In this document: positions 1 through 64,000 of the stretch, in pieces
Position numbering within the stretch: position 1 is the stretch's first letter
Layout: each line of letters opens with the position of its first letter
Source of the DNA: Marinomonas sp. SBI8L
Lineage (GTDB): Bacteria; Pseudomonadota; Gammaproteobacteria; Pseudomonadales; Marinomonadaceae
Length of the DNA: 64,000 nucleotides
NCBI RefSeq assembly: GCF_001624705.1
Contig: NZ_JSEO01000001.1
Location: 186,001-250,000, forward strand
Direction of reading: 5' to 3'
The notes under the pieces: model-generated
What the model was told of the DNA's origin: nothing
What the model saw: the letters and a program-made list of their open reading frames with translations, nothing else
The model's database searches: none
Program-made: the position numbers and the translations under genes

Positions 1-603
1 GATAGCCTTGTTAAAAAATATGGTGATAAGGTTGTCACCCTTAAGCTTGATATGAGCAATTCTGAAGAAATTAAAGCACTTGCAACATCTGCAAAGGATG
101 TTGAAGTTGTTATTAACAATGCAGGTATTCTAGAAATTGCTGATCTATTCGAAGAGGAGTTTGATCAAGCATTAGAACAACAGTTAGATATTAACTTATT
201 TGGTTTAGTCCGAATTGCAAGAGCATTAACGCCTATAATCGAAGCAAATGGGGGAGGCGCATTTGTACAATTAAATTCCATAGTTTCTATCCGCAACTTC
301 TCAGGCGTTGATGCTTACTCAGCCTCAAAAGCGGCTTCTTACTCCATTACTCAAGGGTTAAGAGAGCAGCTTTTAGATAAAAACATTCAAGTTTTAAGTG
401 TACACCCTGGGCCTATTGATACTGATATGGCTGCAAAAGCAGGCATGACAGAGGGTGAATCAGCAAATACGGTTGCCGAAGGTGTTATTTCAGCCTTAGC
501 AGAAGGTCAATTCCACCTATTTCCTGACCCAATGGCAAAACAGTTTGAAACAGCTTATCAAGAATTTTCTAAATCGATTGTACTGGCAGATCTCGGTAGC
601 TAA
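1..603 (+). CDS. SDR family oxidoreductase, 5'-truncated by window edge
   Basis: The reading frame is open from base 1, so the gene starts upstream of the window; the ATG at base 52 is internal. About 200 residues are visible. They carry the short-chain dehydrogenase hallmarks: the NNAG motif (bases about 115-126), an active-site Ser in QLNSIVS, the catalytic YSASK (Tyr codon at base 316), and the PGPIDTDM loop after the last core strand. The N-terminal TGxxxGxG nucleotide-binding loop must lie to the left. These enzymes are cytoplasmic NAD(P)-dependent oxidoreductases; the substrate cannot be read from the sequence. A perfect 12-bp inverted repeat follows 28 bases after the stop. Confidence 0.9.
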   Translation, partial: DSLVKKYGDKVVTLKLDMSNSEEIKALATSAKDVEVVINNAGILEIADLFEEEFDQALEQQLDINLFGLVRIARALTPIIEANGGGAFVQLNSIVSIRNFSGVDAYSASKAASYSITQGLREQLLDKNIQVLSVHPGPIDTDMAAKAGMTEGESANTVAEGVISALAEGQFHLFPDPMAKQFETAYQEFSKSIVLADLGS

Positions 604-630
604 TGCATATTAAATAGTTTGTTATCTCTA

Positions 631-667
631 AAATGGACCTAAACATATTAATAACTTAGGTCCATTT
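631..667. terminator. Bidirectional rho-independent terminator
   Basis: A perfect 12-bp stem (AAATGGACCTAA at 631-642, TTAGGTCCATTT at 656-667) closes a 13-base loop and is followed by more T residues. The A-rich left flank gives a T-run on the other strand too, so it can end transcription from both sides. Confidence 0.8.
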
Positions 668-710
668 TTCATTAACATGGTGCTAGTCGCTATAGCCTGG
701 TTGGTATTGT

Positions 711-979
711 TTAAGGAACCTGCGATTAAGTAACCTCTTCTCAGTCTTTTCAGAAAAAGCGTCAAGCAAGGCGTCACTTTGATGTAATGTAGGTACCTTT
801 CGAAAAGGGACAACACAGAGTGACGCTTTTTCTGAAAGACCCGCAGGGCGTGGCCTAAAAGCCCTATCTTTATGTTGAGGTGCTTATCAATAGAATGACT
901 ATTAAGTTCACACCTCGCCATCAATCTAGGCACTTTTATTACACGCTGAGACGGGAGGACTTATTCGAAGGTTCCTTAA
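711..979. mobile_element. MITE-like non-autonomous element
   Basis: The 21-base ends are inverted copies matching at 19 positions: 711-731 begins TTAAGGAACCT and 959-979 ends AGGTTCCTTAA. If the outer TTAA is excluded from the repeat it becomes a 4-bp direct repeat at both ends, as expected for a target duplication. Inside is a second perfect 17-bp inverted repeat (748-764 with 821-837), so much of the element can fold. It has no transposase. The minus-strand open frame inside (628-933) resembles the small spurious proteins often predicted in such multicopy elements; that is recollection, not a search. The right end lies inside the 3' end of the LysR gene. Confidence 0.75.
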
Positions 980-1841
980 TCATATAATCCCAAAAACTGT
1001 TTGCGATAGCTGAGGTATTGCTTTTTAAGCGAATAAGGTAAATCGGTAATACAACATTAGAGGCAAAATCTTCCACCTCTATCATCTCGACACTCCCCAC
1101 TTTTAGCTCTTTTTCAACCATATGATAAGGCAATCGAGACCAAGCTAAGCCTGACACAATTAGCCTCTGTTTAATCATATAGTCATTAACCGTCCAACGT
1201 TGGCCATTAGGAATCACATTTAACCTTTCGATTGGGTGCAATGAGCCTGAATCTTCAATTAAAACTTGAGGGCGGTTTTTTAGTTCAGCTTGAGGAATGA
1301 TTCGCTGTGTTTGGTTTTCAAGATAATGAGGGGCTGCCACTGTCACTAATTTAAGTTTGGCTATTTCTACAAACTCAAACTCTTGTCCTAAGCCATAATT
1401 TGGGCTAATTGCTATATCAGCTTTACCTGATTGCAAAGACTCTAATACGCCAGATAGATGCTCTGTACTCATGCTTAAATGCATTTCTGGGTGCTTTTCG
1501 ACAAACATTTGTAGCTGCACTAAACCTTGTAACTGCACACAAGATGCACTTAGCGTCAGGGCCAAATTTGGACCTATACCTGATGCTAGCTGATGACCCA
1601 ATGCTTCTAGTCCTTGCATCTTTTCTAGCGTGATACGCGCTTCTTGATAAAACACCTTACCTTCTGGCGTAAGCTCAGGTCGATAAGCATCTCGGCTGAG
1701 TAATTGCACTTCAAACTCTTGCTCTAAACTTACAATCGCAGCGCTTATGGTTGATTGAGTTTTATGTAAAAAATTAGCGGCAGCTCTAAAACTTCCCTGC
1801 TCAACCACGGCCACAAAAGCATAAAGATGGACATTATTCAT
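939..1841 (-). CDS. LysR-family transcriptional regulator with element-derived C-terminus
   Basis: Standard LysR architecture and length (300 aa). An N-terminal winged helix-turn-helix covers about residues 1-60 (LYAFVAVVEQGSFRAAANFL, then STISAAIVSLE), followed by a periplasmic-binding-protein-like effector domain from about residue 90. It starts 160 bp from, and divergent to, the TSUP exporter gene, the usual arrangement for a LysR regulator and its target, so it probably controls that exporter. The last 12 codons and the TAA stop (939-941) lie within the right terminal repeat of the MITE-like element, so the native C-terminus has been replaced by the tail KEPSNKSSRLSV. Overall length is normal, so the protein may still work. 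The effector is unknown. Confidence 0.92.
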   Translation of the reverse strand: MNNVHLYAFVAVVEQGSFRAAANFLHKTQSTISAAIVSLEQEFEVQLLSRDAYRPELTPEGKVFYQEARITLEKMQGLEALGHQLASGIGPNLALTLSASCVQLQGLVQLQMFVEKHPEMHLSMSTEHLSGVLESLQSGKADIAISPNYGLGQEFEFVEIAKLKLVTVAAPHYLENQTQRIIPQAELKNRPQVLIEDSGSLHPIERLNVIPNGQRWTVNDYMIKQRLIVSGLAWSRLPYHMVEKELKVGSVEMIEVEDFASNVVLPIYLIRLKSNTSAIANSFWDYMIKEPSNKSSRLSV

Positions 1842-2001
1842 GATCTATAAAACCTTTCATCTTAATCAAAAAATAGCGTTATCTTACGATCATATTGCAA
1901 ATTAAAATAGGCTTCATTCAAATTCACCAGATTCCTAGTCTTTCGAGCTTCGCTCATAAACTAAGGCAGATATTTCATTTTTAGAGGATACATTAACCTT
2001 T

Positions 2002-2727
2002 ATGGATAACAGCCAAATCGTATTGCTTCTTGCAGGTTTTATTACTGGTATTTCTAAGTTTTCAACCGGTGGGATGGGGTTCATTATTCTCACACTTACT
2101 TTGACAGCATTTCCAAGCGCAGAAGCAATTGTGGTGTTATTACCCATGTATTTAGTGGCAGATATGCTTGCAGTAAGTAGTTATCGTACTGATGTATCTT
2201 GGCCAAGCTTAAAACGTTTATTACCATTGGCGGCACTGGGTATTGTGCTCGGCTCATATCTACTTGCCCATATTGATGCCAATAACTTTAGTAAGTTGCT
2301 AGGTGTCATTATTCTCTTCACCTTAGGTTTAGGCACTTACCTAGAGTGGAAAAAAGTCAGTTTTATGCAAACTAAATCTGTCTCTCGCTCTATGGCTTTT
2401 TTTGCTGGCGTTATTAGTATTTTGGCAAATGCTGCAGGCCCAATCATTAGTCTCTACTTATTAGAACAAAAGCTGAGTAAAAACAGCTATGTTGCGACGC
2501 GGGCTTGGGTCTTTTTAATCATTAATATCATCAAGATTACCGTGGTCATTTCTTTAGGTATTCTCAGTTGGCCTTTAGCTAAGCAAAGCCTGATTACCCT
2601 ACCAGCCCTTTTAGTGGGTGCCGGCATTGGTTATTTACTGCTTAAACGACTTAACCTTAAACAGTTTAAAACCTTGATTCGAGGAATGACCTGTATAGCA
2701 GCGGTTAAGTTGATTTTTATGTCTTAG
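2002..2727 (+). CDS. TSUP (TauE/SafE) family membrane transporter
   Basis: A 241-aa, very hydrophobic protein with about eight predicted membrane segments arranged as two similar halves, typical of the TauE/SafE family (usually 240-270 aa). The first half carries GFITGISKFSTGGMGF and the second GVISILANAAGPIIS; these paired Gly-rich re-entrant motifs mark the family. Members export or import sulfite, sulfoacetate, or other organosulfur or C2 anions across the inner membrane. The ATG follows an AGAGGA about 14 bases upstream, a somewhat long spacing. The divergent LysR gene is its probable regulator. The substrate is not evident. Confidence 0.85.
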   Translation: MDNSQIVLLLAGFITGISKFSTGGMGFIILTLTLTAFPSAEAIVVLLPMYLVADMLAVSSYRTDVSWPSLKRLLPLAALGIVLGSYLLAHIDANNFSKLLGVIILFTLGLGTYLEWKKVSFMQTKSVSRSMAFFAGVISILANAAGPIISLYLLEQKLSKNSYVATRAWVFLIINIIKITVVISLGILSWPLAKQSLITLPALLVGAGIGYLLLKRLNLKQFKTLIRGMTCIAAVKLIFMS

Positions 2728-3247
2728 GGAAGGAGAAAACAAATCACGTCTTCTAAAACAAGTGGGTAAAAGTACCTACAAAAGCACCACTTTTTTAATA
2801 GAATCATTATTAAATTACTTTGTTTAACCATAGGTATGAAAGGCAGAGTTTTTTCATTTATAGGTTGTAGCTTCAACCGATTTCCAAATAAAAAACCTCT
2901 TCTAAATACAAAAAAAACCACTAAACAAAAATTAAATAAATTAACTTTAATTAAAGCAATAAATATAACAAAACCTTAGGCATCATTATATTTATACATA
3001 CCTATAACCTAAGTTATAAAATAGAAAACACTCTATAAAAATATCTAAATTCGCTTTCTTTTATAAAAAAATTATATTTTAGATGATGCTAAATTAGGTA
3101 TTTGATGGCTTAGTTTTGCAACACAGTGTTGCAAAAATATATCTACCAAAAAAACAAGCCTCTCATAGGATCCTTAAAAATCTTATTTTGATAATAAAAA
3201 ATCAAAAAGATTAAATTAAAGTTCCAAATTTAAGAGAGATATTAAAA
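2728..3247. other. AT-rich intergenic leader upstream of the type I secretion operon
   Basis: 520 bases without a convincing gene. It holds a possible weak terminator for the exporter gene (AAGTGG at 2760-2765 pairing with CCACTT at 2787-2792, then a T-run), a long very AT-rich stretch, and one perfect palindrome at 3114-3136. The high A+T content is consistent with silencing by a nucleoid protein of the H-NS type (inference). Confidence 0.5.
3114..3136. promoter_or_regulatory. Perfect 11-bp inverted repeat, candidate operator
   Basis: TTTTGCAACAC (3114-3124), one central base, then its exact reverse complement (3126-3136). It lies 111 bases before the ABC transporter start, has no T-run after it, and is the only strong symmetry in the leader. 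It therefore looks more like a dimer-binding site than a terminator. The binding protein is unknown. Confidence 0.5.
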
Positions 3248-5071
3248 ATGGAAGTCAAAAAAAATGTACGCCTACTTAAAACAAACATTTCTCGTTCGTT
3301 AATAATCACACTATTAATTTCAGCATTCATTAATATACTATTATTAACCGCTCCTCTTTATATGATGGCTATTTTTGATAAAGTCATGATGAGCTTTCAG
3401 TTAGAAACACTTTACTTAATCAGCATTTTAGCTTTTTTATCATTAGTCGCTTATGGCGTGATTGACTGGGGAAGATCTCAAGTTTTATTTAAATTAGGAA
3501 ATTGGCTAGAAAACCAACTTACCCCATTAACCTTAGAAGCAAGTTTAACGGCAACCCATAATGGTAAGCATATTGGCGCACAAGGAATTCGTGATTTAAC
3601 ACAAGTTAAATCTTTAATTGGTGGTCGAGCATTACTTCCTATTCTTGATGCCCCTTGGGCTTGTATATTCTTGATCATACTTTTTAGTATGAATGTCTGG
3701 TTAGGCATATTCACATTAATCTCAGCCGTTATTTTATTTGGCTTAACACTGATTAGTGAGTTTAGTACGCGAAAGCATCAAACCAACTTTCAAAACAAAC
3801 AAAACCAAAGCCAAATCTGGTTAGATCAAAGTATCAAAAATGCGGATGAAATCCTTGCACTAGGTATGAATGACGCATTCATTAAACGCTACCAAGAAAA
3901 GCGCTTAGATGCACAAGATGATTACCTATTATCTCAAAACCGCTCTTCAAGCCTACTAGCTCTTGCTAGAAATATTCGAATGCTGTCTCAAATCGGTATT
4001 ATGGGGCTTGCTGCCTTCCTACTATTAAAAGGTCAGGTGTCTCCAGGAATGGTTGTCGCAGGCTCCATCTTAATGTCTCGCGCTTTGAGCCCAATAGAGC
4101 AACTGATGGGATCTTGGGCTCAGTTATTAACGGGTCGTCACGCGTATTCGAACCTAGTCTCTTTATTTAGTGAACATTCACCAGTATCAGCTGAAAAAGC
4201 AATACTCCTAAAACCTAAAAATACACTATCAGTCAAGCAGTTAACGATTTCGAAACAAGTAAAAGCGGCTAACAATTATCAGGCTAAGCATCTAGCTAGT
4301 TACTTGTTACATGGGGTTCATTTTGATTTAGAGAAAGGAGATATTTTAGCGGTTTTAGGCCAGTCTGGTGCAGGCAAAAGCACCCTAAGTAAGGCTCTCG
4401 TAGGCTTATTAAAACCCACAACAGGAGAGGTCAGATTAGACGGTAACGAGCTAAACCAATGGACATCTAAGAACCTTTCTAATCATGTGGGTTATCTGCC
4501 CCAAGAAGTCAATTTAGCCCCTGCTACCATTTGGGAAAATATCGCACGCCTAGATGCCAATGCAAAAATAGAAGATGTGTATCAAGCCGCGAAAAAAGCG
4601 GGCGCGCATGCTTTCATACAGCAATTGCCTGATGGCTATAACACAAAATTAACAACAAATACGCCACAACTCTCTGGCGGACAAAAACAGAGCATAGGTC
4701 TTGCAAGAGCTTTATATCAAGACCCTTTTCTTCTGGTTCTTGATGAACCAGATTCTTTCTTAGATACCCAATCCTGTGACGCCTTAAAAACAAATCTTAA
4801 GGCATTAAGCCAAGATGGTTGCATCATTGTTTTCATCAGTCACAAGCCAAATATGATTGATATTGCATCCAAAGCAATTGTACTCGATAAGGGTCGCTTG
4901 ATTGGAAAAGGATTAAAAGAAGATGTCCTAAGTCGTTTGAAAAAACAAACAACCTCTTCTCAAAAACTTGATTTAGCAGTCCCCTCTATTCAATACCAGT
5001 ATGGTTATAAAATGAAATTAGAGGCTCAAGAAAATATAAACACAAAAAATAATAAAATAGGTCAAGCATAA
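3248..5071 (+). CDS. Type I secretion ABC transporter, permease and ATPase (PrtD type)
   Basis: 607 aa, the usual length for PrtD/AprD-type exporters, starting directly with membrane segments and so without the C39-peptidase-like domain of HlyB or bacteriocin exporters. About five or six membrane helices occupy residues 20-290. The nucleotide-binding domain has Walker A GQSGAGKST (about 371-379), Q-loop LPQEVNLAP, signature LSGGQKQ (about 476), Walker B LLVLDEPDS (about 496) and the switch His in FISHKPN. It would power export of the RTX protein encoded downstream, straight through both membranes. A GAGAGA ribosome site precedes the ATG. The stop overlaps the next ATG by one base (TAATG), so the adaptor is translationally coupled. 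Confidence 0.93.
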   Translation: MEVKKNVRLLKTNISRSLIITLLISAFINILLLTAPLYMMAIFDKVMMSFQLETLYLISILAFLSLVAYGVIDWGRSQVLFKLGNWLENQLTPLTLEASLTATHNGKHIGAQGIRDLTQVKSLIGGRALLPILDAPWACIFLIILFSMNVWLGIFTLISAVILFGLTLISEFSTRKHQTNFQNKQNQSQIWLDQSIKNADEILALGMNDAFIKRYQEKRLDAQDDYLLSQNRSSSLLALARNIRMLSQIGIMGLAAFLLLKGQVSPGMVVAGSILMSRALSPIEQLMGSWAQLLTGRHAYSNLVSLFSEHSPVSAEKAILLKPKNTLSVKQLTISKQVKAANNYQAKHLASYLLHGVHFDLEKGDILAVLGQSGAGKSTLSKALVGLLKPTTGEVRLDGNELNQWTSKNLSNHVGYLPQEVNLAPATIWENIARLDANAKIEDVYQAAKKAGAHAFIQQLPDGYNTKLTTNTPQLSGGQKQSIGLARALYQDPFLLVLDEPDSFLDTQSCDALKTNLKALSQDGCIIVFISHKPNMIDIASKAIVLDKGRLIGKGLKEDVLSRLKKQTTSSQKLDLAVPSIQYQYGYKMKLEAQENINTKNNKIGQA

Positions 5072-5577
5072 TGTTTTTTGAAAAGTCTCTTCTAAACGAA
5101 ATCAAAATACCACTTTATATTTGCTTAAGCGCCATTGCTATTTTTATTGGCCTATTTCTCACTTGGTCTTATTTTGCACCTACATCAGGAGCAGTAATTG
5201 CATCAGGAGAAACTCGGACAAATAGGTCTAATCACCTTGAAATTGTGGCACAGCTGAACCCTTTAGATATTGACCAGGTCGATATAGGAACCCCTGTTCG
5301 ATTAAGTTTTTCATCTTATAGTTTCAAACAACAAAAACCAATTCATAGACAGGTTCAATATATATCTGAAAGCACTGAGTTTGATCCTCTAACAAACCGA
5401 TCCTACTTCATTATTAAGGTGCCATTAGAGCCAGAAAACCTTAAAGAAGAAAGTCAAAATATCAAATTGAGATCTGGTTTACCTGTCGAAATTTTTATTA
5501 AAACTCAAAAACGAACTTTATTTGAATATTTAATGGATTCAATAATCAACTTAAAGGAGAAAGGAATGCGAGAATAA
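5071..5577 (+). CDS. HlyD/PrtE-type membrane fusion protein lacking the hairpin and lipoyl domains
   Basis: 168 aa against about 430-450 for normal type I adaptors. A short cytoplasmic tail and one membrane helix (about 15-34) lead into APTSGAVIASGETRTNRSNH, matching the start of the periplasmic part of PrtE/HlyD. The next residues (LEIVAQLNPLDIDQVDIGTPVRL onward, abbreviated) match the C-terminal beta-barrel region: a diD.v..G pattern, then SGLPVEIFIKTQKRTLFEYL, the usual PGMPVEV.I.TG.RT..EYL ending. The roughly 260 residues holding both lipoyl halves and the coiled-coil hairpin are absent in one clean in-frame gap. It is either a decayed adaptor or a minimal one. It sits between transporter and substrate genes, coupled by TAATG. 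Confidence 0.8.
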   Translation: MFFEKSLLNEIKIPLYICLSAIAIFIGLFLTWSYFAPTSGAVIASGETRTNRSNHLEIVAQLNPLDIDQVDIGTPVRLSFSSYSFKQQKPIHRQVQYISESTEFDPLTNRSYFIIKVPLEPENLKEESQNIKLRSGLPVEIFIKTQKRTLFEYLMDSIINLKEKGMRE

Positions 5578-5645
5578 AAAATTTAGACTAAATAAAAAAA
5601 ACTAAAAACATTAAAAGCTAACGGATAAAAATTTGGAGAATACAA

Positions 5646-7580
5646 GTGACTAAACATACATACTCTGGAAGTGGTGGTGATGATTCTAAAACGGTTGACC
5701 GTTATTACTACACAACCGATGATGGTTATTCTAAAAACCATGAATGGTATGCCTATATGTACGGCGGCAACGATTATTATGAATACGCAGGCGCTAATCG
5801 CTTAGCTAGTGGTAAGCATAATTTAGATGTTTATGCTGAAATGGGTGGTGGAAATGACACCTTCTTAGCAAGAAACTGTTACTACCCTGCCACTAACTTT
5901 AATATCATAGTTTATGGGGGGGATGGACAAGATACCTTACAAATTAACTGTGATGATAATCGTGATCATTGGCTTTATGGCGAAGATGGCGAAGACACCT
6001 TACTCGGTGATGGGGGCAGAGAGACACTCTATGGCGGGGATGATGATGATTACCTTGATAGTGGTGCGGCAGATGATTACCTCTATGGTGAAGCCGGTAA
6101 CGACGTTTTGTTTGGCGGTAAAGATCAAGATTATCTAGATGGTGGCGATGGTAATGACTTTATTGACCCAGGTAAACGAACTGGCTCTGACATTGATGAA
6201 GTTTATGGCGGAGCAGGTAAAGACATTGTTACCTCAGGTGACTTTGATGATACGGTCGCAGGTACCAATGCCGCTGTCGATTGGGAAACTTGGGGGGTAG
6301 GACAAGCCATACTAAGGGTTTCTCTTTTAGGTGCCTCAACAGCCACTCAAGGCAATCCGCTCGTTTCCGCCATGTACAGTACAGGTACCAGTGCGCTCAT
6401 GACAGCCGTGAACAGCCTTATGACATCGGGTGTTGAATCTGAAAGTGAGGTTTCTCAAGCAGACTATGTGGACTTTTTAGACTTTGATGAGCAAGATATT
6501 TTTGTGGTCACAAGCTCTGATGAGTTTGGCGATGTTCGAGGTGTACCTAGTACGTCACATGGGGATTTCACTCTTAATGCAGATCAAACAAGTAGTGGCA
6601 ACGGTGGTATCGTAGCTATTTTAAGCCCAGGCTATTCTTTTCAAAACTATATCAGCAATAACCTACAAAGCAGCTCTGTCTCCCTTAACACAGCTTTAGG
6701 CCAAATTTATGAAGTAGTCGATAAAACTCGCTTAGAAATTACACGAGATGGTAACGATTATTATGATGGGGATGGTAGTCAATACGACCCAAGCACAATA
6801 GATTCTCAATTAAGTGCCTTTAATGTCAGCACGAATACTAGTGCCCAAGATTTCTTTAATGGACTTGAGTTGGAAGACGGTGACTCTCTATACCTTTATG
6901 GTGCTTATGCTGGTCGCTTTTTCCAGGGAGCTAATATTGCCGATACAGGTAATGGTACCGACAGATATATTGCAGGAACAGATAATGCAGACACCTTAGC
7001 GGTACATGGTTTTACAGACTATGACGACACTGCCATTACAGGACGATTATATGGCATGGATGGTAATGATCTTCTCATTGGCGCTGGCAGTACAGACTAT
7101 ATCTATGGAGGAAGAGGCTCTGACATCTTAGTAGGCCATGGAGGACAAGACCACTTATGGGGCGATGGTGATAATGCTTCTGGTAATGATGCTGAGTTTG
7201 AGGGCAGCGACACAGACCTTTTTGTCATTGATAACACTTTAAACCGTATCAGAGACTTTAATTATGATGCGGATGGCAATGGTAACCAAGGCCACGACAT
7301 CATCATGATAAAGCTTGGAGAAAATTACGACCAAAACGTCCATGCTTCGCCTTATCAGGTAGACCATGGTACATGGCAAAGAATCTGGTGGGAAAGCGCT
7401 GAAGACCCCTCTGGCACTTGGGTTCAACTAGATAATAGTCTATATCAATTTTATTTCAGTGAACCATTACAATGTAGTACAGATGGTACAGATGAATACT
7501 TTATTGCCGCCTCCAGTGACCCAAGCCTTTTGCCAACGGACGCAATCGACGGTGGGTGCTGGGAGTCCTACTTTGATTAA
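5646..7580 (+). CDS. RTX calcium-binding protein, probable type I secretion substrate
   Basis: 644 aa, strongly acidic. Nonapeptide RTX repeats (GGxGxDxxx and variants) form two blocks, about residues 111-182 and 469-510, separated by about 280 residues I do not recognise. After the second block, DTDLFVIDNTLNRIRDFNYD resembles the segment that usually precedes a type I secretion signal. There is no N-terminal signal peptide and no HExxH protease motif. Four cysteines (in ARNCYYP, QINCDDN, LQCSTD and GGCWES) are unusual for RTX proteins. The start is GTG, supported by GGAG at 5635-5638 with 7-base spacing. The transporter genes directly upstream make it the likely cargo. Function (adhesin, S-layer-like or enzyme) is not evident. 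Confidence 0.85.
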   Translation: MTKHTYSGSGGDDSKTVDRYYYTTDDGYSKNHEWYAYMYGGNDYYEYAGANRLASGKHNLDVYAEMGGGNDTFLARNCYYPATNFNIIVYGGDGQDTLQINCDDNRDHWLYGEDGEDTLLGDGGRETLYGGDDDDYLDSGAADDYLYGEAGNDVLFGGKDQDYLDGGDGNDFIDPGKRTGSDIDEVYGGAGKDIVTSGDFDDTVAGTNAAVDWETWGVGQAILRVSLLGASTATQGNPLVSAMYSTGTSALMTAVNSLMTSGVESESEVSQADYVDFLDFDEQDIFVVTSSDEFGDVRGVPSTSHGDFTLNADQTSSGNGGIVAILSPGYSFQNYISNNLQSSSVSLNTALGQIYEVVDKTRLEITRDGNDYYDGDGSQYDPSTIDSQLSAFNVSTNTSAQDFFNGLELEDGDSLYLYGAYAGRFFQGANIADTGNGTDRYIAGTDNADTLAVHGFTDYDDTAITGRLYGMDGNDLLIGAGSTDYIYGGRGSDILVGHGGQDHLWGDGDNASGNDAEFEGSDTDLFVIDNTLNRIRDFNYDADGNGNQGHDIIMIKLGENYDQNVHASPYQVDHGTWQRIWWESAEDPSGTWVQLDNSLYQFYFSEPLQCSTDGTDEYFIAASSDPSLLPTDAIDGGCWESYFD

Positions 7581-7593
7581 GCCATAAACGGAT

Positions 7594-7618
7594 AATACGA
7601 ACAGGGAAAGTTCGTATT
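7594..7618 (+). terminator. Stem-loop after the RTX gene
   Basis: A 9-bp perfect stem (AATACGAAC / GTTCGTATT) with a 7-base loop sits 13 bases after the RTX stop. The T-run is poor, so termination is likely but not certain. Confidence 0.5.
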
Positions 7619-7646
7619 TAGATAGTTCCCAATAAATAGTTTTTAC

Positions 7647-7970
7647 CTATTCAAACTCATGATTTGCAAGCGGAATAATATTGATAACAGGCTCTTCGTA
7701 TGGGTGGATATGACGAATAGCTTTGAGCGTCGCGGCGACCTTGTCTTTGTCACAACGCACCTCGATACGAACTTCATGACCAAAGTTAATCTGGTTCTTC
7801 TCCCCTGTGACAGGCGTAGATGCTTGGTTAGGTCGCCAAAAGCCCGAAATATTAACAATCGAGATAACACTGTCATAATTACCAACTATGCCTGCTTTCA
7901 TTTCAATGAGCAGATCACGTATCTTGGTTATCTCTGTTTCTGGGGCGTAGATTTCTAATTTGTATTGCAT
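7647..7970 (-). CDS. Small Nif3/YqfO-type CutA-like domain protein
   Basis: 107 aa. The sequence (YKLEIYAPETEITKIRDLL, then GNYDSVISIVNISGFWRPNQ and a late HPYEEPVINIIPL) matches the stand-alone version of the ferredoxin-like domain found inside Nif3-family proteins such as YqfO, where HPYEEPV is a hallmark. In pseudomonads and relatives it is a separate small cytoplasmic protein of about 105 aa. Its biochemical role is not established; metal or nucleotide binding has been suggested for the fold. It is a single gene convergent with the RTX gene. Confidence 0.8.
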   Translation of the reverse strand: MQYKLEIYAPETEITKIRDLLIEMKAGIVGNYDSVISIVNISGFWRPNQASTPVTGEKNQINFGHEVRIEVRCDKDKVAATLKAIRHIHPYEEPVINIIPLANHEFE

Positions 7971-8247
7971 GATTTCTGATTATCCCTATCATTATGTGTA
8001 GCAAGAAGCTTAACCCCCTTACTCCTAGCCTTTTCTTTTGCCTTCAACCTAAATATCACAAAATGTATCAAGTTAGCCTTTTTTCAGGCAAACATGCACC
8101 CTGTGTCAGCTTTCTTCAGGTTTTATTGTCAATAAAGTAAATAATTCAACTTAGCCAAGCTTTTGCTAAACATCTCAGTATTAGCTAAGTATTATGATTC
8201 TCTTATATATTTTATTTTAACTTATCCTCTTTGAGACCATACACTTT

Positions 8248-9711
8248 ATGCCTCTTTTTAAGAGAAATACCCATAACAAGTTAGCTAAATTATCAGGCAT
8301 GTCTGTACTAGCCTTGACTCTGTCGGCTTGTCAAAGCTTGCCAAGTTCTGATGATGAGCCTTCGAATCTTAATAGTTTGGCAGCCTCTGAAGCGCAATCA
8401 GAAAAAGTGCAATGGCAATCCTCACCGATTTCAGGTGAAGCCACCAGCCTAACTGAGTTAATTGATGATAAAGGCTTAACGGCTTTGATTGAGCAAGGAA
8501 TCAGCGCTAACCCAGACCTTCAACAAGTGTTACTTACTCTTAAAATACGTCGGGCCCAGTTGAACCAAGCGGATGATAGTTTGCTACCAACAGTGGACGC
8601 TTCATTTAAAGTCAACAATGATGAAGGGAAAAAAAATACCTATACGGGCGGCATTACGGTTAGTTGGGAAGCTGACTTATGGTCTCAAATAGCGGATGGA
8701 AATAAAGCCACAGCGAAAGCCTTTTCAAGCCAGCAAGCGCTTTATCAAGCCTCATTAGATTCCTTAGTTGCTCAAATCATGTCTGCTTGGCTAGGGATAA
8801 TTGCTCAATCAAGAGCATTAAAGGTTGAAGAAGACAGAGTTGAGCTCTTAGCAAAAAACGAATCCCTATTATTAAACCGTTATAAAAATGGTAATGGTGA
8901 TCTTGAAGGATTAGATGGTGCAAGAAGCTCTTTATCCAGTGCTAAAGAAAAGGTCGAACAATATCGCGAAGACTTAGCGATTAACCAGCGTAGCTTGATG
9001 CGTCTTTTGGGGTATAACAAAATTGAAGATATTCAAATGCCAACAGACTATCCTGAGGTGCTCATTCCTTTAGCGCAATTACCTGAGCAAACCTTAGCGC
9101 GTCGCCCTGACCTTATGTCTGCATTTTATGACATTGAGCAAGCAGATTTAGACGTTCAAGTTGCTTATAAAGACCTACTCCCTTCACTGAGTTTAAGTGC
9201 CAGCTTAACCGATGTGGCTTATTCTCCTACTGCTGCACTTTTTACGTCACCAGTATGGGGTCTATTAGGACAGCTAACCATTCCTTTGTTCCAGCAAGGA
9301 AAGCTAGACCTTGCGATTGATGTAGCTAAATATGAAGCAGCACAAAGTTATCAGATCTATAGAGCGACTCTCTTAGATGCGGTATTTGAAGTTGAAAATG
9401 CCATCAGCCTCGAGAAGTCTCTAAGCCTTCGCCAAACTCACCTTGAAGATGCCTTAACTGCAGAAAAGAACAACCTACTGCAATATCAAAAGAACTTTAA
9501 AAACGGCAGTGTTGATATTGTCGATTTGCTGGGTGTGCAACAGGATGTATTTAACTTAATTGCCTCATTGGATGACCTTATTTATCAGCGTCTTGATAAT
9601 CGTATTACCCTTGGCTTGGCCCTTGGATTATCTGGCCAAGTCGCTAACACTCAAAGTAAAGATCAAAACACTAAGGGCAAGTTTTCTGCCTCAAATGGAG
9701 TATCACCATGA
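8248..9711 (+). CDS. RND efflux outer-membrane lipoprotein (OprM/NodT family)
   Basis: 487 aa. A lipoprotein signal ends in LTLSAC with Cys28 as the lipidation site. Two tandem outer-membrane-efflux-protein repeats follow, each rich in long helices; ARRPDL near the middle (LPEQTLARRPDLMSAFYDIE) is the classic family motif. It forms the trimeric outer-membrane channel of a tripartite efflux pump. It overlaps the adaptor gene by 4 bases (ATGA), so outer-membrane protein, adaptor and pump form one operon in that order. It could in principle also serve the type I exporter upstream, which has no channel gene of its own, but the operon structure argues for the RND pump. No strong ribosome site is visible before the ATG. 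Confidence 0.92.
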   Translation: MPLFKRNTHNKLAKLSGMSVLALTLSACQSLPSSDDEPSNLNSLAASEAQSEKVQWQSSPISGEATSLTELIDDKGLTALIEQGISANPDLQQVLLTLKIRRAQLNQADDSLLPTVDASFKVNNDEGKKNTYTGGITVSWEADLWSQIADGNKATAKAFSSQQALYQASLDSLVAQIMSAWLGIIAQSRALKVEEDRVELLAKNESLLLNRYKNGNGDLEGLDGARSSLSSAKEKVEQYREDLAINQRSLMRLLGYNKIEDIQMPTDYPEVLIPLAQLPEQTLARRPDLMSAFYDIEQADLDVQVAYKDLLPSLSLSASLTDVAYSPTAALFTSPVWGLLGQLTIPLFQQGKLDLAIDVAKYEAAQSYQIYRATLLDAVFEVENAISLEKSLSLRQTHLEDALTAEKNNLLQYQKNFKNGSVDIVDLLGVQQDVFNLIASLDDLIYQRLDNRITLGLALGLSGQVANTQSKDQNTKGKFSASNGVSP

Positions 9712-10973
9712 CACGCAAAGTCTCCCAATTTGCCTTTTTAATCGCCTGTTTATTGGTGTCCGGCCTAATTTTTATTTTTGTCTCAAACCAACTTGAAGCG
9801 AAGAAGAACCAAACACGCCCTAAAAAAGCCAGTGTACAAGTGCTGCCTCAGGTCTCTGTTATACCAACAAAAGTGGGAGATTATCAGCCTGTCATTGAGG
9901 CATTTGGTAGTGCTGAACCCAAATACTCTCTTACCTTAGAAGCGCAAAATTCAGGGCAAATCACCAATTTAGCCAAAGAGTTTGAAGCAGGTAAAAAGAT
10001 AAAAGCAGGAGAGCTACTTGCCATTATTGCAGACACGAGCTACCAAGCTAGTGTGGCAACCCAAGAATACGCCGTTACCAGCGCGGTAGTCGCGTTAAAG
10101 GAAGAGTTAAGAAGTGCGGAGCAAGCGCTTGATGAATGGAATGCATCAGGGCTTTCTGGCCAACCTAGCTCAGATTTAGTATTAAGAGAACCGCAAATCG
10201 CAGAGGCAAAAGCAGCCCTTTTAGATGCTAAGGCCAGCCTTAAAGAAGCAGAACAAAACCTTGAAGATACTCGCATCAAAGCACCATTTAATGGACTCGT
10301 TGTTAGCCGTGAAATCGTGCCCGGTAGTTATGTACAAGCAGGCACAGAGATAGGCACAATTTACAACACAGACCGCATGGATATTAAGATTGCCCTTTCA
10401 GCCAAAGATTGGGCTAAATTGCCTAGCATTGAAACCATGCAAAAAGAACGTTGGCCTGTCACTTTAACGGATGTTGAAACCCAAGCTAAATGGCAAGCGT
10501 ATGTGCTTTCTGCAGATAGCCATAGAGATAGTAGTACTCGCCTTAGAACCTTAGTCATCGCTGTTGATAATCCATTACAGCAAACTCCTGCACTTTATGC
10601 AGGCAGCTTTGTGAAAGCCAGCTTAAAAGGGATTTCTATGGGCAAACTATGGCAATTACCTAGCACAGCCTTTAGTCAGAAAAGCCAAGTATGGTATTTA
10701 AATCAGGAAAATAGACTCGCTGCATTTAGTGCTGATCCTGTCTTTAGCGCTAACGGACAAGTGTATATTACCCCTCCTACCGATTTACAAGCAGATGAAC
10801 AGCGGGTCCTGATTCGCCCTTACAATAGTTATTTAGAGGGTATGAAGGTTAAAAGCAATTTAGATGCTAGCCAGCCCCAAGAGAACTCAAGAAAGTTATT
10901 AGCACAGAAGTCTGGCTCACAGGAAAACTCAGCGAATCCAAGCCAAGCCTTGAATGTGAAAGGAGATAACTAA
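9708..10973 (+). CDS. RND efflux periplasmic adaptor subunit
   Basis: 421 aa. An N-terminal membrane anchor (about residues 8-27) is followed by a beta-barrel start (VSVIPTKVGDYQPVIEAFGSAEPKY), a first lipoyl half with GKKIKAGELLAIIADTSYQA, an alpha-helical hairpin (about 110-190), the second lipoyl half (DTRIKAPFNGLVVSREIVPGSYVQAGTEIGTIY, given here in part) and a C-terminal beta-barrel. This is a complete HlyD/AcrA-fold adaptor, in contrast to the shortened one at 5071. It bridges pump and outer-membrane channel. The ATG overlaps the upstream stop and its own stop overlaps the next start (TAATG). Confidence 0.92.
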   Translation: MTRKVSQFAFLIACLLVSGLIFIFVSNQLEAKKNQTRPKKASVQVLPQVSVIPTKVGDYQPVIEAFGSAEPKYSLTLEAQNSGQITNLAKEFEAGKKIKAGELLAIIADTSYQASVATQEYAVTSAVVALKEELRSAEQALDEWNASGLSGQPSSDLVLREPQIAEAKAALLDAKASLKEAEQNLEDTRIKAPFNGLVVSREIVPGSYVQAGTEIGTIYNTDRMDIKIALSAKDWAKLPSIETMQKERWPVTLTDVETQAKWQAYVLSADSHRDSSTRLRTLVIAVDNPLQQTPALYAGSFVKASLKGISMGKLWQLPSTAFSQKSQVWYLNQENRLAAFSADPVFSANGQVYITPPTDLQADEQRVLIRPYNSYLEGMKVKSNLDASQPQENSRKLLAQKSGSQENSANPSQALNVKGDN

Positions 10974-13900
10974 TGTCATCTGCCCACCCTCATGGCCCGA
11001 ACTCGGCGAACTCCCCAAGTGGCATTATCCCTTGGTTCACGCATAACCCGGTTGCAGCTAATCTACTAATGCTGCTTGTGATTGCCCTTGGTGCTTTGAC
11101 CATGGGAGATTTACGTAAAGAAGCCTTTCCCAGTACCGAGCCAGATACCATCACCATTAGTATTGATTATGACAGTGGCTCTGCACTTCAAGCCGAAGAA
11201 GGAATTGCGATTACGTTAGAGAATGAGTTGGAAACGGTTGAAGGCATCAAGACCATGACAACGACATCTAACGCCAATGGAGTAAGCGTTAGTTTAGAAA
11301 AACTGTCTGAGTATGACATTGATGTACTCATGACAGATGTGAAGGCCAAGGTAGATACAATTTCTAGCTTTCCTTCTGATGCTGAGAGCCCTGTTCTAGA
11401 AAAGGCTGCACGTGAAGAGCACGCCCTTTGGCTACAGCTTTATGGTGATGTTGGCCGACATACACTACAAAACCTTGCGACTGATTTAAAAGCTGACCTA
11501 CTGGCTAATCCTGATATTGGTCAAGTAACGATTTCAGGTTGGTTAGATGCCACTATCAAGGTAGATATTGATGAAGGCCGTTTGCAATCTTACAACATGA
11601 CCTTGAGTGATGTAGCGGACGCCATTAACCAAGAATCAACCAATGCCAATACCGCCACCCTTAAAAATGCGGACTTATACCTTCAAATCCAATCTTCTGA
11701 ACAAGCTTACCAAACCCGTGATTTTGCCGAACTAACCATCAAAACCTTTAGCGATGGTAGCCGCCTTTTGTTATCCGATGTGGCGGTTATTCGAGACACC
11801 TATGATGAAGATACAGCGGTACTCTCTCGCTTCAATAATGAAGACAGTATTGCTATTCAAGTCATTACCACAGGTCTGACTGACATTTCTGATTCTGTGA
11901 TTGCCGCCAAAGCTGTCAGTCAAAAATGGTTAGAATCAGGCAGGTTACCAACAGGAGTAGAACTTGCTACTTGGTATGACCGCAGTGAAGCCATTAACCA
12001 GCGTTTAGACCTACTTATTGATAATGCAATAAACGGTGTGTTTTGGGTCTTCTTGATGTTGGCGATCTTTTTGAACTTGAGTGTTGCCCTCTGGGTTGCC
12101 TTAGGTTTGCCGTTTATCTTCTTTGGTACCTTATTTCTAATGGGAGATGGCTTTTTAGGCATGAGCCTAAACGCCTTTACCACCTTTGGATTTATCATGG
12201 CCCTTGGCATAGTGGTGGACGATGCTGTTGTAGTAGGAGAAAGTGTTTACAGCGAAAGGTCTAAACATGGAGATAATATTGCCAGTACAATTAGAGGAAC
12301 CTTAAGAGTCGCTGTCCCCACCTTATTTGGCGTATTTACTACGGTTGCAGCTTGTTTTGCCTTATCCAATATTGAAGGCAGATTAGGTACTCTTTATGCT
12401 CAATTTGGCACTGTTGTTGCCGTTTGCTTAATGCTTTCTATCGTTGAGTCTAAACTCATACTCCCTGCTCACCTAGCCCACTTAAATACTCGTCCAGCCA
12501 AGAGCCGTTTTTGGCCTATGATGTTAATTCGCTGGGTACAAAACTTGGCAGATAAAGCCTTAAGTTTCTTTACGCAACGTATTTATAAGCCAAGTATCGA
12601 TTTTGCTCTCGCTAATCGCTATGGAGTCTTGATTCTCTTTGTCGGTATTTTTGTTCTTGTCGCTAGCATGCCATTTACCGGTGCAATTCGGGTAAGCTTT
12701 TTCCCCAGCATTCCTGGAGATACAGTACGCGCCAGCCTTAATATGCATAATGATGTCAGTTATGGGCAGACTCATCAGGTACTAGCCCGTATGGAAGCAG
12801 CGGCTTATAGCACCGAACTCAAACTAAGAGATGAGGCAAGCACAGATAATGGCATTATTAACCTGCAAGTCAGTTCTAGTAATGATCAATCTGGCAGAAT
12901 CACCATTGAATTAAATTCGGACCTATCCTATAGCGCCAAACAATTCGCCGCCGCTTGGCAAAAAAGTATTGGGCAAGCTGAAGGTGCTAAAAGCTTAAAA
13001 GTTCAAACCCGTCGAGGCAGCATTGACGCTCTTCGTATTGAACTAAGATCTTCAAGTAATGAGGAATTAAGTGAAGCTTCCCAATTACTCAAAGACTACC
13101 TGTCTTCTATCCCTGCTGTCAGCGGTATCGAAGATAATGCAGCACTGTCTCAATCACAGCTAAATTTGAGCTTAACTGAACAAGGTAGAGCATTAGGCTT
13201 AACCACTCAAAGCCTATCTAGCCAAGTGTTAAGTTACTTTGATGGCAGTAAGGTTCAATCTTACCAAAGAGACAGTGATGAAGTTGAAGTACAACTAGGT
13301 TACCCAGATAGTTCTGAGGCGAGTATGACTGACCTCATTGATACTCAAATCCGTTTGGACGATGGTAATCAGGTTCCTTTGAGTGCCTTAGTGAATATCA
13401 GTTCGGGATTTACTGAACAAGAGATTGTACGGATTGATGCAAAACGTGCCGTTTATATTAGCTCTGAATTGAATAAGGACCTTTTATCTGCCACAGAATT
13501 AGTCAGCCAAATTAAATCAGACTTGGTCCCTGAGTTAGAGCAACAATTTGCAAGCCTTGATATCAGCTTTGCAGGTGAAGCAAAGGAGCAAGCTGAAACT
13601 CAGTCTTCCATGTTAGTTGTTTTTATCATGGCGATGCTGATTATTTATATTCTCTTGGCTATCCCGCTTAAATCCTATGTACAGCCATTTCTCATTATGA
13701 TGGCAATCCCTTTTGGCATCATAGGTGCCATGTTAGGTCATTGGTCTAATGATTTGGCGTTAGGAATATTATCTTTGAACGGCATCATCGCCTTAAGTGG
13801 CGTTGTGGTGAATGATAGCCTGCTATTGGCATCACGCTTTAATGAGCTTAAGCAAGAGACTAACTCAATCAAAGAAGCGATCAACCAAGCATGCCGCGAT

Positions 13901-14140
13901 AGAGTAAGAGCGGTATTGTTAACCTCTATCACCACCTTTGTTGGCTTAATGCCTTTATTAGGTGAAACCTCTCGTCAGGCACAGTTCTTAATTCCTGCGG
14001 CAGTATCTCTCGCTTATGGGATCTTGTATGCGACCGTGATTACTCTAGTGCTTATTCCTGCACTACTTATGGTACACGAAGATATCAAGGCGTTAATTGA
14101 ACGTTTTCGCCAAGGCGTATTAGGGGTAAACCCAAAATAA
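10973..14140 (+). CDS. RND efflux transporter, inner-membrane pump
   Basis: 1055 aa, typical AcrB/MexB-fold length, with twelve expected membrane helices in two repeats and two large periplasmic loops. The first helix follows WFTHNPVAANLLMLLVIALG. The TM4 motif GIVVDDAVVVGE contains the paired Asp residues of the proton relay; the second half repeats the pattern as GVVVNDSLLLASR. The N-terminal loop residues (FPSTEPDTITISIDY) place it with the broad hydrophobe/amphiphile exporters, not the CusA-type metal pumps, where Met clusters would be expected. It is the last gene of the three-gene operon; no local regulator is adjacent. The substrate is unknown. Confidence 0.93.
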   Translation: MSSAHPHGPNSANSPSGIIPWFTHNPVAANLLMLLVIALGALTMGDLRKEAFPSTEPDTITISIDYDSGSALQAEEGIAITLENELETVEGIKTMTTTSNANGVSVSLEKLSEYDIDVLMTDVKAKVDTISSFPSDAESPVLEKAAREEHALWLQLYGDVGRHTLQNLATDLKADLLANPDIGQVTISGWLDATIKVDIDEGRLQSYNMTLSDVADAINQESTNANTATLKNADLYLQIQSSEQAYQTRDFAELTIKTFSDGSRLLLSDVAVIRDTYDEDTAVLSRFNNEDSIAIQVITTGLTDISDSVIAAKAVSQKWLESGRLPTGVELATWYDRSEAINQRLDLLIDNAINGVFWVFLMLAIFLNLSVALWVALGLPFIFFGTLFLMGDGFLGMSLNAFTTFGFIMALGIVVDDAVVVGESVYSERSKHGDNIASTIRGTLRVAVPTLFGVFTTVAACFALSNIEGRLGTLYAQFGTVVAVCLMLSIVESKLILPAHLAHLNTRPAKSRFWPMMLIRWVQNLADKALSFFTQRIYKPSIDFALANRYGVLILFVGIFVLVASMPFTGAIRVSFFPSIPGDTVRASLNMHNDVSYGQTHQVLARMEAAAYSTELKLRDEASTDNGIINLQVSSSNDQSGRITIELNSDLSYSAKQFAAAWQKSIGQAEGAKSLKVQTRRGSIDALRIELRSSSNEELSEASQLLKDYLSSIPAVSGIEDNAALSQSQLNLSLTEQGRALGLTTQSLSSQVLSYFDGSKVQSYQRDSDEVEVQLGYPDSSEASMTDLIDTQIRLDDGNQVPLSALVNISSGFTEQEIVRIDAKRAVYISSELNKDLLSATELVSQIKSDLVPELEQQFASLDISFAGEAKEQAETQSSMLVVFIMAMLIIYILLAIPLKSYVQPFLIMMAIPFGIIGAMLGHWSNDLALGILSLNGIIALSGVVVNDSLLLASRFNELKQETNSIKEAINQACRDRVRAVLLTSITTFVGLMPLLGETSRQAQFLIPAAVSLAYGILYATVITLVLIPALLMVHEDIKALIERFRQGVLGVNPK

Positions 14141-14145
14141 CTGAA

Positions 14146-14180
14146 CTTGCTTCCTTTGCTTAAATGGCAAAGGAAGCAAG
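14146..14180 (+). terminator. Long perfect hairpin after the RND operon
   Basis: A 14-bp perfect stem (CTTGCTTCCTTTGC / GCAAAGGAAGCAAG) with a 7-base loop begins five bases after the pump stop. There is no T-run, so it may stabilise the 3' end instead of, or as well as, terminating. Confidence 0.5.
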
Positions 14181-14423
14181 GAATGAAGGCTAATTCAGCC
14201 ACCTCAGCAAACTTGAGTTATTGACTATTTGTACCTTCCTTAACTAAAAGTAACTGGATTTAATCAATCTATATGTAATTTTACAATTTGATAAATTGCA
14301 TATAAATCAATTAGCTCCAGATGGAATAGCCATTTTCCTAGGTTTTTATCAGTGATAAGCTATTAACTCTGGTTAATTTCAAAGTTATACTGATTAAAAC
14401 GTAAACAGAAAGTGATTTAGTTA

Positions 14424-15530
14424 ATGTCTACTATTAATGGCTCTACAACAATACCACCTATGACACTGCCAGCGGCTTCTAGCAATGCTGCGCCTGTCGC
14501 TGCGGCAACAACACCTGCTGCCTCGGGTAGTGTTGCCTCTAGCCAAGTAGCCTCTAGTCCTAGTGTTGCGAGCCAAGCTGCCACTAACCCTGTGACAACC
14601 AGTGCTTCTGCTGCCGCAAATGCAGTGAACACGCCTGCAAGTACTGCTGCTACTGCAGCACCCGCAGTTGAAACAAGTAAAGAGGTAGTTAGAACAGGAA
14701 GCGGGCAAGATACTCGCCCTGCACGTGATACTTACGTTGATAAAATAAATACTAAACACATCAGCCAACAACAAGCTGACAATACATTTCAACAGATCAA
14801 TCCAAATCAGAAAGAAGCTCTGTTAACACGATCAGTTGAACGTTTAACCACTGAAATAAATAAGAATCAAAAACAGATCAGTAATACGGTTAATGCCTAC
14901 TCTATGATTCAAGTGGCGAACGATTCTTTAGATGAAATTCAAGGTGGTTTGAAAGAGTTACAAAAACTCGCTCAAGGCACGCCAAATGAGAGAAAGGAAG
15001 GTCAATCACAAGAAGAGTTTCAAACTCAAGTGGAAGACACTCAAGCTCAAGCATTAGATATTGTGGCAGGTATTCAAGATTTATTTGATTCTACCAAGTA
15101 TGGTGGTGATCCTCTTTTAACTCAGAATACTAACCAGACCTTCGCCTCTCATAACGAAACCCAATATGGCGTTACCGTAGTCACTCATAATGTGGATGGC
15201 AAATTTGAAAGAGAGGGTTTATACCAGATTGATCTGAATAGCCCTGAATCTATTCGCGATTCACTCTCTGCTATTAATGGCAGTATGGATGTGGTGAGAG
15301 ATATTCGCTCTCAATACAATGCACAAGAAACAGACTTTAACACCACAATGAAAAAGCTCTTTAGTACACAAGAGCAGCTCGATGCTATGCACGACAGAAT
15401 AACCAGTACTGACTTTGCAATTCAAGTCGCTGAACGAGCACAGCAAAATATGATTAATGATGCGAGAGGTTCCGTTCTTGCTCAAGCAAATGCGGATTCT
15501 AATAAAGCGCTTAATCTATTGACCACCTAA
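14424..15530 (+). CDS. Flagellin-like protein with Ala/Ser/Thr-rich N-terminal head
   Basis: 368 aa. Residues 1-90 are low complexity, dominated by Ala, Ser, Thr, Pro and Val. Residues about 135-190 (IQVANDSLDEIQGGLKELQK) resemble the D1 helix of flagellins, and the C-terminus (STDFAIQVAERAQQNMINDA, then QANADSNKALNLLTT) closely matches the flagellin C-terminal D0/D1 helix. The canonical flagellin N-terminus with RLSSG and the INSA.DDAAG helix is missing. No flagellar gene is nearby. It may be an unusual filament, hook-associated or secreted protein using the same helical pairing. It is followed by a strong terminator and is probably monocistronic. No clear ribosome site is visible before the ATG. 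Confidence 0.75.
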   Translation: MSTINGSTTIPPMTLPAASSNAAPVAAATTPAASGSVASSQVASSPSVASQAATNPVTTSASAAANAVNTPASTAATAAPAVETSKEVVRTGSGQDTRPARDTYVDKINTKHISQQQADNTFQQINPNQKEALLTRSVERLTTEINKNQKQISNTVNAYSMIQVANDSLDEIQGGLKELQKLAQGTPNERKEGQSQEEFQTQVEDTQAQALDIVAGIQDLFDSTKYGGDPLLTQNTNQTFASHNETQYGVTVVTHNVDGKFEREGLYQIDLNSPESIRDSLSAINGSMDVVRDIRSQYNAQETDFNTTMKKLFSTQEQLDAMHDRITSTDFAIQVAERAQQNMINDARGSVLAQANADSNKALNLLTT

Positions 15531-15561
15531 TTTTTGCAATAACAGCGAAATAAAACGAATC

Positions 15562-15600
15562 AAAAAATACCCAATGCTTATCTGTTTTGGGTATTTTTTT
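15562..15600 (+). terminator. Rho-independent terminator of the flagellin-like gene
   Basis: AAAATACCCAA pairs with TTGGGTATTTT across a 12-base loop and runs into seven or more T residues, 32 bases after the stop. Confidence 0.87.
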
Positions 15601-15808
15601 GCTCTCCTCTATTCATCCCTAAAAACATGTCTTTTCTGAATTTATTTTCACTTTTTAAAGGTTTTTTTGATTATTTTTCTCTGTTTTTAACACAACCTTT
15701 TTTTACTAATTCTAGCTTTGCTAAAACACACTTCTAAAAGCACTTGAAAACCCTCTTCAAGTAGAAATAAAATACTAACAAATACAAAATAAAAGAGAAA
15801 AAACACCC

Positions 15809-16273
15809 ATGGACAGCACAGACTTAGAACTACTTACTTTAATTCAAAGGGATGATAGTATTTCTTTAGAAGACATGGCGGCCCATGTAGGACTCTCTAA
15901 AACCCCTTGCTGGCGTCGTATTCAAAAGTTAGAACAACAGGGCTATGTGCGTAAAAGAGTTGCTCTGTTAAACAGTGATAAATTCAATTTAGGCGTTTCT
16001 GTATTTGTGCAAGTGAAGACAAATCAGCATGACGCTAACTGGTTAGACAACTTCTCAGATGTGGTTGCTCAGTTTCCAGAAGTCGTTGAGTTCTATCGTA
16101 TGGCAGGTGAATACGACTATCTTTTAAGGGTACTGGTGTCCGACATCAAAGCCTATGACGAATTTTATAAACGATTGATTTCTGCAACCTCTCTAACCGA
16201 TGTCACTTCTAATTTTGCTATGGAGCAAATTAAGTGGACAACGGAGCTACCTTTACCCAGCGTAAAGAATTAA
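15809..16273 (+). CDS. Lrp/AsnC-family transcriptional regulator
   Basis: 154 aa, the family's standard size. An N-terminal helix-turn-helix (about residues 4-60: LTLIQRDDSISLEDMAAHVG, then CWRRIQKLEQQGYV) is followed by the RAM/AsnC ligand domain with the conserved GEYDYLLRVLVSD stretch. These regulators bind amino acids and form octamers. It lies 34 bases upstream of, and in the same direction as, a class-V aminotransferase gene, so it likely senses that enzyme's amino-acid substrate or product and controls the pair. GAGA upstream of the ATG serves as a weak ribosome site. Confidence 0.93.
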   Translation: MDSTDLELLTLIQRDDSISLEDMAAHVGLSKTPCWRRIQKLEQQGYVRKRVALLNSDKFNLGVSVFVQVKTNQHDANWLDNFSDVVAQFPEVVEFYRMAGEYDYLLRVLVSDIKAYDEFYKRLISATSLTDVTSNFAMEQIKWTTELPLPSVKN

Positions 16274-16307
16274 CAAGGGTGTAGGGATCATAGTAGAGGA
16301 TAAGTAC

Positions 16308-17978
16308 ATGACCCTTTCAACCCAACAAAATACAAAATTAACTATGGCGTTAGAGTCTGTGAGACAAGGGCTTATTGGTGACAGTGAGTTTATTGAAACA
16401 CCATTTGGCTCACGTAAAATCACCTATGCCGATTACACGGCATCAGGCCGTAGCTTATCCTTTATAGAAAGTTTTATTACTCAAAAAGTCATGCCTTTTT
16501 ATGCCAATACGCATACCGAGGCGACCGTGACTGGCCGCCAGACAAGTGCTTATCGTGAAGATGCAAGACAGCTTATTGCATCAGCATGTCATGCAAACAA
16601 AGATGATGTTGTACTTTTCTGCGGCTCTGGCGCGACGGCTGCAGTTGATAAGTTGATTCGTATTCTAACCTTAGCCCATAACTTAAATGACTCAGATACT
16701 GTGATCTTTATTGGCCCTTACGAGCATCACTCTAATGAATTACCTTGGCGTGAGTCTGGAGCAAAAGTAGTTCGTATCAAAGAAGCTCAAGATGGCGGAA
16801 TTTGCTTAAATGACCTTGAGTCACAACTACAAGCATACAAAAACACAACTCTAAAAATTGGAAGCTTTTCAGCGGCTTCTAACGTAACAGGCATTATTCA
16901 AGAGCAGGATGCTGTTGCAGCGCTATTGCATCAGCATCAAGCTTTATCATTTTGGGACTTTGCTGCGGGTGCACCTTACATGAAAGTGGCGATGAACTCT
17001 GATGTAGAAGGCGCGGATAAAGATGCTCTCTTCTTCTCTCCTCATAAACTTGTTGGCGGTCCTGGCACACCAGGGGTTTTGATCATCAAGCGCGCCCTAC
17101 TCACCAATGACAGGCCTTCAACCGTTGGTGGCGGTACGGTTTCTTTTGTGAGCCGAGATAATCACACCTTTTTAGCGCCGGGCGAACGTAGTGAAGAAGC
17201 AGGCACACCGGCAATCATAGAATCCATTCGGGCTGGTTTGGCATTTAAAGTGAAATCAGATATTGGCGATAACGCCATTGAAGCATTAGAAGAGAAGTGG
17301 TCTGACCTTATCAAACAAAAATTTGATAACAACAATGCTATAGAGGTTTTAGGTAACCCAAATGCGAAACGCCTATCTATTACGTCATTTAGGGTAAAAA
17401 CAAAATTTGGCTATCTACACCATGGTTTAGTCGTGAGTCTACTAAATGATCTCTTTGGCATTCAAATGCGTGCAGGTTGCTCTTGCGCAGGCCCTTATGG
17501 TCATGACCTATTAAACATAGATGAGCAAACATCCCTAGAGCTTGTCGATTTAATCGCACAAGACAAGCGCTTCAAGCCAGGTTGGGTTCGCTTTAACTTA
17601 AACTACTTTATTGCGGAAGAAGAAGCCGAATTTATTTTAAAAGCGATCGAATTTGTTGCTGAACACGGCCTTAGACTAATGTCTCTATATGAATATGATC
17701 AGAGTACAGATCTTTGGTTGTATGCAGGTAAAAAAGCAGAGGTAATGAGTTTAAGCCTTGGTTTGGATAGCTTAATGCAAGCAACTAATTCAAACCCAGA
17801 TCAGGTTGAATTGTTAAACATTCAAGCAAAAGACGATCTATGGCAAGCTTACTTAAACCAAGCTGAAAGCCTAGTAAAATCAGCACCTTTGGTACCTCAG
17901 TATGTGTTAAATACAGGAACGACTGCTCTCGCTTCTAAGCACAGAGACTTTGTCGCTAAAGAAGATTTCCTTTACTAA
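16308..17978 (+). CDS. Class-V aminotransferase-fold PLP enzyme
   Basis: 556 aa. The fold-type I, class-V core spans about residues 30-450: a phosphate-binding GSGATAAVDKL, the Asp of FWDFAAGAPY that contacts the PLP ring nitrogen, and the Schiff-base Lys in SPHKLVGGPGTPGVL. RAGCSCAGPYGHDLL resembles the Cys-bearing loop of cysteine desulfurases, but the protein is longer than SufS/IscS (about 400 aa), with roughly 100 extra C-terminal residues. It could be a cysteine desulfurase-like lyase or an amino-acid aminotransferase/epimerase. A GAGGA site precedes the ATG. Cotranscription with the Lrp regulator is likely. Confidence 0.85.
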   Translation: MTLSTQQNTKLTMALESVRQGLIGDSEFIETPFGSRKITYADYTASGRSLSFIESFITQKVMPFYANTHTEATVTGRQTSAYREDARQLIASACHANKDDVVLFCGSGATAAVDKLIRILTLAHNLNDSDTVIFIGPYEHHSNELPWRESGAKVVRIKEAQDGGICLNDLESQLQAYKNTTLKIGSFSAASNVTGIIQEQDAVAALLHQHQALSFWDFAAGAPYMKVAMNSDVEGADKDALFFSPHKLVGGPGTPGVLIIKRALLTNDRPSTVGGGTVSFVSRDNHTFLAPGERSEEAGTPAIIESIRAGLAFKVKSDIGDNAIEALEEKWSDLIKQKFDNNNAIEVLGNPNAKRLSITSFRVKTKFGYLHHGLVVSLLNDLFGIQMRAGCSCAGPYGHDLLNIDEQTSLELVDLIAQDKRFKPGWVRFNLNYFIAEEEAEFILKAIEFVAEHGLRLMSLYEYDQSTDLWLYAGKKAEVMSLSLGLDSLMQATNSNPDQVELLNIQAKDDLWQAYLNQAESLVKSAPLVPQYVLNTGTTALASKHRDFVAKEDFLY

Positions 17979-18001
17979 TTCCCTTTCTAATCAGAATACA
18001 G

Positions 18002-18040
18002 GGCTGACGAAGTTTCAAAAACTTTCGTTAGCCGTGTTTT
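18002..18040 (+). terminator. Probable terminator after the aminotransferase
   Basis: An imperfect stem (GGCTGACGAAGTTT / AACTTTCGTTAGCC) with a 4-base loop is followed by a T-rich tract, 23 bases after the stop. Confidence 0.7.
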
Positions 18041-18173
18041 ACTTTTTCGCTCAATTCCTTCGTATTTTTTCTTTTCAAGCACGGTAAATAAAGCGTCTCG
18101 ACTAAAGTCTAATACTGACTTTTTCATTAGGGGTTCATCATCAATATGCACTTACCTAATGAGGATAATAATA

Positions 18174-18422
18174 ATGAGTAAGAATAATGCCTATTGGAGC
18201 GCCAATGTTAGCTTGATGATCAAGCTGCTTGTGGTCTGGTTTGTCGTTTCTTTTGGATGCGGTATTTTACTAGTCGATGTGCTCAATAATATACAGATCG
18301 GTGGTTACAAACTTGGTTTCTGGTTTGCTCAGCAGGGGGCTATTTATACCTTTGTTGTGCTTATTTTCGTCTATGCAAAAAAAATGGCGGCGCTCGATAT
18401 TGAGCACGGCGTTGATGAATAA
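18174..18422 (+). CDS. DUF4212 protein, small subunit of a sodium:solute symporter
   Basis: 82 aa from ATG 18174, chosen over the in-frame ATG at 18159 because GAGGA at 18161-18165 sits eight bases before it; the longer form would start inside its own ribosome site. Two membrane helices (LLVVWFVVSFGCGILLVDVL and WFAQQGAIYTFVVLIFVYAK) and the opening NAYWSANVSLMIKLL are typical of DUF4212, found almost always immediately upstream of a particular SSS-family symporter. It probably forms or stabilises a two-component symporter. The next gene begins 12 bases downstream. Confidence 0.9.
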   Translation: MSKNNAYWSANVSLMIKLLVVWFVVSFGCGILLVDVLNNIQIGGYKLGFWFAQQGAIYTFVVLIFVYAKKMAALDIEHGVDE

Positions 18423-18434
18423 TCGGAGATCATC

Positions 18435-20168
18435 ATGGAATTACAAACATTAACCTATATTGTTGTCGGAATGACTTTTGCCTTATATCTAGGTATTGCA
18501 TTCTGGGCTCGTGCGGGCTCAACGAAAGAGTTTTATGTCGCAGGTGGTGGCGTACACCCTGTACTTAACGGCATGGCGACAGGTGCTGACTGGATGTCTG
18601 CAGCGTCTTTCATCGGTATGGCTGGCTTAATTGCATTTTATGGCTATGGTGGCTCTGTCTTCTTGATGGGCTGGACCGGTGGCTATGTATTGCTCGCATT
18701 GCTTCTTGCTCCTTATCTTCGTAAGTTCGGTAAATTTACCGTACCAGAATTCATCGGCGATCGTTTCTACTCAAAAACTGCCCGCATTGTGGCGGTTATT
18801 TGTTTGATCGTTGCCTCAGTAACTTATGTTATTGGGCAAATGAAAGGGATAGGGGTAGCCTTTTCACGCTTCTTAGAAGTGCAGTATGAAGTGGGTCTAT
18901 TGGTTGGTATGACTATCGTTTTCTTCTACTCAGTAATGGGTGGTATGAAAGGGATTACTTATACTCAGATAGCTCAGTATGTCGTGCTTATTTTTGCTTA
19001 TACTATTCCTGCAGTTTTCATCTCACTTAACCTTACAGGTAACCCAATTCCACAACTTGGTCTAGGTAGTACCTTGATTGGTTCTGAGACCTTCCTCCTT
19101 GATCGACTTGATCAGATTGTGACTGAGTTAGGTTGGGCAGAATACAGTACTCAAACTCGCTTAAGCACCACAAACATGGTCGCTTACACTCTATCTCTGA
19201 TGATAGGTACTGCGGGCCTTCCTCACGTAATTATCCGTTTCTTCACAGTACCTAAAGTGAAAGATGCGCGTACTTCTGCAGGTTGGGCGCTTGTTTTCAT
19301 CGCTATCTTGTATACAACAGCACCTGCTGTTGCTGCTATGGCGCGTTTAAACCTTATCAATACAATGCAACCACCAGCAGCGGAAGAAAATCTAGCTTAT
19401 GCTGAGCGTCCTGATTGGTTTAAAAACTGGGAAACAACTGGTCTTCTTAAATTTGAAGATAAAAATGGTGATGGTCGTATTCAATACGAAGCAGACAAGT
19501 CTAAAAATGAGCTAGTAAAAGTAGACAGAGATATCATGGTACTTGCTAACCCTGAAATCGCTAAACTACCTAACTGGGTTATTGCACTTGTCGCAGCGGG
19601 TGGTCTTGCAGCAGCACTATCTACCGCAGCAGGTTTATTGCTCGCAATTGCATCAGCTATTTCTCATGACTTGTTAAAAGGGGTACTCAAACCCGACATT
19701 ACAGAGAAGCAAGAGCTCAGAGCCAGTCGAATTGCCATGGCAGGTGCCATAGTATTCGCAGGTTACTTAGGCTTTAACCCACCTGATTTTGCCGCAGGGA
19801 CAGTTGCTCTAGCCTTTGGTCTAGCAGCCTCTTCTATCTTCCCTGCTTTAATGATGGGTATATTCTCTAAGAAAATGAACCGTGAAGGTGCGATTGCCGG
19901 CATGATTGCAGGCTTAAGTGTGACGCTTTTCTATGTTTTCCAACATAAGGGCATCATGTTTATTGCTAGCACATCTTTCCTAGGTGATTTACCAAATAAC
20001 TGGTTCTTAGGTATCGAACCAAATGCATTTGGTGCAGTAGGCGCTTTAGTTAACTTTACTGTTGCTCTAGCGGTTTACAGAATGTATGGCGAAGCACCTA
20101 AAGATGTTCAAGATATGGTAGAACATATACGTATCCCAGCTGGCGCAGGCCAAGCATCGGATCACTAA
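18435..20168 (+). CDS. Sodium:solute symporter (SSS family, DUF4212-associated), probable small-carboxylate uptake
   Basis: 577 aa with about 13 membrane helices. The SSS signatures are FYVAGGGVHPVLNGMATGADWMSA (shown in part), the GLPHVIIRFF motif of the acetate-permease (ActP) branch, and ALSTAAGLLLAIASAISHDL. A cytoplasmic or periplasmic loop at about residues 338-355 contains FEDKNGDGRIQYEAD, which fits an EF-hand calcium loop (DxNxDGxI...E). This family is commonly annotated as an acetate or other short carboxylate symporter; the exact substrate is inferred. GGAG precedes the ATG. It is the second gene of the DUF4212-SSS pair and ends in a strong terminator, so the sensor downstream is expressed separately. 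Confidence 0.9.
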   Translation: MELQTLTYIVVGMTFALYLGIAFWARAGSTKEFYVAGGGVHPVLNGMATGADWMSAASFIGMAGLIAFYGYGGSVFLMGWTGGYVLLALLLAPYLRKFGKFTVPEFIGDRFYSKTARIVAVICLIVASVTYVIGQMKGIGVAFSRFLEVQYEVGLLVGMTIVFFYSVMGGMKGITYTQIAQYVVLIFAYTIPAVFISLNLTGNPIPQLGLGSTLIGSETFLLDRLDQIVTELGWAEYSTQTRLSTTNMVAYTLSLMIGTAGLPHVIIRFFTVPKVKDARTSAGWALVFIAILYTTAPAVAAMARLNLINTMQPPAAEENLAYAERPDWFKNWETTGLLKFEDKNGDGRIQYEADKSKNELVKVDRDIMVLANPEIAKLPNWVIALVAAGGLAAALSTAAGLLLAIASAISHDLLKGVLKPDITEKQELRASRIAMAGAIVFAGYLGFNPPDFAAGTVALAFGLAASSIFPALMMGIFSKKMNREGAIAGMIAGLSVTLFYVFQHKGIMFIASTSFLGDLPNNWFLGIEPNAFGAVGALVNFTVALAVYRMYGEAPKDVQDMVEHIRIPAGAGQASDH

Positions 20169-20218
20169 AATTGACTGGGCCTAATTTAGTTTTAAGCTTA
20201 ATTAGGTCAAGCTAAACA

Positions 20219-20250
20219 AAAAGATACCGATCCTTGTATCGGTATCTTTT
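20219..20250 (+). terminator. Strong rho-independent terminator after the symporter
   Basis: A 13-bp perfect stem (AAAAGATACCGAT / ATCGGTATCTTTT) with a 6-base loop and a U-tail within the stem, 50 bases after the stop. Confidence 0.87.
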
Positions 20251-20412
20251 CTCATATATAAACTCATAAACACTTGTTGCTTATACTCTAATATGAGCAA
20301 AATATAGACACGGAATGCGATGCGATAAAGTGGATAACAGGCTTTACCCTTCACTTAAGGTTTGAGCAGAAACTCACCTGTATCTCTTTAATAATCATAA
20401 GCAGGATTTTAT

Positions 20413-20898
20413 ATGTTCAAAAATAAACACGTAGTTATCGCACTAATAGTGGCGCCTATTCTAGCTTTATTAGCTTATTTTGGTGTTGATAACCTAGTCA
20501 GTGAAAAGCCTCATAAAGCCATCGAAGGGGAGTCTTACCCTCTTGTTGCTAAATCTAACTGTCGTTACACCAGTGGCAAATGTACTTTTCAGAACGGTAA
20601 TTTTGAACTCAATATCTATATTGAAAACGGTAAAACCTTGATAGTAAGTTCACCCTATTCACTTTCTGAAGTAGAAGCGTCCTTACTCGATAACCAAGGC
20701 AATACTAGTAAACTTTATTTTGTCCAAGATACAGACCAAGGTACTCAGTGGTCACAGAAAATCATATCTGAAATCACACCAGAATCAGTCATACGTTTGG
20801 TCACCATCGCCTCAAAAAGTATCTATTATGGCGAAACAGAAATGGCATTTATCGATTATCAGACCAGCTTTAATGAAGACTTTAAACGCGAGAACTAA
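20413..20898 (+). CDS. Hypothetical membrane-anchored protein
   Basis: 161 aa and not recognised. One N-terminal membrane helix (about residues 7-24, VVIALIVAPILALLAYFGV) tethers a presumably periplasmic domain of about 130 residues, predicted mainly beta (short alternating hydrophobic stretches). Two cysteines lie close together in CRYTSGKCTF and could form a disulfide. It sits between the symporter terminator and the hybrid kinase, 79 bases before the kinase start and in the same direction, so the two may be cotranscribed and the protein may assist that sensor. An AGGA lies about eight bases before the ATG. Confidence 0.7.
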   Translation: MFKNKHVVIALIVAPILALLAYFGVDNLVSEKPHKAIEGESYPLVAKSNCRYTSGKCTFQNGNFELNIYIENGKTLIVSSPYSLSEVEASLLDNQGNTSKLYFVQDTDQGTQWSQKIISEITPESVIRLVTIASKSIYYGETEMAFIDYQTSFNEDFKREN

Positions 20899-20966
20899 AC
20901 CATTTATGGTCAAATACACAGCTGATTGCTGTAAAGCGACAAACCTAAACCTCAATTTCAGTCTAT

Positions 20967-20980
20967 AGGAGCTTAATATT
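20967..20980 (+). promoter_or_regulatory. Shine-Dalgarno and ATT initiation site of the hybrid kinase
   Basis: AGGAG at 20967-20971, six bases, then ATT at 20978. Between the in-frame TAG (20966) and GTG 21092 there is no ATG, GTG or TTG. ATT initiation is known in bacteria for infC, where it permits autoregulation; any regulatory role here is inference. Confidence 0.6.
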
Positions 20981-23900
20981 TTAACTCCTATTTGGATTCT
21001 ACTGGCGATAGCCTACATCTTAGGTTTATTTTGGATTGCTCGTTGGGGAGATAAAGAAAACCCTAAGATAAAACAGCTAACTCGGCACCCTGTGGTTTAC
21101 AGCCTGTCTTTGGCTATATATTGCACCGCTTGGACCTTTTATGGCGCTGTGGGTGAAGCCGCTCGCTTTGGTTGGAGCTATCTTCCTATTCTATTAGGCC
21201 CAGTATTACTCTATTTATTTGCATTTCCTTTTTTAAAAAAACTCACCTTTGTTAGCCACAAACAAAACATCACCTCGATCGCGGATTTCATTTCTTCCCG
21301 CTATGGTAAACGCCCTTTAACAGCACCTCTGGTCATCATGATCGCCATGTTGGCAATCATTCCTTATATTTCGCTGCAACTTAAAGCAATAGGTTCAAAC
21401 TTCAGCTTATTCGTAAATCAAGAAGGTGTTTCTTCCTCTGCTATTGTGCTGATTGCAACAATTTCAGTGGGCATTTTTGCGGTGATATTTGGTACCCGTA
21501 AAATTGAGGTGACTGAATATAGATCAGGTATGATGCTAGCCATTGCGGTTGAGTCTTTGTTCAAACTTTTCGCGATTATTGGCGTTGGTTTTATTGCCAT
21601 AATCCTACTCAATGACCAAGACAGTGTTTCAATCTCACAAACACTTGAGCACACTTTTAATTCTCAAGTTTGGCAAACAGATGACTTCCTTTCTTTCAGC
21701 TTTCTCATGCAGACCTTGATGGGCGCTGCCGCTGTTATCTGTTTACCAAGGCAATTTCACGTTACCGTTGTTGACCATCAAGAGAAAAAACAACTGAATA
21801 TGGCCCGTTGGATTTTTCCTATTTACTTGACCATATTTGCCATACTCATTCCTCCCATCGCCATGACAGGCCAAAACTTATTTGGTGTAGATACAAATGC
21901 AGATACTTATGTCATTCAGTTTGCCATAGCCTCTGATAACACCTTTTTAGAAGTATTGATTTTCCTCGGTGGTTTATCGGCTACCACCGCAATGATCATC
22001 ATTGCCACCTTCTCGTTAAGTATTATGATTTCGAACGATGTCATTCTGCCAATTATGTTGGCCAGAGCCTCCTCTCGAAATCAGGCGCAACCGCTTTATC
22101 ACAAGAAAATGCTACATATTAGGCGTTTTGTTATTGCCGCCATTCTTATCTTGTCTTACCTCTACTACCAAGAGATGGCCACTAGCGAGTCTTTAGCGGG
22201 CACAGGCTTATTAGCCTTCTCTCTCGTATTACAGCTGGTACCCGCTGTAATTGGCGGCTTGTACTGGCGTCGTGGGCATGCAGTTGGTGTCTATACAGGC
22301 TTTGGGCTAGGTTTTGTTTTTTGGCTACTCTGGCTTATTTTCCCCTTGCTTGGCGTACAAGAGTGGTCAAGCCACAATTTTGAAACCCGTGCTGAAGTTA
22401 TTTCCTTAGGAGCATGTATTAGCCTCATCGCCAATATTGTTGGCTATATTGCAGGCTCCCTTCTTGCTAGCGAAAGGCTCATAGATAGAATCCAAGCAAC
22501 GGCCTTTGTCAGCCCGACCTCTGAACTTGAAGGTCGTTTTATTAAGCCTAAATCACTGGCACAAAACGGCGACCTCATTGTTTTACTGGAAACCTTTTTA
22601 GGTAAACAGAGAAGCCAACAAATATTATTTGAATATCAAGAACAGCATAATTTTACCTTATTAGAAAAGGATTCTCCTGACCGTCAATTTATCGACTTTT
22701 GTGAGCGTATCCTAGGTGGTGTATTTGGTGGATCATCAGCAAGAACCATTATCAATTCTGTCATGGTAGGTAAAAGAATGAAGGTCGAAGAGATGGTGAC
22801 CTATCTCGATGAAGCCACCCAAGCCATTCAGTTTAACCAAAATTTGCTCTTTGTCTCTATGGACAATCTTGCCCAAGGTATCAGTGTCATAGATAAAGAA
22901 TTACAACTGGTTGCTTGGAACAAAACCTATGCCGAGCTATACCATTACCCTGATAACCTACTCAAAGTTGGCGTACCAATCGAAAGTTTGATTCGTTTTA
23001 ATGCACAAAACGGAGAGTGTGGTTTTGGTGATGTTGAAACCTTAGTACAAAAACGATTAACCCATTTACGCAATGCTAGCCAACACAGATTCTTACGAAG
23101 AAGAGCAAACGGCAGAGTCATTGAAATGTTAGGTAACCCTTTACCAGAAGGCGGTTTTGTTACCAGTTTCACCGATGTTACCGAACATATTGAAAGCCAA
23201 CATGCCCTTAAAGAAGCCAATATAGACTTACAGAACCGAGTGCAAGCTCGATCTGATGAAGTAAAGAGCGTCAACCAAGAGCTTATTCAAGAGATCAATC
23301 GCAGGGCGAAAGCAGAGTTAGAACTGATTAAGGCAAAAGCAGAAGCAGAAAAAGCTAACCATACTAAAACTGAGTTTTTAGCCTTAGCCAGCCATGATAT
23401 TTTACAGCCCTTGAATGCTGCTAGGCTTTATTTAGGCGCTTTAGATGCTGAGTCGCTGGAGAGTTCAACTCAGTCAATTGTTGATAAGCTCAATGAGTCA
23501 GTACAATCTACTGAGACCTTGATATCCACGCTATTAGAGATAGCGCGCTTTGATCAAGGAGCAATTAAGCCAGTGCTGATTGATATCAATTTGAATGATT
23601 TACTACAGCCTATCGTCAATGAGTTTTCAGTGATTGCTGAAGATAAAAATGTCTTACTTAAAAGCCATATAGGCAAACATAAGGTACATAGTGACCCCTT
23701 GTATCTAAGACGTATTATTCAAAACTTTGTTTCTAATGCGGTCAAATATACTCAAGAAGGTAAGGTGCTGATTGCCTGTCGTAAACGCAATGATCACTTA
23801 TTAATTCAAGTATGGGACACAGGTGTGGGTATACCCATCCAAGAACAAAGCCATATTTTTGAAGACTTTTATCGTTGGCAAAATACGAATGAAGAAGGCA

Positions 23901-24430
23901 TTGGTCTTGGGCTTGGATTAGTAAAACGCATGCAAAACGTTTTAGGCCTTACAAGTGAAGTTAGATCTAAAGTCAACTCTGGTAGCTGCTTCAGTATTAA
24001 AGTCCCGCTAGCAAAAGAGCAAGAAGAGTTAGAACAACAGGCAAGCGCGACTATCAAGACAACATTTGAAGCTAAGCATCAAATCACAGCTTGGTGTATT
24101 GATGATGACCCAAACAATTTAGATGCGATGCAATCACTACTCGAACGCTGGCAGCACCCTGTCTTCTGTTTTACAAAGGTTCAATCAGCCTTAGCTCAAG
24201 AACAAGCCCCCGACCTTTTATTAGTGGATTATCAGCTTGGTCAAGATTTAGATGGATTAGCTCTGATTAAGGCAATTCGAGATAAATTTGAAAGCAATAT
24301 TCCAGCCGTGTTAATCACAGCAATGCGCGACCCTAAATTGATCCAAGATTGCCAGCAACAAAAAGTAAACTATTTACCAAAGCCGGTTAAACCAGCCAAG
24401 CTGAGAAGTATTATTCAGGCAATAAAATAG
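20978..24430 (+). CDS. SSS-domain hybrid sensor histidine kinase (CrbS-like) with ATT start
   Basis: 1150 aa if initiated at ATT 20978; the first ATG/GTG-type start in frame is GTG 21092, which would cut off the first membrane helix (ILLAIAYILGLFWIARWGD) conserved at the start of this family and has no ribosome site. An in-frame TAG at 20966 bounds the frame, and AGGAG (20967-20971) lies six bases before the ATT. Domains: an SSS-like 13-helix region to about residue 530, PAS (VSMDNLAQGISVIDKELQLV), a coiled coil, HisKA with His in LALASHDILQPLNA, HATPase_c (IIQNFVSNAVKYT; DTGVGI), and a C-terminal receiver with Asp in LLLVDYQLGQ. Relatives (CrbS) sense acetate-type signals and control acetyl-CoA synthetase through a LuxR-type partner; none is seen here. 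Confidence 0.88.
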   Translation: MLTPIWILLAIAYILGLFWIARWGDKENPKIKQLTRHPVVYSLSLAIYCTAWTFYGAVGEAARFGWSYLPILLGPVLLYLFAFPFLKKLTFVSHKQNITSIADFISSRYGKRPLTAPLVIMIAMLAIIPYISLQLKAIGSNFSLFVNQEGVSSSAIVLIATISVGIFAVIFGTRKIEVTEYRSGMMLAIAVESLFKLFAIIGVGFIAIILLNDQDSVSISQTLEHTFNSQVWQTDDFLSFSFLMQTLMGAAAVICLPRQFHVTVVDHQEKKQLNMARWIFPIYLTIFAILIPPIAMTGQNLFGVDTNADTYVIQFAIASDNTFLEVLIFLGGLSATTAMIIIATFSLSIMISNDVILPIMLARASSRNQAQPLYHKKMLHIRRFVIAAILILSYLYYQEMATSESLAGTGLLAFSLVLQLVPAVIGGLYWRRGHAVGVYTGFGLGFVFWLLWLIFPLLGVQEWSSHNFETRAEVISLGACISLIANIVGYIAGSLLASERLIDRIQATAFVSPTSELEGRFIKPKSLAQNGDLIVLLETFLGKQRSQQILFEYQEQHNFTLLEKDSPDRQFIDFCERILGGVFGGSSARTIINSVMVGKRMKVEEMVTYLDEATQAIQFNQNLLFVSMDNLAQGISVIDKELQLVAWNKTYAELYHYPDNLLKVGVPIESLIRFNAQNGECGFGDVETLVQKRLTHLRNASQHRFLRRRANGRVIEMLGNPLPEGGFVTSFTDVTEHIESQHALKEANIDLQNRVQARSDEVKSVNQELIQEINRRAKAELELIKAKAEAEKANHTKTEFLALASHDILQPLNAARLYLGALDAESLESSTQSIVDKLNESVQSTETLISTLLEIARFDQGAIKPVLIDINLNDLLQPIVNEFSVIAEDKNVLLKSHIGKHKVHSDPLYLRRIIQNFVSNAVKYTQEGKVLIACRKRNDHLLIQVWDTGVGIPIQEQSHIFEDFYRWQNTNEEGIGLGLGLVKRMQNVLGLTSEVRSKVNSGSCFSIKVPLAKEQEELEQQASATIKTTFEAKHQITAWCIDDDPNNLDAMQSLLERWQHPVFCFTKVQSALAQEQAPDLLLVDYQLGQDLDGLALIKAIRDKFESNIPAVLITAMRDPKLIQDCQQQKVNYLPKPVKPAKLRSIIQAIK

Positions 24431-24462
24431 CCTTATCTTAGTTAGACTCCAAGATAAGGCTA
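24428..24462. terminator. Stem-loop overlapping the kinase stop codon
   Basis: A perfect 12-bp stem (TAGCCTTATCTT / AAGATAAGGCTA) with an 11-base loop; its first three bases are the kinase TAG stop. There is no T-run. It lies between convergent genes. Confidence 0.45.
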
Positions 24463-24487
24463 GATTATAGATGCTAGTTATTCGGCA

Positions 24488-24925
24488 TTAATATTGACGA
24501 TATAAGCTAGTTTTGCCTGACTTATCAAAAGCTATTACTTGGAAGTCTTTAAAGGGAGCACCTTCTTTTGCCATGCCAGGGGAATGCATGGGCATGCCAG
24601 GAGCAGAAAGGCCGGCAATATTTGTTGGCTTCTCTTTTAGTAATCTTTCTATTTCTGCTTGAGGTACATGCCCCTCGATAAGATAGCCTTCAATAATTGC
24701 CGTATGACAAGATCCTAGTTGATAAGGTAGACCATGACTTTGACGAACGTTTGACCAATCCTTATCAGCATGAACAGTCACTTCATGACCGTTTTTCTCC
24801 ATTATTTTCGCCCATGCAGCGCAACAGCCACAGTTCGCAGATTTATAAAGGTCTATGGTTGCTGCAAAAGCTTGAGAACTAACAAGTGCTGCAGCCAAGA
24901 TAAGGGTGTTCGATTTAATTTTCAT
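24488..24925 (-). CDS. DUF411 secreted metal-binding-like protein
   Basis: 145 aa. A Sec signal peptide (residues 1-21, ending SSQAFA) is followed by the DUF411 domain: TIDLYKSANCGCCAAWAKIM with a CGCC cluster, then a conserved SCHTAIIEGYLIEGHVP. The C-terminal half has Met and His residues (APGMPMHSPGM) that could also bind metal. Members are small periplasmic proteins often found near copper-resistance genes; no copper genes are adjacent here. It is probably monocistronic and convergent with the hybrid kinase gene. Confidence 0.88.
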   Translation of the reverse strand: MKIKSNTLILAAALVSSQAFAATIDLYKSANCGCCAAWAKIMEKNGHEVTVHADKDWSNVRQSHGLPYQLGSCHTAIIEGYLIEGHVPQAEIERLLKEKPTNIAGLSAPGMPMHSPGMAKEGAPFKDFQVIAFDKSGKTSLYRQY

Positions 24926-25043
24926 AGGTACTCCACATAGAATCCATGGTTAAAACCAATTCTGGGTATTATTCTAGAAATTGATTTTAAGGCTTGGAGA
25001 TAGGTCTAAGGTCAAACAGTTTTTTTTAAAACAATAACAATGC

Positions 25044-25388
25044 TCAATTCAGTTGATTGATTTCGTCTTGCAGCTGCTCAAGTTCATCTAGAATACGAAT
25101 GAATTTTTGTCCAAACTCTGTCACTTGATACTCCACTCTTGGTGGCACTTCATTAAAACTTATGCGTTCTAATATACCAAAGTCCGTATTTTTTCTAAGG
25201 CACTCATTCAGTACTTTGGTGCTGAGTCCCTCTACACTTTTTACCATTTTACCTGGGCGATTAACCCCTTCTTTTAACAGTTGATACACGGTCAAAGACC
25301 ATTTACAGCCATATATAGTCTCCACCATACGTGCGCTATTTTCTGGGGCTTTTTTTCGACTAATTTTATTTTCTAATGTTTTCATCAA
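25044..25388 (-). CDS. HxlR-family winged-helix transcriptional regulator
   Basis: 114 aa, the standard HxlR/MarR-like length. YGCKWSLTVYQLLKEGVNRPGKM and the following GLSTKVLNECLRKN form the recognition winged helix, and the wing VEYQVTEFGQKFI is typical. These dimeric regulators often respond to oxidative or electrophilic stress. It is divergent from an SDR gene with 111 bases between; an AACCAA-N7-TTGGTT repeat lies there and could be its site. ATG 25385 (second Met) is an alternative start. Confidence 0.88.
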   Translation of the reverse strand: MMKTLENKISRKKAPENSARMVETIYGCKWSLTVYQLLKEGVNRPGKMVKSVEGLSTKVLNECLRKNTDFGILERISFNEVPPRVEYQVTEFGQKFIRILDELEQLQDEINQLN

Positions 25389-25411
25389 GATATACCAAAA
25401 AGTACCTATAG

Positions 25412-25430
25412 AACCAATTTGTGCTTGGTT
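25412..25430. promoter_or_regulatory. Candidate HxlR operator
   Basis: AACCAA (25412-25417) and TTGGTT (25425-25430) form an inverted repeat with a 7-base spacer in the short divergent region between the HxlR and SDR genes. Position and symmetry suggest a regulator site; the repeat is short. Confidence 0.4.
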
Positions 25431-25499
25431 TTCAAGCCGCTAGCTCTCCATTTAAGCTAACTAAATAATCTTTAACAAGACCTAATTAGGAGAGTTATT

Positions 25500-26276
25500 A
25501 TGACACAAGCAAATACACCTTTAGCCTTTATTTTAGGCGGTTCCAGCGGTATGGGTTTAGCTACGGCAAAGCAACTTGCAACCCAAGGTTGTGATTTAAT
25601 TATTGCCTCCAGTTCTCAGGATAAGTTAGCCGCTGCAAAGGCAGAACTGAATCAAATTAACCATGCAATTCAAGTAAAGACGTTGCAAGTTAACCTTTAT
25701 CAGGAAGAGGACGTTAGCACTTTAATTAATGCAATTACAGAGCAAGCACGCCCTATCGATTATTTTGTTAATGCCGCTGGCTACTTCAAACCGACCGCAT
25801 TTGTAGAGCATCAAGCATCTGATTTTGATAAGTATATGATCTTAAATAAAGCCAGCTTCTTTATTAGCCAAGCCATTGCTAAAAACATGATAGCCAATCA
25901 ATCAGGTTCAATAGTCCATATTGGCTCGATGTGGGCAAAACAGGCAATTAAAGCGACCCCTTCTAGCGCCTATTCTATGGCTAAAGCTGGGTTACATGCA
26001 TTAACTCAACATATGGCGATGGAATTATCAGAGTTTAACATTAGGGTGAATGCCGTTGCGCCAGCCGTAGTGAAAACGCCAATTTATCACTCCTTTATTG
26101 ATAAAAATGAACTTGATGATGCATTGGCTGGTTTTGATGGTTTCCATCCTATTGGTCGTATTGGTACACCAGAGGATATTGCCAACAGTATCTGCTTTTT
26201 ATTGAGCGAAAAAGCAAGCTGGGTAACAGGTGCTATTTGGGATGTTGACGGTGGTGTTTTATCAGGCCGAAACTAG
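25500..26276 (+). CDS. SDR family oxidoreductase
   Basis: 258 aa classical short-chain dehydrogenase. Residues 10-20 carry [12 protein letters not shown], the NAD(P)-binding loop. VNAAGYF (NNAG equivalent), the Ser of HIGSMWA, the catalytic Tyr and Lys in YSMAKAG, and the C-terminal [34 protein letters not shown] pattern (shown in part in the family) complete the fold. A good AGGAG site precedes the ATG. The divergent HxlR gene is a likely regulator. The substrate is not evident. Confidence 0.92.
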
Positions 26277-26316
26277 TACAAAACTCACTAGAAAGGCCTA
26301 TCTGAACTGATTAGAG

Positions 26317-26347
26317 AAAGGTAGAGAGTTATCCCTACCTTTTTTTA
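26317..26347. terminator. Rho-independent terminator after the SDR gene
   Basis: An 8-bp stem (AAAGGTAG / CTACCTTT) with a 10-base loop followed by a T-run, between the convergent SDR and GGDEF-EAL genes. Confidence 0.83.
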
Positions 26348-26385
26348 TTTCTATCCAGTTAAGTTTATCTTTTTGAAAACTTAAC

Positions 26386-28491
26386 TTATCCGTTAGAGAG
26401 TTTAATCGCATCTAAATGACTTTGAATCATCTTTTGTTCAAAGACTTCAACACCAACAGGCCTCGAAAACAAAAAGCCTTGGCCATAGTCACAGCCAATA
26501 TCTTTTAAACAGCGCCTTTGCTCTTCTGTTTCAATTCCTTCTGCGACGACTTTAATACCTAGCTTATGGGCCATGACTATCATAGCTTCACACAGGACTT
26601 TATCGTTAATACTGGTCGTCACATTTTTTACAAAAGAGCGATCTATTTTCAGATAATCGATATCAAACTTTTTAATATAGGATAAGGAGGAATATCCCAT
26701 GCCAAAATCATCCAAGGCTACATCAATGCCTAAAGATTGAAAGTTAACCAATTTTCTTGAAATGAACGAATGAGAGTCCATCAAAATACGCTCTGTTATT
26801 TCAACAGTAAGCGCTTCTCCTGGCACTTTATACTCATTTAAATAAGTCATCCAGTTACCCAAGAAAGAGTTACTTTCTAAATATTGAATAGGCGATGTAT
26901 TAATATTCAGCTGAAAATTTGGATCAAGTTTGATGCGCCAAGTCGCTACTTGCTGAGCGACCTCTTTAAACACCCAATCCCCTATTTCACAAATTAAACC
27001 TGTGTCTTCAGCCATAGGAATAAAAGCATTGGGAGATACCAAGCCTTTTTGAGGGTGCTGCCATCTAATTAGTGCTTCTGCTTTGCAAATCTTTCCTGTT
27101 TTTAATTCAACGATAGGCTGATATTCAAGACTAAACTCTTTCTCTTCAATAGCTCTGTGTAACTCCTTCACCAATAACGCTCTTGCGACAGCCTCTTCTT
27201 GCATGCTTGCTGAGAAGTATTGAAAACAGTTCTTCCCTTTTGCTTTCGCTGCATACATGGCTTGATCAGCCGCTTTAAACAAGTCATCAGAGTTACTCAC
27301 ATCATTAGGATAAAAGGCGATACCTATACTGGCTGAGATATAAACTTGCTCATTATCTAACTTAAATGGCTGACTAAGACTGTACAAAACTTGATTCGCA
27401 AGAGTTTCTACTTCAGCTTTATTGACCTTACCTGTATTGTACAGATCAGTTAAAATTAAAGTAAATTCATCACCGCCTAATCTTGCTACCGTATCAGTTT
27501 GCTTAACGGCTAAGTTCAACCTATTGGCTACATCAATCAATAATTGATCACCTTTTGCATGCCCAAAGGTATCATTCACTTCTTTAAATCTATCTAAATC
27601 TAAATACAGAAGCGTGATATAACTACTATTGAGATCGGCTTTATGAATCGCTTGCTGAATTCTATCTGACACTAAGCGCCGATTAGGTAAGCCGGTTAAA
27701 TGATCGTAATTAGCTTGTTGCCAAATCAGTTTCTCAGCAGCCTTACGCTGCCTAATATCTCGCACAACAGCCAAGACATAGGACTGAGAATCAAACTGTA
27801 TATAACTAAGGTTCACTTCAACGGGAAAACTTGTTCCATCTTTATGTATGCTTTTACGTTCAAACAACATACTTTTAGACTCTTTTAACTCATTCGTTAA
27901 CTTTTTCCACGCCCCTTTACGAGCCATCTTAGGGTTAATATCTGATACTTTAAGTTTGCCAACCACTTCATCTCTTTGGTAACCAAGCGTCAGATAACCT
28001 GGCTGATTACACTCAATAATGTAAGAGCTTTTTGAATCGATCACATAAATCGCATCACTAGAGCTATCGAGCAGGGTTTTAAACATTAATAAAGAGGCAT
28101 CTGTCTTTTTTTGCTCAGTCAGATCGACTACCTGAGCTATCATTCTTTTAATTGCACCCTCTTCATCAGGTTCAGCGGTTAGCGTTAATAAGCCTTCTAT
28201 GGTTTTTCCTGACTTATGCAGATACTTTTTCTCAATAACAACGCTACTATAAGGATCGTTTCTTAGGTGCTCACGAATGGTTTTATTTGCTTCAAAATTA
28301 TCAGGGTGGGAAATGATAATATCAGTCTGGTAGATTTCACTCTTGCTGTAACCCAATAGGTTTAGCATGGCTTTATTGACGTACTCAAAACTACCATCCG
28401 GACGAGACAGTACCATGGGTACAGGCGTGGCATCGAAAATCCTTTTCATTTTATCATCCATGTCTGAGTTTACTTGATCGACATTAGACAT
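26386..28491 (-). CDS. PAS-PAS-GGDEF-EAL cyclic-di-GMP protein
   Basis: 701 aa, no membrane helix seen, so probably cytoplasmic. Two PAS domains (about 11-120 with FEYVNKAMLNLLGYSKSEIY, and 130-250 with YIIECNQPGYLTLGY) precede a diguanylate cyclase domain (about 262-425) with intact GGDEF in ARLGGDEFTL. A phosphodiesterase domain (about 435-690) follows with intact EAL in CKAEALIRW, plus DDFGMGYSSL and a late VAEGIET. Both catalytic signatures are preserved, so it could make or degrade c-di-GMP; in dual proteins often one activity dominates. The gene stands alone, and its upstream region is a long gene-free stretch. Confidence 0.93.
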   Translation of the reverse strand: MSNVDQVNSDMDDKMKRIFDATPVPMVLSRPDGSFEYVNKAMLNLLGYSKSEIYQTDIIISHPDNFEANKTIREHLRNDPYSSVVIEKKYLHKSGKTIEGLLTLTAEPDEEGAIKRMIAQVVDLTEQKKTDASLLMFKTLLDSSSDAIYVIDSKSSYIIECNQPGYLTLGYQRDEVVGKLKVSDINPKMARKGAWKKLTNELKESKSMLFERKSIHKDGTSFPVEVNLSYIQFDSQSYVLAVVRDIRQRKAAEKLIWQQANYDHLTGLPNRRLVSDRIQQAIHKADLNSSYITLLYLDLDRFKEVNDTFGHAKGDQLLIDVANRLNLAVKQTDTVARLGGDEFTLILTDLYNTGKVNKAEVETLANQVLYSLSQPFKLDNEQVYISASIGIAFYPNDVSNSDDLFKAADQAMYAAKAKGKNCFQYFSASMQEEAVARALLVKELHRAIEEKEFSLEYQPIVELKTGKICKAEALIRWQHPQKGLVSPNAFIPMAEDTGLICEIGDWVFKEVAQQVATWRIKLDPNFQLNINTSPIQYLESNSFLGNWMTYLNEYKVPGEALTVEITERILMDSHSFISRKLVNFQSLGIDVALDDFGMGYSSLSYIKKFDIDYLKIDRSFVKNVTTSINDKVLCEAMIVMAHKLGIKVVAEGIETEEQRRCLKDIGCDYGQGFLFSRPVGVEVFEQKMIQSHLDAIKLSNG

Positions 28492-29046
28492 AAATTACTA
28501 TTTCAAACTCTTATTATCGTTATCACTAAAGGCGTTTAATAATGGCTTTAGCAATAAACTATAGCCTATATAAAACCAAATTTAGTTTACCCAGCAGTCA
28601 TTAAATTAAGCAACAAGCTTGTGTAAATAGGACCACTGTCAGCTATAAACTAAGTAAATGAGACTCTTTTTACCTTACTTAACTAAGAGCAGCTCCTATG
28701 GTTACAAGCTAAACTAGCTAAAAAACATCTGAGTTTCATAAATACATTTAAGGCTTTAAATTAATATCGGCGTATAAGTAACTTGAATAACATGAAAACA
28801 ATAAATGGAATTATGAGGCTGGTTAATTATTTACACCGTTTTTACTAACTTAACCGGATAAAAATAAGTAACAATAGCGTTCACCGTTTTGAGGTAACCC
28901 AGTTAAGATAAGACTAAACATAAAGTCAGTTAGACGATTACCTCCTAGATAAGTAAGGTAAGCACTATTAGAAATTTGAACTAGCTTAAAATTTTCTTTA
29001 GGCTAGCTAACTCAAAGTTTAAATAGGTGAATTTTCTCTTAAACAG
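28492..29046. other. 555-base divergent intergenic region
   Basis: This lies between the GGDEF-EAL gene and the pqi operon, which are divergent. It is AT-rich and has no convincing reading frame. I see no strong inverted repeat, riboswitch or RNA gene. It presumably holds both promoters; its length leaves room for a small RNA I cannot detect. Confidence 0.5.
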
Positions 29047-29682
29047 ATGAATAATTTGACGCAAGACGTACCAGAAAGTGACTCAACAATCGCCTGTCAT
29101 GGGTGTGATTTACTTATTTCTTTGCCTGAGCTCGATTATGGGCAAACGGCTTCTTGCCCAAGATGTAACCACTTGATCACTCGTCGACTGCTTGGCGCAC
29201 ACAATAAGATTTTAGCTCTCTCAATTTCTAGCTTTATTTTTCTTATTTTTGCCTTACCTTTTCCCTTTCTATACTTTAGTAATCAGGGGAAAGATTATGT
29301 CATTAGTTTCGCCGATAGCATTTTTAATATGGTGTTAATGGACTATTTTAGTATTGCTATATTGCTATTTTTTACGACTCTGCTTATTCCAGCTATTTGT
29401 CTTCTTTCACTCATTTATGTGCTGGTTTCTTTACAGCAAAAACGCCTACTTCCTTATACCCAGCCACTTTTACAAAGTGTTTTTTTTCTTATTGATTGGA
29501 ATATGGCTGAAATTTTTTTGGTCGCGACCTTAATTAGTTTTATCAAAATATCATCATTAGCAACGGTAACTTTAGGCTTATCTTTTTGGAGCTATGTTTT
29601 TTTTATCATTTGCTTAGTAGCGGGATTATCTTTGCTTGATAGATATCAGATTTGGCGTAAGGTAAAAATCCATGAAAGATAA
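29047..29682 (+). CDS. pqiA: PqiA-family protein, N-terminal-half homolog
   Basis: 211 aa, about half of a full-length PqiA/LetA (roughly 420 aa). A rubredoxin-like zinc ribbon (C17xxC20 and C37xxC40) is followed by about four membrane helices. In the Pqi and Let systems this inner-membrane protein works with an MCE protein to move lipids between membranes. The two halves of E. coli PqiA are encoded here as two overlapping genes. No clear ribosome site precedes the ATG. It heads a four-gene operon with the second PqiA-type half, PqiB and PqiC. Confidence 0.87.
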   Translation: MNNLTQDVPESDSTIACHGCDLLISLPELDYGQTASCPRCNHLITRRLLGAHNKILALSISSFIFLIFALPFPFLYFSNQGKDYVISFADSIFNMVLMDYFSIAILLFFTTLLIPAICLLSLIYVLVSLQQKRLLPYTQPLLQSVFFLIDWNMAEIFLVATLISFIKISSLATVTLGLSFWSYVFFIICLVAGLSLLDRYQIWRKVKIHER

Positions 29683-30304
29683 TCATAGAGACAATGCTGA
29701 GCACAACCACCAATATGGATGCCCAGTCTGCTTAACACTAAATGATATGAGCAACCCTAAATGTCGCACTTGTCATCGCCATTTACATCTTATAAATAGT
29801 AATAGCATACAACATACAATTGCCTTGCTGATTACGAGTGTTCTCTTATATATCCCTGCAAACTTTCTCCCCATCATGTATACCAATTGGTTAGGACAAG
29901 AAACCGCTAGCACTATACTGGGTGGTGTTGTTTCTCTTTGGGAACCAGGTACATACCCTATCGCGGTAGTTATTTTTGTTGCCAGTATATTAGTACCGAT
30001 TGGAAAGATTTTAGCGTTATCTTGGCTGTGCCTTAGTGTCACCGTCAAGAAAACAGACTCAAGGCGCATTAACCTTAAGCTATATAAAATAACCGAGCTA
30101 ATAGGTCGTTGGTCTATGGTTGATGTTTTTGCCGTTGCTATTTTAGCCTCCCTTATTCAGATGGGAAAAGTAATGAGTGTTTACCCAGGCATGGCTGCCG
30201 TTGCCTTTGCAGGTATGGTAATCACCACAATGTTAGCAGCCATGTCTTTTGACCCCAGATTAATGTGGGCAAACCAAGTCCATCAATTTGAGAACGAGAA
30301 ATAA
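29672..30304 (+). CDS. PqiA-family protein, C-terminal-half homolog
   Basis: 210 aa, overlapping the previous gene by 11 bases. It has its own zinc ribbon (C17xxC20, C31xxC34), then about four membrane helices; FLPIMYTNWLG after the first helix and the later LIGRWSMVDVFAVAILASL segment are classic PqiA motifs. With the preceding protein it would reconstitute the two-module PqiA/LetA fold as a heterodimer. Translational coupling to the preceding gene is likely. Its stop is one base before the PqiB start. Confidence 0.87.
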   Translation: MKDNHRDNAEHNHQYGCPVCLTLNDMSNPKCRTCHRHLHLINSNSIQHTIALLITSVLLYIPANFLPIMYTNWLGQETASTILGGVVSLWEPGTYPIAVVIFVASILVPIGKILALSWLCLSVTVKKTDSRRINLKLYKITELIGRWSMVDVFAVAILASLIQMGKVMSVYPGMAAVAFAGMVITTMLAAMSFDPRLMWANQVHQFENEK

Positions 30305-30305
30305 A

Positions 30306-31964
30306 ATGCCACCAGAAGTATATGTTTCACCTGCCAAAGTAGATCAGGCAAGACCGATTTCAAAAGTTTGGCTGGTCCCTTTTGTCGCCCTCACAATAGG
30401 TTTATGGATGCTCTATTTTAACTGGAGTAATCAGGGTCCATTAATCACAATTTCGTTTGATAATGCTGAAGGTCTTGAGATTGATATTACTAAAATCAAA
30501 CTAAGAGATATCACCATAGGCAAGGTTGTAGATCTAAAGCTATCAGATCAGTTTGACAGTATTGAACTAACAGCTCGCCTTGATAAAAATACAGATCCTT
30601 TACTCAAAGAAGATAGCAACTTCTGGGTAGTAAAACCAAGAGTAGGAAAAGAAGGCATATCAGGTTTAAGCACCATTTTGTCTGGTGGACATATTGAAAT
30701 TTCTCCGGGTCAAAGCAAGGTGTCTCGTTACGATTTTGTTGGCCTTGAAACGCCCCCTATTACACCTGCAGGCACTCCAGGCCTTAGAATCACTTTAAAC
30801 AGTGACGACGAATTTGCCTTCACCACAGGTGACCCCATCATATATAAGGGTTTAACCATTGGCCGTTTTGAGAAAGTTAAGTTTAACTTTGAAGAAAGGG
30901 TTGTTTACTACGATGCTTTCATCAATGAGCCATATCATCAGTTAATTACAAAAAATACGCGCTTTTGGAATACCAGTGGTTTGCGATTAGATCTAAATAG
31001 CGATGGTATTAGTGTACAAACAGGTAATGTCGAAACCTTGCTCACCAATGGTATTACCTTTGGTGTACCTCAAGGAATGGAGCCCGGCCCTCAGGCAACA
31101 CAAGAAGATGTGTTCAGAATTTTTACCAATGTTGAGCAAGCAAGCGCGACTAAATATTTGCATACAGTTGAATATATTATGCTCGTAAGCAGCTCAATTA
31201 GAGGACTAGAAATTGGCGCTCCAGTTGAGTATCGAGGCGTACATGTTGGTAAAGTGCTAGATACAAACTTTAATAAGAATAAGCATGAAGCTTTGTTAGA
31301 AGACGACCTTAAAATCCCTGTTTTACTGAGTTTAGAGCCAGGCCTTGTTGGCCTACCTGACACAGAGTTAAGCGCTGAAGGAATCAAACTACAGACGCGT
31401 AAGTGGATAAAGAAAGGGCTTAAAGCAAGTTTAGCAACAGGTAACTTACTCACTGGCAGCCTTTTTGTCGAATTGCAGCATTTTCCTGAGCACCCTATGA
31501 CAAGTGTTTCCTCTAAAGATGGTTATGAAATCATTCCAACTATAGAAGACAACTTAGGTCAGATAGCGAATAAAGCGGGTGACTTCATCGATACACTTAA
31601 TAAATTACCACTTGAGTCTTTGACAAAAGATACACAACAAGTCTTAAAAGACTTAAGTAAAACATTAAATGACCTCAACCAAACTAGCTATAAAGTAAAT
31701 GCATTAGTTGATCAAACTCACAAAGCTCAACTACCTCAGCAACTACAAGATACGCTTGAAAAGGTTTCAACCATGACACAAGGGCTTTCGGAAGGGTCAC
31801 CAGGCTACGACGAGTTACTTAATACACTACAAGCGGTTCAATCTAGCTTACATGAGCTTAAGCCTTTACTTAATAAGGTGAAAAATAGACCTAATAGCTT
31901 AATTTTTTCGGATAATCAGCCTTCTGATATTGAACCCTTTAAAGCTCCAAACACAGGCCAATAA
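30306..31964 (+). CDS. pqiB: PqiB-type MCE protein
   Basis: 552 aa from ATG 30306; an in-frame ATG at 30288 lies inside the preceding gene and is less likely. One N-terminal membrane helix (VWLVPFVALTIGLWMLYF) anchors three MCE domains in the periplasm, starting near TISFDNAEGLEID, GLRITLNSDDEFAFTTGDP and IMLVSSSIRGLEIGAPVEYR, matching E. coli PqiB. The C-terminal 120 residues form long helices, which in PqiB assemble into a needle that spans the periplasm. It conducts lipids between inner and outer membranes. It is followed after 2 bases by pqiC. Confidence 0.92.
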   Translation: MPPEVYVSPAKVDQARPISKVWLVPFVALTIGLWMLYFNWSNQGPLITISFDNAEGLEIDITKIKLRDITIGKVVDLKLSDQFDSIELTARLDKNTDPLLKEDSNFWVVKPRVGKEGISGLSTILSGGHIEISPGQSKVSRYDFVGLETPPITPAGTPGLRITLNSDDEFAFTTGDPIIYKGLTIGRFEKVKFNFEERVVYYDAFINEPYHQLITKNTRFWNTSGLRLDLNSDGISVQTGNVETLLTNGITFGVPQGMEPGPQATQEDVFRIFTNVEQASATKYLHTVEYIMLVSSSIRGLEIGAPVEYRGVHVGKVLDTNFNKNKHEALLEDDLKIPVLLSLEPGLVGLPDTELSAEGIKLQTRKWIKKGLKASLATGNLLTGSLFVELQHFPEHPMTSVSSKDGYEIIPTIEDNLGQIANKAGDFIDTLNKLPLESLTKDTQQVLKDLSKTLNDLNQTSYKVNALVDQTHKAQLPQQLQDTLEKVSTMTQGLSEGSPGYDELLNTLQAVQSSLHELKPLLNKVKNRPNSLIFSDNQPSDIEPFKAPNTGQ

Positions 31965-31966
31965 CA

Positions 31967-32560
31967 ATGAATTTAATGCGTATCATCCCTATATTTATCA
32001 GCGTTTTATTATTAGGCTGTAATAGTCAGCCAACACCAACTAGCCATTATTATATTCTTAATCAGCAACTTGATACACAAGGTTTGGCAAACCTTAGTCC
32101 AATAAGAGAGGTCCAGCTAAGCCTGCCTGAATACTTAAAGCAACCTAATCTAGTATTGCAGTTGAGCGAGCACGAATTAAGCTATGCTTATTATCATACT
32201 TGGGCTGAGAACTTAGATGATGCTATTCAAAAAGGTCTGGATCAGGATTTAAGAAAGCTAGTAAAGGAAAAAATTGCATCAGGTAACCAGCAAGATATTA
32301 AGGCTAATACGCAAGTCAGCCTCATACTTGATATCGACCACTTTTATGCCACGATAGACTCCAAAGTGGTACTGACTGGGAGTTATAGTTTTATTAACAC
32401 GCAAGAAACACAAGCGCTTTCCCCTAAATATAACTTCACTTTCAAAGCAGAGATAGAAGCTGACGGCTATCCTCACTCAGTTGCGAAAATGCGTCAACTT
32501 ATCTTAGCGCTTGCCAAAGATATATTGATTAATTACCAAAAAGTAGATGTTACTCTTTAA
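31967..32560 (+). CDS. pqiC: PqiC-type outer-membrane lipoprotein
   Basis: 197 aa. A lipoprotein signal peptide ends in LLLGCNS with the lipidated Cys at about residue 18. The rest matches the PqiC/YmbA auxiliary-lipoprotein domain (SHYYILN near the start, then YAYYHTWAENLDDAIQKGL). In E. coli PqiC sits in the outer membrane and docks on the tip of the PqiB needle. It is the last gene of the operon; no strong terminator is visible before the convergent gene. Confidence 0.88.
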   Translation: MNLMRIIPIFISVLLLGCNSQPTPTSHYYILNQQLDTQGLANLSPIREVQLSLPEYLKQPNLVLQLSEHELSYAYYHTWAENLDDAIQKGLDQDLRKLVKEKIASGNQQDIKANTQVSLILDIDHFYATIDSKVVLTGSYSFINTQETQALSPKYNFTFKAEIEADGYPHSVAKMRQLILALAKDILINYQKVDVTL

Positions 32561-32616
32561 GCTAAGAAATAATTTAAAGGTTGGTCCCATTAGAGCCCAA
32601 CCTTACATTTAAACAA

Positions 32617-34158
32617 TTAGTGAGAAAAGCCTGCATATTTAACCCCAGATAAATGGGCCATTTCCCTATGCCAAGTGGCCAAATCATGTTTATTAAATTG
32701 ATTTAGACGATTATGACCACAGGCTCTTGCCATGACAGCCATTAGCTCGGATGAAGCATTAAAAAAGTTTGCTAGCTGTTTTGCTGATTTCTCTACATTG
32801 AGCCTTTGACGTAAGTCTTCATTTTGAGTGGCGATTCCTGCGGGACAATTATTCGTGTTGCAGATTCTAGCCGCTACACAGCCTATAGATTGCATCGCAC
32901 TGTTTGAAACAGCCACACCATCTGCACCAAGCGCCATAGCTTTAACAAAATCGATGGGAGTTCGAATACCACCTGTAATAATAAGCGTAACTTGACCTGA
33001 CTTTCCTTGCTCGTCAAGAAAGCGCCTAGCTCGAGCTAAAGCAGGTATCGTTGGTACACTAATATGGTCTCGAAACATTTCTGGCGCGGCCCCTGTACCA
33101 CCTCCTCGCCCATCTAATATGATGTAATCAGCCCCAGCATCTAAGGCAAATTTCATATCGGCCTCAATATGGTTCGCACTTAACTTGAAACCAACGGGAA
33201 TACCTTGACTTACTTCCCTTACTCTATCAGCAAATCGCCTGAAATCATCTAAACTATGTAAATCTTTAAAGGTAGGTGGAGATACTGCGGGCTGACCTTC
33301 TGCGATACCTCGTACCAGACTAATCTTACCTTTATTTTTATTATCTGGAAGGTGACCTCCTGTGCCAGTTTTTGCCCCTTGTCCACCTTTAAAGTGAAAC
33401 GCCTGTACTCTTTTTAATAAAGCTTCTTGATAGCCAAAACCAGCACTGGCTAATTCATAGAAATATCGACTATTTGCAGCCTGTTCTTCTGGTAACATGC
33501 CACCTTCTCCAGAGCAGATACCTGTGCCAGCTAGCTCAGCCCCCATGGCTAAAGCTGTCTTAGCCTCTTCAGATAAAGCGCCAAAGCTCATATCTGAAAC
33601 AAATAAAGGAATATCGAGTATGAGTGGCTTATCTGCATTGGGCCCGACTATAAGTTCAGTTGAAACGGGAACATCTTCAAGCAAAGGTTTAGTTGCCATT
33701 TGCGCTGTCATAATTTGCAAATCATCCCAATGAGGTAAAAGATGTTTTGGAACCCCCATAGATGTCATCGGTCCATGGTGCCCTAACTTAGAAAGCCCTT
33801 CTCTTGCGAGTTGATGAATAAATGCTAATGTTGGCTCTTCTTCAGTATCTACAGCTACTGGAGCCGCATTTTTTTCAGTTTGTATCCCGGGCCCTGCTTT
33901 ACCAACTTGTTCACTTGCAAAGGCTTTGTGAGTGCCATCACAAAACGGGGTATTCGCACTATGTTTGCAAGCACACAAATAAGCATCATCATTAGAATCT
34001 GCTTTAAACATTTGGGGCTTAAAGCCTGTGCCTTTATGGGAACCATCACAAAAAGGCTGTTTTGTTGAGCGACCACAGGTGCAGAAGTAATACTCTTGCC
34101 CCATCTCTAGGCTAATTTTCATGGGTTTATTATTTGCTATGACTGGTTGATTACTCAT
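32617..34158 (-). CDS. CDGSH iron-sulfur / glutamate-synthase-like FMN fusion protein
   Basis: 513 aa. Two CDGSH zinc-finger-like iron-sulfur motifs open the protein: CTCGRSTKQPFCDGSH (26-41) and CACKHSANTPFCDGTH (62-77), each with the three Cys and one His that hold a 2Fe-2S cluster. From about residue 110 it is the FMN-binding glutamate-synthase alpha domain (SDMSFGALSEEAKTALAMGA, later GGQGAKTGTGGHLP and a GADGVAVSNSAM segment). Cysteines in AARICNTNNCPAGIATQN match the cluster-binding segment of that family. It lacks the glutaminase domain, as in archaeal-type GltB relatives. The reaction is not established; electron transfer from the CDGSH clusters to FMN is a plausible inference. A single gene, convergent with pqiC. 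Confidence 0.9.
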   Translation of the reverse strand: MSNQPVIANNKPMKISLEMGQEYYFCTCGRSTKQPFCDGSHKGTGFKPQMFKADSNDDAYLCACKHSANTPFCDGTHKAFASEQVGKAGPGIQTEKNAAPVAVDTEEEPTLAFIHQLAREGLSKLGHHGPMTSMGVPKHLLPHWDDLQIMTAQMATKPLLEDVPVSTELIVGPNADKPLILDIPLFVSDMSFGALSEEAKTALAMGAELAGTGICSGEGGMLPEEQAANSRYFYELASAGFGYQEALLKRVQAFHFKGGQGAKTGTGGHLPDNKNKGKISLVRGIAEGQPAVSPPTFKDLHSLDDFRRFADRVREVSQGIPVGFKLSANHIEADMKFALDAGADYIILDGRGGGTGAAPEMFRDHISVPTIPALARARRFLDEQGKSGQVTLIITGGIRTPIDFVKAMALGADGVAVSNSAMQSIGCVAARICNTNNCPAGIATQNEDLRQRLNVEKSAKQLANFFNASSELMAVMARACGHNRLNQFNKHDLATWHREMAHLSGVKYAGFSH

Positions 34159-34359
34159 AAGTACCCCTTAAATTTAAATCTGCTCAGCCTTGCTGTAGAG
34201 AGTCATGACTAAAAGCGTTAAATAAGTATGGTTCAAATAAGCTAATCTGCTAGAGAATGCTTGCTATTCTTAAATTGGAGAGCTGAAGGTTTGAAAGAAA
34301 TAGTTGCGGAATTTATACCCGTTGTTTTACCTGTTAAGGGAAACGTACGAACATTTTAT

Positions 34360-34710
34360 TTATCGAAACATTGCAAGGTTAAGCTCTTCTGGTTCGCCTA
34401 ACCAATAAGCGTATTCAGTATGATCTTTTAAGTCATCTCCCGTTAGACCATGAACGAAAACACTCAGCCCTTGCCTATTTACTTCCAACCAAGGAATTAA
34501 AATATCAAAAACACTTATCGAAAAAGCGATTTGACAACTCCATTTAGGATGCGGGCCCACTAACTTCTCATGAAACCTACCAACTTTTACTTTATGAATA
34601 TCACCTGCTTGTAAACATATTTGCTTTGCTAAAGCTAATGTCGATTCATCAAAATAAACATGTGCATGGTAAGCTTTATGGTTATTCACAGGCTTTTTCA
34701 CGGTATTCAT
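34360..34710 (-). CDS. DOPA 4,5-dioxygenase family protein
   Basis: 116 aa, the usual length. The conserved pattern is clear: AYHAHVYFDES at the N-terminus, HEKLVGPHPKW in the middle, and SVFVHGLTGDDLKDHTEYAYWLG at the end (shown in part), giving the His residues that would bind iron. Fungal members open the DOPA ring for betalain-type pigments; bacterial members are widespread and usually of unknown substrate. It lies 78 bases downstream of the acrylyl-CoA reductase-like gene, same strand, and may be cotranscribed. Confidence 0.85.
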   Translation of the reverse strand: MNTVKKPVNNHKAYHAHVYFDESTLALAKQICLQAGDIHKVKVGRFHEKLVGPHPKWSCQIAFSISVFDILIPWLEVNRQGLSVFVHGLTGDDLKDHTEYAYWLGEPEELNLAMFR

Positions 34711-34788
34711 TTCACCTTACTATTTTTTAAACTTTTGATTGAATTTTAATAGAGCTAAGAATGCTATGAGACTTAGCTCTATTTCGAA

Positions 34789-35769
34789 TTAAAGCGCTAC
34801 TAGAACTCGACCTGTAACTTGGCCTTTTATGATTTTATCTGCATAACTAGGCACATCTTTTAAACTGATTTTTTGGCAAGCTGCTTGATAAAAAGACTCA
34901 GGTAGAATATCCATTACTTGCTCCCAGGCAGCCAACCTTTTCTCTGTTGGACAATGAACAGAATCAATACCTAACAAATTAACGCCACGTAGAATAAAAG
35001 GCATAACCGTTGTAGGTAAAGCAAAACCACCTGCCAAACCACATATAGCGGCAGCACCAGCATAATCAATTTGAGCTAGCGCTTTGGCTAAAATTTTATT
35101 ACCTACTGTATCTACGACACCTGCCCAGCGTTGTTTTTCAAGTGGTTTTGCCTCTTGTTCAAACTCACGTCTGTCAATAACCTCTTTCGCGCCTAGTTCT
35201 TTTAACAATGGCCCATTTTCTTCAACTCGACCTGAACACGCGACTACTTGATAGCCTAGCTCTGACAATAATTTAACCGCTACAGAGCCCACACCGCCAC
35301 TAGCGCCTGTCACTAATACTTCCCCAGATTCAGGCTTTACATCGGCATTTTGCAAAGCTTGTATACATAACATGGCAGTTAAACCTGCTGTGCCAACCAT
35401 CATTGCTTTTTCTGCATCGCACCCTTTTGGCATTGGAACTAACCAATCAGCTTTAACTCGTGCCATTTTAGCCATACCACCCCAATGGTTTTCGCCAACT
35501 CCCCAACCAGTAAGAATGACTGAATCACCTTCTTGATATCTAGCATCATTTGAAGAGACAACCGTACCTGCAAAGTCAATTCCAGGTACCATAGGAAAAT
35601 CTCGTATAATTCGACCTGCTCCTGTAATCGCTAAACCATCTTTATAGTTAAGAGATGAACAAGCCACTTCAATAAGAGCATCTCCTGAAGGCAGGTCGCC
35701 AATTTCTAATTGTTCAATTTTCGCTTTTGTTATTTTATCTTCTTGTGTCAATACTAATGCATCAAACAT
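34789..35769 (-). CDS. acuI: AcuI/YhdH-type quinone-oxidoreductase-family reductase
   Basis: 326 aa medium-chain dehydrogenase without structural zinc. The catalytic-domain start (SSLNYKDGLAITGAGRIIRDFPMVPGIDFAGTV, abbreviated) and the NADPH loop VTGASGGVGSVAVKLL are those of acrylyl-CoA reductase AcuI (YhdH in E. coli). The enzyme reduces acryloyl-CoA to propionyl-CoA using NADPH, protecting cells from acrylate, for example from DMSP breakdown. It lies 113 bases downstream of the TetR gene on the same strand, in a region rich in electrophile-handling enzymes. I use the symbol for the family; substrate specificity is inferred. Confidence 0.87.
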   Translation of the reverse strand: MFDALVLTQEDKITKAKIEQLEIGDLPSGDALIEVACSSLNYKDGLAITGAGRIIRDFPMVPGIDFAGTVVSSNDARYQEGDSVILTGWGVGENHWGGMAKMARVKADWLVPMPKGCDAEKAMMVGTAGLTAMLCIQALQNADVKPESGEVLVTGASGGVGSVAVKLLSELGYQVVACSGRVEENGPLLKELGAKEVIDRREFEQEAKPLEKQRWAGVVDTVGNKILAKALAQIDYAGAAAICGLAGGFALPTTVMPFILRGVNLLGIDSVHCPTEKRLAAWEQVMDILPESFYQAACQKISLKDVPSYADKIIKGQVTGRVLVAL

Positions 35770-35882
35770 ATTATTATCCTAATCAAATGAAGCTAGATTC
35801 TGCTGAATACAAATAAAAACTCGATTCCATAAACATCATATAGAGTCTTTAAATTTAAAAGATATGCACCTTTAGTCTTATG

Positions 35883-36479
35883 CTAATGACTAAGAGTTAG
35901 ACGTTTTATATCGTTAAAAAGCTGATCTGCAAGTTCCTGTAAAACGGCTTGAGTTGTATTAGTTTGGGCGAAAGTTCTAAGTCCATAAATCCCCATAGAA
36001 AGATAACGTGACATGTGGGAAATATCACATTCAGACGATAGTTCCTTAGCTTCAATTGCCATTTCAAATTGATTTTGAAACGCTTTTTGCCAATCATAGA
36101 GGCTATCACTGATGACACTTTTAATTTCCACATCTTGATCGGCAATTTCAGTCAAAGCTCTAGTTAGCAGACAAGCTTTATTACCCTCTTTATCAGCGCA
36201 ATCTAACACTATTGCATCAAGATATTGCTTTAAAGAATCCAATACCGCAACTTCTTGAGAAAAATGCCCTTCAAACTTTAACTCACTATCTTGTTTGTAT
36301 TGAGCTAAAGCAGCTAATAGCAAGCCGCGTTTATTTTCAAAAGCACAGTAGATTGAACCTGGGTGTAGCCCGGTAGATTTCGTTAAATCCTGCATGCTTG
36401 TCTTGCTGTAGCCTTTTTGAACAAAAGTGTTCATTGCAGACCTTAGCACTTGTTCACGATCAAACTTTGCCGGTGGCAT
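35883..36479 (-). CDS. TetR/AcrR-family regulator (NemR-like setting)
   Basis: 198 aa. The helix-turn-helix occupies about residues 10-55 (AMNTFVQKGYSKTSMQDLTK, then GLHPGSIYCAFENKRGLL). The all-alpha ligand domain contains EGNKACLLTRAL, matching the conserved xxCLL segment that carries the redox- or electrophile-sensing Cys in NemR-type regulators. It is divergent from an Old Yellow Enzyme gene, as nemR is linked to nemA, and three 16-bp operators lie between them. It very likely represses both itself and the OYE gene and is released by reactive electrophiles (inference). Confidence 0.9.
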   Translation of the reverse strand: MPPAKFDREQVLRSAMNTFVQKGYSKTSMQDLTKSTGLHPGSIYCAFENKRGLLLAALAQYKQDSELKFEGHFSQEVAVLDSLKQYLDAIVLDCADKEGNKACLLTRALTEIADQDVEIKSVISDSLYDWQKAFQNQFEMAIEAKELSSECDISHMSRYLSMGIYGLRTFAQTNTTQAVLQELADQLFNDIKRLTLSH

Positions 36480-36524
36480 TGAATTAGTCTCACTTATTGA
36501 TTAATTAGAAAATAATACTTCATC

Positions 36525-36591
36525 TTGAATGCTTATTCAAAATAAGTCTTGAATGATCATTCAAACACCTATATCTTGAATAAACATTCAA
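36525..36591. promoter_or_regulatory. Three-site TetR operator array
   Basis: Three copies of a 16-bp palindrome: TTGAATGCTTATTCAA (36525-36540), TTGAATGATCATTCAA (36549-36564, perfectly symmetric) and TTGAATAAACATTCAA (36576-36591). The consensus is TTGAATnnnnATTCAA. Starts are 24 and 27 bases apart. They fill the space between the divergent TetR and OYE genes, so they are the probable binding sites of that TetR protein. Confidence 0.85.
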
Positions 36592-36639
36592 AATATACAC
36601 CTACCCATTTGATTAGTAGGTAAATGATAGGAATAAAAG

Positions 36640-37680
36640 ATGACTGATAATCTATTTCAAAAATATGCGTTAAACGACAGTATCAAATTAAAAAACCGTA
36701 TTCTCATGGCGCCTCTTACCCGCTGCATGGCCGATGATGATTTAGTACCTACTCAACAAATGGCTGATTATTATGCTAGACGCACTGATGCAGGACTAAT
36801 TATCAGTGAAGCGACTATCATTCGCCCTGATGGACAAGGCTACCCTAATACACCAGGACTTTACTCAAGCGCACAAATAGAAGGCTGGAAAAAAGTTACT
36901 CAAGCAGTACATGCAAAAGGTGGCAAAATTTTTGCTCAACTTTGGCACACGGGTAGAGTTGCTCACTCACACTTTTTTGGTACAGACGTACTAGCACCTT
37001 CGGCTATAAAGGTAGAGGGTACTGTACCTAGAATGAGAGAGTTGGTTTATCAAACACCGAAAGCAGCTACTCAGGACGACATCAAGCAACTTGTGAAAGA
37101 TTATGCACAGGCTGCTGCTAATGCTATAGATGCTGGCTTTGATGGTGTTGAAATACATGGTGCGAATGGCTACCTAATCGATCAATTCTTACATTATGCA
37201 AGTAATCAAAGAGGTGACGATTACGGCAAAACACCAGAAAATATGTCTCGCTTTGCATTAGATGTTGTGGATGCAATTACAAATAGGATTGGAAATAACA
37301 AAACGGCTCTAAGACTGAGTCCTGGTGCTTACTTTAATCTAGAGGGTAACCCAAAAGACAAAGAAGTGTTTGATTACTTATTACCTGAGCTTGAAAAACG
37401 TGACTTGGCCTTCTTACACATAGGTATTTTTGATGATGCGATGGAATTTGACTATCTAGGTGGTAGAGCCTCAAGCTATGTCAGAAAGCATTATCATAAA
37501 ACTCTCGTGGGCGTTGGCAGCTTTAGCGCTGAAACAGGTAGCCAAGCTATAGAAGAAAATAGATTTGATCTTTTGGCCATAGGCAGACCCTTTATCGCTA
37601 ACCCTGACTACATAGAGAAAGTAAGTTGTAACAAGACTTTGACTGCATATTCAGATGAAATGCTAGGTGAATTAATCTAA
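36640..37680 (+). CDS. nemA: Old Yellow Enzyme, alkene/N-ethylmaleimide reductase
   Basis: 346 aa, typical OYE length. FMN barrel motifs: RILMAPLTRCMA at the first strand, FAQLWHTGRVAH, and VEIHGANGYLIDQFLHYASN, which holds the substrate-binding His and Asn (HGAN) and, further on, the RGDDYG loop. Such enzymes use NADPH to reduce activated alkenes, maleimides, nitro compounds and enones. An AGGA site precedes the ATG. Control by the divergent TetR through the triple operator is strongly suggested. It is followed by two stem-loops. Confidence 0.93.
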   Translation: MTDNLFQKYALNDSIKLKNRILMAPLTRCMADDDLVPTQQMADYYARRTDAGLIISEATIIRPDGQGYPNTPGLYSSAQIEGWKKVTQAVHAKGGKIFAQLWHTGRVAHSHFFGTDVLAPSAIKVEGTVPRMRELVYQTPKAATQDDIKQLVKDYAQAAANAIDAGFDGVEIHGANGYLIDQFLHYASNQRGDDYGKTPENMSRFALDVVDAITNRIGNNKTALRLSPGAYFNLEGNPKDKEVFDYLLPELEKRDLAFLHIGIFDDAMEFDYLGGRASSYVRKHYHKTLVGVGSFSAETGSQAIEENRFDLLAIGRPFIANPDYIEKVSCNKTLTAYSDEMLGELI

Positions 37681-37691
37681 ATAAACATATT

Positions 37692-37735
37692 CTTACTGAA
37701 ATAATTACACTATCTAAAATACTTATTTCAGTAAG
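37692..37735 (+). terminator. Perfect 13-bp stem-loop after the OYE gene
   Basis: CTTACTGAAATAA pairs exactly with TTATTTCAGTAAG across an 18-base loop, 12 bases after the stop. No T-run follows; the next hairpin has one. Confidence 0.5.
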
Positions 37736-37747
37736 GCCTGTTATAAC

Positions 37748-37815
37748 AAAAAAGCCTAATACGTAATAGAAGCACTATCAACTAACATTTTGTTACATAG
37801 ATTTTAGGCTTTTTT
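37748..37815 (+). terminator. Long-loop terminator
   Basis: AAAAAAGCCTAA (37748-37759) pairs with TTAGGCTTTTTT (37804-37815) around a 44-base loop. The T-run makes it a plausible terminator on the plus strand, and the A-run gives the same on the minus strand. Confidence 0.6.
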
Positions 37816-37997
37816 CCTACAAATGATTGGTTTAAATCTATTAACTCGCTATTTTTTACCCTTTTTCACATTAATTTAATTCAACCTGCTTACAAAACGA
37901 TCTAAGATCCACTAGAATAAAATTGTATTTTTATTCAATAGTTTGGTTGCTCTAATAGAAGTAACTTTGAACTTAAATGTTTATAGAAGGATATCTT

Positions 37998-38348
37998 ATG
38001 AAAACTCTTGCTTTCGCTTTATTTGCGACATTGGCAGCAAGCCAAACTTTTGCTGCAGGTGAATCTGCAGGTGCAGCATCAGGATCAGGTTCAGCAGCAT
38101 CTGGCACTGCAGCTAGCTCTGGTGCAGCAGGTTCTGGTGCAGCAGCAGGTTCTGGTGCAGCAGCAGGTGCTGGTGGTGCAGCAGCTGGTGGTGCAGCAGC
38201 TGGTGGTGCTGTAGCAGCTGGTGGTACGGTAGCAGCTAGCGCAGCGGCTATTGGTACTGTAGGTACTGTGGCAGCATCTGTTGCGGCTATTTCAATTGCA
38301 GCTGGCATAAGTGATTCTAATTCCAGCAGCACAACTACGACTAATTAA
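37998..38348 (+). CDS. yjbE: YjbE-type secreted Ala/Gly-rich protein of the exopolysaccharide operon
   Basis: 116 aa from ATG 37998, chosen because AAGGA lies just before it and the signal peptide (MKTLAFALFATLAASQTFAA) begins here; an in-frame ATG at 37977 would add seven residues before it. The mature part is nearly all Ala, Gly and Ser in short repeats (GAAAGSGAAAG, GGAAAGG), then a hydrophobic Ala/Val/Ile stretch and a Ser/Thr-rich end (SSSTTTTN), closely like E. coli YjbE, which also ends in a Thr run. It is a small exported protein of unknown action, first in a yjbEFGH operon. A strong terminator follows it directly. Confidence 0.85.
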   Translation: MKTLAFALFATLAASQTFAAGESAGAASGSGSAASGTAASSGAAGSGAAAGSGAAAGAGGAAAGGAAAGGAVAAGGTVAASAAAIGTVGTVAASVAAISIAAGISDSNSSSTTTTN

Positions 38349-38358
38349 GCTTTTTTGC

Positions 38359-38390
38359 AAAAAAAGCCAGCTTTATGCTGGCTTTTTTTT
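38359..38390 (+). terminator. Terminator or attenuator between yjbE and yjbF
   Basis: A 13-bp stem (AAAAAAAGCCAGC / GCTGGCTTTTTTT) with a 5-base loop and an eight-T tail, ten bases after the yjbE stop. Being inside the operon, it should leave yjbE expressed more than yjbFGH. Confidence 0.9.
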
Positions 38391-38425
38391 GTTCTTTTTA
38401 CCATTAACTTTTAAAGCGAAAATCA

Positions 38426-39100
38426 ATGGGTTTAAACACTAGATTCAAAATTACAACAACTTTTTTAATCTGTTTATTGTTATCTGCTTGCTCTCAAAAG
38501 TTTAGTGACATATCAAGTACTGTCAATGCCTCAGTTAATAGCCTAACAGATGTAACACTCAGTGATGATGAACTTAAAAAACTCCCATATGATAGCGCCT
38601 ATGTCAGCTTGAATGGCAATCGAAGAATACTTATGGTGTTAGCATTAATTGAAGAAAATAATTTAAATAACTATCAAAGATTAAAATGGGTATCTGCTGA
38701 CAACTTTATGATAATTACCGAAAATGGCAGGATAGTTAAAACTTTAGGTTTTAGTAATAACCTTATGGTAATAACATCTGAAAATAGTTTGAATTTACCT
38801 GCCCCTTCAATTCAATCTAATAAATGGATAGCATATTATGATTGGATGCCCTCTCATCGATATCAATTTACAGCTGAAATTAATTCAAGCTTAAACAAGC
38901 AACAAACTATTGGCCTGTCCTCATGGTCATTAGATACTCAACACGTTGAAGAAAAGATTAATTTTTCAGAGCTTAAGTTTAATTTCACAAATCATTATTG
39001 GTTGAATCAAAACGGAAAAGTGGTTAAGACTATTCAATATATTGGTCCTAACATGGATAAAATAGAAATGAGTTTTGTTAAAGATTTTTTACCTCAATAA
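38426..39100 (+). CDS. yjbF: YjbF/GfcB-type lipoprotein
   Basis: 224 aa, matching E. coli YjbF (212 aa) in size and place. The lipoprotein signal ends in LLLSACSQ with the lipidated Cys near residue 22. The mature part (YDSAYVSLNGNRRILMVLAL, then LKWVSADNFMIITENGRIVKTLG in part) matches the GfcB/YjbF family of outer-membrane-associated lipoproteins needed for extracellular polysaccharide. The ribosome site is weak. The next gene starts 23 bases downstream. Confidence 0.88.
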   Translation: MGLNTRFKITTTFLICLLLSACSQKFSDISSTVNASVNSLTDVTLSDDELKKLPYDSAYVSLNGNRRILMVLALIEENNLNNYQRLKWVSADNFMIITENGRIVKTLGFSNNLMVITSENSLNLPAPSIQSNKWIAYYDWMPSHRYQFTAEINSSLNKQQTIGLSSWSLDTQHVEEKINFSELKFNFTNHYWLNQNGKVVKTIQYIGPNMDKIEMSFVKDFLPQ

Positions 39101-39123
39101 ATTTACCTAAAAAGTAACTATTT

Positions 39124-39876
39124 ATGCTATTTAAAATGAATCACATCAGCTACCTCTTATTCCTTTTATTGCTTTTTACTTCATTATCAGCAACAGCCAA
39201 CAAAAATAAGACTCTAGAAGTTGTAATACCTCAACAAAAAATTAATTTAAGTTATCAGGTTGCGCCTAGACTTTCTCAATTATTAATTGATGCAAAAAAA
39301 AACACTGATTATTCAGCCTACACATTAGGCTCTGCTTTGATCAAGAAAAACAGTTATGAAAACATTACAATACAAAACAACAAAATTGAACTGATAGAAA
39401 GCTTAGAAACAATTAACCATACTAGTGCTTTTCACTTACGTACACTGATAGAAGGCCTCAATTTCTTTCAGCAGGAGAAGCTATCTCTTGATCTAGAGAA
39501 AGTACAACTTGATAGTAGAATTAATCCTATCATCTCAGGAAACTATCAGCTTTATTTACCCAAGAGACCTGACTTTCTTATTTTAATTGACCCAAATCAC
39601 TCAGAAAAAATCATAAAACTGAAACTCAAACCTGGCTACAACCTGTCTAAATACTTAAATGAGTTTTATAAAAATACAGATATCGTCACAGATAACATTA
39701 GAATTATTCAAGCAGATAAAGAAGTCATTACACCTAAAATAGACTATTGGAGTAACAGTAAATATTACTTATCACCAGGCGCTATCATTTATATAGGTTT
39801 AAATGAAGATATAGAAAATGCAGAGATAACTAATCAAAGCTTCTTAAAACTACTACAACATCACGTGGTTTATTAA
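39124..39876 (+). CDS. yjbG: YjbG/GfcC-type periplasmic protein
   Basis: 250 aa, the same length class as E. coli YjbG (245 aa). A Sec signal peptide (about residues 1-26, ending SATANK) is followed by a periplasmic domain of the capsule-biosynthesis GfcC type; YLPKRPDFLILI and the C-terminal SPGAIIYIGLNED are recognisable features. Its stop overlaps the yjbH start by one base (TAATG), so the two are translationally coupled. It probably works in polysaccharide export with YjbF and YjbH. Confidence 0.85.
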   Translation: MLFKMNHISYLLFLLLLFTSLSATANKNKTLEVVIPQQKINLSYQVAPRLSQLLIDAKKNTDYSAYTLGSALIKKNSYENITIQNNKIELIESLETINHTSAFHLRTLIEGLNFFQQEKLSLDLEKVQLDSRINPIISGNYQLYLPKRPDFLILIDPNHSEKIIKLKLKPGYNLSKYLNEFYKNTDIVTDNIRIIQADKEVITPKIDYWSNSKYYLSPGAIIYIGLNEDIENAEITNQSFLKLLQHHVVY

Positions 39877-42092
39877 TGCCCAAATATTACCTTACTCCCT
39901 TAACAATTTTACTCTTTGGTCCAAATGTTCTTGCATCAGAGAATGAAGTAATTTTTCCATTTGAGCTCCACAAACTTAAAGTTTCTCAAATGGATTTTGG
40001 TGGCGTTGGATTAATGCAAATGCCAACCGGCAGAATGGCAGAAGAAGGTGAGTTTTCATTTAACTACACACAAAACTCTGAATATGAGTTTTACTCCTTC
40101 TCATTACAACTTATGCCTTGGTTTGAAAGCACCATTCGTTATACGGAAGTACAAGATATTCTCTATAGCGATGATGAAGGTTTTAGTGGAGACACTAAGT
40201 ATGCTGATAAAGGGATTGATGCCAAAATAAGATTATTTAAAGAAACTAACTGGCTTCCTGAAACATCAATTGGCTTAAGGGACATTGGTGGAACAGGCTT
40301 ATTTGATGGTGAATTTATTGCTGCAACCAAACATCTTTCAACAGATAATTATGGACAATTTGATTTCACAATAGGCTTAGGTTGGGGCTATCTAGGACAA
40401 AGCGGTAATATTTCCAACCCGCTATGTAGCTATAGTAATAGCTACTGTAATCGTGATTCAAGCTTTTCTGATAATGGCGGCACTATTGATTCACAAAGGT
40501 GGTTTAAAGGTAATGCCTCTCTTTTTGGTGGGATTGAATATCAAACACTTTACGCTCCTCTTAGACTAAAGCTTGAATACGATGGCAATGACTATAGTCA
40601 AGATGCCCCAGTCACACGCGGCAATATATCAATGGTTCAAGATAGCCCTTGGAACTTTGGCGTTGTATATGGCCTCAGTGATTATGCAGATGCTCGTTTT
40701 AGTTATGAAAGAGGTAATACTGTTACTTTAGGTATTAGCCTGTCTACAAATTTCAATGAAAACAAACAGTTATTTAAAAATAAATCCTTTTCACAAGACC
40801 TACAAACTCCTAACTTAAATCATACACAAAATAGTATTGATACAGATCAAATAGATTGGAAAGCCATAGATAGTCAATTATCAACTATTGCAGGTTACAA
40901 CGAAAACGAATTCTATTTAGAAGACACCAAACTTACCTTAGTCGCTGAGCAGAAAAAATATAGAAATAGGTACCTAGCTCAAGATAAAGCAGCGTCAATA
41001 TTATCTAATGAACTTCCTGAAAAAATAAAAGACTACTCCATTGTCGAGAAGAATAAAAATATACCCGTCAAAAGTAGCTTAGTATCACGTGATAAACATG
41101 CTGACTTTGCTGAAGTGAACTATATCAACCCAAAAATTCAAGATGCTATAACAGAGTTTAAAACGATTAAATTGCCAAGCTCTAAGTTAAGCTATGGAAG
41201 CGATGAAAACTTTAAATATGGCTTTGCTCCCGGACTGACCCAAACCTTAGGCAGTGCTGAGGACTTCTACTTATACAGTATAGGAATAAAACTAGATTCT
41301 TCGTATTGGCTATCACCTAGCTGGCAACTTGAGTCAAGTTTTTACCTCAATCTATTAGATAATTACGACAAATTTAACTATACAGTTCCAGATGATAATA
41401 CCTCTAATCCTAGAGTGAGGACGCTAGCGCGAGAGTATATTCATGAAAATCAAGCCTATATAAACAGCTTACAACTGAGTAATTTCCAAAAATATAGTCA
41501 AGATTGGTACCAACAGTTTTACTTTGGCTATTTAGAACAAATGTTTGCAGGTGTCGGCAGTGAAGTTTTATACCGTCAAAAAGGTGCTAACTGGGCTCTT
41601 GGATTAGATTGGAACCTTGTATCCCAGAGAGAGCCCGATTCTTGGTTAGGAACTTTCAATAGCCCTTGGGAGTATAGCAGTACAGAAGAAGTGCTCTCAC
41701 AAGGAACAACGGGTCATGCATCTATTTACTACAGACCAGAGTGGGGTTTTCTACAAGATACCTTGTTCCAACTGGATTATGGTAAATTCTTAGCAGGTGA
41801 TATTGGTTTTCAACTGGACTTTTCCAAGCAGTTCAACAGTGGCATTATCGTTGGAGCTTATGCGAGCAAAACGGATATGTCTGCTGAAGAGTTTGGAGAG
41901 GGTAGCTTCACCAAAGGATTCTACTTCACAGTACCTTTTGATATTTTAACGATCAAGCCTAACTCAAGTAGAGCTAACTTCAATTGGCAGCCTCTAACAA
42001 GAGACGGAGGCCAAAAGCTTAATAAGAAGAATGATCTTTACCAAATAACTGATCAACTTAACCCTTGGTACCAAAGACCTGTGAAAGAATAG
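39876..42092 (+). CDS. yjbH: YjbH/GfcD-type outer-membrane protein
   Basis: 738 aa (E. coli YjbH about 698). A signal peptide (ending NVLASEN) is followed by a large domain rich in alternating aromatic and polar residues, typical of an outer-membrane beta-barrel. MDFGGVGLMQMPTGRMAEEG near the N-terminus is a hallmark of the YjbH family, and FKATIRYTE-like segments and the late DYGKFLAGDIGFQLDFSKQF fit beta strands. It is thought to form the outer-membrane route for the exopolysaccharide. Last gene of the operon. Confidence 0.9.
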   Translation: MPKYYLTPLTILLFGPNVLASENEVIFPFELHKLKVSQMDFGGVGLMQMPTGRMAEEGEFSFNYTQNSEYEFYSFSLQLMPWFESTIRYTEVQDILYSDDEGFSGDTKYADKGIDAKIRLFKETNWLPETSIGLRDIGGTGLFDGEFIAATKHLSTDNYGQFDFTIGLGWGYLGQSGNISNPLCSYSNSYCNRDSSFSDNGGTIDSQRWFKGNASLFGGIEYQTLYAPLRLKLEYDGNDYSQDAPVTRGNISMVQDSPWNFGVVYGLSDYADARFSYERGNTVTLGISLSTNFNENKQLFKNKSFSQDLQTPNLNHTQNSIDTDQIDWKAIDSQLSTIAGYNENEFYLEDTKLTLVAEQKKYRNRYLAQDKAASILSNELPEKIKDYSIVEKNKNIPVKSSLVSRDKHADFAEVNYINPKIQDAITEFKTIKLPSSKLSYGSDENFKYGFAPGLTQTLGSAEDFYLYSIGIKLDSSYWLSPSWQLESSFYLNLLDNYDKFNYTVPDDNTSNPRVRTLAREYIHENQAYINSLQLSNFQKYSQDWYQQFYFGYLEQMFAGVGSEVLYRQKGANWALGLDWNLVSQREPDSWLGTFNSPWEYSSTEEVLSQGTTGHASIYYRPEWGFLQDTLFQLDYGKFLAGDIGFQLDFSKQFNSGIIVGAYASKTDMSAEEFGEGSFTKGFYFTVPFDILTIKPNSSRANFNWQPLTRDGGQKLNKKNDLYQITDQLNPWYQRPVKE

Positions 42093-42114
42093 CTTTCGCC
42101 AATTACAGAAAAGT

Positions 42115-42156
42115 AAAAAATAAGGGCAAGAGTATTTTTAATTACTCTTGCCCTTA
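42115..42156 (-). terminator. Terminator of the acetyltransferase gene
   Basis: A perfect 14-bp stem (TAAGGGCAAGAGTA / TACTCTTGCCCTTA) with an 8-base loop. The A-run at 42115-42120 becomes a T-run on the minus strand, so it ends the minus-strand gene; it may also serve yjbH. Confidence 0.77.
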
Positions 42157-42215
42157 CTCTATAAATTGGCCCTGACCTATCTTGATTTATCACACCCAAT
42201 AAATTTATTTAGCCT

Positions 42216-42764
42216 TTACTTTTGATTAACTTCAGCTTTACGCTTTAATAACTCAAGTAATTCATCCGTACTTGGCCAAACATAAACAAACTCCTCTACC
42301 TTATTACCACAAGGAGAATTCCATACATTGGTTTCGGTTCGTTTACCTTCTAATTTTTCATAAAAGTTAATAGCATTTTTATTTTTTGCTAACACCTCTA
42401 AATACAAACTAACCCCCTCTAGATCACCCAAACTTGATAAAGCCCTATCAATAAGTTGCCTTCCTAAACCTTTGCCTTTATGACTTGAATCAATATGTAG
42501 GTTATCCAACAAAATTGTTTCTGCACCGGACTCTTTCATTAAACAGATAAAACCAAGCAATTTACTAGCCTCTTCAACAAGTAAAACCGTTTGATTCTCA
42601 TTTTTGTTAGTTAATCTTTTACACCAAACATCTAGCCTATCTTGTAATACGTTTCCCTCTAGGTATTTATCAGACAAAATACCGATATAAGTTTCTTGCC
42701 AACTTTTAGCATGTAGATTTGCAATTGCATCAAGGTCTCCCAAACTTGCTTGTCGATACTCCAC
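42216..42764 (-). CDS. GNAT family N-acetyltransferase
   Basis: 182 aa. The acetyl-CoA-binding motif A is clear: SSHKGKGLGRQLIDRAL (R/QxxGxG/A type), preceded by the strand LLDNLHIDS and followed by SLYLEVLAKNKNAINFYEKL, typical motif B. The acceptor substrate cannot be deduced. It is a single gene with its own terminator, between the yjb operon and the fatty-acid genes. Confidence 0.9.
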   Translation of the reverse strand: MEYRQASLGDLDAIANLHAKSWQETYIGILSDKYLEGNVLQDRLDVWCKRLTNKNENQTVLLVEEASKLLGFICLMKESGAETILLDNLHIDSSHKGKGLGRQLIDRALSSLGDLEGVSLYLEVLAKNKNAINFYEKLEGKRTETNVWNSPCGNKVEEFVYVWPSTDELLELLKRKAEVNQK

Positions 42765-42832
42765 ACTACAACTCCTTTTTGAAAGTTAAACTTTTAGCTC
42801 AAATAAATAAATTATAAGCACTTTTTCTAAGC

Positions 42833-42858
42833 AAAAAAAAGCCCCTCAAAGAGGGGCT
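42833..42858 (-). terminator. Terminator of the fadBA operon
   Basis: An 8-bp GC-rich stem (AGCCCCTC / GAGGGGCT) with a 3-base loop. On the minus strand it is followed by eight T residues. It lies 62 bases after the fadA stop. Confidence 0.88.
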
Positions 42859-42920
42859 AAAAGACAGAGATGGACTTTCAATAACATTGAATTTGGGCGC
42901 GGGGGTGCACCCTTTTTCAA

Positions 42921-44099
<1,179 letters not shown>

Positions 44100-44124
44100 T
44101 TATCTCCTAATCTCGACCTATGAA

Positions 44125-46284
44125 TTACTTAGCGGCATTGCCGTAGTAAGTTTCGTTATTGGCTGCCATAGCACGCATTTGCTCTGTTGGGTGGTAAAGT
44201 TTACCCAAGTGTCTGAACTTATCAGCTAACTCACAGAATGCTGCTAGACCCATTTGGTCAAGATAGTGTATTGCGCCACCTAGGTATGGAGGGAAACCGA
44301 TACCATAGATAAGACCCATATCAGCTTCAGCTGGTGAAGCAACAATATTCTCTTCAAGGCAGCGAACAGTTTCAATACATAGCGGAATCATCATACGAGC
44401 AATGATGTCTTCTTCTGTTAACTCTGTTTGAGACTCAACAGTCGGCGCTAGAAGCTCAACGATTTCTTCATTGTAAATTTTCTTCGGTTTACCCTTACGA
44501 TCATTTTCGTAAGTGTAGAAGCCTTTTTGATTCTTCTGACCAAAACGCTCAAGTTCAAACAAGCGATCAATGACACTCACACCTTCATGCTGCATACGAT
44601 CAGGGAAACCTTGTGCCATCACCTCATCTGCATGGTATGCCGTATCAATACCGACTACATCCATCAAATAAGCAGGGCCCATTGGCCAACCAAATTTTTC
44701 CATCACTTTATCCACTTGACGGAAATCTGCGCCCTCTTTCATCATGGCAGCAAAACCACCAAAATAAGGGAATAGAACACGGTTAACTAAAAAGCCTGGG
44801 CAGTCATTCACAACAATTGGTGTTTTACCCATTGCTTGTGCATAAGCTACAGTTTTCGCAACAGCGGCTTCACTAGATTTTTCACCACGGATAACTTCAA
44901 CTAAAGGCATTTTATGCACAGGGTTAAAGAAGTGCATACCAACAAAGTTTTCAGGGCGTTTAAGTGCAGTCGCAAGCTCAGTAATCGAAATTGTCGAAGT
45001 GTTAGAGGTCAAAATAGCATCACCAGCAATATGGCCTTCAGTCTCCGCCAATACTGACTTTTTAACATTCACATTTTCAACAACCGCTTCAACAACTAGG
45101 TCAACATTTTCAAATTCGCCATAGGTCAAAGCAGGTACAATTTTGCTTAGAGATTTCATCGCTTTATCAGCAGTTAAACGACCACGTGAAACCTGTCCAT
45201 TTAACAGCTTAGTAGCTTCATTCAGGCCAAGATCAATCGCTTCTGTGCGAATGTCTTTCATAATAATAGGAGTGCCTTTAGAAGCAGACTGGTAAGCAAC
45301 ACCACCACCCATTATACCGGCACCTAATACAGCGGCTTGTTTGACAGGTGTCGCATCTTTAATTAGAGCGCCAGATGTTTTCTTGATTTGCTGATCACTT
45401 AAGAAAAGGTTAACAAGAGATTTAGCAACTGGCGTTTTCGCCATTTTGATAAAACCAGTAATTTCAGTTTCACAAGCTTTTTCAAAAGCTTGACCGATAT
45501 TTTTTTCTACTGATTTAATCGCAGCCATAGGCGCTGGGTAATGTTTGCCAGCTTTAGCACCAACAACACCTCGAACTGATTCAAAAATCATCATTTTCTC
45601 AATAGCAGAGAAAACCATAGGTGCCGTTTCTTCTTCGCGACGAGCCATATAGTCAAGCTTACCAGAAGCAGCTTGCTCAACTAAGTGAAGCGCAGACTCT
45701 AACACTTTTTCTGTCTTAACAACTGCATCTACGGCGCCATCTTTTAAAGCAACATTGGCACGTTTTTGACCTGCTCCACAAATCCATTCACAAGCATTAT
45801 CAACACCGATAATACGAGGTAAACGAACTGTACCGCCCCAACCTGGATAAATACCTAATTGTGTTTCAGGTAAACCAACTTTAGTTGAATCTGCCATGAC
45901 ACGGTAATCACAGGCCAAACAAAGCTCAAAACCACCACCTAGAGCAACACCGTTAATTGCCGCAACAGTTGGACATGGAAGAGCAGCAATATCATTGAAG
46001 ATTTTATGGGCTGCACGCAGTTTTTCAGCCAATAGCTCGTCTTCTAATTCAAACCAAGTCGAAAACTCAGTAATGTCCGCACCAACAACGAAAACATCTT
46101 TCGCACTAGCAAAAACAACACCTTTCAAACCAGGTTGTACTTTCAATGCAGAAACGGCTTCGCCTAATTCTTGCAAAGTTAAGCTATTAAATTTATTTAC
46201 TGATTCACCCTGTAAATCAAGAGTGACGATGGCAATCCCAGGTGACTTTTCAGCTACCTTTATTGCTTGTCCTTCAAAAATCAT
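44125..46284 (-). CDS. fadB: Fatty oxidation complex alpha subunit FadB
   Basis: 719 aa from ATG 46284, chosen because GGAG lies just upstream and MIFEGQAI aligns with the E. coli start; a Met four residues earlier (46296) is inside that ribosome site. The N-terminal enoyl-CoA hydratase/isomerase domain holds [15 protein letters not shown] and [14 protein letters not shown] with its catalytic Glu residues. A 3-hydroxyacyl-CoA dehydrogenase domain follows from about residue 310 (NAD loop [15 protein letters not shown], catalytic [14 protein letters not shown]). It hydrates and oxidises enoyl-CoA with FadA. The fadBA order is as in other gammaproteobacteria. Confidence 0.97.
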
Positions 46285-46404
46285 GCTGATCTCCAATTTT
46301 TCTTATTTTGACCTTTCCTTGGATTCATTTAAAAATGAGCCTAAGGCAAGGCAGCATTCACTGCCTATTTAAAAGTTAATAATATCGAGCAAATACTCAA
46401 TCGC

Positions 46405-47334
46405 TTACAACGCGCTTTCTAACTCTGGTACAGCTTCAAAAAGATCTGCCACTAAACCATAATCTGCAATTTGGAAAATTGGCGCTTCTTCATCTTTATT
46501 GATAGCAACAATTACTTTGGAATCTTTCATGCCTGCCAAATGCTGAATTGCACCAGAAATGCCAACTGCGACATATAAATCGGGAGCCACTGTTTTACCT
46601 GTTTGACCCACTTGTAAATCATTGGGTACAAAACCAGCATCAACTGCTGCGCGAGATGCACCAACAGCAGCGCCCAACTTATCAGCAACACCATCAAGAA
46701 TTTTAAAGTTGTCGCCACTTCCCATACCACGACCACCTGAAACAATAATGTTTGCAGCTGTTAGTTCTGGACGATCTGATTCCGCAAGCTCTTCACCAAC
46801 AAAACGACTCTTATCTGAAGCAATTACTTGAGAAAGTGTCACTAGCTCTGCACTACCACCTTCAGCTGAAACAGGATCAAACCCAGTTGCACGAATAGTA
46901 ATAACCTTAACGGTATCGTTTGATTGCACCGTAGCTATCGCATTACCAGCATAAATCGGACGAACGAAGGTATCAGCACTTTCAACTTTGATGACATCAG
47001 AAAGTTGAGCAACATCAAGTAAAGCAGCAACACGAGGAAGCATATTTTTACCAGTTGTTGTTGCAGGCGCTAAAATGTGACTATAACCTTCAGATAGTTC
47101 AACAACCAATTTACTAACATTTTCAGCCAACTGATATTCATAAACAGAATTATCAGCTAACAAAACACGTGAAACACCTTCCGCCTTTGAGGCCTGCTCA
47201 GCAACTGTCTGGCAGTTAGCTCCAACAACCAAAAGATCAACATCTCCACCAATTTGAGTGGCAGCAGCTAACGTATTTAAAGTAGCTGGTTTTAGGTTCG
47301 CGTTATCATGTTCTGCAATAATTAAAATGCTCAT
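46405..47334 (-). CDS. etfA: Electron transfer flavoprotein alpha subunit
   Basis: 309 aa, the usual length. The C-terminal FAD domain is complete: [43 protein letters not shown] (in part) and [20 protein letters not shown]. It overlaps etfB by 4 bases (ATGA). ETF takes electrons from acyl-CoA dehydrogenases and passes them to ETF-ubiquinone oxidoreductase. Lying directly upstream of fadBA it supports a fatty-acid role for this copy. A short GGCAG hairpin, weak as a terminator, lies between it and fadB. Confidence 0.97.
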
Positions 47335-48083
47335 GCAATCACCTTCGCTTCATTTTTCAATTTTTCTACAAGCTCAGCTACCGAGCCTACTTTAATGCCA
47401 CCTTGACGTTCTGCAGGTGGTGTCACAGAAATAACATTGACATTAGATGCTGTTGAAACACCTAGCTCTTCAGGCGTTTTAACATCTAGAGGCTTTTTCT
47501 TAGCCTTCATAATATTTGGTAACTTAATAAAACGAGGCTCATTCAAACGTAGGTCTGTGGTTACGACTGCTGGTAAGCTCACAGCAAGCGTTTGAAGTCC
47601 ACCGTCAATTTCACGGGTAACTTGTGCTTCACCATTTTCAACCACAACTTCAGAGGCAAATGTTGCTTGAGGCATATCAAGCAATGCAGCCAGCATCTGA
47701 CCAGTTTGGTTGTTATCAGAATCAATTGCTTGCTTACCGAGAATAATTAGATCTGGTGATTCAGTTTTAGCAACTTCCGCTAGAAGCTTAGCAACAGCCA
47801 AAGAGTCAACACCGTCTTCAGTTTCAATTTGAACCGCACGATCAGCACCTAAACCTAACGCTGTTCTTAATGTTTCTTGGCAACCTTTCGAACCAATTGA
47901 AACAGCTACAATTTCGGTTGCTATGCCTTTTTCTTTTAAGCGAACAGCTTCTTCAACAGCTATTTCACAAAATGGGTTAATAGACATTTTTACATTAGCA
48001 AGCTCGACTGCTTTGTGGTCAGCTTGTACTCTTACTTTGACGTTGTAATCAACAACGCGCTTAACTGCGACTAATACTTTCAT
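47331..48083 (-). CDS. etfB: Electron transfer flavoprotein beta subunit
   Basis: 250 aa. The family start [31 protein letters not shown], the AMP-binding region [12 protein letters not shown]-like segment ([17 protein letters not shown]) and the C-terminal recognition loop ([18 protein letters not shown]) used for docking to dehydrogenases are present. It is the first gene of the etfBA pair, with a GAGGGG ribosome site. The 282 bases upstream hold no recognised operator. Confidence 0.97.
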
Positions 48084-48365
48084 ACGCCCCTCGTGTCTAT
48101 TTTTAAACTAAGTTCAAAACAAGTTTAGAACTTACAAGCACCCTAATACTTTATTAATTTGGATGGTCGTCATTTGTACTTAATACTAAATTCTGACAAA
48201 TTTTCATCAATAACAAAAAAGCCACAGTTAACTAACAAAAATCTTCAAATACAATTCACCCCTTGAAAACACTCACTCTAAACATGATAGATAAGTGTCG
48301 AAAACACCCAGAAGTCGATTATTAATTCACCAAATTAAATATAACTAATATTAAAAACCTTCATA

Positions 48366-49127
48366 TTAAGCTTTATTAAGAAACGCCATAAAAGCATTTC
48401 TTGCCTCTTGAGAGGTCAGCCTTTCCTTAAACACACGGCTTTCTCTTGCCAAGCTCAGTTGCACACTATCTTCTTTTGGTTGCTTCAACAGTCTCTTACT
48501 TAACTGCACTGCCTGTGTCGGCAAAACAGACAGCTTACTGGCATAAAATAACGCATCTTCATAGGCTGAACCAAGATCACATGATTTATTTATTAAACCT
48601 AACTCAAGGGCTAAATTTGCATCAAAAGACTCACCTAACACCAAAAGCTCAAACGCCCTCTGATGCCCTACTAAACTAGGAATAAGTAAGCTAGATGCAG
48701 CCTCAGGCACTAGACCCAATTTAACGAAGGGTAGAATAAACGTGCTTGACTGACTTGCGACAACCAAATCGCAATGTAGAAGCATGGTGACACCAATACC
48801 AACTGCCATTCCTTCAACAGCTGCGACCAAGGGCTTTGGATAAGTTGCAATAGTATGAAGGAAGTCAAATGTTGTATTTAACTTATCTGGCGTTTGAGCG
48901 AGCGTTACAAACTCTGCTAAGTCATTACCAGCACTAAAGTCTGTACCAGCACCTGTTATCAAAGTCACTCTAACATCATCATTTTTTTTAGCACTATTGA
49001 GTGCTTGCGTTAAAGCCAAATACATATCTAGCGTAATCGCATTCTTTTTATCTGATCGATTAATCGTTAATGTCTGAATACCATTTTCAATTTTTTCAAG
49101 AATTAGTGTTTCCACGTTAAGCTCCAT
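48366..49127 (-). CDS. Enoyl-CoA hydratase/isomerase family protein
   Basis: 253 aa crotonase-fold protein. The oxyanion-hole segments are GAGTDFSAGNDLAEF and AVEGMAVGIGVTMLLHCDL. In place of the two catalytic Glu residues of true hydratases, the second region reads LPFVKLGLVPEAASSLLIPS: one acidic residue is present (PEAAS), so it looks more like an isomerase (delta3-delta2-enoyl-CoA) or a divergent hydratase. It is probably its own transcription unit, because a terminator for the upstream pair lies just before it. Confidence 0.88.
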   Translation of the reverse strand: MELNVETLILEKIENGIQTLTINRSDKKNAITLDMYLALTQALNSAKKNDDVRVTLITGAGTDFSAGNDLAEFVTLAQTPDKLNTTFDFLHTIATYPKPLVAAVEGMAVGIGVTMLLHCDLVVASQSSTFILPFVKLGLVPEAASSLLIPSLVGHQRAFELLVLGESFDANLALELGLINKSCDLGSAYEDALFYASKLSVLPTQAVQLSKRLLKQPKEDSVQLSLARESRVFKERLTSQEARNAFMAFLNKA

Positions 49128-49150
49128 TTTGTTTTTTTATTTTCTGGGCA

Positions 49151-49188
49151 AAAAAATACTCATGACACGTTTAAATGGCATGAGTATT
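49151..49188 (-). terminator. Terminator of the acyl-CoA ligase-DUF2889 pair
   Basis: A 10-bp stem (AATACTCATG / CATGAGTATT) with a 14-base loop. On the minus strand it is followed by a run of T residues, 29 bases after the DUF2889 stop. Confidence 0.78.
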
Positions 49189-49216
49189 CATTCGTAACAA
49201 TCAATCTATATAAGAA

Positions 49217-49798
49217 CTAACCGACTTTACCCTGTCTAATTTTAGTCATCATAGGCCCTTTTTCAGCCCACCCATGACAGTTATCAGAAAAAGAATTAAT
49301 CGCTAATTTAGCTCTTTCAGGGTACTTATCACTTAATGGATACCACATCATTTGAAAAGCGGTGGTTGCAACCACAGGCATGAGCTCTAGAACATGAATA
49401 CAACCAGCAACACCTTTAAACTCCTTCTTCACATGAGATAGCCAACCAGACGTAATTGATGTGCCAACAAGGCTATTAAAGTTTGGCGCAATCTCATGGC
49501 AATTAGGAAAAGGGTGAGCATCAATGCAAACATCTATTTCCTTAATGACAAATGTGTCATCAAGAGCGATACGTACGCTAATATCGTGAAATGGTGTATC
49601 TTGAGCTACAAGCTCTCCATCAAAGTCACGCCACACATCATATGCCTTGATATCTTGCATCTGAGCTTCAACCTCCCAAAGCTCATCACTTCTAAGGTAG
49701 CCATCACTAATGACTCGCCTGCGATGCTTTAACTCTCTCACCACAGGCTCATCAGCTTCTGCTTGATTAATAATGGAGGAGCTTGATGACAAACTCAC
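49217..49798 (-). CDS. DUF2889 domain protein
   Basis: 193 aa. It matches DUF2889: RRRVISDGYLRSDELWEVEA, TPFHDISVRIALDD, HPFPNCHEIAPNFNSLVG (each given in part) and GVAGCIHVLELMPVVATTAFQM. The function of the family is unknown; conserved Cys and His residues suggest possible metal binding. It starts 3 bases after the ligase stop, so it is cotranscribed with the acyl-CoA ligase and may act in CoA-thioester metabolism (inference from position). A terminator follows. Confidence 0.85.
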   Translation of the reverse strand: MSLSSSSSIINQAEADEPVVRELKHRRRVISDGYLRSDELWEVEAQMQDIKAYDVWRDFDGELVAQDTPFHDISVRIALDDTFVIKEIDVCIDAHPFPNCHEIAPNFNSLVGTSITSGWLSHVKKEFKGVAGCIHVLELMPVVATTAFQMMWYPLSDKYPERAKLAINSFSDNCHGWAEKGPMMTKIRQGKVG

Positions 49799-49801
49799 AG
49801 C

Positions 49802-51487
49802 CTAAGCAACCTCTTCATCTCTTAAGGCACGACGTAGAACTTTACCCACATTAGTTTTTGGTAAATCTTCTCTCGCTTCGATGATTTTAGGCACTTTATA
49901 AGCCGTTAAGCTTTCGCGACAATAGTTGCGAAGCTTTTTACTATTAAACTGCACATCATCACCTTTAAGAACAACAAAGGCTTTAACCGCTTCACCTGTT
50001 TTTTCATCAGGAATCCCAATAACAGCAGCTTCAAGAACGTCTGGATGAGAGCATAAGCAATCTTCAATTTCTGTAGGGTAAACATTAAAGCCTGAGACAA
50101 TCACCATATCCTTAGCTCTGTCTACAATTTTCAGATAACCATCAGCTTGGATTAAAGCAATATCACCCGTGTTTAAAAAGTTACCATTTACCATAATCTC
50201 TTGTGTTGCTGCTTCTCTTTTCCAGTACCCCTTCATAACTTGAGGTCCAGAAACACAAAGAGCACCGGATTCACCTTGAGGTACTTCATTGCCATCATCA
50301 TCTAAAATTTTAACTATGGTTTCTGCAACTGGGATACCTATGGTTCCAATTTGCTGCTCTCCTGGAGGGTTGAAAGACACAACAGGTGAAGTTTCAGTTA
50401 ATCCATAGCCTTCAACCACTTTACACTTAGTCACAGCTTCCCATTCGTCTGCTGCTGCATGAGTTAAAGGCATTCCACCTGATGCTGTTATTTTCAAAGC
50501 AGAGAAGTCCAATGCTTGGAAATCTTTATTATTACAAAGCGCCACAAATAAAGTGTTTAAGCCAACGAAGCCAGTAATCTTCCACTTACTTAATTCTTTT
50601 ACAAAACCTGGGATATCCCTAGGGTTTGGAATAAGAACCGTTTGAGCACCCTTTTCAAGTAAGGTTAGGCCATGAATGATAAAGGCATAAATATGATACA
50701 TAGGAAGAGGTGCAACATAGGTTTCTTCACCTTTAATACAATGTGCATCAAGGCGATCACCTAATTGGTGCATATTAGATATCAGGTTAGCATGAGTTAG
50801 CATTGCGCCTTTAGCTACACCCGTTGTACCACCAGTATATTGTAAAACTGCAATATCACCAGGACTCTTATCTATAATCTTAACCTGATAATCTTGTCCC
50901 TTAGCAATAGCATCGTTTAGCTTTTTCGCCATCGGCAGACTATATTCTGGGACCATTTTTTTAAGGTATTTAACAACACTATTAATTAATAAGCGTTTAG
51001 GTTGCGGATGAAAGTCCGCTATTTCAGTCACAAAAACATGCTTAATACTTGTTTTTGCCAAAATTGATTCACTTGTGCTTGCCATATTAGCAAATACAAC
51101 CAAGGCCTTAGCTCCCGAGTCATTGAACTGGTGCTCTAGCTCTTTAGCGGTATACAAGGGATTAGTATTTACAACTATTAGACCCGCTTTTAAAGCGCCA
51201 AAAGTAACAACAGGATATTGCAAAACATTAGGCAATTGGATAGCAATTCTGTCGCCAGGTACAAGATCTGTTTCATTTTGCAGATATGCCGCAAAATGGT
51301 TGGATTTTTCATCTAGCTCTCTAAAACTCATGGTTCGACCCATGCAGCTAAATGCAGGCAGCTCAGCAAAGTCATTACAGCTTTTTTTCAATACTTCTGT
51401 AACAGACTGAAAATTATGTGGATTTAATGATTCTGGTATCCAACTACCAGGCTCTTTATGAAGTGAAGACTCAGTTTCTGTCAGCAT
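49802..51487 (-). CDS. fadD: Long-chain acyl-CoA ligase (FadD type)
   Basis: 561 aa, as E. coli FadD. The AMP-binding P-loop is YTGGTTGVAKGAMLTHAN; GYGLTETSPVVSFNPPG, the FLNTGDIALIQADGYLKIVDR stretch (in part) and the C-terminal Lys in PKTNVGKVLRR complete the acyl-adenylate-forming active sites. It activates fatty acids to acyl-CoA at the inner membrane during uptake. It is first in the ligase-DUF2889 unit. A 19-base palindrome lies about 85 bases upstream of the start. DmdB-type ligases are related; the long-chain assignment is by overall sequence. Confidence 0.9.
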   Translation of the reverse strand: MLTETESSLHKEPGSWIPESLNPHNFQSVTEVLKKSCNDFAELPAFSCMGRTMSFRELDEKSNHFAAYLQNETDLVPGDRIAIQLPNVLQYPVVTFGALKAGLIVVNTNPLYTAKELEHQFNDSGAKALVVFANMASTSESILAKTSIKHVFVTEIADFHPQPKRLLINSVVKYLKKMVPEYSLPMAKKLNDAIAKGQDYQVKIIDKSPGDIAVLQYTGGTTGVAKGAMLTHANLISNMHQLGDRLDAHCIKGEETYVAPLPMYHIYAFIIHGLTLLEKGAQTVLIPNPRDIPGFVKELSKWKITGFVGLNTLFVALCNNKDFQALDFSALKITASGGMPLTHAAADEWEAVTKCKVVEGYGLTETSPVVSFNPPGEQQIGTIGIPVAETIVKILDDDGNEVPQGESGALCVSGPQVMKGYWKREAATQEIMVNGNFLNTGDIALIQADGYLKIVDRAKDMVIVSGFNVYPTEIEDCLCSHPDVLEAAVIGIPDEKTGEAVKAFVVLKGDDVQFNSKKLRNYCRESLTAYKVPKIIEAREDLPKTNVGKVLRRALRDEEVA

Positions 51488-51535
51488 ATTAATGCTCCGC
51501 TTTGTTTTTTTTATATTGGGGAAAGTGCTTATGTC

Positions 51536-51570
51536 AAAAACCCAACGTTAGCTTATTAACGTTGGGTTTT
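51536..51570 (-). terminator. Terminator of the SCP2 gene
   Basis: A perfect 14-bp stem (AAAACCCAACGTTA / TAACGTTGGGTTTT) with a 6-base loop. On the minus strand it runs into TTTTT. Confidence 0.85.
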
Positions 51571-51572
51571 AC

Positions 51573-51591
51573 AACTCATATGGTATGAGTT
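51573..51591. promoter_or_regulatory. Palindrome upstream of the acyl-CoA ligase gene
   Basis: AACTCATA (51573-51580), TGG, then TATGAGTT (51584-51591). It sits between the SCP2 stop and its terminator, about 85-105 bases upstream of the ligase start. It does not match the FadR consensus I know; it may be a regulator site or an extra hairpin. Confidence 0.35.
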
Positions 51592-51601
51592 GGCAATCAA
51601 A

Positions 51602-51916
51602 TTACTGAGGAAAAATTTGATTCAATTTTGTCGCAAGCATGATGTCACCATCAGCTCTGATTTTACCTTGCATGAAAGCAGCCATACCATCTAGCTCACC
51701 ACTCATAATATCTTTAAGTGTTTCAAGATCCATAGACAAGGTAACGGTAGCGTCGTCATGCTCGCCTGCTGCAAGCTCACAAGCACCATCATTTATTGCA
51801 ATATGATAGTCATCAGCATCATCTAGTTCGAATTGAAAAACAGCTTCCATATCATCTGCTTCCTCTGCATCAAAACGTTCAATCATTGAATCAAAAACTA
51901 CTTTAGAATTGCTCAT
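51602..51916 (-). CDS. SCP2 sterol-carrier-domain protein
   Basis: 104 aa, the size of a stand-alone SCP2 domain. VVFDSMIERFDAEEADDMEA leads into a beta-rich core, and the family ending LKDIMSGELDGMAAFMQGKIRADGDIMLATKLNQIF (in part) is unmistakable. The fold is a hydrophobic tunnel that binds fatty acyl chains or acyl-CoA. Its place between the acyl-CoA ligase and acyl-CoA dehydrogenase genes suggests it ferries acyl-CoA in beta-oxidation. The protein is notably acidic. It ends in a strong terminator. Confidence 0.93.
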   Translation of the reverse strand: MSNSKVVFDSMIERFDAEEADDMEAVFQFELDDADDYHIAINDGACELAAGEHDDATVTLSMDLETLKDIMSGELDGMAAFMQGKIRADGDIMLATKLNQIFPQ

Positions 51917-51999
51917 ATATACCTCTTACATATTTATCTGTTTATAACCTTACTCTCAAAACACTTGAAAGTAAGGTTTTTTTCATATTAATTAAGAAC

Positions 52000-53799
52000 T
52001 TATAAGAAAACGAAGTTTTCTTCATCAATCGACAATAGGTTATCAGAGCCCGAAAGCATCGCTTCAACATGAGAGCGAGTACGAGGCAAGATACGATCGT
52101 AATAGAAGGTTGCAGTTTGCAATTTAGACTTGTAGAAACCTTCTTCATCAGAACCTTCATCTAGCTGAACTTGTGCTGTCACAGCCATTCTTGCCCAGAA
52201 ATATGCTAGAACAACATAACCAGAGAACATTAGGTAATCAACAGATGCCGCACCCACTTCATCTTTGTTACGCATAGCCTTCATACCTACTTTCAGAGTG
52301 ATATCACCCCATTCGCTGTTAAGCTTGCTCAAAGTAGAGATATACGGCTTGAAGCGTTTATCACCCTTATGCTCTTTACAGAACTTGTGGATAATCTTAG
52401 TAAAGGTTTTTAGCGTCTTACCTTGAGACATCAAAACTTTACGACCTAGTAAATCTAGTGCTTGGATACCTGTTGTACCTTCATAAAGCATAGATATACG
52501 ACAGTCCCGTACGTTTTGCTCCATCCCCCACTCAGAAATAAAGCCATGACCACCATAAACCTGCATACCTAGGTTTGCAGCTTCATAACCTGTCTCTGTC
52601 AAGAAAGCTTTTGCGATTGGGGTTAGAAGAGACATTAGCTCATCTGCATGAGCCTTATCTTCAGGCGAGCCTTTTTTAGTGATATCCACCAGCATAGAGC
52701 AATAATGAATCATAGCTCGACCACCTTCTGCAAAGGCTTTTTGTGTCAATAGCATACGACGAACATCAGGGTGAACAATAATTGGATCAGCCGCTTTCTC
52801 TGGTGCTTTAGGGCCAGATAGAGAACGCATTTGCAAACGGTCACGAGCATAAGACACAGAGTTCTGCAAAGCCCATTCACTATGAGCCAACCCCTGAAGT
52901 GCTGTACCTAGACGCGCCGTATTCATAAAGGTAAACATGCAGTTCAAGCCTTTATTTTCAGGCCCGATTAAGAAACCTTTAGCGCCATCAAAGTTCATGA
53001 CACAGGTTGCATTACCATGAATCCCCATTTTATGCTCAATAGAGCCACAAGCTACCGCATTACGATCAGCCACTTCACCAGCATCATCAAGATTAAATTT
53101 TGGTACGATGAAAAGAGAAATACCTTTGGTTCCAGCAGGTGCATCAGGAAGTCGTGCTAAAACGATATGCACGATATTGTCAGCCATATCATGCTCACCT
53201 GCTGAGATGAAGATTTTTGTACCTGAAATAGCGTAAGAACCATCAGCTTGAGGCTCAGCTTTAGTTTTTAGCAAACCTAAATCTGTACCACAATGAGGCT
53301 CAGTCAAACACATGGTTCCTGTCCACTCACCAGACACCAACTTAGTTAAGTATGTTTGCTTTTGCTCATCGGTTCCGTGAGATTCAAGTGTATTCATAGC
53401 ACCATGACTCAGACCTGGGTACATACCCCAAGACCAGTTCGCAGTACCAATCATTTCTGTCACCATCAAACCAAGAGATTCAGGAAGACCTTGTCCACCC
53501 ACCTCTTCAGGATGAGGAAGAGATGGCCAACCACCCTCAACATATTGCTGATAAGCATCTTTAAAGCCTTCTGGTGTCGTTACCACACCATCTTTAAAAG
53601 TACAGCCTTGCTGATCACCAACTCGGTTTAGCGGAGATAAAACACGCTCAGCAAACTTAGCACCTTCTTCCAGTATTGCAGCGATCATATCAGGAGTAGC
53701 TTCTTCAGCTCCCGGCAGGTTGGCGTAATGACTTTTAACATCCAACACTTCTTCTGTTACGAATTTAATATCACGCAATGGCGCTTTATACTCAGGCAT
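52000..53799 (-). CDS. Acyl-CoA dehydrogenase of the DmdC-like 600-aa class
   Basis: 599 aa, longer than classic 380-aa enzymes. The ACAD core has GTMCLTEPHCGTDLGLLKTKAE (in part), the FAD-binding GTKIFISAGEHD, and a central active-site region ending YGGHGFISEWGMEQNVRD and RISMLYEGTTGIQALDLLGRK (in part). The extra C-terminal helical domain (about residue 470 on) is that of the AcdH/DmdC group. Members oxidise medium- to long-chain acyl-CoA, or 3-methylmercaptopropionyl-CoA in DMSP users. Placement next to SCP2 and fadD favours fatty acids. A GAGG site precedes the ATG. Confidence 0.92.
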   Translation of the reverse strand: MPEYKAPLRDIKFVTEEVLDVKSHYANLPGAEEATPDMIAAILEEGAKFAERVLSPLNRVGDQQGCTFKDGVVTTPEGFKDAYQQYVEGGWPSLPHPEEVGGQGLPESLGLMVTEMIGTANWSWGMYPGLSHGAMNTLESHGTDEQKQTYLTKLVSGEWTGTMCLTEPHCGTDLGLLKTKAEPQADGSYAISGTKIFISAGEHDMADNIVHIVLARLPDAPAGTKGISLFIVPKFNLDDAGEVADRNAVACGSIEHKMGIHGNATCVMNFDGAKGFLIGPENKGLNCMFTFMNTARLGTALQGLAHSEWALQNSVSYARDRLQMRSLSGPKAPEKAADPIIVHPDVRRMLLTQKAFAEGGRAMIHYCSMLVDITKKGSPEDKAHADELMSLLTPIAKAFLTETGYEAANLGMQVYGGHGFISEWGMEQNVRDCRISMLYEGTTGIQALDLLGRKVLMSQGKTLKTFTKIIHKFCKEHKGDKRFKPYISTLSKLNSEWGDITLKVGMKAMRNKDEVGAASVDYLMFSGYVVLAYFWARMAVTAQVQLDEGSDEEGFYKSKLQTATFYYDRILPRTRSHVEAMLSGSDNLLSIDEENFVFL

Positions 53800-54350
53800 G
53801 GCCTTGACCTCTTATTGTTTTTTTCATTTGTCCCCATTTACATTTCAACAGGGTAACTATGACTAACAGATTCGGCTATTCTTCAAATTCTCTCAATAAC
53901 AAAAGCTACCAAGATTAGTAACAAAAATATGCATAGTATAAATATTAAGCTTTTTGAATAAGCGTAATTGTCATATTTTTACAGCTTAAAGAGCCTAGCT
54001 AAAACCCAATTTATCACTTCAATATTCTCATAAGCATACGATGCATCTCATCAAATAGAACATCCATCTTAAATAACTTTATATAAAGCAAAAATAGCGT
54101 TCAAAACTTTAACAAACGAAACTTAAAGTCCATCGCTGAACCACTGGTATCTAATGCCCTAAAAGCATCTAGTACGGCTTGCACTCTTAACTAAAATTAT
54201 AAATAAAAGGTCAAAATACTTTAAATAAGTTTTAATAATACTTTCTGAATAAGAGTTCATAAATTTGACCCTCTCACTATCCTGATTAATATTAGTTTAG
54301 AAACAACTCATATAGAAATATCAATCATCAAATGGAAAAAGAGGGATAAG
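53800..54350. other. 551-base divergent intergenic region
   Basis: This separates the acyl-CoA dehydrogenase gene from the 304-aa gene on the other strand. It is AT-rich with no convincing reading frame. The only symmetry is a widely spaced GGTCAAA (54209-54215) / TTTGACC (54264-54270). I see no riboswitch or RNA gene; it should hold two promoters. Confidence 0.5.
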
Positions 54351-55265
54351 ATGAAAACATATGCTCAATTAGAACAAGAAGTCGCCAAACTTTGCCAAGA
54401 CATTGAAAACAAACCTCAACAAAGGCTCAAAGTAAGACAAGACTTCTACCTCAACCATGGAAGCTCAACCTTACTCGACCCCTATAATTATGGCGACTCT
54501 GAAATTGCCTTTTTGAAATGGGAAATTAATCGAGGTGTATTTAACCCGCTTAACAATCCTATTCAAGCAGGTAGTCCTTGGTGGCGTAACGTTAATTTGA
54601 GGTTTATCTATTTTTCTGAGTTAGCAGGTAAAGTTTTTGATGAAAAGCTCATCCAAGCTGATTTACCAGTCCCTGTTCAGGTTTGGTTAGATTATCTTAA
54701 TGAACCAACGGCTGAGCATTGGTACAAAGCTCATAACACCACGATTCTTAATGCCTTCGAGTATTATTTGAGTGATGCCAGAGAAGAAAATGATATAGAG
54801 CAGAAGTTTCTTAACATCATTTTATATCGACTTCTGTTTGCTCAAGCCATGGTTGAAGATGTCACTATTTTTGGAGAGTTAGGTTCACTATTAGCAGACC
54901 CTAGAGGTTTTTCGGTTAAATTAATAACCAGTTTACCAGACTTTTATCCAACTAATTACCCACTAACTGAAGATGATTTAGCTATCATTGAAGGCGATGA
55001 GCTTTCTCTTAAAGAGGTTTTTTTCGATATAATTAAAGATTGGAAAGAGAAACCTGATTTAAAAGAAATTATTAAAGATGCCTTCCAACTAGAAGATTTT
55101 GGGGTAAAAATCTTAGATGACTGGATAATCAAACCACATATAAAAGAAATGTATGCAGCTGCCGCAAAATATGATCAAGCACCATTCCTCACTGGCTACT
55201 TAGAAGAAAAAGAGCCCTGCTACCCTTACCCAATAAAACCCCAAGCTAATGAAATAACGAAATAA
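54351..55265 (+). CDS. Unrecognised 304-aa protein
   Basis: I do not recognise the family. The protein is soluble, acidic and helical, with no signal peptide or membrane segment. Aromatic residues are frequent (PWWRNVNLRFIYFSELAGKV, HWYKAHNTTILNAFEYYLSD). A His/Glu pattern (TAEHWYKAHN, and later AMVEDVTIFGEL) is compatible with, but does not prove, a helical metal-binding fold. It begins with a good GAGGGA ribosome site. It is convergent with the FAD-dependent desaturase-like gene (66 bases between stops), and the two may be functionally linked. Confidence 0.75.
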   Translation: MKTYAQLEQEVAKLCQDIENKPQQRLKVRQDFYLNHGSSTLLDPYNYGDSEIAFLKWEINRGVFNPLNNPIQAGSPWWRNVNLRFIYFSELAGKVFDEKLIQADLPVPVQVWLDYLNEPTAEHWYKAHNTTILNAFEYYLSDAREENDIEQKFLNIILYRLLFAQAMVEDVTIFGELGSLLADPRGFSVKLITSLPDFYPTNYPLTEDDLAIIEGDELSLKEVFFDIIKDWKEKPDLKEIIKDAFQLEDFGVKILDDWIIKPHIKEMYAAAAKYDQAPFLTGYLEEKEPCYPYPIKPQANEITK

Positions 55266-55275
55266 GCTGTAGCAA

Positions 55276-55314
55276 AATAAAAATGAGGCTTAATATGATT
55301 TCATATTAAGCCTC
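55276..55314 (-). terminator. Terminator of the FAD-protein gene
   Basis: A perfect 14-bp inverted repeat (GAGGCTTAATATGA / TCATATTAAGCCTC) with a 2-base centre. On the minus strand it is followed by ATTTTTATTTT, 17 bases after the FAD-protein stop. Confidence 0.8.
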
Positions 55315-55330
55315 TAATCATAGTTAAATC

Positions 55331-57487
55331 TTAATCAAATAAGGTTTCACCAAAGATACCATAACTCTCACCTTTGACAGCTCTTGCCGTCTGCAAGCCT
55401 GAAATGGTAGCGGATTCAACGCACCCCATGTTAAATCCATTTAAAATCCAATCCCCTGTAATCAATAGATTATCAAAACCAGACTCATCGGTTTTTAGTC
55501 TTAATTTGGTTGTACCTACTGTTGATTGAACATAACGCTCACTTGGATCAATATTCGCCCTGCAATACTGAGCATCTAACCTTTCCTCACCCTTCATTTT
55601 ACTAGGCGCAACCAAATACTCCCATTTGTACACACCTTCTTGAGGGTTAGCATTAGGCCATAAAAACCCCACTCGATTTAGCATAAAATCCTTTACCCCT
55701 GCCTCAACCTTAGCCTTTTGCGATTTTGGATAAGAAGGATCTGGTGCTTTTGGCGCAGTATCAGGTGCAAACACACCACAAAAATAACTAATATCTTTAG
55801 GTGAATCAGGGTCTCCTGCCTGCCACTCTTCTCTTTTAACCAAATAACTTACATCAGCCCAAGAGTCCAAAGGCTGTGAATCAAAACCAAGAATTTCTGG
55901 CGCTTCTTCACCTTCTTTATATTCTGGCCAACCTAGAGACTCTATATCTTGGTTTTGCCACACCTGATACGCTTGTGTAGCGACCGTTGAGAGCCCTTCA
56001 ACCATATCTTTAAACACAGGATTTAAAGCCATTAAACTTGGTGCAACTGACGGAATTGAAGCCACAGAAATACCAAATATCACCTGATCATAATCTTCAC
56101 CCATTTTTAGCGTAATTTTAGGCTGATCATAAAGTTCAGACCAATTACTCCAGAAGGATTCTAAATTAATATCATTTTCGATCAGCTTAGCTGCGATACT
56201 TGGCTCTATTTGCTTATATAAAGGGGCCGAAGGCCAGCAAGGTAAATCTTTAACATCCACTAAAGGGCAATATTCATCAACACCTTGTTTAAGAGGGACC
56301 TGTTGCGCTATTCGAATTTCACTAATTAAATGCCTACCATCTTTTTCAATTGCACAAACTTCTTCGACTTGATGGAAAAACTTAAATTTAACACCTCTAC
56401 GTTTGAGCACTTCATAATAGGGAGCAAAAACCACATCACCCATACCAGCATGCATACGCCAGACAAACGATTCTCTTACCGCCACGATTGCCCATAAACC
56501 CGCTTTAATCACAGTACCAGCTTCAACATTTGGCTGAGATAAATCTCCATCTTTATAAGCAAAGAAGCCGCCATACATGCCATTCATCAAAGGACCTGAG
56601 GTCGTTAATTCACTTGCCCCCCATGAAGTTAGCCAGTCCTTAAAGTTTTGGTCATTAATTTTACTTAATGCACCAGGTACATAAAGCTCACCTTTTAAAA
56701 CACCAATTCCCATAGTTAAAACAAAATCTAAACTGGTATAAATTCGATTAATTTTTAAATTCAATCTAGCAGGAATAGAAAGAAGCCCAGTTAAGGTCTC
56801 CCTAACATCTTCCATAATGCAAATTATCTCATTAATAAGCTTATCAAATTTGTTCTTATCCTTTTGGGTCGCACATTCAGACAAACCATTTTTGATCACT
56901 TTTAGCTTTTTAACGGCGGCCAAAATAATCTCATCTTCAAAGTAATCTTCAACTTCATCCTTAACATGAGAAATAAAGTCGAAGAAATTAGCATCTTCAT
57001 CTAATGGCTCTGGCTCTTTTTCAGCCTGCTTTAATAACCAATTAATTAAAACAGACAAGGCCTCCAAGATATCAACTGGGTCAGCCCCTTCACCTACCTT
57101 GCCAGGTAATGGTGGCACATTAACCGGCCAAACGGACCAGTCATGCCTAAAGTCTTGTGCTAAAGCGGTTGAGTGATGAGGCGTGAATGCTTCATAGAGG
57201 GTCGATAAGGGCTTATCTTTGGGTCTATCCAGCTCTTCATAACAAGCACGCATACATTTAAATGCATTATAATAAAAGCCAAACCACACATGGATACCAT
57301 GTTCTTCAATTCTACCGTGATCTTCTAGATTACGGCCACTTGCCCCTTTTCCTCCTAAGCGCCACCCCATTTGATAAAGAGTAATATCATACTTTTCTTT
57401 CCAATCCGGCTGACTGGTCAAATCAAACAAACTGGTGATAGTCGCCACACCACCGCCAAGTACCGCTAATTTCCTTACATCCGTCAT
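55331..57487 (-). CDS. FAD/NAD(P)-binding carotenoid-desaturase-like oxidoreductase
   Basis: 718 aa from ATG 57487, which has GAGGAA seven bases upstream; an in-frame ATG at 57526 would add 13 residues before the nucleotide fold. The N-terminus holds the Rossmann motif LAVLGGGVATITSLFDL and the second FAD motif GWRLGGKGASGRN, followed by EEHGIHVWFGFYYNAFKCMR, typical of zeta-carotene desaturases and squalene/phytoene-type amine-oxidase-fold enzymes. The C-terminal FAD motif is LLITGDWILNGFNMGCVESA. At 718 aa it is much longer than those (about 480), with a large insertion at about residues 150-290. The substrate is unknown; a hydrophobic polyene or lipid is an inference. Confidence 0.82.
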   Translation of the reverse strand: MTDVRKLAVLGGGVATITSLFDLTSQPDWKEKYDITLYQMGWRLGGKGASGRNLEDHGRIEEHGIHVWFGFYYNAFKCMRACYEELDRPKDKPLSTLYEAFTPHHSTALAQDFRHDWSVWPVNVPPLPGKVGEGADPVDILEALSVLINWLLKQAEKEPEPLDEDANFFDFISHVKDEVEDYFEDEIILAAVKKLKVIKNGLSECATQKDKNKFDKLINEIICIMEDVRETLTGLLSIPARLNLKINRIYTSLDFVLTMGIGVLKGELYVPGALSKINDQNFKDWLTSWGASELTTSGPLMNGMYGGFFAYKDGDLSQPNVEAGTVIKAGLWAIVAVRESFVWRMHAGMGDVVFAPYYEVLKRRGVKFKFFHQVEEVCAIEKDGRHLISEIRIAQQVPLKQGVDEYCPLVDVKDLPCWPSAPLYKQIEPSIAAKLIENDINLESFWSNWSELYDQPKITLKMGEDYDQVIFGISVASIPSVAPSLMALNPVFKDMVEGLSTVATQAYQVWQNQDIESLGWPEYKEGEEAPEILGFDSQPLDSWADVSYLVKREEWQAGDPDSPKDISYFCGVFAPDTAPKAPDPSYPKSQKAKVEAGVKDFMLNRVGFLWPNANPQEGVYKWEYLVAPSKMKGEERLDAQYCRANIDPSERYVQSTVGTTKLRLKTDESGFDNLLITGDWILNGFNMGCVESATISGLQTARAVKGESYGIFGETLFD

Positions 57488-57697
57488 CACAACTTCCTCA
57501 ATATCTAATAAAAAGAATAACTTCATTTATCTACTAAAATAGTTAGTCTAAGCTCAATAATTAAATCCTTGTTTCCATTATTAATTACCGTATTTAGAAA
57601 TAGATGAACTTATCTTCAATTTCAATAATTTAATTTTGAATAGAAGTGTGCTAGAAATCTAACTCGACGAAAATAAATGTCGCTTTATCAGTAAATT

Positions 57698-57712
57698 AGA
57701 GGATTATCCTTG
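57698..57712 (+). promoter_or_regulatory. Shine-Dalgarno and TTG start of the giant kinase gene
   Basis: AGAGGA (57698-57703), six bases, then TTG at 57710. The in-frame TAA at 57692 excludes any earlier start, and the next in-frame ATG lies well inside the kinase domain. Confidence 0.75.
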
Positions 57713-60700
57713 ATTAAATTAGCCGAATATAAAACTGAAACTCAACTTCACGAAGGGACTAATAGCCTTATATATCGTGCAATCAGAATAAGCGACGCTA
57801 AATCTGTCATACTAAAAGTCATCAGGGATAAATCTCCTGCCCCAGAATTAATGGCAGGCTATCGAAAAGAATTTGAAATAATTCAATCTCTCAAAGAAAG
57901 TCAGCATATCAGACAGGCTTTTAATCTAGAAAGGTCTAACCATACACTCTATATGGTGCTAGAAGATTGTAAAGGCACGCCTGTATCCTCCCTGATAAAA
58001 GATAAAAAGCTTTCTATTATTGATAGTTTGAAAATTGCTTTTGATCTTGCAAGCGCTCTTCAGGATATTCACAGTAAGCACCTCATTCACTGTGATATTA
58101 ATCCCAATAACATACTTTGGAACCTGTCGGATAAAACAGCAAAGCTCATTGATTTTGGTATTAGCACCAATACCTCTAAATCAGGTCATGCACAAATTGC
58201 AGATAGTATTCATGCAGGTTCTCTCGCCTATACCGCGCCAGAACAAACAGGCAGAATGAATAGGCCCTTAGATTATCGTGCAGACTTCTACTCCCTTGGC
58301 GTTACGCTTTTTGAAATGCTTACTAACCAGTTACCTTTTATTAGCAAGGATCCAATTCAGCTTATTCATAGTCATTTAAGCCAACTTCCTCCTTCACCAA
58401 CGAGCCTTAATATTAATGTCCCCAAGGTGATCAGCAATATTGTATTAAAGCTCATGGCGAAAACAGGTGACGAAAGATATCAGAGTACCTTTGGCTTAAA
58501 AGCAGACTTAAAGTCATGCATTGATCAACTCGAGAATCAGCAAGAGCTAGCTGATTTTGATATTGCAAAGCAAGATATCAGAAGTAACTTCCAAGTAACT
58601 CAAACGGTTAGTGGACGCACGAAAGAAGCTGAAAAACTAAATAATGCCTTTAATAAAGCAAGCATTGGTGCTTCAAGCCTGTTATTAGTGACAGGCTATG
58701 CAGGGACAGGAAAGTCATCCTTAGTCAACGAAGTACATAAAAATGTAGTTGCTAAACACGGCCATTTTATATCAGGTAAATTTGATCAATATAGTCGTGA
58801 TATTCCCTACTTTGCATTTAGTCAGGCAGGTAATCAATGGGTTAATCAGATACTAAGCCAAGACGAAAAAGTTGTCAGTCAGTGGCGTGAAGCCTTAACG
58901 CTTGCTTTAGGCAATAGCTTAAAATTAATCAGTAACCTTATACCAAGCTTAGCCCTCATTTTTGATGAAGTTCCTGAACCAGACGTCATCCGAGGCAGTG
59001 AGTCTCAAAGTCGATTTAACTCTGCATTAAAAATATTCTTTCAAACCATATGCCATAAGCACTCTCCCATTGCATTATTTCTTGATGATCTACAATGGGC
59101 AGACTCAGCCTCACTTAATCTAATAGAAACTATTTTAAGCGACGAAGATTCGAATCACCTGCTTATTATAGGAGCCTATAGAGAAAACGAAATTAGCAAG
59201 GCCCACCCATTAAACTTAACGTTAAATGAGATAGGTAAAACTGACAAAGACATCGTCCGTATTCCTCTGCAGCCTCTTGATTTAAATTCAGTCAATCAAT
59301 TAATTGCTTCAACCTTATCTTTGCCAGCGCAAGACACTTACACATTAGCAGAGCTATGTTATGAAAAAACACTAGGAAATCCTTTTTTCTTAACCCAGTT
59401 CCTCTACTCGATTTACGATCAAAAACTCATTAGCTTCAATCCCTCACAGGGGCGTTGGCATTGGGATATAGATAAAATTAGAAGTTGGGCAGTTACCGAT
59501 AATGTTGCTGACTTTATGATTAGCAAGATAGAAAAAATCGATTATGCCTGTCAGAAATCACTCAAGCTGGCGGCATTTATCGGCACCACATTTGACTTCA
59601 GAACACTCTGCATGTTGATTAAACAGCCTCTTGCAGTCTGCGCACAACACCTATCAGTCTGTATTGACCATGGCTTTATTCAAGCAATAGATAGCAGTTA
59701 CAGAACTTTTGGACAAAGTGAACTACTAGAAATCAGTAACCCTAAGTTCCGCTTTTGTCATGACAACATCCAGCAAGCGGCCTACAACATTGGTATTGAA
59801 GTAAATGCCGAACGAATTCATCTAGAACTTGGTCAAAACTTATTAGAAAAACAAGGCCCAAATTCAGACGACCAACTCTTTAATATTCTTCATCATTTCA
59901 ATCTAGCCCAATCTCTCTTTAGTGGTGATAAAGAGGAGCTTCACTCCCTAATAAAGTTGAATTTGAGAGCAGCAATTAAGGCTAAAGATTCCAATGCCTA
60001 TGTACCTGCACTTAATTACCTTGAGCATGGTATTCAATTCTTATCTGCTGATTGTTGGCATAATAATTACCAGATCGCACTTAATTTTTATAAAGAAAAA
60101 GCAGAAGCAGCACACCTAGCAGGGCGTTTCGATGCCGCTCACAAAGCCTGTGACTTTATCTTAAAACACAAAATAGAAGACATAGACAGAGCCAGAATCC
60201 TAGCGCTTAAAACCGAGCTTTATGCAGGTCTAGGCCAATTCGATCAGGCTCTTAGCGCAGGCTCTGAAGGCATTCGTTTATTGGGTGTTTTCTGGCCCGA
60301 AGAAGATGAAGCATTACAACAACAAATGGGCGTAGAGCTCTCTGAAATAGCTTCCTTTATTGAAGCAAAAAGTATAGAAAGTTTGCTTGAACTCCCTCCA
60401 ATGCAAGACCCCAAAACCCTCGTGCTAATGGATCTTTTTGGTCACATTTGGGGGCCTGCAATTAATGTAAAACTGCATATGAGCACCTTAGCTGTTGTTA
60501 AAATGGTGAAGCTATCTATTCAGCAAGGTAACTCAAACATGTCTGCCTTTGGTTATGTCAATTATGGCACCATGTTGGCCGCATTTATGGGGCACTACCA
60601 GCAAGGTTATGAGTTTGGCAAACTGGCTGTCGATTTAGTGAAACGTAGTCCGTATTCACCCTTAACCTGTAAAATTTATACCATGTTTGGTGTCACGAAT

Positions 60701-63700
60701 AGTCCTTGGTCATCTCACTTACCGAGCAATATTAATTACCTCAAGAAAGCACTTAAAGCAGGGTTAGAAGCAGGTGAAATCGTTTTTGCTAGTTACAGCG
60801 CCTTCCATATTCTTAAACATATGCTACTCAGTGGACAACCTCTTAATATTATTGAGGAAGAAGGCAAACAACTTAGTGGTGTCATACAAAAATTAGCCGA
60901 TCCAAATACAATGGAAGTGCACGAAATGCTTATGCGCTCCAACAACCTATTACAAGGCAGAAGCAAAACAGATTTAAGTTGGGATGATGAGAACTTTAAT
61001 GAATCTGAGTTTGTGCAAACTCTTATTGATTCTAATCATATACTCTGTCTTAACTATTATCATTTTAGCAAGATGATGGAAGCCTTTATCTTAGGCCACT
61101 ACAGCTTAGCATTAGACTTCTCTATAGAAGCAGAGAAAACGCTTGCAGCAACATTTGGCTGGTTCAGCATTTCAGAACACTGCTTTTTACAAACATTGAG
61201 CTTAATCCAAGTATGTCAAACTGATGCTTTAGATATTTCTAAACAACAAGAAATGAAGCTTAAAATTGCTGAAAACAGAGATAAAATGCAAAACTGGGCA
61301 AATAACTGTGAGGTTAACTTTGGCTTTAAATTAAAGTTAATTGATGCAGAATTGGCGAGTTTAGAAGGCGACACTCTAGCTGCACTTGATTTATATGATG
61401 ATGCTATTTTAGGCGCTAGTGAAGGTGACTTTATTTACCATACAGGTATCGCAAATGAGCTTGCAGGTCGCTTTTGGTTTAGAAAAGGCAAGCAGACTAT
61501 TGCACTGAGCTATTTAAAAGAAGCTTACACTCACTTTCTCAACTGGGGTGCAAAAAATAAAGCGATTCAGTTACAACAAGCCTATCCCGAACTCAAATTA
61601 CAAACATCAAGACCACATACAAATACGCTCAACACTCGTAATTTTGAAAGAAGCTCACTCGATCTATTATCAGTCACTAAATCAGCCCAGATCATTTCCA
61701 GCGAGATCCAGATTGACCAACTTCTAACTAAATTAATGTCGACCATTATTTCAGAAGCAGGCGCACAGTCTGGCGAACTTCTCCTTAATACGGATGACAA
61801 TTGGAGTGTACAGGCTTCAGCGATAAACGATCAGTTCGCTAATAAAGATAGTCATGACGAAGAACGTATTCCTGTCGGCACACTGATAGACTTTAATTCA
61901 GAAGAGTTACAAAGCTCTACCTTACCTAAGTCTATTCTGACTTATGTAAAACGCACCCGCACACCTGTGATTTTAGATAACGCCGGTACTTGTCTTGATT
62001 ATGCAATAGATCCTTACATCCAAGAGCAAAGCCCAGTTTCATTACTCTGCTACCCCATCTTAAAACAAGGTGTTTTGATGGGAATTCTATATCTTGAAAA
62101 TAATTTAATATCTGGGGCATTTACTAAAGATCGTTTAGAGGTGTTAAATATTCTGGCAGGTCAGGCCGCTATATCTATCGACAATGCTTTGGTTTATCAA
62201 AACCTAGAAGACAGAGTAAATAAAAGAACCAAACAACTAAACTTAGCTAAATTACAGGCAGAGGAAGCTAATCAAGCTAAATCCATGTTTCTAGCAACTA
62301 TGAGCCATGAAATCCGGACCCCAATGAATGCGGTGATAGGCTTAAGTCACTTGGCGCTAAAAACCCAATTAAATCTAGAACAGAAAGATTATCTCAATAA
62401 AATTCTTGAATCAGCAGAAGTATTATTAGGTTTAATAAATAGTGTGCTCGATTTTTCAAAAATTGAAGCTCACAAATTATCATTAGAATCTATTCCATTT
62501 GATTTAAACGAAGTCATTGAAAATAGTACGTCTATTTGCTCAATCAAGGCTAAAGAAAAAGGACTCGCTCTCAACATTTACAACCACGAACAAGGCATTC
62601 CATTATTACAAGGTGACCCACTTAGGCTACAACAAATACTCATTAATTTAGCAAATAATGCTGTGAAGTTTACCCACTCTGGGAAAGTAGACATCCACAT
62701 TCATTTAGAGCCAAATGAACAAGGTTTAGCACAACTCAAGTTTGAAGTGATTGATTCAGGCGTGGGTATGAATAAAAAACAAATTAGCCAATTATTTAAC
62801 TCCTTTAGCCAAGGCGATGACTCCATAACACGCCAATATGGTGGGACTGGATTAGGCCTTGCTATCTCTAAAGAACTCATTGAATTAATGAAAGGGGAGA
62901 TTTGGGTTAATAGTGAACCTGGCAAAGGCTCTACATTTGGTTTTAGAATTCTGTTAACCTTTGCAGATAAAAACATAAGGCTTATTACCTCAAAAGCGAT
63001 TAAAGAGACTAAATCGCCTCAACTCTATCAAGGTAGAAAAATCTTACTCGTTGAAGATAACGCCCTAAACCGTCAAGTTGCTCAGGGCTTATTAAAAGAA
63101 ACGCTAGCTAATATTGATTTAGCTGTAAATGGATTAGAAGCGATAGAGAAACTCACAAAGCAAGATTACGATCTCGTTTTCATGGATATTCAAATGCCTC
63201 TTATGGATGGTTTTACGGCAACCAAGAAAATAAGAGAGCATGCAAGATGGAAAGACCTCCCTATTATTGCAATGACAGCACATGCAACCGCATCTGATAA
63301 GGAAAAGTGTTTAAATGCTGGTATGAATGATTATATATCCAAGCCGATAGACCCTTTAAGCTTGGCTAAAATACTCTCCTCATGGATTAAAGAAAAGAAC
63401 CAGCCAGACCCAATAAAGTTAGATACTCTTGATAAAAAAGAAGAAGCAAACCAAGAGCTAACAACTAAAATCACAAAGCTTGAAAACATAAGTTTGTTAT
63501 CGACTAAAGAGGCTCTTGCTCGCTTAAAAGGGCAACATAAACTCTATATTCAGCTAGTAAAAAGCTTCTTAAAGGATAACTCTGGTCTAGAGAATGAATT
63601 GAATGACTTGTTTAATCAAAGGAAATTTGAGACCTTATTCATTAAGGTACATTCTTTAAAGTCGAATGCTATCTATATAGGCGCATTAGATTTATACGAT

Positions 63701-64000
63701 CAAAGTGCCATATTAGAAAAAGAATTAGAACAATATAAAAATAAAACGAGTGACCTTGATAATGAAGCTGAGTCTTTATTAACAGGCCTACTTGATAATA
63801 TTACTGGACCACTAAAACTGCTGATACAAGAAATATCTGATGCAATAAGCGATTCTGATCCGATAATTGGTAAGCTACAGATAGATATAAAACTAAAAGA
63901 CTATTTAACCAGCATATTACCTCTCCTAAATTCTTCTGATTTTAGTGTTGAGCAAGATATGCAAACGCTACTAACACTGGCTAAAGGTAGTCACTTAGAG
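57710..64000 (+). CDS. Trifunctional Ser/Thr kinase - AAA ATPase - hybrid histidine kinase, 3'-truncated by window edge
   Basis: At least 2097 codons, open without interruption from TTG 57710 to the window end. Order of domains: protein kinase (about 1-270; Lys in [13 protein letters not shown] as catalytic loop near 125, [29 protein letters not shown] in part); AAA/AAA16 ATPase (Walker [11 protein letters not shown] near 330, Walker [12 protein letters not shown]); a long helical-repeat region (about 630-1270); GAF (about 1330-1490); HisKA (His in [16 protein letters not shown] near 1532); HATPase_c ([13 protein letters not shown]); receiver (LLVEDN, Asp in [12 protein letters not shown] near 1824); and an HPt-like domain (His in HSLKSNA near 1980). 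The kinase lacks an orthodox Gly-rich loop. Known in cyanobacteria and several gammaproteobacteria as multidomain stress or signal sensors; the signal is unknown. Confidence 0.93.

What the first reader, a model, noticed from the sequence alone, without database searches (positions are those of the whole stretch)
5071..5577. Type I secretion adaptor with the whole coiled-coil hairpin missing
Normal HlyD/PrtE adaptors are about 430-450 aa and need a long hairpin to reach the outer-membrane channel. This gene keeps the membrane anchor and the C-terminal beta-barrel in one clean frame of 168 aa, tightly coupled to the ABC gene. The frame is intact and its context is preserved, which suggests it is still used. 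If so, this would be a short-adaptor system, perhaps using a second adaptor or reaching the channel differently, or delivering cargo only to the periplasm.
Basis: partly seen in the sequence, partly recalled or inferred. Interest (0 to 1): 0.72.

Follow-up and report, generated by a model that had tools for sequence, protein, structure and literature searches.

The report
Secretion adaptor missing its bridging arm
A bacterial protein-export operon carries a bridge protein cut down to its membrane anchor and small barrel, without the arm that normally reaches the outer membrane, so the exporter is probably disabled or changed rather than a proven new kind of secretion system.

Summary
Window 5071-5577 encodes 168 aa: the anchor and first barrel strand of a type I secretion (HlyD/PrtE) adaptor (profile positions 29-68) joined through 5 residues to the C-terminal barrel (339-452). 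About 270 positions, both lipoyl halves plus the hairpin, are gone. A low-confidence model still matches adaptor barrels and the resolved part of HlyD on HlyB. PrtD-type ABC and RTX cargo genes look intact. The conservation test gave nothing in favour. The operon lies in a 4.9 kb segment absent from a sister genome. The short form was not seen among listed matches elsewhere; 37 of the 39 related ABC loci opened have a full-length adaptor frame, one is split, one cut. The ABC's nearest relatives are only 37-38% identical, so no close ortholog shows the ancestral state. ABC and barrel both sit on long branches, the barrel more so. Best reading: an in-frame deletion in an acquired operon left a stub that may still dock on the ABC but cannot reach TolC, so one-step secretion is probably lost. 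A working short-adaptor system is unproven but not excluded.

The parts
2728..7646 (.). Segment present here and absent from the sister genome G046 (gain here or loss there; ends approximate)
   Evidence: G046:C9 carries window 976-2717 (86%) and 7650-7970 (78%) with 39 bp between them
3248..5071 (+). PrtD-type T1SS ABC transporter, 607 aa, intact
   Evidence: TIGR01842 523.5 bits over its cut-off of 510.15; Walker A, signature and Walker B motifs (recalled) read in the translation
5071..5577 (+). Short HlyD/PrtE-type adaptor, 168 aa
5080..5175 (+). N-terminal membrane helix, residues 4-35
   Evidence: helix 4-35 in a low-confidence model; profile match from residue 9
5215..5229 (+). Junction, residues 49-53, where about 270 profile positions are missing
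   Evidence: two-domain match
5230..5574 (+). C-terminal barrel part, residues 54-168
   Evidence: 101.4 bits on profile 339-452
5646..7580 (+). RTX-repeat protein, 644 aa, presumed cargo
   Evidence: PF00353 in 5 stretches, E 8.8e-14; same strand, 68 bp downstream

Best explanation
The gene is the product of an in-frame internal deletion of a normal T1SS adaptor, within an operon found so far only in this genome. Shown: the anchor and first barrel strand are joined directly to the rest of the barrel, and the lipoyl-hairpin module is missing. Inferred: that a deletion made it; that the protein still inserts in the inner membrane and may still ring the ABC transporter, as HlyD's resolved part does in the HlyB/D complex; and that without an arm it cannot meet a TolC-type channel. 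The ABC could at most engage its RTX substrate without a sealed path outward, so one-step secretion is probably lost and the operon is impaired.
For: Two-piece profile match with 270 positions missing. Full-length adaptor frame downstream of 28 of the 29 ABC loci opened and 9 of the 10 new ones; the two exceptions are a split frame and a stretch that ends inside the gene. Apart from this genome's own short row, listed rows with frames under 300 aa were 3 of 149, 2 of 149 (capped list) and 0 of 42; of these five, one is a split adaptor, one has broken frames, one is cut by a contig end, one starts at base 51 of its contig (fetched but not opened), and one starts 129 bp from a contig end and still has lipoyl and hairpin-end sequence. 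The operon is absent from sister G046. The barrel stands further from its relatives than any of the other 37 (1.61 times their mean distance; the ABC, also the furthest, 1.38 times) and keeps 6 of 11 columns conserved at 90% (others 0.92 on average, minimum 0.57). Substitutions at the HlyD hairpin tip abolished or nearly abolished HlyA secretion (PMC3391258, abstract and passages).
Against: The frame is clean over 168 codons in spite of a long branch; the cut sits at a domain joint; start overlap, ABC motifs and cargo frame are intact; the ABC is itself an outlier (z -4.7 against -2.6 for the barrel), so divergence is not special to the adaptor. No close ortholog with a full-length adaptor was found that would show the ancestral state.
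Confidence: 0.55

Rival explanations
1. A working short-adaptor system: the anchor-plus-barrel protein forms a collar on the PrtD-type ABC and the RTX protein is delivered to the periplasm, or to a channel that comes down to the collar.
Confidence: 0.25
2. The short protein is helped in trans by the genome's full-length adaptor, in a mixed ring or by replacement, with one of the genome's TolC-type channels.
For: One adaptor over the TIGR01843 cut-off (C14, 416.3 bits) and three channel genes over the TIGR01844 cut-off.
Against: That adaptor is 26% identical over residues 52-168 and lies beside its own ABC in a LapB/LapC-like cluster (Lap names recalled, no family scan run on them).
Confidence: 0.1
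3. Assembly or sequencing artefact: a full-length adaptor collapsed in a draft genome.
For: Draft of 69 contigs; reads cannot be examined.
Against: None of the repeats of 16 bases or more listed for 2600-7750 covers the junction at 5215-5229; the only other strong adaptor match in the genome is dissimilar; an artefact would have to be in frame and at a domain joint.
Confidence: 0.08

Closest known systems
HlyD/PrtE/LipC-type T1SS adaptors (TIGR01843; LipC 5nen, HlyD 8dck and 7sgr)
   Same: N-terminal anchor, barrel sequence, place directly after the T1SS ABC gene; barrel matches 5nen at E 4.4e-9, 8dck only at E 0.03
   Different: lipoyl halves and hairpin absent; 168 aa against 430 aa or more for most relatives measured; under the family cut-off
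BesA, hairpin-less RND adaptor of Borrelia burgdorferi
   Different: BesA keeps lipoyl and membrane-proximal domains, is anchored by lipidation and works with an RND pump (PMC3807786)
PrtD/PrtE/PrtF-type secretion operons
   Same: PrtD-type ABC followed by an adaptor gene and an RTX protein gene
   Different: adaptor shortened inside; no channel gene within the operon; the OEP gene at 8248 opens what looks like a separate RND operon

Membership tests
TIGR01843 type I secretion adaptor | score over the curated cut-off of 208.65 bits | tested here: not met
   93.8 bits
TIGR01843 type I secretion adaptor | N-terminal anchor plus C-terminal barrel | tested here: met
   profile match in both parts; helix and strands in a weak model
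TIGR01843 type I secretion adaptor | lipoyl domain and long helical hairpin | tested here: not met
   profile positions 69-338 missing
TIGR01843 type I secretion adaptor | gene next to a T1SS ABC gene | tested here: met
   stop codon of the TIGR01842 gene overlaps the adaptor start codon
TIGR01843 type I secretion adaptor | recruits a TolC-type channel | not testable with these tools
   needs binding or secretion assays
BesA-like hairpin-less adaptors | hairpin absent, lipoyl retained | tested here: not met
   hairpin absent but lipoyl absent too
TIGR01842 PrtD-type ABC transporter (neighbour) | score over the cut-off of 510.15 bits | tested here: met
   523.5 bits

The most novel reading that the evidence does not exclude
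A minimal T1SS adaptor of anchor and barrel only forms a collar on a PrtD-type ABC transporter and supports export of an RTX protein without bridging to the outer membrane, which would be a two-component, periplasm-delivering form of type I secretion.
Probability: 0.2. Interest if true: 0.75.

Novelty: new variant of a known kind. Interest (0 to 1): 0.36.

Why it matters
If the stub works, it would show that the bridging arm can be dispensed with for ABC-driven protein export and would separate the adaptor's two jobs, serving the ABC and recruiting the channel, in a natural protein. If it does not, it is a deletion in an acquired operon and of little wider interest.

Tried and rejected
A scan of genome contigs with the ABC protein found 9 loci, all with the best segment in the ATPase half (query 322-576), eight from Gram-positive bacteria and one Polaribacter; not informative. 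The viral contig scan found no relative and the phage collection had no match at E 0.01. Of 295 plasmid records with an adaptor match 20 were listed; three that looked colinear over 95-97% of the query were opened: two lie inside full-length genes of 1323 and 1338 bp, and the third record has no annotation and was not read further. The cargo matched 4 plasmid records, best E 2e-16 at 24.8% identity over 64%; the two opened show no annotated secretion genes within 6 kb, in an incomplete gene table. In 293 genomes of the order, 8 others matched the cargo, each over part of residues 77-281. Promoter-like (17, shuffles 18.6) and terminator-like (2, shuffles 4.1) sites are no more frequent than in shuffles.

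Limits of the survey: one genome per species; the genome sets overlap; the list is capped at 150 rows and may omit weaker short forms; the ABC searches scored only the best few candidates per genome; the loci opened are the closest to the window's ABC, not a random sample. TIGR01843 at a loose threshold also rings in 14 of 14 control genomes, over its cut-off in 1.

Dropped or redone rows: the loci L013, L076, L087 and L093 were read on the wrong strand; the last three were redone (lengths there are stop to stop), and L013 was ignored in the alignment. L082 (split adaptor) was left out of the barrel set and; L160 (cut) was left out. An untrimmed version of the barrel score (97.3 bits against a mean of 163.6 for 81, lowest but for the L082 fragment) was replaced by the trimmed one.

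Full report
What is there. The ORF at 5071-5577 is real: 168 aa from ATG, starting on the last base of the stop codon of the ABC gene at 3248-5071. NCBIfam assigns its C-terminal 115 residues to the end of the type I secretion adaptor model, far under the family cut-off. Five residues stand in for 270 positions. These hold both halves of the lipoyl domain and the whole coiled-coil hairpin (domain names recalled, positions read from the alignment). So the finding is right and slightly understated.

Neighbours. The ABC gene is over the cut-off of the PrtD-type model. The 644-aa protein at 5646-7580 has five stretches of RTX repeats and is presumed to be the cargo. The OEP, HlyD_3 and AcrB-like genes at 8248-14140 look like an RND efflux operon with an adaptor of its own and are not taken as T1SS parts. 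Elsewhere in the genome one adaptor is over the TIGR01843 cut-off and three channel genes are over the TIGR01844 cut-off.

Uniqueness. Adaptor searches covered 144 relatives, 398 genomes of the phylum and 185 of the class; the sets overlap. Listed rows apart from this genome's own short row number 149, 149 (capped) and 42. Frames under 300 aa were 3, 2 and 0 of these (lengths of the first two counted). They are a split adaptor in G119, a fragment cut by a contig end in G138, a match starting at base 51 of its contig in G058:C15 (not opened), an adaptor with broken frames in G595, and in G539 a frame starting 129 bp from a contig end that still has the end of the hairpin and a lipoyl half. None of the four opened is the anchor-barrel form. 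The shortest complete-looking adaptor noticed is 319 aa in G058, with a short hairpin. Downstream of the ABC genes most like the window's, 28 of the 29 loci opened and 9 of the 10 new loci have a single full-length adaptor frame; four of these 37 frames run off the end of the fetched stretch.

Origin. The sister genome G046 has the flanking sequence at 86% and 78% identity with 39 bp between, where the window has 4.9 kb. One of 144 genomes, this one, has an ABC match at E 1e-120, with up to nine candidates scored per genome. The best elsewhere are 37-38% identical. The operon is therefore best seen as acquired, though loss from the sister is not excluded. The adaptor gene has the lowest G+C of the nine genes measured, 0.333.

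Is it decaying? Scored leave-one-out against relatives, the barrel is lowest of 81 (98.6 bits against a mean of 137.4, next lowest 102.8, z -2.6) and the ABC is lowest of 30 (573.6 against 770.1, z -4.7). On trees of 38 sequences the window protein's mean distance to the others is 1.38 times theirs for the ABC and 1.61 times for the barrel, the largest in both. The barrel keeps 14 of 25 columns conserved at 80% and 6 of 11 at 90%; the ABC keeps 100 of 143 and 83 of 98; each is the lowest of its set. Both genes come from a divergent lineage; by tree distance the adaptor has moved somewhat more, by score the ABC stands out more. A frame still clean over 168 codons argues against long neutral drift (inference); it fits a recent deletion or continued use equally.

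Function. Substitutions at the HlyD hairpin tip abolish TolC binding and abolish or nearly abolish secretion (PMC3391258, abstract and passages). BesA is the known hairpin-less adaptor, but it keeps the lipoyl domain, and its authors propose contact between that domain and the exit duct; they mention similar sequences in spirochetes and rarely in proteobacteria (PMC3807786, abstract and results section). With neither part, a bridge to TolC is unlikely. I therefore favour an impaired operon at 0.55 and leave a working short-adaptor system at 0.25. My searches (open-licence library only, judged by titles and abstract beginnings) listed no paper on a T1SS adaptor lacking lipoyl and hairpin; in the passages shown of two reviews, PMC8277102 (less than half of its text is held) and PMC4446572, the only hairpin-less adaptor was BesA.

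Noticed in passing
L114 3353-4766 (G119:C1): A T1SS adaptor split into two overlapping frames of 353 and 123 aa beside an intact PrtD-type ABC and a TolC-like gene (name recalled), in a one-contig genome.
   Followed up: partly
L148 3270-4229 (G058:C10): A 319-aa adaptor with a much shortened hairpin but lipoyl kept, next to a 549-aa ABC protein; a possible natural intermediate.
   Followed up: no
window 5646-7580: The RTX protein has a 24.8% identical relative over residues 148-558 on a Phaeobacter inhibens plasmid, with no annotated secretion genes beside it.
   Followed up: partly
window 2728-3247: About 520 bp of A+T-rich DNA (G+C 0.29 for 2501-3500) upstream of the ABC gene, inside the segment missing from the sister genome.
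   Followed up: no
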